Origin: a virus | IMG/VR virus record: IMGVR_UViG_3300046660_000226 | Span: 1-24,373 of that record | Strand: one strand, 5' to 3' | DNA length: 24,373 nt | The notes under the pieces: generated by a model | The model's database searches: none | Told to the model about the DNA's origin: nothing | Seen by the model: the letters and a program-made list of their open reading frames with translations, nothing else | In this document: positions 1 through 24,373 of the stretch, piece by piece | How the letters are laid out: every line of letters begins with the position of its first letter | Numbering within the stretch: position 1 is the first letter of the stretch | Translations under genes and position numbers: made by a program

Positions 1-1493
1 ATCTCGTTATAATCGCCGCTCGCTGACGATGAGGTTACCAGAGCATCGCGCCGAACGCCGAGCGCGAAGATACCCGTGTCTCCGGACGCCGCCACAGCGT
101 CTTCTGCCTTGCCGAGATTGGTGGCTGCGACACCCGGCGTCACGGTGCCAATATTGCCGATGCTGTTCGTGCCAGTAGGTAGAGCGGCATCCAGAGCTAC
201 CATCGCAGCGCCCGGAACCGCGCGTAAGGTTACCGTCGCCGTGCCCGTCATCGCTGCGAGCCCCGTCACCCGAACAGCAACGGCCCCCGCTACATCTGCT
301 TGGAAAACGCTCTTTAGCGCCGACGTGATGGTGGCGAGGTATCCGCCCGTGTTGGTGTCGATCAGCGGAACACCGCCGACCGTCACCCAATTGACGTTAT
401 CGACGGTCATCTGGAGCGACAGCGCTCCGGTGTATGTGCCCGTCGTCTGGATCATCACCGTGGGCATCCCGTTTGTCGTCAGGGATACCGCCGAACCTGC
501 CGTGGCAACGCCAGCCGGAACAAGGTTCTGCGTCGTGATGTTGCCGGTGGCCGTCAGTTCCGGCGTGATGACCGCCGCACGGCCCGAAGAGTCAACGGCT
601 TGTTGCCGCCAGGGGTAGGTAGCGTCCGAATTGGTATAGTTTGACCCGCCAGAAACGCCGAGTAGGAAGGCGGTTAGCGTGAACGTCGTCGCCAGCACCG
701 TGCTGACGGCAGGCGTCGTGATCGCCGCGAAGCGGAGCGGAAGGGTGCCAATAGCCGGGGTCCACGATGCGACACCGACAGGCACGTCCAGGCCCGTCGC
801 GGTATTCGACATGTAGAAATATGCATACCCGTTGTAATAACGGATCACCACGATCGCGACGCCGCTCGCCGGCCAGACCAGATTAGACCCGTAGGTCGCG
901 AGCGTCATGTTCGGCGCCCAGCTACCAGGAGCCGTGATCAGCGCAGGGTTCGTGGAGTTCACTACATAGCGCACCCCGCCGATATAGACGACCGCGTTCA
1001 GCGCGCCCGTTACGTCGACCTCGAACCCGTGGCCGTCCGTCAGTGGGGTCGCCGCAGCATAACTCGATACCACGCCGACGCCGAAGAACCTATGCGCATT
1101 GGGGTTGGTCTGCTGGCTGCCGATATTCATCTGACCGACGAGCAGGTTTGGTGCGACGCTCGGGGTAAAGCTCGGCTGGCTGACGGCGACAGAAGAAACC
1201 GAGTTCGCAGCGGTTAGGCTCGCGACTAGCGAGCCCGATGCGGTGGTAGGCAGTGTGGTGCCGCTCACCGTCCACCGGTTGGTTGTGTCCAACGCGGTGT
1301 CAAACGAGTCATTAAAGAGCGCCGTTTGAATCCCGCTGACCTGCAAGGCGCCAAACGGATCTGCCTTGGCGACAATTCCGAAAGGTGCTTGGGTCGGAGT
1401 GCTGATCTGCGTCGTAGTAACGCCGCTGCCGGAGACGACGTTAACGGGGACCGGATTGGTGTCCGATATCCGGTCTTGATTGGAAAACGCCAT
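1..1493 (-). CDS. virion structural protein (tail/fibre-associated), cut by left edge
   Basis: An uninterrupted minus-strand frame runs from an ATG at 1493 to the left edge, giving 497 codons without a stop, so the C-terminus is missing. Upstream of the ATG is GGCGGGG, and the gene begins 13 bases after the stop of the previous gene, in line with the structural operon. The protein is rich in Thr, Ala, Val, Gly and Asn with almost no Cys, typical of beta-rich virion proteins. Near the edge it has the segment NLGKAEDAVAASGDTGIFAL followed by VRRDAL, which resembles a motif common in hypothetical virion proteins of phages infecting Proteobacteria. Position after the capsid and cement genes suggests a tail, head-tail or fibre component. 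The exact role cannot be told. Open reading frames on the plus strand over this stretch are antisense shadows. Confidence 0.75.
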   Translation of the reverse strand, partial: MAFSNQDRISDTNPVPVNVVSGSGVTTTQISTPTQAPFGIVAKADPFGALQVSGIQTALFNDSFDTALDTTNRWTVSGTTLPTTASGSLVASLTAANSVSSVAVSQPSFTPSVAPNLLVGQMNIGSQQTNPNAHRFFGVGVVSSYAAATPLTDGHGFEVDVTGALNAVVYIGGVRYVVNSTNPALITAPGSWAPNMTLATYGSNLVWPASGVAIVVIRYYNGYAYFYMSNTATGLDVPVGVASWTPAIGTLPLRFAAITTPAVSTVLATTFTLTAFLLGVSGGSNYTNSDATYPWRQQAVDSSGRAAVITPELTATGNITTQNLVPAGVATAGSAVSLTTNGMPTVMIQTTGTYTGALSLQMTVDNVNWVTVGGVPLIDTNTGGYLATITSALKSVFQADVAGAVAVRVTGLAAMTGTATVTLRAVPGAAMVALDAALPTGTNSIGNIGTVTPGVAATNLGKAEDAVAASGDTGIFALGVRRDALVTSSSASGDYNE

Positions 1494-1506
1494 CCCCGCC
1501 TACCCC

Positions 1507-1827
1507 TTAGCGCGCAGGATCGTGCGCAGCCTTGATCGCCGTGATCAGATCTTCCTTGGACAGACCCGCGACAGGAATGCCGCGCTCGGTCGCCATGGCT
1601 TCGAGTGCCTGTTTCGACAGTTTGCCGAGATCGACGTCATCCGGCGAAGGATCGAGTGCCGCCTGGGTGGCAGCGAGCAACGCCGCATCCTTGCCAGTCG
1701 GCTTCATCCATTCCTTCGAAACCGGAATATCGGCGGGAACCATCTCGCCCGGCTCGATGATTGTGTCGGCATAGCCGCGCTCGGTGGCGACGTGGGTATT
1801 TGCACCCGTAAGCTTTACATTGGTCAT
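1507..1827 (-). CDS. small phage protein with C-terminal SAP/Rho-N-like motif
   Basis: A 106-residue protein with a good ribosome-binding site (GGAGG, 8 bases before the ATG), between the cement protein and the large virion protein. Residues about 68-103 form two short helices with the pattern LSKQALEAMATERGIPVAGL followed by SKEDLITAI. This is like the SAP/HeH/Rho-N helix-extension-helix fold that binds nucleic acid or acts as a protein-protein clip. The N-terminal half contains the pattern EPGEMVPADIPVSKEWM, similar to small head-completion or decoration proteins. I infer a minor virion or head-completion role from position; a DNA-binding role is possible from the C-terminal motif. Confidence 0.7.
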   Translation of the reverse strand: MTNVKLTGANTHVATERGYADTIIEPGEMVPADIPVSKEWMKPTGKDAALLAATQAALDPSPDDVDLGKLSKQALEAMATERGIPVAGLSKEDLITAIKAAHDPAR

Positions 1828-1831
1828 TGGA

Positions 1832-2266
1832 TCAGCCTCCCTGCGACTGGCGAGCAGCGACGACCGCCGAGAACACCTTGCCCGTGCTCGGCGCGGTGCC
1901 GGCGACGGTGTAGTTCAGACGGACGTATTCGAGATTGGTGCCGACCGGGAATTCTGCCGGGAAGTCCAGGCGAGCGCCCAGCGTCAGTTCGGCCAACAGG
2001 TAGGTCCGCGAGGCCACAGTCACCGGAGTGGTGAACGCTGCGTCGGTCGCAACCTGAAGAGCGATGTTCAGGCTGGTGAGGTTGTTGAACGCCTGCGTGA
2101 TCTGCGTCGATACCTTGGCGCCGCAGCCTTCCCCGATATCGCGCTTGAGCGCCGTGGACGAACCGGCCGGCGTACCCGGTGCGGTCAGGTCGATGACGTT
2201 GGTCGAAGCCGCCGTGGCGGTAATCGCCTGGCTGTCGCTGAAGACCAGAGTGTTGTCGATGATCAT
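1832..2266 (-). CDS. capsid cement (decoration) protein, Bbp16-like
   Basis: A 144-residue protein directly downstream of the major capsid gene. It starts MIIDNTLVFSDSQAIT and has the alternating hydrophobic, Thr/Ala-rich composition of a beta-sandwich. Start, length and position match the Bbp16 family first known from Bordetella phage BPP-1, whose members bind the outside of the capsid and reinforce it. The pattern LAELTLGARLDFP near residues 90-103 and the closing segment on inter-subunit strands fit this family. The ATG at 2266 is preceded by GGGAGA at 8 bases. Assignment rests on family resemblance plus gene order, not on a search. Confidence 0.75.
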   Translation of the reverse strand: MIIDNTLVFSDSQAITATAASTNVIDLTAPGTPAGSSTALKRDIGEGCGAKVSTQITQAFNNLTSLNIALQVATDAAFTTPVTVASRTYLLAELTLGARLDFPAEFPVGTNLEYVRLNYTVAGTAPSTGKVFSAVVAARQSQGG

Positions 2267-2290
2267 GTCAAATTCTCCCTGCCCTGCGGC

Positions 2291-3310
2291 TCAGCTCACG
2301 ACGGTTTCGGTGTTCAAAAGCGCGTCGGTCTTGCGGATGGGAATACCGCGGTAGGTCATCACCTCGCGGCCTTCGAGATCCATCGGGGTCAGACGCAACG
2401 CCGTGTTGGTCGTGTTCGTCTGCGTGGCGTCGAGCGCCTCGTAGACGTCCGAGTTGACGTAGAGGACGGTGCGGCCGATCGACGCGGCGTTCGGGTCCTT
2501 CATGTCCTGAGCGAAGCGGACCTGATGCAGCTTGTGGTAAGCCTTGCGGAGGAACTTGTAGAGGTCGACCGTGCCAGCCTGCATGTCCGAAACGTCGATG
2601 TTGCAGACACGGGCATTGGTGCGCCAGTCGCGAACCGCAACGCCGAAGTGCCAGCGGAACAGCTCTTCCATCACGTAATAGGCGTTGCCGTTCGTGTCGG
2701 TGACGCGCTGCTCGCCCTTGTCCTCGCGGGCGATGCCGGCCTTTGTGCCCTGCGGATAGATCAGCGTGGTCGCGTCTTCGGCATGGGTGACAAACATCAT
2801 CGAAGTGTTGTCCGAGCCGACACCGCCGGCAGAGATGACCTGCGACGATGCGGCGCCCCCGGACAACTTGTTGTAGCGCGCGAACAGGCCCATCGGCTGT
2901 TCGGGATTGATGTTCGAATTCGCGTAGAAGGCCGCCGTTTCGGCAGTCTGCGTCAGCGATTCCAGGAAGCTCTTGGCTTCGGCGAGGCGGGCAGCGGCGG
3001 CGTTGGGCGAGATATCGAGCAAGCGCTTGTCGACCGTCGACAGACCTTCCACGAAGCCGGTGGTGTCCGTCACCTGGGCGCGGGCAGACTTCGACTGCGG
3101 GATACCCTGATAGAGGCGACCCCACGTCACGCTCGGCAGGCCGGTGCGGATTGCGTGCTTGTGCGACGTGCCGCTGTTGCACGGCGTAGCAATCGCGTCC
3201 TGCACTAGCGGCGAGAGGCGATGAAGCATCTCGATGACCTTCGCCATCGCCTGGTCGTCGGCACTGATCATGTCGATCAGGTTGAGGAAGGAATTCCCAA
3301 TGGTCGCCAT
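2291..3310 (-). CDS. major capsid protein (BPP-1 Bbp17-like, HK97 fold expected)
   Basis: A 339-residue protein in the usual size range for podoviral capsid subunits. It opens MATIGNSFLNLIDM and continues with segments typical of the BPP-1 capsid family: KHAIRTGLPSVTWGRLYQGI, followed by QVTDTTGFVEGLSTVDKRLL near residues 80-100, and a C-terminal region with a tyrosine-arginine-glycine-isoleucine stretch (TYRGIPIRKTDAL). In that family many copies build the icosahedral shell with an HK97 fold. The gene lies between scaffold and cement genes, the standard order. A Shine-Dalgarno GGGGAG overlaps the stop of the scaffold gene (stop and ATG four bases apart), so translation is probably coupled. 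A long plus-strand frame over this gene is a codon-bias shadow. Confidence 0.9.
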   Translation of the reverse strand: MATIGNSFLNLIDMISADDQAMAKVIEMLHRLSPLVQDAIATPCNSGTSHKHAIRTGLPSVTWGRLYQGIPQSKSARAQVTDTTGFVEGLSTVDKRLLDISPNAAAARLAEAKSFLESLTQTAETAAFYANSNINPEQPMGLFARYNKLSGGAASSQVISAGGVGSDNTSMMFVTHAEDATTLIYPQGTKAGIAREDKGEQRVTDTNGNAYYVMEELFRWHFGVAVRDWRTNARVCNIDVSDMQAGTVDLYKFLRKAYHKLHQVRFAQDMKDPNAASIGRTVLYVNSDVYEALDATQTNTTNTALRLTPMDLEGREVMTYRGIPIRKTDALLNTETVVS

Positions 3311-3314
3311 GATA

Positions 3315-3977
3315 TTACTCCCCGGTCTTCGTCATGTCAGGATAAAGGATTGCGTCGTCCGACTTCTTGACGGACGGGTTCGCGGTGCGGATGAAATCGC
3401 TGTCTTCGCCGATCGCCTTGCCGACCTTCGACCATGCGCGGATCATTTCGGGATGATTGCCCAAGCCGCTCTCATCGAGCAGCTTGCGGAATGGGCTGTC
3501 CTTGACGAAGCCGAGGCGATCGAGTGCAGTCGCAGCCAAGGCCAAGTTGTCGCCAAATGCCTTGCCGCCGATTTCCGGGTCAGCCTTCGCCGATGTCAGC
3601 CACTTGGCGCGCTCGGTTGTGATGCTGTCGATCATCTGCTGATCGCGGTTTGCTATGACGCCCTGGAGAACAGGGACCAGCTTGTTGGCCTGATCGTTCG
3701 AAAGGCCGAGGTCCTTGAGGACCGGCGTTGCCAGTTCGACGGCGGCCTGATCAATCTCGACACCATCAACCGGCGTGAATTCGTATTTCTCGGGAACCTC
3801 AGCCTCGGGCTTTTTCTCGTCTACCTTGGCTTCCGCGTCCGTCTTTCCCTCGGTCGTGGCCGCCTCTTCGGCGCCAGTCTCAACGGAAACATCCGCACCG
3901 CCATTGAGTGCGGTTGCTTCGACGCCATCAGTCGTCGTCGCTTCCGTCGATGTCTCCGTAGGTACTGCTTCGGTCAC
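3315..3977 (-). CDS. head scaffolding protein
   Basis: A 220-residue acidic protein immediately upstream of the capsid gene. Residues 1-60 are a disordered, Glu/Thr/Ala-rich stretch; the rest is predicted helical, with a central segment PVLKDLGLSNDQANKLVPVL and a basic, charged C-terminus. Such a layout (acidic disordered N-terminus, helical core, position between portal and capsid) is characteristic of phage scaffolds, which guide procapsid assembly and then leave. The start overlaps the end of the preceding gene by 50 bases in another frame. A protease domain, present in some capsid-maturation cassettes, is not visible. Confidence 0.8.
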   Translation of the reverse strand: MTEAVPTETSTEATTTDGVEATALNGGADVSVETGAEEAATTEGKTDAEAKVDEKKPEAEVPEKYEFTPVDGVEIDQAAVELATPVLKDLGLSNDQANKLVPVLQGVIANRDQQMIDSITTERAKWLTSAKADPEIGGKAFGDNLALAATALDRLGFVKDSPFRKLLDESGLGNHPEMIRAWSKVGKAIGEDSDFIRTANPSVKKSDDAILYPDMTKTGE

Positions 3978-4257
3978 GCTTGGGCTCCTTCGAGGTTGTC
4001 GATTGCGCAGCTTCGCGGAGAGTTTGAATCAGCGTCAGGACAGGGACGCCGCTCGGCGATTGGACGGGCTGGGCCTCATCCATGCTGCGAAGTATCTCCA
4101 ACCCCAGGTTCCTGCGCCCCTCTGCGATGAGGTTGCGACCATCGGTCCCGTTGGTGGCGGGATCGAATATGCCAGCGGTTTGAATCAGGTCCCAGAGAAA
4201 GCGAATGAAGGCCGGATTGGCCAAGAGTGTTTCGCGATCGGCCTTTGCCAGGCTCAC
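3928..4257 (-). CDS. Bbp19-like conserved phage protein
   Basis: A 109-residue protein sitting between portal and scaffold genes; its ATG overlaps the portal stop (ATGA) and its end overlaps the scaffold start by 50 bases. Residues 10-60 have the pattern NPAFIRFLWDLIQTAGIF ... TDGRNLIAEGRRNLGLEIL, which I recognise as a short conserved domain present at the same locus in BPP-1-like phages (Bbp19-like). The C-terminus is a hydrophilic tail ending in aspartates. The molecular function of the family is not known to me; position suggests a role in head assembly or as a portal partner. Family assignment is from memory. Confidence 0.7.
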   Translation of the reverse strand: MSLAKADRETLLANPAFIRFLWDLIQTAGIFDPATNGTDGRNLIAEGRRNLGLEILRSMDEAQPVQSPSGVPVLTLIQTLREAAQSTTSKEPKRDRSSTYGDIDGSDDD

Positions 4258-5903
4258 AGCGCTGGAGCCGCCGGCATGCCGCCATTCTGCGCTGCCTCGC
4301 TCAGCAATCTCGCGGCATCGGCCCCATCGCGAACAGCAGGCATCGACGCAGCCAGCTTCTCGGCCTGCTGCTGCTGAGCGCGCTGATCACGGATTTCCTG
4401 AGCGTCCTTGAGCGAGCGGAGGATCTTGGGTGGCGCCCCTACCCTGTCGGCATATTCCTCAACTGCTTCGTCAATCTCCAGACGATCAGCGGCTTCCGGA
4501 AAACTGGCGGCGAGATTGCCAATGAACGATACCGTGCGCTCGATCTGGCCAACCCCGACCATGCGCTGCATCTGGGCGAGGATGGAGATGAAGTCGATCT
4601 TGAGCGGCTTACCCTGCAACGCATCGGGAGCGTCGGGTAGCATCTGCTTGCGTGCCATGATTCCGAACGCCCGTTCGATCGCCACTTCCAGCTTTTCGGA
4701 ATTCACGCGCTCGATGACCGGCCCGAGCTGGGTCAGCTTCTCTTCGTTGCGGCTGGCGATTTCCTCTACGTTGCGGGGCTGGATGCCCTGCATGTTGGTG
4801 ATCGCCATGAATAGATCGGCATAGGTCAGGTTGTCGATCGCCGAAGCAACACGCTGAACGTCCTGCATGATCGCATCGATCGCCTGATACGGCATCAGGT
4901 AAGGGACAAAGACCTGATCCTTGTCGATGCCCGAGGCGGAAACGACGTTCCCCGGCATTCCGGTAAGCTTCACACTGGCAGGACTGATCTTCTCGGGGTC
5001 GACCAGCTTAGCCGTGGCTTGCGTCTTGCGCTTGGTCTGGAGCTGAAGCTCGCGCATGTCGGGCAGCGCGTCGAAGCCAGGCGAGGTGCCGTAGGTATCC
5101 CCCCCGGTCGTATCCCATCGCGGCGCCCAGAACGGCTGCTCTTCCATGCCGCCCTCGCGCAGCAGGGTGTCGGGGCGCTGGTCGTTCTCATCCCACCACA
5201 GAGACGACCATGGCTTGCCCTTGGCGGTCATCAGATCGGGGTCTTGATCGCGGTTCGGCTCGATCGCGTGGATGACCGGAACCATCGTGTCGTAATTCGA
5301 CGTATCGTAGGCCTGCTGAATCCAGGGCGTGACGTTCTTCCTGAACGACTGCACCGCCTGATGCACGGTCATTGGCACCCGGCGATAGAGCGTATCCGCT
5401 ACGCTCGCGTCACTCAGCCCAATCCAGTATTCGCCCACGGTCAGGGCATGGCACACAGCCCCCTGAACGGGATGATCGACCATCACGCACCCTTCGGTGC
5501 CGAACATGCCGAGTTCGCCGTACCCGGATTTGACCGCGCTGTAGAAGTTCGTGCCCGACAGGAAATTGTATAGCCGGCGCTCGACCTCAGCGAGGTACAG
5601 CTTCACATCCTGATTATCGGCCAGCGATTCATCGTAAGGCGCCAAGCGAAACCATGGCCGCGATGGCGACGACAGTCCGCTGGTCATGCCGCCGGTCAGT
5701 GTGCGGAAAGCAAGAATGGCGTGGCTGTTGTAGATCGCGCGGTTGGTGCGCTTGAAGTTCTTGTTCTGCTCGGCGTTCAGGAACCGTGACCGGCTCGGCT
5801 GAGCGTATTGAGCAATTTCCTTCCACTCAGCCTCATAGGGCTGGCGGGCAGATACCAGCCCGGCCATGCGGCGGATGCTGCGCTGCTTTATCGTGTCGGC
5901 CAT
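4254..5903 (-). CDS. portal protein (podovirus head-to-tail connector)
   Basis: A 549-residue protein with the hallmarks of the head-tail connector family of podoviruses (T7 gp8/BPP-1 Bbp21 type). The N-terminus has RQPYEAEWKEIAQYAQPSRS, followed by a hydrophobic-aromatic segment LTGGMTSGLSSPSRPWFRL near residues 70-88, which is strongly typical. A helix-rich C-terminal crown with a QQQQAEKLAAS stretch follows. The protein forms the dodecameric ring at one capsid vertex through which DNA is packaged. Its ATG overlaps the stop of the upstream 64-residue gene (TAATG) and its own stop overlaps the next ATG. Length and order relative to the terminase fit. No frameshift or missing segment is visible. 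Confidence 0.93.
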   Translation of the reverse strand: MADTIKQRSIRRMAGLVSARQPYEAEWKEIAQYAQPSRSRFLNAEQNKNFKRTNRAIYNSHAILAFRTLTGGMTSGLSSPSRPWFRLAPYDESLADNQDVKLYLAEVERRLYNFLSGTNFYSAVKSGYGELGMFGTEGCVMVDHPVQGAVCHALTVGEYWIGLSDASVADTLYRRVPMTVHQAVQSFRKNVTPWIQQAYDTSNYDTMVPVIHAIEPNRDQDPDLMTAKGKPWSSLWWDENDQRPDTLLREGGMEEQPFWAPRWDTTGGDTYGTSPGFDALPDMRELQLQTKRKTQATAKLVDPEKISPASVKLTGMPGNVVSASGIDKDQVFVPYLMPYQAIDAIMQDVQRVASAIDNLTYADLFMAITNMQGIQPRNVEEIASRNEEKLTQLGPVIERVNSEKLEVAIERAFGIMARKQMLPDAPDALQGKPLKIDFISILAQMQRMVGVGQIERTVSFIGNLAASFPEAADRLEIDEAVEEYADRVGAPPKILRSLKDAQEIRDQRAQQQQAEKLAASMPAVRDGADAARLLSEAAQNGGMPAAPAL

Positions 5904-6097
5904 TAGCCGCCCAGAACGGACGTGGTATTCGGCGAACCCAGCCCTAGCGCGCCGGTGAAGGCGGTTGCCGACATCGCGCGGCGGCGGCGCGCTTCGTCAT
6001 CGATGCGACCTGCGGTTGCGCCGTTGTCGGGCAGCTTGAGCGCCTGACGCTCCGGGATGGACGCGGGCGTTGGAACCTTGGGGGTGGAGATGCACAT
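5903..6097 (-). CDS. small conserved phage protein upstream of portal
   Basis: A 64-residue protein starting MCISTPKVPTPASIPERQAL, with a Pro-rich N-terminus, a central Arg-rich cluster (DDEARRRRAMS) and a C-terminus GLGSPNTTSVLGG. Similar small proteins with a Cys near the start, PxxPERQ and a terminal LGSPN motif occur beside portal genes in podovirus-like phages and prophages; I know no function. Its stop overlaps the portal ATG as TAATG, and its start overlaps the preceding stop as TGATG, so it is locked into the translation chain. A role as a minor virion or connector accessory protein is only inferred from place. Confidence 0.7.
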   Translation of the reverse strand: MCISTPKVPTPASIPERQALKLPDNGATAGRIDDEARRRRAMSATAFTGALGLGSPNTTSVLGG

Positions 6098-6252
6098 CAG
6101 GCTTTGACCGGCGTCTTGCGCTCTTGGCGCTCGGCTGGTCTCGCTGCTGTGGGCTGGTCCACGATCACATGAACTTCGTTCGGATCGTCGGCGTAGCGCG
6201 TGGCTACGGTATCGGCTTCATCGAGCGTTTTGACGTGGATCGTGATGCGCAT
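6097..6252 (-). CDS. small protein (51 aa) between large terminase and portal block
   Basis: A short frame too small for routine calling: ATG at 6252, stop TGA at 6099-6097, 51 residues, beginning MRITIHVKTLDEADTVATRY and ending KTPVKA. Its stop overlaps the ATG of the next gene (TGATG), the junction type used throughout this operon, and it fills the otherwise empty gap after the large terminase gene. The first 32 residues read as a beta-alpha-beta element (MRITIHVKTL ... NEVHVIVD), followed by a charged tail. No family recognised. Confidence 0.6.
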   Translation of the reverse strand: MRITIHVKTLDEADTVATRYADDPNEVHVIVDQPTAARPAERQERKTPVKA

Positions 6253-6295
6253 GGCACCGCGCTACGTGCGCTGATGCGGCGGTTGAATCGCGGGG

Positions 6296-7819
6296 CTAGT
6301 TGCCTAACTCCGCATAGAGATCGTCGGCACTGTTCTTCTTACCATAGTTCGCTGGGTCGAGATAACCAGGCACTTCACGCGGCTGGACAGGCTCGGCGAA
6401 CGTGCACGCCAGCGCGTCACCATCATCCGGCGATGCAAGTCCCCTCGCCTTCATGTGCTCTTTCTTCTCAAGCTGGACAGCCTGATCTGCGTTGAACCCA
6501 TATTCCGGGCCGATCAGATCATCGTGCAGCCCTTGGTGATCCGGAATGCATCCACCCGATAGCCAATGCCGCATGTTCGTCCACATCTCCGCCCGCTTGT
6601 TGGCGACGCGAACGCGAGATCCGCCAGTCCAATGGGCATCACGGACCTTCGTGCTGCCGAACCACACTTCGCTGATCATCTGGTCTGGCATGAGCTGGCG
6701 AAGGCGGTCGATAATCGCGGCACCGATGTTGCCGGCGTCCACGAATATCGCATCAGGGCGCCACTGGGCTGCCTCTAGGGCGATATCCCCAGCCACTGTC
6801 ATGGCATCCATATGGTGCCAGCGCTTCCATGGGCGGCTTCTCGCATCACGGCCACAGCGAATAGCAAGCGTTGAGTGATCGTCACCGAACCGCGCGCAGT
6901 CCACCCCGAAGATAACAGGGTCACTGCCGATCGTATGACCGAGCGGGCGGGACTTCGCTTCCTCAACGACAGCGCTGGGAATGAACTGCATGGACGATGC
7001 AGAGGGAAATTGCCCCAATACGCGCACCTTAACGATATCGCTATCCGCTCCATACGTCTCGATCATTTCCGCAAGGCGTTTCTTGTTCGTGCGCTTGACC
7101 GTTCGACTGTCTATCTGACGGGTCCGCCAAAGGTGCCTGAACCTGCCAAAGCAATCACGGAAGCGACCTGTGTTGCGCGTCGGATTGCCATATACGAACC
7201 ACAGCATCTCGGTTTCGTCGTCGGTCAGGGCGCCCTCTGCCACCTCCCAGATGCGGTCGATAATCGCTGAGCCTTCGTCCATTATGATGAACACGCGCCG
7301 GCCTGCGTTGTGCAAGCCAGCAAATGCCTCTGTATTCCTCTCAGACCAAGGGATCGCATCGCATCGCCACGTCTTGTCGTGTCCCGCTGAACGAGACGAT
7401 ATGCTTGTGGCCTGAAGGTCGAACATCTCCCGCAATTCTGGTAAGCGGATGAGAGAGAACCATTTCGCAACCTCTGGCCAGGTCTTGGTGCGAAGCTGGG
7501 TATCCGTATTCGCGGTGACCACGCCACGCGCGTCGGGGAATGTCATTATTGCCCATAGGACCAACCAGGCCACCTCAGTCGATTTGCCCACACCGTGGCC
7601 AGAGGCGATTGCCTCCTGAATAATCCGGTACGGGTCATCTGTCAGACTCGCACCAACGTCCTCAAGTTGCTTATGCTGCCACTCGTCAGGCCCCGTTTCG
7701 TCGGCAAGAGACGTGCCTTCTACGCCCCAAGGGAAAGCCCAGAGTACGAAACCTAGCGGATCATGTTGGTACTTGAACAGCTCGGCCGTGATGCGTTTTG
7801 TAATCTCGACCCGGCTCAC
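6296..7819 (-). CDS. terL: terminase large subunit (packaging ATPase and nuclease)
   Basis: A 507-residue protein with both terminase domains. The ATPase half shows a Walker A motif GHGVGKST at residues 74-81, a Walker B strand VFIIMDE at 176-182 and the coupling motif GNPTR at 211-215. The C-terminal half shows the RNase H-like nuclease start IFGVDCARFGDD (Asp near residue 307) and later acidic clusters. It pumps DNA into the procapsid through the portal and cuts the concatemer. Translation starts at a GTG whose bases overlap the stop of the small subunit (GTGA), so the two are coupled. Length is usual for the family. Confidence 0.93.
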   Translation of the reverse strand: MSRVEITKRITAELFKYQHDPLGFVLWAFPWGVEGTSLADETGPDEWQHKQLEDVGASLTDDPYRIIQEAIASGHGVGKSTEVAWLVLWAIMTFPDARGVVTANTDTQLRTKTWPEVAKWFSLIRLPELREMFDLQATSISSRSAGHDKTWRCDAIPWSERNTEAFAGLHNAGRRVFIIMDEGSAIIDRIWEVAEGALTDDETEMLWFVYGNPTRNTGRFRDCFGRFRHLWRTRQIDSRTVKRTNKKRLAEMIETYGADSDIVKVRVLGQFPSASSMQFIPSAVVEEAKSRPLGHTIGSDPVIFGVDCARFGDDHSTLAIRCGRDARSRPWKRWHHMDAMTVAGDIALEAAQWRPDAIFVDAGNIGAAIIDRLRQLMPDQMISEVWFGSTKVRDAHWTGGSRVRVANKRAEMWTNMRHWLSGGCIPDHQGLHDDLIGPEYGFNADQAVQLEKKEHMKARGLASPDDGDALACTFAEPVQPREVPGYLDPANYGKKNSADDLYAELGN

Positions 7820-8394
7820 TGGACAGTCTGCCGTCGAAGCCGGCGCTCGTTCTGCGTCATTGAGTCAAGCAGTGCGAAGGGATCGGTAACCTCAACCTCT
7901 AGCTTGTCCTTGAACATTCCGAGATGTCGGCCGATCGACACGAGAGCCGCCTGCTTGTCATGCAGTTTTACTTTGAGCGCACCATCCTTGGTCTGACTGA
8001 TTTCCGATATGCATGCCGCAATCTCATCATCAATATGATCGCTGTCAAAGAGCGTGACGAGGTTGGCTACGCTAATCTGTACCTCGCCAGTTTCTTCAGC
8101 CTCGTCTTCATCCATTCGAGGGGCGTTTCCGGTCCACCTGAGCAAGCGGCGCATATCGGCGAAACCAATCTTAGCCAGTTCGCGGAGAACCATATCTTGG
8201 GTGATTTCGGTTCGCTCGGACCGCTGTTTCTGTGCATCCGCTACTGCCGCAGCCACCTTAGGATTGCTTAGGAGCTTGTGCCCTTCAACACCGCACACGT
8301 TATCATTGCCGGCATAACCGGCAGCACGGTATGCGCGGGTGGCATTTAGGTCGATCAGGTACTCTCGCACAAAGCGCTGCTGCTTCGGGGTCAT
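7816..8394 (-). CDS. terS: terminase small subunit
   Basis: A 192-residue protein beginning MTPKQQRFVREYLIDLNATR, followed by AYRAAGY and a helix-turn-helix region to about residue 50. This is the classic Terminase_2 N-terminal DNA-recognition domain (KQxxFVxEYLxDxNATxAYxxAGY). The small subunit recognises the packaging site and recruits the large subunit. I start it at 8394, not at a longer in-frame start at 8478, because the family begins at this Met, the AAGGG ribosome-binding site lies upstream, and the longer version would run into the preceding gene. The C-terminal half is charged and probably forms the oligomerisation region. Confidence 0.9.
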   Translation of the reverse strand: MTPKQQRFVREYLIDLNATRAYRAAGYAGNDNVCGVEGHKLLSNPKVAAAVADAQKQRSERTEITQDMVLRELAKIGFADMRRLLRWTGNAPRMDEDEAEETGEVQISVANLVTLFDSDHIDDEIAACISEISQTKDGALKVKLHDKQAALVSIGRHLGMFKDKLEVEVTDPFALLDSMTQNERRLRRQTVQ

Positions 8395-8407
8395 ATCCGT
8401 GTCGCCC

Positions 8408-8869
8408 TTATCTCTGGCTCGCGTTGATCTGAATCGCCGCCTCACGTTGCTGCCATCCTGTCCAAGCCAGCTCTGCAATGAATTCCTGAACCGTCATTCC
8501 CTCCTGCTGGGCCGCCATGACGAGTTCTGCGCCCATACTCGCTCGCTTGGCAGTCAAGTACGTTGGGGATACCGATGGCATCGATGCGGGCCGTGGTCGC
8601 GTTCGCCAATGCGGTGCCGGCGTTCTAACTTGCGCTGTGCTCTTACCCGTTGCCACGATCGTCACCCTCCGCTCCCGTTGATATCGTTCGACCTGGATCA
8701 AACCCCTGCGTTCGAGCCTCGCCACTATTCCCGTTGCCGTTCCGCCCGGGCTGCAATCCAGCATTGTCGCGATCTCGATCGACGTGGGGCAGCGTTCGTC
8801 GGCTTCCGCAGCGCGGCACAGCGCTCGGTAAACCATGTTCTCCCACGGATCTTCGATCGCGATGTTCAT
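8408..8869 (-). CDS. winged-helix DNA-binding protein upstream of terminase
   Basis: A 153-residue protein starting MNIAIEDPWENMVYRALCR, with the start chosen because ATGA overlaps the stop of the preceding small gene. Residues about 12-70 read as a winged helix: helix 1 (ENMVYRALCRAA), helices 2-3 (TSIEIATMLDCSPGGTATGI) and a wing (RGLIQVERYQRERRVTIV), similar to MarR/LexA-type N-terminal domains. A basic linker follows, and a C-terminal helical part (KRASMGAELVMAAQQEGMTV). It lies just before the terminase genes, where it could switch on late genes or assist packaging-site recognition; both are inference. No enzymatic motif is present. Confidence 0.75.
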   Translation of the reverse strand: MNIAIEDPWENMVYRALCRAAEADERCPTSIEIATMLDCSPGGTATGIVARLERRGLIQVERYQRERRVTIVATGKSTAQVRTPAPHWRTRPRPASMPSVSPTYLTAKRASMGAELVMAAQQEGMTVQEFIAELAWTGWQQREAAIQINASQR

Positions 8870-8985
8870 TGGGGTTGCTGTGCCTTCCACGCTCGGAGGA
8901 TGGCGCACGGGTCGAGCATCCACAGTTCACCCGTTGTCTCAGCTTCCACAATGCGGGCTTTCAGCCATGTGATGTAATCGGTCAT
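8866..8985 (-). CDS. small protein, 39 aa
   Basis: ATG at 8985 is preceded by an excellent ribosome-binding site (GAGGAAG), better than that of any longer in-frame start, and the stop overlaps the next ATG (ATGA). The protein starts MTDYITWLKARIVEAETTGE and ends AILRAWKAQQPQ. It is predicted to be two amphipathic helices. No family recognised. Position between the helicase loader and the winged-helix gene suggests a regulatory or replication-associated micro-protein, but nothing shows it directly. Confidence 0.6.
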   Translation of the reverse strand: MTDYITWLKARIVEAETTGELWMLDPCAILRAWKAQQPQ

Positions 8986-9026
8986 CTCACTTCCTCTCGA
9001 TATGCCAGGGTGTAGGGATGGGTCAT
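8982..9026 (-). CDS. possible 14-codon bridging micro-ORF
   Basis: ATG at 9026 overlaps the stop of the helicase-loader-like gene (ATGA), reads 14 sense codons (MTHPYTLAYREEVR) and ends in a TGA that overlaps the ATG of the 39-residue gene (ATGA). The ribosome-binding site of the following gene lies inside it. Coupling on both sides is suggestive. A product this short may have no function beyond carrying ribosomes across. Confidence 0.35.
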   Translation of the reverse strand: MTHPYTLAYREEVR

Positions 9027-9712
9027 GCTGCTTTCCTATATTTCTCAAGCACATGATCGGTATATGCGGATGGCGAAGCGGCGGCCTGGGCAAGGCGCTT
9101 GGGCATCCATTCGATGGGGTTGCTGATCCCCTTTGCTTGGCAGTCGAGGACGGCGGCTAGGACATCGCCATCCGATCGGCCTTTGCGCCAGCGGCCCACG
9201 ATGGAGCGGGCGGCGCGTTCGTCATGTCCCGATGCGGTCAAGAGCGTGACGCCAATATCCCAAATGGCTTTCACGATGTCGACGGGCGGAACGCCTGCTT
9301 CGTTAGAAGCAGAATCTTGTTTCCCTTGTTCTTGTGTGGTCCCTAACTGGTCCTTTGCTGGTCCCGACCGTTCAGGAATTTGCTGATATTTGTCGTAATT
9401 GCATATAGTTAAAGTGGTCCCTGACTGGTCCCGATTTTGGAGGACCATTTCATGCGCCTCTAGGCGTGCCAAGAACCGCCGAACGCGCTTCTTGTCCCAC
9501 TGGAATGCCGATGCTAGCGAGCGGTCCGAGATGTGTATTTGACCACGCTCAAGCATCACCGATTGGCCCTGCCCGGCGGTCCGGCGAATAGGCTTCCACG
9601 CGGTATGCTCGATGAGCCAGAACCACGCGTCGGCGTCGGCCATTGGGTCGCGGCGTTCCTCGAATGCCTCGTTGTCGCGCCAGCCGCGATGCATCGACAC
9701 CCAGCCGCTCAC
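9023..9712 (-). CDS. replication initiation / helicase-loader-like protein
   Basis: A 229-residue protein, GTG start overlapping the helicase stop (GTGA). The N-terminal part (SGWVSMHRGWRDNEAFEERR ... ADAWFWLIEHTAWKP) followed by a winged-helix region (LASAFQWDKKRVRRFLARLE) resembles phage replisome organisers of the lambda O/DnaD-like class: an aromatic-rich start and an HTH that reads the origin. A flexible Gln/Ser/Pro-rich linker (about residues 115-140) leads to a C-terminal helical domain (IVKAIWDIGVTLLTASGHDE ... PIEWMPKRLAQA) like DnaT/DnaD-type helicase-binding parts. Beside the DnaB-type helicase, it probably recognises the origin or loads the helicase. The exact family is uncertain. 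Confidence 0.7.
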   Translation of the reverse strand: MSGWVSMHRGWRDNEAFEERRDPMADADAWFWLIEHTAWKPIRRTAGQGQSVMLERGQIHISDRSLASAFQWDKKRVRRFLARLEAHEMVLQNRDQSGTTLTICNYDKYQQIPERSGPAKDQLGTTQEQGKQDSASNEAGVPPVDIVKAIWDIGVTLLTASGHDERAARSIVGRWRKGRSDGDVLAAVLDCQAKGISNPIEWMPKRLAQAAASPSAYTDHVLEKYRKAA

Positions 9713-11094
9713 CCGCGCACCGCCTGAAACTTGGCGTAGAAGTCAGCCACGCCATGGCTGGCTGGGCGCTGGCGGTGCTTACCGAGAATAATCTCTAGCT
9801 TGTTCTCGCACTCTGATAGCGCTTGCTCCCAAGCAACACGCTCGGCGCTCTTGGGCGCGGGCTCGTTCTGGCGCAGGTAATATTCGTCACGGAGCAGAAA
9901 CAACACGACGTCGGCGTCCTGCTCGATCTGCCCACTTTCCCGAAGGTCTGCCAGATTGGGGCGCTTGTCCGAGCGCTTCTCAACGTCGCGGTTGAGTTGG
10001 GATATCGCGATCACCGCGACATCGTTTTCCTTCGCGATGGCTTTGAGCCCACGGCTAATCTCGGAGATTTCCTGGACGCGGCCTTCATGTGCCCGGCTAC
10101 CTGAGAGAAGCTGGAGGTAGTCCACCACGACAACCTCAAGCGGGATGCCCTTGGCAGCCAGTCTTCGCTTGTGCCGGCGGACGACCATCGCAAGGCGACC
10201 GATCGTCATATGCGCCACGTCCTCAATCTGGAGAGGAAATTGCGATATGCGCGCGCCGTAGGCGACGGTGCGGTCAATGATCCATTGCGGGACCTGTTCG
10301 TCCAGCAACTCGCTAAGGGCGATCGGGCGACGATCGTCGAACGACAGGTCCGCCATCATGCGGGCGGTCAATTCCTCCGCGCCCATCTCAAGCGAGACGT
10401 AGAGTGTGCCACGACCGTCCATGGCGGTACCGAGCGACAGAGAGAGCGCGACGGCGGTCTTGCCCATGCCAGGACGCGCAGCGAGCACGACAAGCTGTTT
10501 CCGGCGGATACCCCCGGTAAGCTTGTCGAGTGTGGGGACGCGGTTGCAGCGGATGGCGTTGGCCGGTTGGCCAAGCGAGTTGGCCAGATTGTTGAACGCG
10601 TCGCCAATTGATAAAGATGTTGACGCCTGCCCTGGAGCAAGCGCGCCCACGATCGCGGCATCTGCTACATCGGCAATGCTCTCCACGCTGCTCTGTGGAT
10701 CTGATGCCTTGGCGATCCCTTCGCGCAGACCGTCCGCCAACCGCCGCTTGCAGGCCTCTCTGGCGATCATCTTGGCCCCATCGGTGGGGCGCATGAGCAA
10801 CGTCGATGAGGTTGCCATGTCGCGCCAGAAGCGCTGGCCTTCTGCGCCGCTAAATGCCGGCATGTCGGCGATCATCGGGCGGATGGTGATGATATTTGCT
10901 GGGCGACCTTGGGCGTACTCAGAGACGACTAGACCATAGACGTGGCCGAACGCTGCTTCCGCGAAGTCCTCCGGATTGAGAATGTCGGCAACCGCATCGA
11001 TGCGCGCATTGTCGTACATCAGGCTCGCAAGCAGGACGTATTCCGCTTCTACAAGCGACTGGCTGGCGGCGGTGGCCGAGACAAGCTGCGTCAC
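9709..11094 (-). CDS. dnaB: replicative DNA helicase, DnaB-like
   Basis: A 461-residue protein with an N-terminal DnaB domain (residues about 10-110) and a RecA-like C-terminal ATPase. Walker A is ARPGMGKT at about 206-213; Walker B is VVVVDYLQLL at about 321-330, followed by motif H3 SQLNR (365-369) and H4 (ADLRESGQIEQDADVVLFL). It unwinds DNA at the phage fork. I start at the GTG at 11094, since GGAGGA sits 6 bases upstream and GTGA overlaps the preceding stop; an ATG at 11127 would add 11 residues but lacks such a site. Size matches phage-encoded DnaB proteins. No intein or split is visible. Confidence 0.93.
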   Translation of the reverse strand: MTQLVSATAASQSLVEAEYVLLASLMYDNARIDAVADILNPEDFAEAAFGHVYGLVVSEYAQGRPANIITIRPMIADMPAFSGAEGQRFWRDMATSSTLLMRPTDGAKMIAREACKRRLADGLREGIAKASDPQSSVESIADVADAAIVGALAPGQASTSLSIGDAFNNLANSLGQPANAIRCNRVPTLDKLTGGIRRKQLVVLAARPGMGKTAVALSLSLGTAMDGRGTLYVSLEMGAEELTARMMADLSFDDRRPIALSELLDEQVPQWIIDRTVAYGARISQFPLQIEDVAHMTIGRLAMVVRRHKRRLAAKGIPLEVVVVDYLQLLSGSRAHEGRVQEISEISRGLKAIAKENDVAVIAISQLNRDVEKRSDKRPNLADLRESGQIEQDADVVLFLLRDEYYLRQNEPAPKSAERVAWEQALSECENKLEIILGKHRQRPASHGVADFYAKFQAVRG

Positions 11095-11288
11095 GCCGCG
11101 TCCTCCGATAAGAAGAGATCGCGCCACTTTGCCCAGGCGCGGGCGGCGGCCATCGAATGCTCAAGATTGGTGGCAAGCTCAGGGTTGTCGAGTTGCTGTG
11201 TCGCTAGTTCCGAATACACGCGCCAAGCGGCTTCAACCGGAGTTTCGCCGGCCTGCTGCTTGCTCGCGAAAGGGAGGATAGCGCCCAT
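11091..11288 (-). CDS. small protein upstream of helicase, 65 aa
   Basis: A 65-residue protein starting MGAILPFASKQQAGETPVEA and ending AKWRDLFLSEDAA, predicted to be helical. Its stop overlaps the helicase GTG start. It carries the helicase ribosome-binding site within its last codons. It begins 8 bases after the stop of the 35-residue frame. No family recognised. Its position suggests a replication accessory role, for example as a helicase partner or antitoxin-like regulator, but nothing in the sequence distinguishes these. Confidence 0.65.
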   Translation of the reverse strand: MGAILPFASKQQAGETPVEAAWRVYSELATQQLDNPELATNLEHSMAAARAWAKWRDLFLSEDAA

Positions 11289-11296
11289 CGACTATT

Positions 11297-11404
11297 CTAT
11301 GCTCCCGACAACTGGGCGCAAGCAACTGTGGATAATCGCTTATCCACATCAAACAGGCTAAGCCGTTGAAAATGCTCGATGTGGATAATCGGGATGCCGA
11401 TCAT
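11297..11404 (-). CDS. possible small protein, 35 aa, overlapping DnaA boxes
   Basis: ATG at 11404 has a strong ribosome-binding site (GAGGGAA) and overlaps the stop of the DUF1064-type gene (ATGA). It reads 35 codons (MIGIPIIHIEHFQRLSLFDV ... ACAQLSGA). The gene body is built around three DnaA boxes, which force residues such as IIHI and DKRLST. So the stretch may be primarily an origin that happens to stay open, with translation passing through it. Both functions may coexist. Confidence 0.45.
   Translation of the reverse strand: MIGIPIIHIEHFQRLSLFDVDKRLSTVACAQLSGA
11327..11388. other. candidate replication origin: three perfect DnaA boxes
   Basis: Three exact copies of the DnaA 9-mer TTATCCACA (canonical TTATnCACA) lie within 62 bases: minus orientation at 11327-11335, plus orientation at 11340-11348, and minus orientation at 11380-11388. 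The first two face each other across a 4-base spacer (TCGC), forming a 22-base perfect palindrome. The two minus-oriented boxes share the longer 12-mer CGATTATCCACA. They lie directly upstream of the helicase and helicase-loader genes, where phage origins commonly sit. An AT-rich unwinding element is not obvious nearby. Chance occurrence of three such 9-mers is very unlikely. Confidence 0.7.
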
Positions 11405-11751
11405 ACTTCCCTCAATTCGATTTGAGGGAACAGGTGACGAAAAATGGCCGCGCGCAGCGGATAGTCCCGCACGACGAAGCCCTTGCTGTCCTCTACCACC
11501 TGCTTTTGCGATTTGACCTCGACATAGGCGAAGTCGCCGGTGAAGCGAGCGCACTGGCCATTCTTCATCATCACTGGCTTGCCGCCGATAACGAACTCGA
11601 ATCGGGGCTGCACCTGAAGCAGCATGATTTCGTCGAGGCGCTGGAGTAGATGCAGTTCGCCGCAGCGCGTCGCTTCACGCTTGCTGTCGTGAATGTGGCC
11701 GTTGTTGCATGCCGTTTTCTTGGCGCCGTACTTGCTCACCCCTGCCCCCAC
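11401..11751 (-). CDS. DUF1064-type nuclease (PD-(D/E)xK/VRR-Nuc-like)
   Basis: A 116-residue protein with the typical DUF1064 order: N-terminal SKYGAKK, then DSKREATRCGELHLLQRLDE, LQVQPRFEF, and the catalytic-looking block FTGDFAYVEV ... VVEDSKG (Asp then Glu-Asp-x-Lys), ending PLRAAIFRHLFP. The family is a small phage endonuclease thought to act on branched DNA during replication or recombination; activity here is inferred. The start is a GTG, either at 11751 (AAGG 7 bases upstream) or at 11739, where GTGA overlaps the preceding stop. I keep the longer one. Its stop overlaps the ATG at 11404. Confidence 0.85.
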   Translation of the reverse strand: MGAGVSKYGAKKTACNNGHIHDSKREATRCGELHLLQRLDEIMLLQVQPRFEFVIGGKPVMMKNGQCARFTGDFAYVEVKSQKQVVEDSKGFVVRDYPLRAAIFRHLFPQIELREV

Positions 11752-11897
11752 ATGGTTGCCTTGGAGTTCCAGACGGATAAGCTAGGATGCTTGGTGTTGA
11801 CCGGAACAGGTTGCAGGCGGTCGATTGTCACTCGGCCAGGGGTGAAGTGCACGACGCAGGGAACCGGAGTTCCAAGGACTTTAATCTCCGCTTTCAT
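11736..11897 (-). CDS. small protein, 53 aa
   Basis: ATG at 11897 overlaps the stop of the 48-residue gene (ATGA). The protein reads MKAEIKVLGTPVPCVVHFTP ... LSVWNSKATMWGQG and is predicted beta-rich. Longer in-frame starts (to 12086) run through upstream genes and are rejected. Its end overlaps the start of the nuclease gene. Small beta-rich proteins next to RusA-like or nuclease genes are common, but this is too short for a RusA resolvase, and no catalytic aspartates are present. Function unknown. Confidence 0.6.
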   Translation of the reverse strand: MKAEIKVLGTPVPCVVHFTPGRVTIDRLQPVPVNTKHPSLSVWNSKATMWGQG

Positions 11898-12040
11898 GCC
11901 CGCGCCCTCCCCTTCAAGGCAGCCGCGCGTCGGGCCAGGTATTGACGATGCTCGTAGCTGGAGAGGGTTTGCTGAACCAACTCGTCCAAGCGCTTCATGG
12001 CTTTGCGTTGGCGATAGGAGGCTATGAGATGGGAGATCAT
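11894..12040 (-). CDS. small basic protein, 48 aa
   Basis: ATG at 12040 overlaps the methyltransferase stop (ATGA), with AGGAG 9 bases upstream. The protein (MISHLIASYRQRKAMKRLDE ... RAAALKGRARA) is basic and helical, with many Arg and Gln. Its stop overlaps the next ATG. It is too short for routine detection. The composition would fit nucleic-acid binding, but no family is recognised. Confidence 0.6.
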   Translation of the reverse strand: MISHLIASYRQRKAMKRLDELVQQTLSSYEHRQYLARRAAALKGRARA

Positions 12041-12768
12041 GCTGCTTGCTCCTGAAACAGCGAGCCCTGCCGTTGAGCGTCCTCAATCCGACGACAGGCT
12101 ATGTCGAACCAACGAGCGTCCTTCTCAATCCCAACGAAGGAGCGGTTGATCTGCAGTGCGGCAACGCCCGTCGTGCCAGACCCCATGAAAGGATCTAGAA
12201 CGGTGTCGCCGACGCTAGATGAGTTTCCAATCCAGAGGCGCATCAACTCAACCGGCTTCTCTGTCGGGTGCGCTGACTCGTCGCGCTGGAATATGGTGAC
12301 GAGATTTTTAGACGCAGGATCGTTGATCGTCCGAGCCTTGCCCTTGAACATGAATAGACCGAACTCGGTAACGTTCTGATAGTATTTGTTCGGAAGCGCA
12401 GTCCGCTTGTCCCATACAAGCAGTGTATGAAAACGGAATCCGGCGCCCTCAGCTGCGGACTGCATGTCTTTTACATTTCGCCCATTGGACATGAAATAAG
12501 CGTGGGCACGCTCACCTAGCGCCGCGAAAACTGCAGGCATCCAGTCCGCGAACTCTATGTCACATTCAACGATATCGCCCTGGTTGCCGTAATCCTTCAT
12601 CCAGCCGCCGAATCCGCCTTCCAATTGAAGATTGGAAGCGAAGCCGCCCTTCGACACGCGGTAAGGCGGGTCACTGCAGACGAGATCAGCCGCCGCAATG
12701 GTTGGCAGCACGTCCAGAGCGTTGCCCAAATGCAGCGTGGCGTTGCCGATGATCTCTACGCGGCTCAT
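12037..12768 (-). CDS. DNA methyltransferase (N6-adenine/N4-cytosine, beta class)
   Basis: A 243-residue protein with motif IV DPPY at residues 33-36 preceding motif I DPFMGSGTTG at 192-201. This order defines the beta class (CcrM/HinfI-like), and DPPY favours N6-adenine. HPTEKPVELM, upstream of motif I, is the usual motif X. The short region between could be a target-recognition segment. No restriction endonuclease is nearby, so it is an orphan, probably protecting phage DNA from host restriction or marking it for regulation. The start at 12768 has GAGGAG upstream and ATGA overlap with the HTH gene; a longer start at 12813 would lie inside that gene. Confidence 0.9.
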   Translation of the reverse strand: MSRVEIIGNATLHLGNALDVLPTIAAADLVCSDPPYRVSKGGFASNLQLEGGFGGWMKDYGNQGDIVECDIEFADWMPAVFAALGERAHAYFMSNGRNVKDMQSAAEGAGFRFHTLLVWDKRTALPNKYYQNVTEFGLFMFKGKARTINDPASKNLVTIFQRDESAHPTEKPVELMRLWIGNSSSVGDTVLDPFMGSGTTGVAALQINRSFVGIEKDARWFDIACRRIEDAQRQGSLFQEQAA

Positions 12769-13247
12769 GCCACGCTCCTCAATCGGCGCATTTCCTCGAT
12801 CCGAGTCAGCCATGTGCCCAGCGTGCGGTAGCAGCGGCGAAGGCGGTGCTCGTCCTTGGCCAGCAATTCATGGTCAGTCGTGACTACGCCGCCGGGGCTG
12901 TTCGGGTCTTCATGCTGCGCCGTCTCGTTGGCCACCGCGATCATGTCGCGGGTCAGTGGGTCGGTGCTGCACGTCGCGTCGTGCTGGACGTTGCGCAGGC
13001 CGTAAGCCTTATCCAGCTCGTCATGGGCGCTGCCGTCATATGCGAGCAGGTTCCAAATCTTGTCGGCGGTCGGTATCGACGTGCCAGACTTGAGATTACG
13101 CAAGTGGCGTTCAGAGATTCCGAGCCACAAAGCTACTTGCCCATCGGTGTGCTGGTCGCAGAGACGGGACAGCGCGCGCAACCATTTGGAGCGGAACTGT
13201 TCTTCCGTCAGTGGTTGCATATGCGGAACGATGTTGCGCTGCGGCAT
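12765..13247 (-). CDS. HTH protein of unknown role
   Basis: A 160-residue protein with GGAGGG 8 bases before its ATG. Residues about 30-65 contain a helix-turn-helix (DGQVALWLGISERHLRNLKS, with GTSIPTADKIWNLL after it), like XRE/Cro-type or terminase-like HTHs. The C-terminus (LLAKDEHRLRRCYRTLGTWL ...) is helical and basic. The middle is polar and perhaps disordered. It lies early in the leftward operon between a membrane micro-protein and the methyltransferase, so it may be a regulator of replication or late genes. That is inference; no family beyond HTH is recognised. Confidence 0.65.
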   Translation of the reverse strand: MPQRNIVPHMQPLTEEQFRSKWLRALSRLCDQHTDGQVALWLGISERHLRNLKSGTSIPTADKIWNLLAYDGSAHDELDKAYGLRNVQHDATCSTDPLTRDMIAVANETAQHEDPNSPGGVVTTDHELLAKDEHRLRRCYRTLGTWLTRIEEMRRLRSVA

Positions 13248-13249
13248 GG

Positions 13250-13429
13250 CTATTGCCCTCCATCATGGAAGACGCCCAACCGACGATTGATCCTGTCCCG
13301 GTGAGCGCGGTGGTAGCGCGCGTTCTGGAAGGCATCCGCAAGCTCGATGAGCCCGTAGACGCCACCCAGCACGAAGGCCGCGCCGAAGACGCCAATGACG
13401 ATCGCCCAAAAGTTGAAGTCGTCAGCCAT
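13250..13429 (-). CDS. single-span membrane micro-protein, 59 aa
   Basis: ATG at 13429 shares TGATG with the stop of the preceding gene; stop at 13252-13250. The protein reads MADDFNFWAIVIGVFGAAFV with LGGVYGLIEL following, then a basic, hydrophilic C-terminus (ARYHRAHRDRINRR). It therefore has one transmembrane helix at about residues 8-30, with the basic tail probably in the cytoplasm. Early membrane micro-proteins in phages often alter the host envelope or block other phages; here no function can be assigned. It has its own small gap (2 bases) to the HTH gene, whose ribosome-binding site is inside its last codons. Confidence 0.65.
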   Translation of the reverse strand: MADDFNFWAIVIGVFGAAFVLGGVYGLIELADAFQNARYHRAHRDRINRRLGVFHDGGQ

Positions 13430-13614
13430 CAGGCTTCTCCGTCATGTTGAGTGAGACAAAGACCGGCGGGGTGTTGGAAAAGGGGTGGGCACACCCCGCC
13501 GGGAGTTTCGACGGCGGGCTCCGTGCCGTCGATTTCAGTGGTGATGGCGCTGGAGAGGCATCCGCGATCAATCGCGCGCTGCCATGCTCCGGGCTCGGAT
13601 TCTGTGTCGATCAT
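13429..13614 (-). CDS. hypothetical protein, 61 aa, second gene of leftward operon
   Basis: ATG at 13614 overlaps the cro stop (ATGA) and its stop overlaps the next ATG (TGATG). The protein reads MIDTESEPGAWQRAIDRGCL and ends LCLTQHDGEA. The first 20 residues look helical; the remainder is Pro/Cys-containing. It stands where lambda-like phages carry early regulatory genes such as cII, but shows no HTH. A strong hairpin lies within it. Function unknown. Confidence 0.55.
   Translation of the reverse strand: MIDTESEPGAWQRAIDRGCLSSAITTEIDGTEPAVETPGGVCPPLFQHPAGLCLTQHDGEA
13463..13502 (-). other. strong hairpin inside early leftward transcript
   Basis: A perfect 11-bp inverted repeat, CCGGCGGGGTG at 13463-13473 and CACCCCGCCGG at 13492-13502, with an 18-base loop. 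In the leftward transcript it is followed by a moderately U-rich stretch (TCTTTGTCT). It could be an attenuator or conditional terminator just downstream of cro. A competing stem (GGGGTG/CACCCC, 13482-13497) can form within it. No long U-tract is present, so full termination is doubtful. Confidence 0.4.
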
Positions 13615-13817
13615 GCTGCGGCCTGCTGTTCGGGCAGCACCATGTCGGCAGCGGTGACGATGCCCCCCGTCGCGTGCGTGATCTTCACGGCCAGTTCGAG
13701 CGATGGCTGTCGCTGGCCGTATGCGATCTTGCGGATGGTGTTGCGGGATTCCCCGAGGTCGTCGGCGAACTCAGGAACCTGCTTGCCGATGGCTTTTAGA
13801 TGATCCAAGAGCTTCAT
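13611..13817 (-). CDS. cro: Cro/YdaS-like repressor
   Basis: A 68-residue protein starting MKLLDHLKAIGKQVPEFADD, with an HTH at about residues 15-40 (FADDLGESRNTIRKIAYGQR) and the typical end KITHATGGIVTAADMVLPE. This C-terminal wording is common in YdaS/Cro-like small repressors of prophages. It is the first gene of the leftward operon and is divergent from the CI-like gene, the classical genetic switch. No ribosome-binding site precedes the ATG, and a plausible -10 ends 6 bases before it, so a leaderless mRNA is likely. A longer start at 13904 would run over the operators and is rejected. Confidence 0.85.
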   Translation of the reverse strand: MKLLDHLKAIGKQVPEFADDLGESRNTIRKIAYGQRQPSLELAVKITHATGGIVTAADMVLPEQQAAA

Positions 13818-13823
13818 TGCGCC

Positions 13824-13852
13824 AATGTGCCCCAACAGGGCACAATAGGCAA
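13824..13852 (-). promoter_or_regulatory. candidate leftward promoter for cro (leaderless)
   Basis: On the minus strand, -35 TTGCCT (13852-13847), 17-base spacer, -10 CACATT (13829-13824). The start would fall at 13817, the A of the cro ATG. Operator 1 fills the spacer. The -10 is a weak match to TATAAT, but the layout repeats at two other places in the window, which is the main support. Confidence 0.5.
13826..13844. promoter_or_regulatory. operator 1 (19-bp palindrome)
   Basis: TGTGCCC-CAACA-GGGCACA, both 7-base arms perfectly complementary. It lies in the spacer of the cro promoter, so a repressor bound here should block leftward transcription. Likely ligand: the adjacent CI-like and/or Cro-like protein, both with HTH domains. 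Confidence 0.8.
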
Positions 13853-13860
13853 GCTGAAAA

Positions 13861-13879
13861 TGTGCCCCACTGGGGTTCT
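13861..13879. promoter_or_regulatory. operator 2 (imperfect palindrome)
   Basis: TGTGCCC-CACTG-GGGTTCT: a perfect left arm and a degenerate right arm. Its centre is 35 bp from operator 1 and 26 bp from operator 3. It is the middle site of a three-site array and touches the -35 of the cI promoter. It is probably the weakest site, possibly filled cooperatively. Confidence 0.6.
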
Positions 13880-13907
13880 TGGCTTCTATGCCCTGCGTGG
13901 GCACACC
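13879..13907 (+). promoter_or_regulatory. candidate cI promoter (leaderless)
   Basis: -35 TTGGCT (13879-13884), 17-base spacer, -10 CACACC (13902-13907). The start would fall at 13914, the A of the repressor ATG. Operator 3 fills the spacer. The repressor gene has no ribosome-binding site, which fits a leaderless mRNA as for lambda cI. Confidence 0.5.
13887..13905. promoter_or_regulatory. operator 3 (19-bp palindrome)
   Basis: TATGCCC-TGCGT-GGGCACA, one mismatch from perfect symmetry. It lies within the proposed cI promoter spacer, so occupation should shut off repressor synthesis (autoregulation or Cro action). Confidence 0.75.
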
Positions 13908-13913
13908 GCGCCC

Positions 13914-14279
13914 ATGCTGGCGAACAACATCGCGACCTACCGAAAGCGCGCCGGACTGTCGCAGGAACAGTTAGCCGAGGCTGTCGGCACAACGCGCAAT
14001 ATGCTCGTCAAATTAGAGAAGGGCACGCGAGGGCTCACCAGCGATTGGCTGGAGAAAATCGGCGAGAAGCTGGAAGTGCCGCCCTATCTACTAATAGCGC
14101 CCGAGCATCTGTTACCTACTGAAGAGCAGCTAGCTGAAATGCTGAGTGCCGCGCAACAGACGCTGCCAGCGGGTCTTCCCTATTCCGAGTGGCCGCGAGC
14201 TGTCGCCGCAGGTCTGCACACGCGGCTTCGCACGCTCGCAGGTGATCGCGCCAATGCGTCCGACGTGGGTGGCCGGTAG
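13914..14279 (+). CDS. cI: CI-like phage repressor (HTH only)
   Basis: A 121-residue protein with an XRE-type HTH near residues 10-60 (MLANNIATYRKRAGLSQEQL ... VGTTRNMLVKLEKGTRGLTS). The C-terminus (GLPYSEWPRAVAAGLHTRLR) is short and lacks the S24 LexA-like autocleavage domain: no Ala/Cys-Gly site or Ser/Lys pair. Induction is therefore unlikely to follow the RecA self-cleavage route and may depend on an antirepressor or on loss of the protein. It is divergent from cro with three operators between them, and two more lie before the rightward operon. The start at 13914 is chosen because an earlier in-frame start (13800) would translate the operators. Confidence 0.88.
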   Translation: MLANNIATYRKRAGLSQEQLAEAVGTTRNMLVKLEKGTRGLTSDWLEKIGEKLEVPPYLLIAPEHLLPTEEQLAEMLSAAQQTLPAGLPYSEWPRAVAAGLHTRLRTLAGDRANASDVGGR

Positions 14280-14415
14280 GTACGCGCTCCCGGCGCAATC
14301 GCTCCACCTCGCCTTCCCACCAGGCGAGACGCTGCGGCAGTACCGCGCATTCAAGAAAACATGTCCGGCAACCCACATCACAGGCCGGTTCAACCATCAT
14401 AACGGGGGAAGACAT
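14116..14415 (-). CDS. possible antisense ORF (99 aa, Cys-rich) opposite cI end
   Basis: A minus-strand frame starts at an ATG (14415-14413) that shares CATG with the plus-strand lipoprotein ATG, preceded by GAGAGG. It reads 99 residues with CDVGCRTCFLECAVLP then WWEGEVERLRRERVPTG and an amphipathic C-terminus. The last 164 bases are antisense to the end of the repressor gene. About 134 bases (14280-14413) have no other gene. The peptide looks protein-like, with a CxxxCxxC cluster and a helix. A chance open frame in GC-rich DNA is equally possible. Confidence 0.3.
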   Translation of the reverse strand: MSSPVMMVEPACDVGCRTCFLECAVLPQRLAWWEGEVERLRRERVPTGHPRRTHWRDHLRACEAACADLRRQLAATRNREDPLAASVARHSAFQLAALQ

Positions 14416-14992
14416 GGGCACCTCTCGACTCGGCATGTTCCTACAATGTTCCGGAAACTCCAACAAGTCTAAGATTTTTCCTATGCTGGTTGGTTGCGCT
14501 CTAATGGGTGCGCTATCGGCTTGCGATCGGCCAAAATCCGATGACGCGCTTTGGGACCAGATCCACGCACAAGACCTTAGAATTGATCAACTCAGAGATA
14601 GTATACGGACCTCTAAATCCACTGCCGATCTCACGCCGGCCGATAAAGGATATTCCTGGCTCGACACGGAAGTAGGGAAAATGGCGTTCTCCATCGAAAA
14701 AGTTACGGCTTCCGGAAATGGCTCGCGAGTTAAGCTGCGCGTCGGCAATACAGCGAACGTGTCGCTTGAGGGGGTAAAGCTCATGATGCTTTACGGCGAG
14801 AACGACGCAGCTGGTGATGCCGTGGGAAAGCAGCATGAGTTCGAAGCCACCCTAGACACACCTGTTTACGCGGGAGCGTGGTCGTCCGTGACCTTGGACC
14901 TTCCAGACGTTCCGCCGGCTAAGCTCGGCTACATCAAAGTGTATCGGGCTGGGATCAACCGTATCGTCCTGAATCCTGCCTACCTAAAATAA
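14414..14992 (+). CDS. DUF3251-like lipoprotein, probable lysogenic accessory gene
   Basis: A 192-residue protein with a lipoprotein signal: hydrophobic stretch FPMLVGCALMGALSAC (lipobox LSAC, Cys at about residue 37), so the mature form is anchored by lipid in the envelope. A short coiled-coil-like helix (DLRIDQLRDSIRTSKS) follows, then a beta-rich domain with GSRVKLRVGNTANVSLEGVK and AGAWSSVTLDLPDVPPAKLG, which resembles DUF3251 (Escherichia coli YajI type). GGGGGA lies upstream of the ATG at 14414. Being downstream of the repressor and upstream of the repressed operon, it should be made in lysogens. Surface lipoproteins of phages often block superinfection; that role is inferred. Confidence 0.7.
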   Translation: MGTSRLGMFLQCSGNSNKSKIFPMLVGCALMGALSACDRPKSDDALWDQIHAQDLRIDQLRDSIRTSKSTADLTPADKGYSWLDTEVGKMAFSIEKVTASGNGSRVKLRVGNTANVSLEGVKLMMLYGENDAAGDAVGKQHEFEATLDTPVYAGAWSSVTLDLPDVPPAKLGYIKVYRAGINRIVLNPAYLK

Positions 14993-15011
14993 AATGCCCT
15001 GCTAGGGCACA
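14993..15011. promoter_or_regulatory. operator 4, upstream of rightward operon
   Basis: AATGCCC-TGCTA-GGGCACA, one good arm and one with two changes at the end. Its centre is 32 bp (about three helix turns) from operator 5, allowing dimers to sit on the same face. It directly follows the lipoprotein stop. Its stem followed by a T-rich stretch could also weakly terminate repressor-lipoprotein transcripts. Confidence 0.7.
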
Positions 15012-15018
15012 TTTCCTA

Positions 15019-15047
15019 TTGACGTGTGCCCAGATAGGGCACATACC
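15019..15047 (+). promoter_or_regulatory. candidate rightward early promoter
   Basis: -35 TTGACG (15019-15024), 17-base spacer, -10 CATACC (15042-15047), with predicted start near 15054. This leaves a short leader of about 28 bases before the first gene (ATG 15082). Operator 5 starts directly after the -35 and spans the spacer, so it should be tightly repressed in lysogens. Confidence 0.6.
15025..15043. promoter_or_regulatory. operator 5 (perfect palindrome) in rightward promoter
   Basis: TGTGCCC-AGATA-GGGCACA, perfectly symmetrical and identical in both arms to operator 1. It lies more than 1.1 kb from the first operator cluster, so the same repressor likely controls both operons. Confidence 0.8.
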
Positions 15048-15081
15048 CCCTTCAACACGATCAGAGTGTTGGAGGCGGAAT

Positions 15082-15546
15082 ATGGTTCAGGATGTTGGCG
15101 GCGGGCAACCAGTTCATCTGGGGAAGCTCGGAATTACGCCAGAGCAAGCGGCCAATCTGCGACAGCTTGCTGACTACCTGTTGACGCTACCGGCTGAATA
15201 TCCCGACTTCGAGATGGACAGCTATGTCCAAGACGACAACGATCACGACGGCAAAGCATATGTTGCCGAGTGCGGGACGGCGGCTTGCGCGGCGGGGCAT
15301 GGGCCTATTGCTGGCATTACCCCACTTCCCGAGGAGGAATGGGATGACTATTGCTACCGCGCTTTCGTCAATGATCTCGGCGCGTGGAGCTGGTGCTTCT
15401 CCGGCCTTTGGTCGGGTGTAGACAATACCGCCCATGGGGCGGCGCTGCGCATTATCTGGATGCTTGAGCGCGGTTTGCCGGATGATGCCGATGCTCAGAA
15501 GTGGGGCAACTCACCGCTCTGCTACCGTGAGCAGGCTTCGGCATGA
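15082..15546 (+). CDS. conserved phage hypothetical protein, 154 aa (first rightward early gene)
   Basis: The first gene after the rightward promoter, ATG at 15082 with GGAGG 6 bases upstream; a longer start at 15019 would lie inside the operator-promoter and is rejected. The N-terminal part (TPEQAANLRQLADYLLTLPA) is helical, followed by an acidic region and the segment CGTAACAAGHGP with two cysteines and a histidine, then an aromatic-rich part (WSWCFSGLW). Proteins with this CGTxACAxGH pattern occur in other alphaproteobacterial phages as hypotheticals; a metal site is conceivable. Function unknown. Its stop overlaps the next ATG (ATGA). Confidence 0.75.
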   Translation: MVQDVGGGQPVHLGKLGITPEQAANLRQLADYLLTLPAEYPDFEMDSYVQDDNDHDGKAYVAECGTAACAAGHGPIAGITPLPEEEWDDYCYRAFVNDLGAWSWCFSGLWSGVDNTAHGAALRIIWMLERGLPDDADAQKWGNSPLCYREQASA

Positions 15547-15761
15547 CCGCTCACGCTCACCTAGAAGAGGGGCAGGATAGTGGCGCGTCGGCATTCAGTT
15601 GGACCACGGCTGAACTCCTTAAGTTCGGCCAAACAATGGATGCGACAGGCTGCGTGCGGTCGGCTTGCTACGCGATAGGCAAGGACGCCGACAAATGCTG
15701 GTCAGGCTTTTACGCGGCGATGTGGCGCAGAAGCCAAAAGGCGAAGGGTCCGGCAGCATGA
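15543..15761 (+). CDS. hypothetical protein, 72 aa
   Basis: ATG overlaps the previous stop, and its stop overlaps the next ATG (both ATGA). The protein (MTAHAHLEEGQDSGASAFSW ... MWRRSQKAKGPAA) has a Cys pair in TGCVRSACYAIG and an aromatic C-terminal helix (CWSGFYAAMWRR). No family recognised. Confidence 0.65.
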   Translation: MTAHAHLEEGQDSGASAFSWTTAELLKFGQTMDATGCVRSACYAIGKDADKCWSGFYAAMWRRSQKAKGPAA

Positions 15762-15979
15762 ACGCCCCTGCCACCCTGACCGCACACACCGCGATTTTCT
15801 GGTGCCCAAGCTGCGAAGCGATGGTCCCTTCGGATCAGAAGGGACTGTGCGCTGGCTGTGACAGCATCATCGACCTGACCCTCTGGCAGGAAACAGAGGA
15901 AGCATGGGCTTCTGATGCTCGCGCAATGGAGGTCGAGGAATTGGCTCCGCGCGTCATCGTTTGGGATTTAACCCGGTGA
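15758..15979 (+). CDS. small zinc-ribbon-like protein, 73 aa
   Basis: ATG at 15758 overlaps the previous stop. The protein starts MNAPATLTAHTAIFWCPSCE and contains two CxxC knuckles (CPSC near residue 16 and CAGC near residue 31), a zinc-ribbon layout. Its C-terminus is acidic then hydrophobic (APRVIVWDLTR). A small zinc ribbon in an early operon may bind nucleic acid or RNA polymerase; this is inference. Its stop overlaps the next GTG start (GTGA). Confidence 0.65.
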   Translation: MNAPATLTAHTAIFWCPSCEAMVPSDQKGLCAGCDSIIDLTLWQETEEAWASDARAMEVEELAPRVIVWDLTR

Positions 15980-16239
15980 GTGCCCTTACGAAGATCCAGG
16001 CGAAAGCCTTGGCGCAGATTTGCCGCACCAATGGCGGCGGCCTGCGGGTCAGATGCCGCGTGATGGATAGCGGTGAGGTCGTTCCGTTGGGGGCAACCCT
16101 GCGCAAACTCTACGACCTTGGCCTGATCCAAGGGAAGGCCGGCGCCTACGAAACTGTCGTGCATACGCGTGACGGATGGCGGCTCAACGCAGAACTGACT
16201 GCGTCCGATCGGGCGCTCAACCGTGGATATTTATCATGA
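15976..16239 (+). CDS. hypothetical protein, 87 aa
   Basis: Starts at a GTG overlapping the previous stop; its stop overlaps the next ATG (ATGA). It begins with SALTKIQAKALAQICRTNGG and has an alternating pattern (GATLRKLYDLGLIQGKAGAY) that reads as a winged-helix-like unit, suggesting DNA binding. Its last codons (ALNRGY) share a 17-base repeat with the end of the next gene. Function unknown. Confidence 0.6.
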   Translation: MSALTKIQAKALAQICRTNGGGLRVRCRVMDSGEVVPLGATLRKLYDLGLIQGKAGAYETVVHTRDGWRLNAELTASDRALNRGYLS

Positions 16240-16424
16240 GCGATAAGCCGACAATGCGCGAGTACGCGACCGAGCGCGCCAAGTCGATGCGCTGCAACTG
16301 CGATCTCGACAATTGGGAGCCGACGCCAGCTACCGGGCATAGCCATGTCTGCCGCATTCACACTGCCGCCGTCGTGGACTGGGCCGCCGGGAAGCCGCTC
16401 AACCGTGGATATGGGAGGCTGTAG
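16236..16424 (+). CDS. hypothetical protein, 62 aa, Cys/His-containing
   Basis: ATG at 16236 overlaps the previous stop. It reads MSDKPTMREYATERAKSMRC with CNCDLDNW and a following HSHVCRIH, so four Cys/His could bind one metal. It ends PLNRGYGRL; its last codons share a 17-base repeat with the previous gene end. Function unknown. Confidence 0.6.
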   Translation: MSDKPTMREYATERAKSMRCNCDLDNWEPTPATGHSHVCRIHTAAVVDWAAGKPLNRGYGRL

Positions 16425-16598
16425 ATGCGCACGACCGCGTTCGAGGAATACCCTCACGAAACAGCGCTACGCCTCAAGAGAGAGGCGGGGCCGGACCTGT
16501 ACAATGCGCTGGCGAGCATTGGCTGGAAGTCAGCAGATCGCTGCACGCATTACCTACGTGCAGATGGATGCGATTTCAGCCGCGCTCGCCAAAGCTGA
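16425..16598 (+). CDS. hypothetical protein, 57 aa
   Basis: ATG at 16425, immediately after the previous stop, preceded by GGAGG at 6 bases; stop at 16596-16598. It reads MRTTAFEEYPHETALRLKRE and then WKSADRCTHYLRADGCDFSR. Too short for routine calling. A longer plus-strand frame in another register (16345-16611) has no ribosome-binding site and runs through the previous gene, so I prefer this one. No family recognised. Confidence 0.6.
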   Translation: MRTTAFEEYPHETALRLKREAGPDLYNALASIGWKSADRCTHYLRADGCDFSRARQS

Positions 16599-16607
16599 GG
16601 GCCGGTC

Positions 16608-16781
16608 ATGATCCCCCTCCCCGAGATCAAGGTAACCGACAAGACCATTCCTGTTCTGGAAAGCTTGGGGGTGTGCCTGAATAGGATGATTGAACTTCAG
16701 ATGCAGGCTTACCCGTCTGTTTGGTCATCAGATGAGCGACGCAAGGAAGCGGAGAAGTTTCTTTATGGAGGTGTGAAGTGA
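16608..16781 (+). CDS. hypothetical protein, 57 aa
   Basis: ATG at 16608; stop overlaps the next GTG start (GTGA). It reads MIPLPEIKVTDKTIPVLESL ... ERRKEAEKFLYGGVK and is predicted helical. GGGCCGG upstream is a moderate ribosome-binding site. No family recognised. Confidence 0.6.
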   Translation: MIPLPEIKVTDKTIPVLESLGVCLNRMIELQMQAYPSVWSSDERRKEAEKFLYGGVK

Positions 16782-17329
16782 GTGAGGATTTGGGGCGCGT
16801 GCCCATGGCACCGGGCTCTCGTGAACCGAGCCCTTCGGTCTCGGCCGTTCCGGCCTCGATCCCTCGCGCTGGGGAGGTCTTTCGCGTGCGTTATCCATTC
16901 GTGCGCGAGACGGTCACGCTGTGCGGTGACGAGGGCTACTACGAAACCGTGTCGTGGCGTCCGGGTGTCAGCATTGAGGCCTGTGGATATTATGGTGATG
17001 ACACCGATATCGTTGCCCACGGCGAGGGCGAAATGATCCTGACGGTCGTTGATACCTTCAAACCCGGACGGTTCCCGCGCCGCGTATTCTACACACGTCA
17101 ATTTGTCAGCCCCGATGGACACGCCTTCGGCAAGGCTGGTTTGCGGATGACGACCGTGGACGCATTCCGGCGTCGCGCGGCTGGGTACCAGCTTGAATAC
17201 GATGTTGAGGACATGCTCTGCGATAGCGATGCCAGCTTGGCCGAAGACCCGAAGGGGCTGGGCGGCGAAGCCGTGGCAGCGCGGGCCGAAGGCATCGCCC
17301 AAACCACCCCATCGGAGAACCCCTCATGA
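16778..17329 (+). CDS. hypothetical protein carrying a repeated palindromic segment, 183 aa
   Basis: Starts at a GTG coupled to the previous stop and ends at an ATGA junction. Residues 7-25 (RVPMAPGSREPSPSVSAV) are encoded by a 53-base repeat also present in the gene at 20174. The core (about residues 30-150) is beta-rich: GEVFRVRYPFVRETVTLCGD, EGEMILTVVD, VFYTRQFVSPDGHAF. The tail (EDPKGLGGEAVAARAEGIAQ) is low-complexity and ends, like the other repeat-bearing protein, with GIAQ plus a few residues. No function is recognised. Confidence 0.65.
   Translation: MSEDLGRVPMAPGSREPSPSVSAVPASIPRAGEVFRVRYPFVRETVTLCGDEGYYETVSWRPGVSIEACGYYGDDTDIVAHGEGEMILTVVDTFKPGRFPRRVFYTRQFVSPDGHAFGKAGLRMTTVDAFRRRAAGYQLEYDVEDMLCDSDASLAEDPKGLGGEAVAARAEGIAQTTPSENPS
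16795..16847 (+). repeat. dispersed palindromic repeat, copy 1
   Basis: A 53-base segment matched at 50 of 53 positions by 20269-20321. It contains two inverted repeats: GTGCC-CAT-GGCAC and GGGCTC-N9-GAGCCC. Similarity continues patchily to 16869, ending TCGATCCCTCGCGC in both copies. It is translated in-frame in the host gene. Confidence 0.8.
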
Positions 17330-17652
17330 CAACCAAGGTGAGTGATGACGAAGTTCAGCAAGTACGCGATCTGATCATCGCGACCAGCCAGTACGACGAA
17401 CATTACGTCAGCCAAGGGGTGTTGGCCCTCCGCGCAGTGAATGCGTTGAAGGACGAGCGCGATACTCTCACCTCTCATGCTGATCCGTTGAGAAGGGCTC
17501 TGGAGAGGATCAACGAACTGTCAGTCACGCCGATCTCTGGCGATCACGCGGCAGCAAACAACGGCAAGGAATTGATCCGCGCGAAGGCAATCGCACGCCT
17601 AGCGCTTGGTCTTGCCGCCCTTAGTAGTGGGGAGAACAACAATGGCGACTAA
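17326..17652 (+). CDS. hypothetical protein, 108 aa
   Basis: ATG overlaps the previous stop (ATGA). It reads MTTKVSDDEVQQVRDLIIAT ... RAVNALKDERDTLTSHADPL and continues as helices with regular heptad-like spacing; a coiled coil is plausible at residues 40-75. Its end overlaps the start of the recombination gene by 11 bases and carries that gene's ribosome-binding site (GGGGAG). Function unknown. Confidence 0.65.
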   Translation: MTTKVSDDEVQQVRDLIIATSQYDEHYVSQGVLALRAVNALKDERDTLTSHADPLRRALERINELSVTPISGDHAAANNGKELIRAKAIARLALGLAALSSGENNNGD

Positions 17653-18457
17653 GCCAAAGGACGACGCGCCGGATCGCATGCGCATCTGGAACGCGGTTTC
17701 CAAGACGGACCCCGCTCATACAAAAGGCTTCAAACGCGGCGGCGGCTTCACCGGCACGGCGATCAAGCCGATGTGGGTGTGGCAGCGGCTAACCGACTTC
17801 TTCGGGCCGTGCGGCACTGGCTGGGGCATGGAGAAGCCTGAGTATCAGGTGGTCCCCGGCGATAACCGGGAGGTGCTGGTCTTCTGCACCGTTGCGGGTT
17901 GGTACACTGAGAACGGTGAACGCAAGTTCGTGTTCGGCGAGGGCGGTGACAAGGTCGTCACGCACATCAAGGCCAACGAGCAATACAAGCGCCCCGAGCG
18001 CTGGGAAAACGACGATGAGGCTTTCAAAAAGGCGTTCACCGACGCGCTCATGAACGCGTTCAAATTCATTGGTGTCGGCGCTGACGTGCACATGGGTCTT
18101 TTCGACGACAGCAAATATGTGGCCGATCTCCGCAAGGAGTTCGCCGAGCCCGCCAACGATCAGCCGGCGGATAAGCCCAAGCGCGTGGCGCTGGAAGGCC
18201 CCTACACGTCCAAGACCGCGCTCTGGCAGGCCGTCAAGCTGTTCGACCGCGAGGTTCGCTCATGCGGCGATCTGGACAGCCTGGAAGCCTTCTTGGCGAT
18301 GGGCGACAGCAAAACGCTGGTGAAGCAGCTTGAGCGCGACGCACCCCAGTTACTCCACGGCGGCGATGGCCTGCCGGAGGAATACGAACCGCTGCTGTCG
18401 CTGATCGCGCGCAGCCGGACGGACCTCAACGCACCAACCTATCTCAACGCAGGATAA
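17642..18457 (+). CDS. Rad52-superfamily single-strand annealing protein (probable)
   Basis: A 271-residue protein. The N-terminal region has [20 protein letters not shown] then [15 protein letters not shown] (residues 30-63), a beta-sheet core, and the helix [20 protein letters not shown] followed by [10 protein letters not shown] (131-160). The pattern (K)A-TDAL-xA-K-xG-ADV-xG-FDD-KY is typical of phage annealing proteins of the Rad52/Sak/DUF1071 group, which pair complementary single strands. A variable linker ([12 protein letters not shown]) and a C-terminal helical region follow. Immediately downstream is SSB, the usual partner. The family call is from motif memory. An alternative start at 17606 is not supported, as the ribosome-binding site points to 17642. 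Confidence 0.7.
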
Positions 18458-18462
18458 TCGAC

Positions 18463-18948
18463 ATGGCATCCGTCAACAAAGTCATTCTCGTCGGCAACCT
18501 TGGCCGTGACCCCGAAACCCGCTCATTCCAGAATGGGGGCAAGGTCGCAGAGCTTCGGGTTGCCACGTCCGAACAGTGGAAGGACCGTAACTCCGGCGAG
18601 CGCAAGGAACGCACCGAATGGCACACAGTGAAGATTTTCACCGAAGGGCTTGTCGGCGTTGCCGAGCGGTTCCTTCGCAAAGGATCGAAAGTCTATATTG
18701 AGGGCGCCCTGCAAACCCGGAAATGGCAGGACCAAGCGGGTGCCGATCGCTACTCGACCGAGATCGTGCTCCAGGGCTTCGGCGGCGTGCTCGTCATGCT
18801 TGACGGGCCGAGCGGATCGGGTGGCGGCGAGCGTGAACCGGACGGCAGCCGGGGCGCTCCGACGCAGGCCGGCGGCTTCGCCGATGATCTGGACGATCAA
18901 GTTCCATTTATCACCTGCGACCCCATGTTTGAGGATCGCGCGCGGTGA
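18463..18948 (+). CDS. ssb: single-stranded DNA-binding protein
   Basis: A 161-residue SSB. Residues 1-112 form the OB-fold ([20 protein letters not shown] ... [20 protein letters not shown] ... [17 protein letters not shown]), followed by a Gly/Ser/Arg linker and the acidic protein-interaction tip DDLDDQVPF at 141-149. Unusually the tip is followed by 12 further residues ([12 protein letters not shown]), so it is not terminal. SSB coats single strands for replication and annealing; here it follows the annealing protein by 5 bases. AGGA lies 8 bases upstream of the start. Its stop overlaps the next GTG (GTGA). Confidence 0.95.
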
Positions 18949-19409
18949 GCCAGAAAGTGTGCATCCGTTGCGGCGACACGAAGCCGCTTGGGGCGTTCTA
19001 CCGTCATCCGATGATGGCGGATGGGCACCTCAATAAGTGCATTGATTGCGCGAAGGCGGATGCCAGAGCACATCGTGCGGACCGTATTGACGAGTATCGC
19101 GCGTATGATCGCCAGAGGTCGAAGGAGCCGCATAGGGTAGAGGCGAGGAAAGAATACGCGCTGACGCACACTTTGCCTCCGCGCCCAGAACCAGACCCGC
19201 AGAAACGAGCGGCGCGCGTGGCCGTTGGGAATGCTGTCCGCGATGGTAGGCTTGTCCGCCCAGCCGTCTGCGAGATTTGCAATGCAGCGACAGAACCGCA
19301 TGCTCATCACGACGACTACAGCAAGCCGCTCGATGTCATCTGGTGTTGCCCGGCCTGCCACTCGCTGATCCATGCCTATTGGCGGCCTCAGGAAAGGAGC
19401 GCGGCATAA
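18945..19409 (+). CDS. zinc-binding HNH-like protein, 154 aa
   Basis: GTG start overlapping the ssb stop. Two metal sites are visible: an N-terminal [14 protein letters not shown] ... CIDC cluster (four Cys near residues 6-34) and a C-terminal CEIC ... [20 protein letters not shown] followed by HSLIH. The second has the C-x2-C ... HxHHxD ... C-x2-C-H order common in small HNH-like proteins of alphaproteobacterial phages. Middle residues 45-75 are basic ([20 protein letters not shown]). A nuclease or DNA-binding role is likely; catalytic activity is inferred only. Its stop overlaps the next ATG (TAATG). Confidence 0.7.
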
Positions 19410-19747
19410 TGCCGCTGCCCGCCCGCCTCAAAGCTGACCACTTCAAGCCCAAGCTGCGGCTGCGTTCAACCGCGCACCGCGATTGGGTCAGGGGTCACTA
19501 TTGCTCTGTCCCTGGCTGCCAACTGATGCCGATCGAGGTCGCGCATGTCAGCCGGTCATGGAGCGGCGGGATGGGCGAGAAAAGCAGCGATGCGATGACG
19601 ATCAGTCTTTGCCGCGAGCATCACGCAGAAAGTCATCGTGGCGAACAGACGTTCTCACGCAAGTACGGCTTGGACATGCTCGCCAAGGCGCAAGAGTTCT
19701 TCCGCGCGTCGCCGCACCGCCAAAAGCTGGATGACCCCTATGTCTGA
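19409..19747 (+). CDS. HNH-type nuclease-like protein (DUF968/YbcO type), 112 aa
   Basis: ATG at 19409 shares TAATG with the previous stop and has GGAAAGGAG upstream. The order is CSVPGC near residue 32, then EVAHVSRSWSGGMGEKSSDA, MTISLCREHHAESHRGEQ, and a helical tail (FSRKYGLDMLAKAQEFFRAS). This C-x4-C ... H ... G-x-KxSD ... LC-x2-HH-x3-H order is the DUF968/Ref/YbcO-like phage nuclease motif seen in the lambda nin region. Probably a DNA endonuclease used in recombination or packaging. A longer frame starting at 19277 runs through the preceding gene and is rejected. Confidence 0.8.
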   Translation: MPLPARLKADHFKPKLRLRSTAHRDWVRGHYCSVPGCQLMPIEVAHVSRSWSGGMGEKSSDAMTISLCREHHAESHRGEQTFSRKYGLDMLAKAQEFFRASPHRQKLDDPYV

Positions 19748-20177
19748 TCGCATCGCCCCTCTCCACTTCACCAAGACGGTGCAGGGCTTTATCCCGGTGT
19801 CCGCTGCTGCCCGCGAGTTCCACGCCAAGACCAAGATTGGCCAGCGCGTGGAATTGAAAGGCCGGCGCCCGCGCAACGCTGCTCATCACCGCAAGCTGTT
19901 CGCGCTCCTGGCATTGCTGGCGGACAACCGAGACGAGTTCTCATCGGCGGATGACGCATTGCTCGGGCTCAAGGCCGTGCTTGGCTACGGGTCATGGAAG
20001 CTGCTGCACCCGAAGGCCGAGCGTGAAGTGTTCGTGCCCGATAGCATCGCTTTCGAGAACATGGCGCAGGATGATTTCGAGGCCTTCTACGAACAGGCGA
20101 TCGCCGCTGTTCAAAGATGGTGGCTGCCTGTTGCCGACAACGATTTACGCGAAGCCATCGAGGCGTTCGCAGCGTGA
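19740..20177 (+). CDS. DUF1367-like phage protein, 145 aa
   Basis: ATG at 19740, overlapping the preceding gene by 8 bases. It reads LHFTKTVQGFIPVSAAAREF, KIGQRVELKGRRPRNAAHHR followed by KLFALLALLADNRDEF, and later FVPDSIAFENMAQDDFEAFY. The RN-x2-HHRK-xFALL and PxSIxFxxMxQxxFExxY patterns point to DUF1367, a family of unknown function in the nin-like region of lambdoid phages. Together with the two HNH-like genes upstream this gives a nin-like cluster. Its stop overlaps the next GTG. Confidence 0.75.
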   Translation: MSDRIAPLHFTKTVQGFIPVSAAAREFHAKTKIGQRVELKGRRPRNAAHHRKLFALLALLADNRDEFSSADDALLGLKAVLGYGSWKLLHPKAEREVFVPDSIAFENMAQDDFEAFYEQAIAAVQRWWLPVADNDLREAIEAFAA

Positions 20178-20602
20178 CTTCGAAGCGCAGCAATACCGCT
20201 AGCGCCAAGGGCCGGGATATCGCCCCCGGTGTTCCGGCCCAGAAAGGTAGTGTGATGGAAGAGGTTGTGCGCGTGCCGTTGGCACCGGGCTCTCGTGAAC
20301 CGAGCCCTGCGGTCTCGGCCGCGAGCGGCTTCGATCCCTCGCGCGTGGAAAAGCTCATCGAAGCCGAGCGGATGGTCTTGGACATGCTGGACGATGCCTA
20401 TCGCCGCAACAAGATGCACTATCTGCATTTCAGTCCCGCTTGGGACGTAACGCAGGCCCGCATCGCTGCCATGTCATGGGTATTGGCCGGGCTGCTGGCT
20501 GCCCGCGATAGCGATGGAAGCCCGAAGGGCGGAGATAGCTTGTCTGGCTCCGTTCACGACAGCGCGGACCCGCAGGGTATCGCCCAAGGAGAATCGGCAT
20601 GA
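20174..20602 (+). CDS. hypothetical protein carrying second palindromic repeat, 142 aa
   Basis: GTG at 20174 overlaps the previous stop (GTGA). An ATG at 20254 with AAAGG upstream is a credible alternative start that would remove 26 residues. From the ATG the protein reads MEEVVRVPLAPGSREPSPAV, encoded by the repeat shared with 16778-17329, then a helical core (VEKLIEAERMVLDMLDDAYR ... ARIAAMSWVLAGLLAARDSD) and a low-complexity tail ending PQGIAQGESA. The core resembles the other repeat-bearing protein in no way. Function unknown. Confidence 0.65.
   Translation: MTSKRSNTASAKGRDIAPGVPAQKGSVMEEVVRVPLAPGSREPSPAVSAASGFDPSRVEKLIEAERMVLDMLDDAYRRNKMHYLHFSPAWDVTQARIAAMSWVLAGLLAARDSDGSPKGGDSLSGSVHDSADPQGIAQGESA
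20269..20321 (+). repeat. dispersed palindromic repeat, copy 2
   Basis: Matches 16795-16847 at 50 of 53 positions; it keeps both inverted repeats (GTGCC-GTT-GGCAC and GGGCTC-N9-GAGCCC). The triplet between the arms of the first palindrome differs between copies (CAT versus GTT) while the arms are conserved. The end of the broader similarity is at 20344. Confidence 0.8.
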
Positions 20603-20763
20603 CCGCCCTCCACACCCGCCTCCCCAACTACGATCACGAGGCATACGTCCTAGCCGTTCGCCGGCAGATGCTCGCCGTCAATCCTCTAGCCAATGAACGC
20701 TGGCTCCGTCGAGCAAAAGCATATCCCAGGTTACAAAGGATCAAGCGGAGGGCGGTGTTGTGA
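20599..20763 (+). CDS. small basic protein, 54 aa
   Basis: ATG overlaps the previous stop (ATGA) and its stop overlaps the next GTG (GTGA). It reads MTALHTRLPNYDHEAYVLAV ... RRAKAYPRLQRIKRRAVL, strongly basic toward the C-terminus. Too short for routine calling. The basic helix might bind nucleic acid. No family recognised. Confidence 0.6.
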   Translation: MTALHTRLPNYDHEAYVLAVRRQMLAVNPLANERWLRRAKAYPRLQRIKRRAVL

Positions 20764-21095
20764 GCTGGCTGGGCAAGATTGCGCGCGCGACCTTTGGCAT
20801 GCCGCGTCCGGCGGAACCGGTCCGACAGGACGATGTCGATCAAAACTGCGTCGATTGGCGCTGTTGGGCATGGAAAGAAGCGACTAGCATCGGCAAGCCC
20901 ACGCGCCCGCTGCCCGAGATTCTATCTGAAGCGGATGAACTGCTTAAGTGGGTGTTTCTACCCTTCGCGTCAGTCGATCGAAACCCGGAGGGCGAAGACC
21001 GGAACGGGCTTCGTGCGGAGCATGAGAGCGCGGCGCCGAAGGCGGACGCTAAACCACTGTCGCCCAAGGACATTCAGGGAGACGAGAAGCCATGA
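20760..21095 (+). CDS. hypothetical protein, 111 aa
   Basis: GTG start coupled to the previous stop, GGAGG 8 bases upstream. It reads SWLGKIARATFGMPRPAEPV ... QNCVDWRCWAWKEATSIGKP ... ILSEADELLKWVFLPFASVD. The C-terminus is polar with the ending SPKDIQGDEKP, whose DNA (GGACATTCAGGGA) recurs at the end of the next gene. No family recognised. Its stop overlaps the next ATG (ATGA). Confidence 0.6.
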   Translation: MSWLGKIARATFGMPRPAEPVRQDDVDQNCVDWRCWAWKEATSIGKPTRPLPEILSEADELLKWVFLPFASVDRNPEGEDRNGLRAEHESAAPKADAKPLSPKDIQGDEKP

Positions 21096-21292
21096 GCATC
21101 TATGATCTGCGGGATAACCTGTACAAAGGAAGCCCGGCGGAGAAGACCGTTGGCGCCCTTGTTACTGACGTTGTGGGCCGCAAAGGTTTCCGGCAACTGC
21201 TGGAGTCGATCGACGACGAAATCCTGTCAGAAATGCTTGGCGGTTGGGTTGAGATCATCAGCGCACACACCCTCCGGGACATTCAGGGATGA
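21092..21292 (+). CDS. hypothetical protein, 66 aa
   Basis: ATG overlaps the previous stop. It reads MSIYDLRDNLYKGSPAEKTV and then VVGRKGFRQLLESIDDEILS, ending TLRDIQG. The middle is helical. The gene end shares a 13-base sequence with the end of the preceding gene. No family recognised. Confidence 0.6.
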   Translation: MSIYDLRDNLYKGSPAEKTVGALVTDVVGRKGFRQLLESIDDEILSEMLGGWVEIISAHTLRDIQG

Positions 21293-21298
21293 CAGCGC

Positions 21299-21601
21299 AT
21301 GGGTGACATCCTGACTTTGGCGAAGAAGCTTGAGCGAGCCATGCGCAATGGCACCGGCTTCAACGTGACAATGGACGAACTGTCCGCCGTCGCGAACGAG
21401 GAAGGCGTGCTAGAGGCTATCAATGCAGCCAAGCTTAGGGAGTTGAAGGCGCGATGCCTCGCAAGGTCGAACGTTACACGGTCGGGGAATATTGGCTCGA
21501 CAAGCGCCGGGATGGGAAGTCGCCCGACATTTGGCAGATCGCCAGCTACAACCCCGCAACTCGATCTATCAGCTATCGAAGCACTCGCACGGACAGCCTA
21601 G
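21299..21601 (+). CDS. hypothetical protein, 100 aa, overlapping integrase start
   Basis: ATG at 21299, 6 bases after the previous stop. Residues 1-50 look authentic: MGDILTLAKKLERAMRNGTG, NVTMDELSAVANEEGVLEAI, then NAAKLRELKARCL. From about residue 52 on it overlaps the integrase gene in another frame for 148 bases, and composition turns into a Ser/Thr/Arg/Gly shadow-like string. The authentic end may have been lost by a small change, or the overlap may be tolerated. Function unknown. Confidence 0.55.
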   Translation: MGDILTLAKKLERAMRNGTGFNVTMDELSAVANEEGVLEAINAAKLRELKARCLARSNVTRSGNIGSTSAGMGSRPTFGRSPATTPQLDLSAIEALARTA

Positions 21602-22704
21602 ATGACGCCAAAGGGATCATCAAAGCGTACGCAGCTGCCGAGCATTCTAAGCAGCCACAGCGCCCGGAAGACGCCAAGGTCATCCCGCTGCTCTACACCT
21701 ATTGGGAAGAGCATGGCCGCAAGGTTGTCAGCCCTGCCCAGATCGCAAGTTCAATCCGCCAGTTCGTCGGGTTCCTTATGCAGGATCGTGTCGGCATGAA
21801 CGCGACCGTCTCCGATCTGACGCCAACCGTCTTCACCCGCTTCCTGGAGTGGAGGATGAGCCCGCACACCTATGCGGTGCCGTGGGGCGGACAGACGCTC
21901 AAGCAATCGAGCAAGGGAGTGCGCGGCGAAAGCGTGCAGCGCAACCTTGACGACGTTCGCGCAGCCCTGACGCACCATGCGAACAACGGACGCCTGCCAT
22001 ACGTACCCAAGGTGCCGAGCGTGCCGGCAACACTGCGCTCCCCTCCGAAGGATAGGGTACTATCGGACGCAGAGCTTGGCGCGATCGTCGGGTACGCGAT
22101 GCATGACCCCGACCTATTCCGACAGGTAGCTTTAATCCTGGGAACGATCGTGCGGACGGAGGCTGCGGCCAAGTTCGACCCGCGCGCCCAATTCGATCAA
22201 GAGCGCAACCTGATCGACCTTCACCCGGTCGGGCACCCGCGCACCAAAAAACGCAACCCGGTCGTACCCGCTATCGAGCCGTTACGGCCGATCCTGAAAG
22301 CATGGGCAATTGATCCCCATACGAAGCGGGCGAAGTCCCACAAGACCCGCTGGCGGCAGATGCGCCGCGTCCTGGGACTATCGGACGATGTCGAACTGAA
22401 GACCCTGCGGCACACCGTGGCCACCCGCCTACGGTCAAAGCGCGTGTCATTCGAGCAAGTGGAAACGCTGCTTGGGCACCGCGTCTATAAAAAGACAAGC
22501 GAGGTCTACGCGAAGTACGATCCCGACTATCTTTCTGAGGCCGCAGAGGGACTTGAGGCCATTTGGGCAGAAGTGATGACGGCTGCGTGGACATGGTCTG
22601 CGGGCCACTTGCGGGCCAAAGTGGGTAACGGACCTACGGAAATACTTGACAGGAACAGCGAAAAAGCTAAGGTTTTTCTAGCTTCAAGGCTTGGTGGGCG
22701 GTGA
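21454..22704 (+). CDS. int: tyrosine integrase (site-specific recombinase)
   Basis: A 416-residue protein. N-terminal arm-binding region (YTVGEYWLDKRRDGKSPDIW), then a SAM-like core-binding domain (KVVSPAQIASSIRQFVGFLM) and a catalytic domain. Catalytic residues visible: Arg234 (IVRTEAA), a basic pair near 265-266, Arg319-His320 in LKTLRHTVATRL, Gly-His 341-342 (LLGHRV) and the likely nucleophile Tyr352 (SEVYAKY). The first residue of the usual HxLRH motif is Lys316, not His. It integrates the phage at the adjacent att site; its stop lies inside the tRNA fragment on the opposite strand. GAAGG lies upstream of the ATG. Confidence 0.92.
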   Translation: MPRKVERYTVGEYWLDKRRDGKSPDIWQIASYNPATRSISYRSTRTDSLDDAKGIIKAYAAAEHSKQPQRPEDAKVIPLLYTYWEEHGRKVVSPAQIASSIRQFVGFLMQDRVGMNATVSDLTPTVFTRFLEWRMSPHTYAVPWGGQTLKQSSKGVRGESVQRNLDDVRAALTHHANNGRLPYVPKVPSVPATLRSPPKDRVLSDAELGAIVGYAMHDPDLFRQVALILGTIVRTEAAAKFDPRAQFDQERNLIDLHPVGHPRTKKRNPVVPAIEPLRPILKAWAIDPHTKRAKSHKTRWRQMRRVLGLSDDVELKTLRHTVATRLRSKRVSFEQVETLLGHRVYKKTSEVYAKYDPDYLSEAAEGLEAIWAEVMTAAWTWSAGHLRAKVGNGPTEILDRNSEKAKVFLASRLGGR

Positions 22705-22740
22705 CGGTCTCGAACCGCCGACCCTCTCGGTGTAAACGAG
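22692..22740 (-). other. attP: candidate attP core: 3' half of tRNA-Val(UAC)
   Basis: On the minus strand the sequence from 22740 to 22692 reads as the anticodon arm (CTCG-TTTACAC-CGAG, anticodon TAC), variable region, T arm (GGCGG-TTCGAGA-CCGTC), the acceptor 3' strand ACCGCCC, discriminator A and CCA. The 5' half (acceptor 5' strand, D arm) is absent upstream. This is what integrases that target tRNA 3' ends carry. The integrase stop (22702-22704) overlaps it. Not a complete tRNA gene. Confidence 0.75.
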
Positions 22741-22800
22741 CGAATACACCGACTTACTGAGCTTTGAAGCCACGTTCCGAGCGAAACGGAGTGGCAACGA

Positions 22801-23334
22801 ATGCGAACGAACACTGAATCTGCTGTCCATGCGCGGGCCATCCCTGCGCAACGCGGCAAGGCAAAGACGCAGCACCAGCGGCTGATCGATGAAATCCTGC
22901 GGGACTTTCCCGAGGCTCAGACGCGCGGCTTCATGCGCACGCTCTCTAAGCTGCCGGATGCTGATTATATCCAGGACATGTGCGAGAATGATCGCGACTG
23001 GTATCGCTACGTCTCGTTCGTTCCCGACGCCTTTCTGATCGACCCGGAGCTTCGTCACGTCGTCGTATTTGAGGCGGTCGTGACCCATGACATTAGTGAC
23101 GAAAAATTCGCCCTGATGGCGGATATGTCGTGGGCGCTGGACGAGGACTATTACCGCCTCATCCTCGTTCGCTGCGATCGCTACGGCCGGGTCGCCTATG
23201 ACGTGCAAACCACGTCGCTCACGGAAATGCTCGACAACCTCCGCAAGCCCGAGAGCGAGGTAAGTTGGAAGGTCGAGGATTGGCCTAAGTACACCCTCCA
23301 ATATTGCGCTCAGCGGCTGGAGTTGGCGGCATGA
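22801..23334 (+). CDS. hypothetical phage protein, 177 aa
   Basis: The first gene past the att site, ATG at 22801. It reads QRGKAKTQHQRLIDEILRDF, then ... SFVPDAFLIDPELRHVVVFE with AVVTHDISDEKF, then LALMADMSW-like helix and DEDYYRLILVRCDRYGRVAY. The FVPDAFxID ... VVVFEAV arrangement (Pro-Asp, then Glu one strand later) resembles a PD-(D/E)xK nuclease core, but the Lys is not in the usual place, so this is only a suggestion. Its stop overlaps a following micro-ORF (ATGA). No family recognised. Confidence 0.65.
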   Translation: MRTNTESAVHARAIPAQRGKAKTQHQRLIDEILRDFPEAQTRGFMRTLSKLPDADYIQDMCENDRDWYRYVSFVPDAFLIDPELRHVVVFEAVVTHDISDEKFALMADMSWALDEDYYRLILVRCDRYGRVAYDVQTTSLTEMLDNLRKPESEVSWKVEDWPKYTLQYCAQRLELAA

Positions 23335-23387
23335 CCCGTCTCTCCTCCCCTATTCCAGACACCCTGAATGCGGGAGGGTGTGAATGA
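23331..23387 (+). CDS. possible 18-codon bridging micro-ORF
   Basis: ATG at 23331 overlaps the previous stop, reads 18 codons (MTRLSSPIPDTLNAGGCE) and ends in a TGA overlapping the methyltransferase ATG (ATGA on both sides). The ribosome-binding site of that gene (GGGAGG) lies in its last codons. It parallels the micro-ORF at 8982-9026. Confidence 0.35.
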   Translation: MTRLSSPIPDTLNAGGCE

Positions 23388-23887
23388 GCGGCTGGGAAAC
23401 TCCGGGCGGCTCTGACGAGTGGTACACGCCGGCGTATGTGTTCGACGCATTGGGCGAGCGGTTCGATCTCGACGTTGCCGCGCCAAGGGATGGCCCGCTT
23501 CACGTTCCGACCTCGCGCTGGATCTCTTCGGGCAGCCTAGAAGCCGACTGGTCGGGCTTCGTGTGGGGCAACTTCCCGTTCGGGGGCCGGAATGGATTGC
23601 GTCCGTGGCTAACCAAGTTCGTCAACCACGGAAACGGCGTGGCGCTCACTCCTGATCGTACGTCTGCCCCTTGGTTTCAGGAAGCTTGGGCGCGGGCCGA
23701 TGCTGTTCTGTTCGTGGGCGAAAAGATCAAGTTCATTCGCCCGGATGGGTCGATCGGCAAGCAACCCGGCACTGGCACCGCGCTTTGGGCTGCCGGTGAC
23801 CGCGCTGTTGCCGCACTGACCCGCGCTCGAAACGCTGGCCTAGGTATTCTCGCCACCCCCCTGAATGATGGGGAGGGGCTGTCATGA
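23384..23887 (+). CDS. phage Dam-type adenine methyltransferase, altered motif IV
   Basis: A 167-residue protein of the phage DNA N-6-adenine methyltransferase type: opening SDEWYTPAYVFDALGERFDL, then DVAAP, DWSGFVWGNFPFGGRNGLRP (motif IV region, residues 56-75), HGNGVALTPDRTSAPWFQ, and a C-terminus FVGEKIKFIRPDGSIGKQPG. The family usually has NPPF at the catalytic position; here it is NFPF (63-66), with codons AAC TTC CCG TTC. The enzyme may be impaired or changed in activity. It probably methylates adenine for protection from host restriction. The gene is coupled on both sides. Confidence 0.85.
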   Translation: MSGWETPGGSDEWYTPAYVFDALGERFDLDVAAPRDGPLHVPTSRWISSGSLEADWSGFVWGNFPFGGRNGLRPWLTKFVNHGNGVALTPDRTSAPWFQEAWARADAVLFVGEKIKFIRPDGSIGKQPGTGTALWAAGDRAVAALTRARNAGLGILATPLNDGEGLS

Positions 23888-24090
23888 GTGGCATCACCCG
23901 GCGCCCTGAAACGATGGACGGCGCGTACTGCCTCGCCGGCACGCGGATGCCTGTAGTTCAGGTCAAGCGCATCATCGCGGAGGCAGGCATCGACTGGCTC
24001 AAGCGCGAGTTCCCCTGGATCACCGACGCGCAGATCGAAACAGCGCAGTCGTTCCGTAACCCCTCGAATGAGGGAGGCGCGCGTGGGTGA
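23884..24090 (+). CDS. DUF433-like small protein, 68 aa
   Basis: ATG overlaps the methyltransferase stop (ATGA). Residues 7-57 follow the DUF433 pattern: a start near RPETMDGAYCLAGTRMPVVQ, then VKRIIAEAGIDWLKREFPWI and TDAQIETAQSF. DUF433 proteins are small HTH-like units, often antitoxins paired with a PIN-like toxin. No toxin gene is seen here, so a regulator or orphan copy is likely. The next gene starts within its last codons. Confidence 0.75.
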   Translation: MSGITRRPETMDGAYCLAGTRMPVVQVKRIIAEAGIDWLKREFPWITDAQIETAQSFRNPSNEGGARG

Positions 24091-24373
24091 GCGTGTAGCA
24101 GCCCTTTATGTCGAAACGGGCGGGACGTATTTCGATCTGCCCGGCATCGATCCATGGGATGAGGCACGTGATGCGCGGCTGTATGCTGGCCCGTATCCAG
24201 TCGTCGCCCACCCACCTTGCCAACGCTGGGGCAAGCTGTGGGCCGGCCAGCCGCTTTTCATCAAGCGCACCGGCATCCGCAAGATCAAGGGCGACGATGG
24301 CGGATGCTTTGCCGCAGCGCTCGCCGCCGTCCGCAAGTGGGGCGGCGTCCTGGAGCATCCGTGGCAATCGCAC
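24083..24373 (+). CDS. PPCQ-motif phage protein, cut by right edge
   Basis: GTG at 24083 with AGGGAGG 5 bases upstream; 97 codons to the right edge without stop, so the C-terminus is missing. It reads ALYVETGGTYFDLPGIDPWD, then YPVVAHPPCQRWGKLWAG (PPCQ at residues 44-47), then IKGDDGGCFAAALAAVRKWG, then GVLEHPWQSH. PPC(Q) is motif IV of C5-cytosine methyltransferases, but the usual motif I (FxGxG) is not seen at the N-terminus. Proteins with this start and PPCQRWG occur in other phages as hypotheticals. Modification enzyme is possible; not proven. Confidence 0.7.
   Translation, partial: MGERVAALYVETGGTYFDLPGIDPWDEARDARLYAGPYPVVAHPPCQRWGKLWAGQPLFIKRTGIRKIKGDDGGCFAAALAAVRKWGGVLEHPWQSH

Follow-up and report, generated by a model that had tools for sequence, protein, structure and literature searches.

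DnaA boxes ahead of a phage dnaB gene: most likely an optional regulatory accessory rather than the origin

A temperate tailed phage carries three DnaA boxes in a leader ahead of its replication genes, and an earlier note took this cluster for a candidate origin. Comparisons with related phages suggest that the boxes are an optional accessory, probably functional and most likely regulatory, rather than the origin. Most probably, the core origin is a lambda-type element, with iterons, an AT-rich stretch, and a hairpin (9295-9434), inside the gene for the DnaD-like initiator. The DNA that we analyzed (the window) is a 24.4 kb record from IMG/VR. It encodes an integrase (21454-22704), repressor-like (cro/cI-like) genes near 13.6-14.3 kb, and several HTH proteins, and it has terminase homology at 6296-7819. 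The gene order on the minus strand is DNA methylase, a small ORF, DUF1064, the 35-codon leader frame, a 65-amino-acid ORF, DnaB, DnaD-like, MarR-like, and the terminase genes. The features that we discuss are:

9023-9712, minus strand: DnaD-like initiator/helicase loader (phrog_2514, 5.3e-18); its N-terminal DNA-binding half is exchanged among relatives
9295-9312, minus strand: candidate origin hairpin, CTGCTTC-TAAC-GAAGCAG; perfect, with stems that differ and a loop that is conserved in relatives
9335-9434, minus strand: candidate origin iterons, 11 bp (GGGACCA / AGGACCA), three plus two copies on either side of an AT-rich stretch; located within the DnaD-like gene
9709-11127, minus strand: phage DnaB-type replicative helicase (Pfam DnaB_C, 2.3e-68; phrog_19, 2.8e-79)
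11091-11288, minus strand: 65-amino-acid ORF; overlaps the dnaB start; no Pfam or PHROG match
11297-11404, minus strand: 35-codon open leader frame that holds the boxes; its ATG overlaps the DUF1064 stop codon; the product is not conserved
11327-11335, minus strand: DnaA box 3, an exact match to TTATCCACA; the box nearest the 65-amino-acid gene
11340-11348, plus strand: DnaA box 2, an exact match, inverted; pairs with box 3 as a palindrome (11327-11348)
11380-11388, minus strand: DnaA box 1, an exact match to TTATCCACA; inverted relative to box 2, at an offset of 40 nt
11401-11751, minus strand: DUF1064 / Holliday-junction-resolvase-like gene (Pfam PF06356, 1.4e-13; phrog_190, 1.2e-20); directly upstream of the leader

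An exact-match scan of the whole window (24,373 bases) found three copies of TTATCCACA, all at 11327-11388. Shuffling the whole window gave an expectation of 0.06 copies (standard deviation 0.24), and three copies were seen in 0 of 100 shuffles. A relaxed DnaA consensus, TTWTNCACA, matched the same three sites only, with 0.57 expected. Under a Markov null for the 141-nt leader, the probability of one or more boxes was 8e-4, and two or more boxes arose in 0 of 200,000 draws. Boxes 3 and 2 together (TGTGGATAA-TCGC-TTATCCACA) are a perfect 22-base palindrome. The earlier note thus had the coordinates and strands of the three exact boxes right, and the window has no further copies; the 22-base palindrome with a 4-base spacer (boxes 2 and 3) and the neighboring helicase and loader genes (DnaB at 9709-11127 and DnaD-like at 9023-9712, both on the minus strand) are also as it described. 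The cumulative GC skew has its minimum at 10228, between the box cluster and the iteron element, and is confounded by gene orientation.

Overlapping starts and stops place the leader inside an operon. A promoter and terminator scan found no sigma-70-type promoter or terminator at the leader, and a search of Rfam gave no match. The coupling of starts and stops suggests read-through from an upstream promoter. Both this coupling and the lack of a promoter speak against the regulatory reading that we propose below. The leader frame, which lies directly before the 65-amino-acid ORF, was absent from the earlier note. In the leaders of the window, L182, L185, and L188, this frame is open from the stop codon of the upstream gene to the same TAG before the 65-amino-acid gene, and the peptides differ; this is possibly a sign of translational coupling. 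A search for the 65-amino-acid protein in 396 genomes of one order found two weak matches only, and scanning genomes with a DnaB profile brought up mainly dnaB genes of chromosomes.

The records that share the leader form four haplotypes, each with 1-3 consensus boxes. (Some of these records are near-identical, so there are about four independent cases.) The window's haplotype has three exact boxes. In L182 (the same record as L004; L006/L187 and L005/L189 are alike), the window's box positions hold one consensus box (TTATCCACA, an exact box 3) and two boxes with one mismatch each (CTATCCACA at box 1 and TTATCCTCA at box 2). In L184/L185/L186, boxes 1 and 2 are exact and keep the same inverted 40-nt offset, and the third box is lost (destroyed in L185). 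The fourth haplotype, L007/L188, has TTATCCACA, TTTTCCACA, and TTATCCCCA in a single orientation, and part of this set has shifted to new positions and to a different reading frame. This amounts to two consensus boxes plus one: box 3 has an aligned exact copy, box 1 reads TTATCCCCA, and box 2 is absent.

L185 is a distant relative, whose DnaB is 40% identical and whose 65-amino-acid protein is 62% identical to the window's. A comparison of the window with L185 shows 0 changes at the 18 positions of the outer box pair, versus 9 changes at the 31 positions of the spacer (P = 0.0098, hypergeometric). Between the window and L182, the boxes are not kept better than their surroundings, as two of the three carry a change. 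The 65-amino-acid protein is 100% identical in L004, L007, and L182. The 22-base pattern that comes after the leader is also present in L183, which lacks boxes. Since the gene downstream is a different one there, L183 may not be a true relative at the leader. When we scanned the leader-bearing records in full (11-50 kb each), every TTWTNCACA was inside the leader and none were elsewhere. Given the window's shuffle rate, the non-redundant sequence of these records (about 125 kb) would be expected to hold roughly 3 outside the leader; the phages may therefore avoid boxes there.

The earlier note had suggested checking if relatives keep the boxes while the surroundings change, and several diverged relatives do so, always at the same place in the genome. 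Given the non-random cluster, the four diverged leaders with boxes, the lack of boxes elsewhere, and the outer pair's conservation relative to its spacer, a DnaA-related function for the leader boxes is likely. As judged from these sequences, the retention of the cluster fits selection for the binding of host DnaA.

Constraint on the encoded protein does not explain the boxes: the leader's product is not conserved (4 of the 5 differences in the aligned part of the peptides of the window and L182 alter the amino acid), and in L188 a box falls in a different reading frame. We also considered that the boxes might have no present function and simply have been inherited as part of a dispensable leader frame. 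The L182 haplotype, with a single intact box of the three, and the small size of the sampled clade would fit this, but in diverged leaders, and only there, boxes have been kept or have formed anew, and we consider this explanation quite improbable. Or the boxes might be a decoy that titrates host DnaA, slowing initiation by the host as copies of the phage build up. Each copy of the window's genome would supply three consensus sites. But the leader-bearing phages have just 1-3 sites per genome, always in the leader of one operon, and a decoy has no reason to be at a fixed position. The decoy idea seems weak, and we would be surprised if it were correct.

The palindrome raises other possibilities. 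A perfect 22-base palindrome ahead of an operon resembles an operator, and as the phage has several HTH proteins, another protein such as a phage repressor might recognize TGTGGATAANCGNTTATCCACA. However, there is no copy of it near the cro/cI-like genes (13.6-14.3 kb) or elsewhere in the window. Also, the palindrome is lost in L188 and imperfect in L182, yet single consensus 9-mers are retained. We rejected a repressor operator because the palindrome is not kept among the relatives; we think it quite improbable. Alternatively, the leader transcript might be an attenuator, with boxes 1 and 2 or boxes 2 and 3 pairing alternatively so as to control read-through into, or translation of, the 65-amino-acid gene and dnaB. 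The window allows strong pairing either way, but these pairings are not conserved, and the changes in relatives are uncompensated. The leader's lack of a terminator-like site or a match to Rfam also counts against an RNA attenuator. We rejected it, as the pairing is not kept among relatives, and it is very unlikely.

If the boxes are most likely regulatory, where is the origin? The comparisons do not support the earlier note's proposal of a candidate origin at the cluster. The phage has its own iterons and hairpin about 1.9 kb from the boxes, and we found no unwinding element or iterons adjoining the cluster. L014-L017 have the window's iterons, at the same offsets, and no TTWTNCACA anywhere in records of 38-86 kb. 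Upstream of dnaB, about 35 loci of the DnaB family lack boxes, the exceptions being L018/L114 (one record) and L110, with a single site each. In the other direction, leaders with boxes accompany three types of initiator and iterons (in the window, L004/L007, and L185). Since the same iterons occur without boxes and the same leader occurs with three types of initiator, the two modules are independent, and the boxes are not required for this type of origin. An oriC-like origin at 11327-11388 is thus not supported: the box cluster is present, and the close clade and L184-L186 retain boxes, but L014-L017 and most of the DnaB relatives lack them. The related claim that the phage recruits host DnaA fares better in part. 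The cluster is non-random and retained, which favors it; recruitment to an origin at the cluster is not favored, and the phage's own iterons exist. A scan for inverted box pairs found nine other loci, none of which match the window's dnaB or leader genes.

The DnaD-like gene holds the five iteron copies, in two groups on either side of an AT-rich stretch, and then the hairpin. (By inspection, the sequence has AT-rich stretches both between the iterons and beyond them.) The N-terminal half of the DnaD-like protein matches the initiators of other phages. In L018, the repeats are altered as a set to GGGACA, with the same layout. L004/L007 and L185 have another N-terminal half of the initiator and other repeats, and the same C-terminal part as the window. 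L004, L006, L007, and L182 have DnaB proteins that are 99% identical to the window's, and the N-terminal half of the initiator has been replaced together with the iterons. The initiator's DNA-binding half and the repeats change together, as expected for an initiator with its own origin. In these relatives we also observed an inserted T5orf172-like gene, and the exchange of modules within the replication operon is sharp.

The hairpin is also retained. At least 21 of 37 relatives have a perfect hairpin at the same place after dnaB, and more have shorter or imperfect stems. Of the perfect hairpins with a 7-bp stem and a 4-nt loop within 1.6 kb after dnaB, 21 of 24 have a TAAC, TAAA, TATC, or TAGC loop; among such hairpins in 219 kb of upstream sequence, none do. 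Across 16 distinct stems, at least two types of pair are seen at six of the seven base pairs, and the changes on the two sides compensate for each other. Of these 16 stems, 15 have C-G as the closing pair, and the loop always begins with TA. A perfect hairpin of 7-8 bp with a TA(A/T/G)(A/C) loop and a freely covarying stem is also found in L004, L012, L016, L018, L106, L107, L111, L112, L113, L120, L122, L123, L127, L130, and L185, in the initiator gene and downstream of the iterons. We did not see it in five initiator relatives from phages of other hosts (L221-L225). The hairpin had no match in Rfam, and we found no description of it in the literature that we searched, which is not proof of absence.

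This arrangement resembles phage lambda's. In lambda, the iterons and an AT-rich stretch are in the middle of the initiator gene (ori-lambda in gene O), and transcription of the operon crosses the origin (PMC3985674, PMC7466680). Lambda also has DnaA-box-like sites, footprinted with DnaA, that are near pO, outside the origin and close to the replication genes (PMC3985674, PMC7466680). Similarly, the window's iterons and AT-rich stretch are within the initiator gene, and its boxes are outside the putative origin, near the replication genes. Unlike lambda, the window has 11-bp iterons followed by the conserved TAA(C/A)-loop hairpin, its initiator is DnaD-like, and the phage encodes its own DnaB. 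Also, the window's boxes match the consensus exactly and are about 1.9 kb from the iterons. By analogy, the leader most likely modulates the replication operon via DnaA, as reported for lambda. Beyond lambda, we found little literature on DnaA boxes in the origins of temperate phages.

Could the boxes instead take part in initiation, as an auxiliary origin or a site where DnaA loads the helicase? There is a precedent in the A-site of ABC primosomes, where a DnaA-box hairpin recruits DnaB/DnaC (PMC6127211), and a similar hairpin here could prime the strand that is displaced from the iteron origin. Like the A-site, the window's palindrome can form a DnaA-box hairpin, and it folds as single-stranded DNA (z = -5.1 and -3.7 for the two strands of the leader). 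And in an unrelated phage (L010), a palindromic pair of DnaA boxes lies right after GGGGCAC iterons in a putative initiator gene. Unlike the A-site, the window's hairpin is neither conserved among relatives nor adjacent to the iteron origin. The boxes of L188 have a single orientation and do not fold (z = +1.2); in L182, a mismatch is left uncompensated (z = -1.6); and L185 retains just the widely spaced pair of boxes. Furthermore, relatives with the same iterons manage without boxes, and the iterons are 1.9 kb away. The clustered exact consensus boxes are also reminiscent of oriC-type origins and of iteron plasmids that use DnaA. However, there are only three boxes, with no adjacent unwinding element or iterons found, and relatives do without the cluster. 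Overall, a role in initiation is unlikely, though it is the main rival to a regulatory role.

We noticed other phages with DnaA boxes. In L010, the GGGGCAC array and then the palindromic box pair (5571-6614) are located where the present group has the TAA(C/A) hairpin. L191, L193, L194, L195, L197, and L198 have several TTATCCACA boxes in a conserved arrangement, which is another phage cluster of DnaA boxes. In four of these six (L191, L194, L195, and L198), there are weak matches to the window's small terminase near the boxes.

We propose that the cluster is a host-DnaA leader ahead of the dnaB-initiator operon, an accessory that tunes the operon, and that the core origin is the element at 9295-9434. 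We hold this proposal as a whole with middling confidence. From the sequences, we infer DnaA binding, a promoter at the leader, and a direction of effect, as follows. Host DnaA would bind the leader boxes. The bound DnaA would tune the expression of the operon and the transcription that runs through it, from the leader through dnaB to the origin, and so would couple replication of the phage to the DnaA state of its host. At the iteron/hairpin origin, the phage would rely on its own initiator for opening and on its own DnaB as the helicase. More tentatively, it is possible that these modules are interchangeable parts: an initiator half with its iterons; a TAA(C/A)-loop hairpin that marks where the phage's DnaB is loaded; and an optional DnaA leader that couples replication to the host.

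An influence of DnaA on a phage replication operon is already known from lambda, and the window would be a further case. The comparative evidence corrects a tempting step, from DnaA boxes to an origin. It also provides a natural contrast, as the same iterons occur with or without boxes and the same boxes occur with different iterons, so that one can directly test what host DnaA does in phages with their own helicase. More novel than the boxes is the covarying hairpin that the comparison exposed in the origin region of many phages with their own DnaB. If our proposals are correct, this hairpin would be a kind of origin element not described before, and the leader with its DnaA boxes would be a portable device for coupling a phage to its host.
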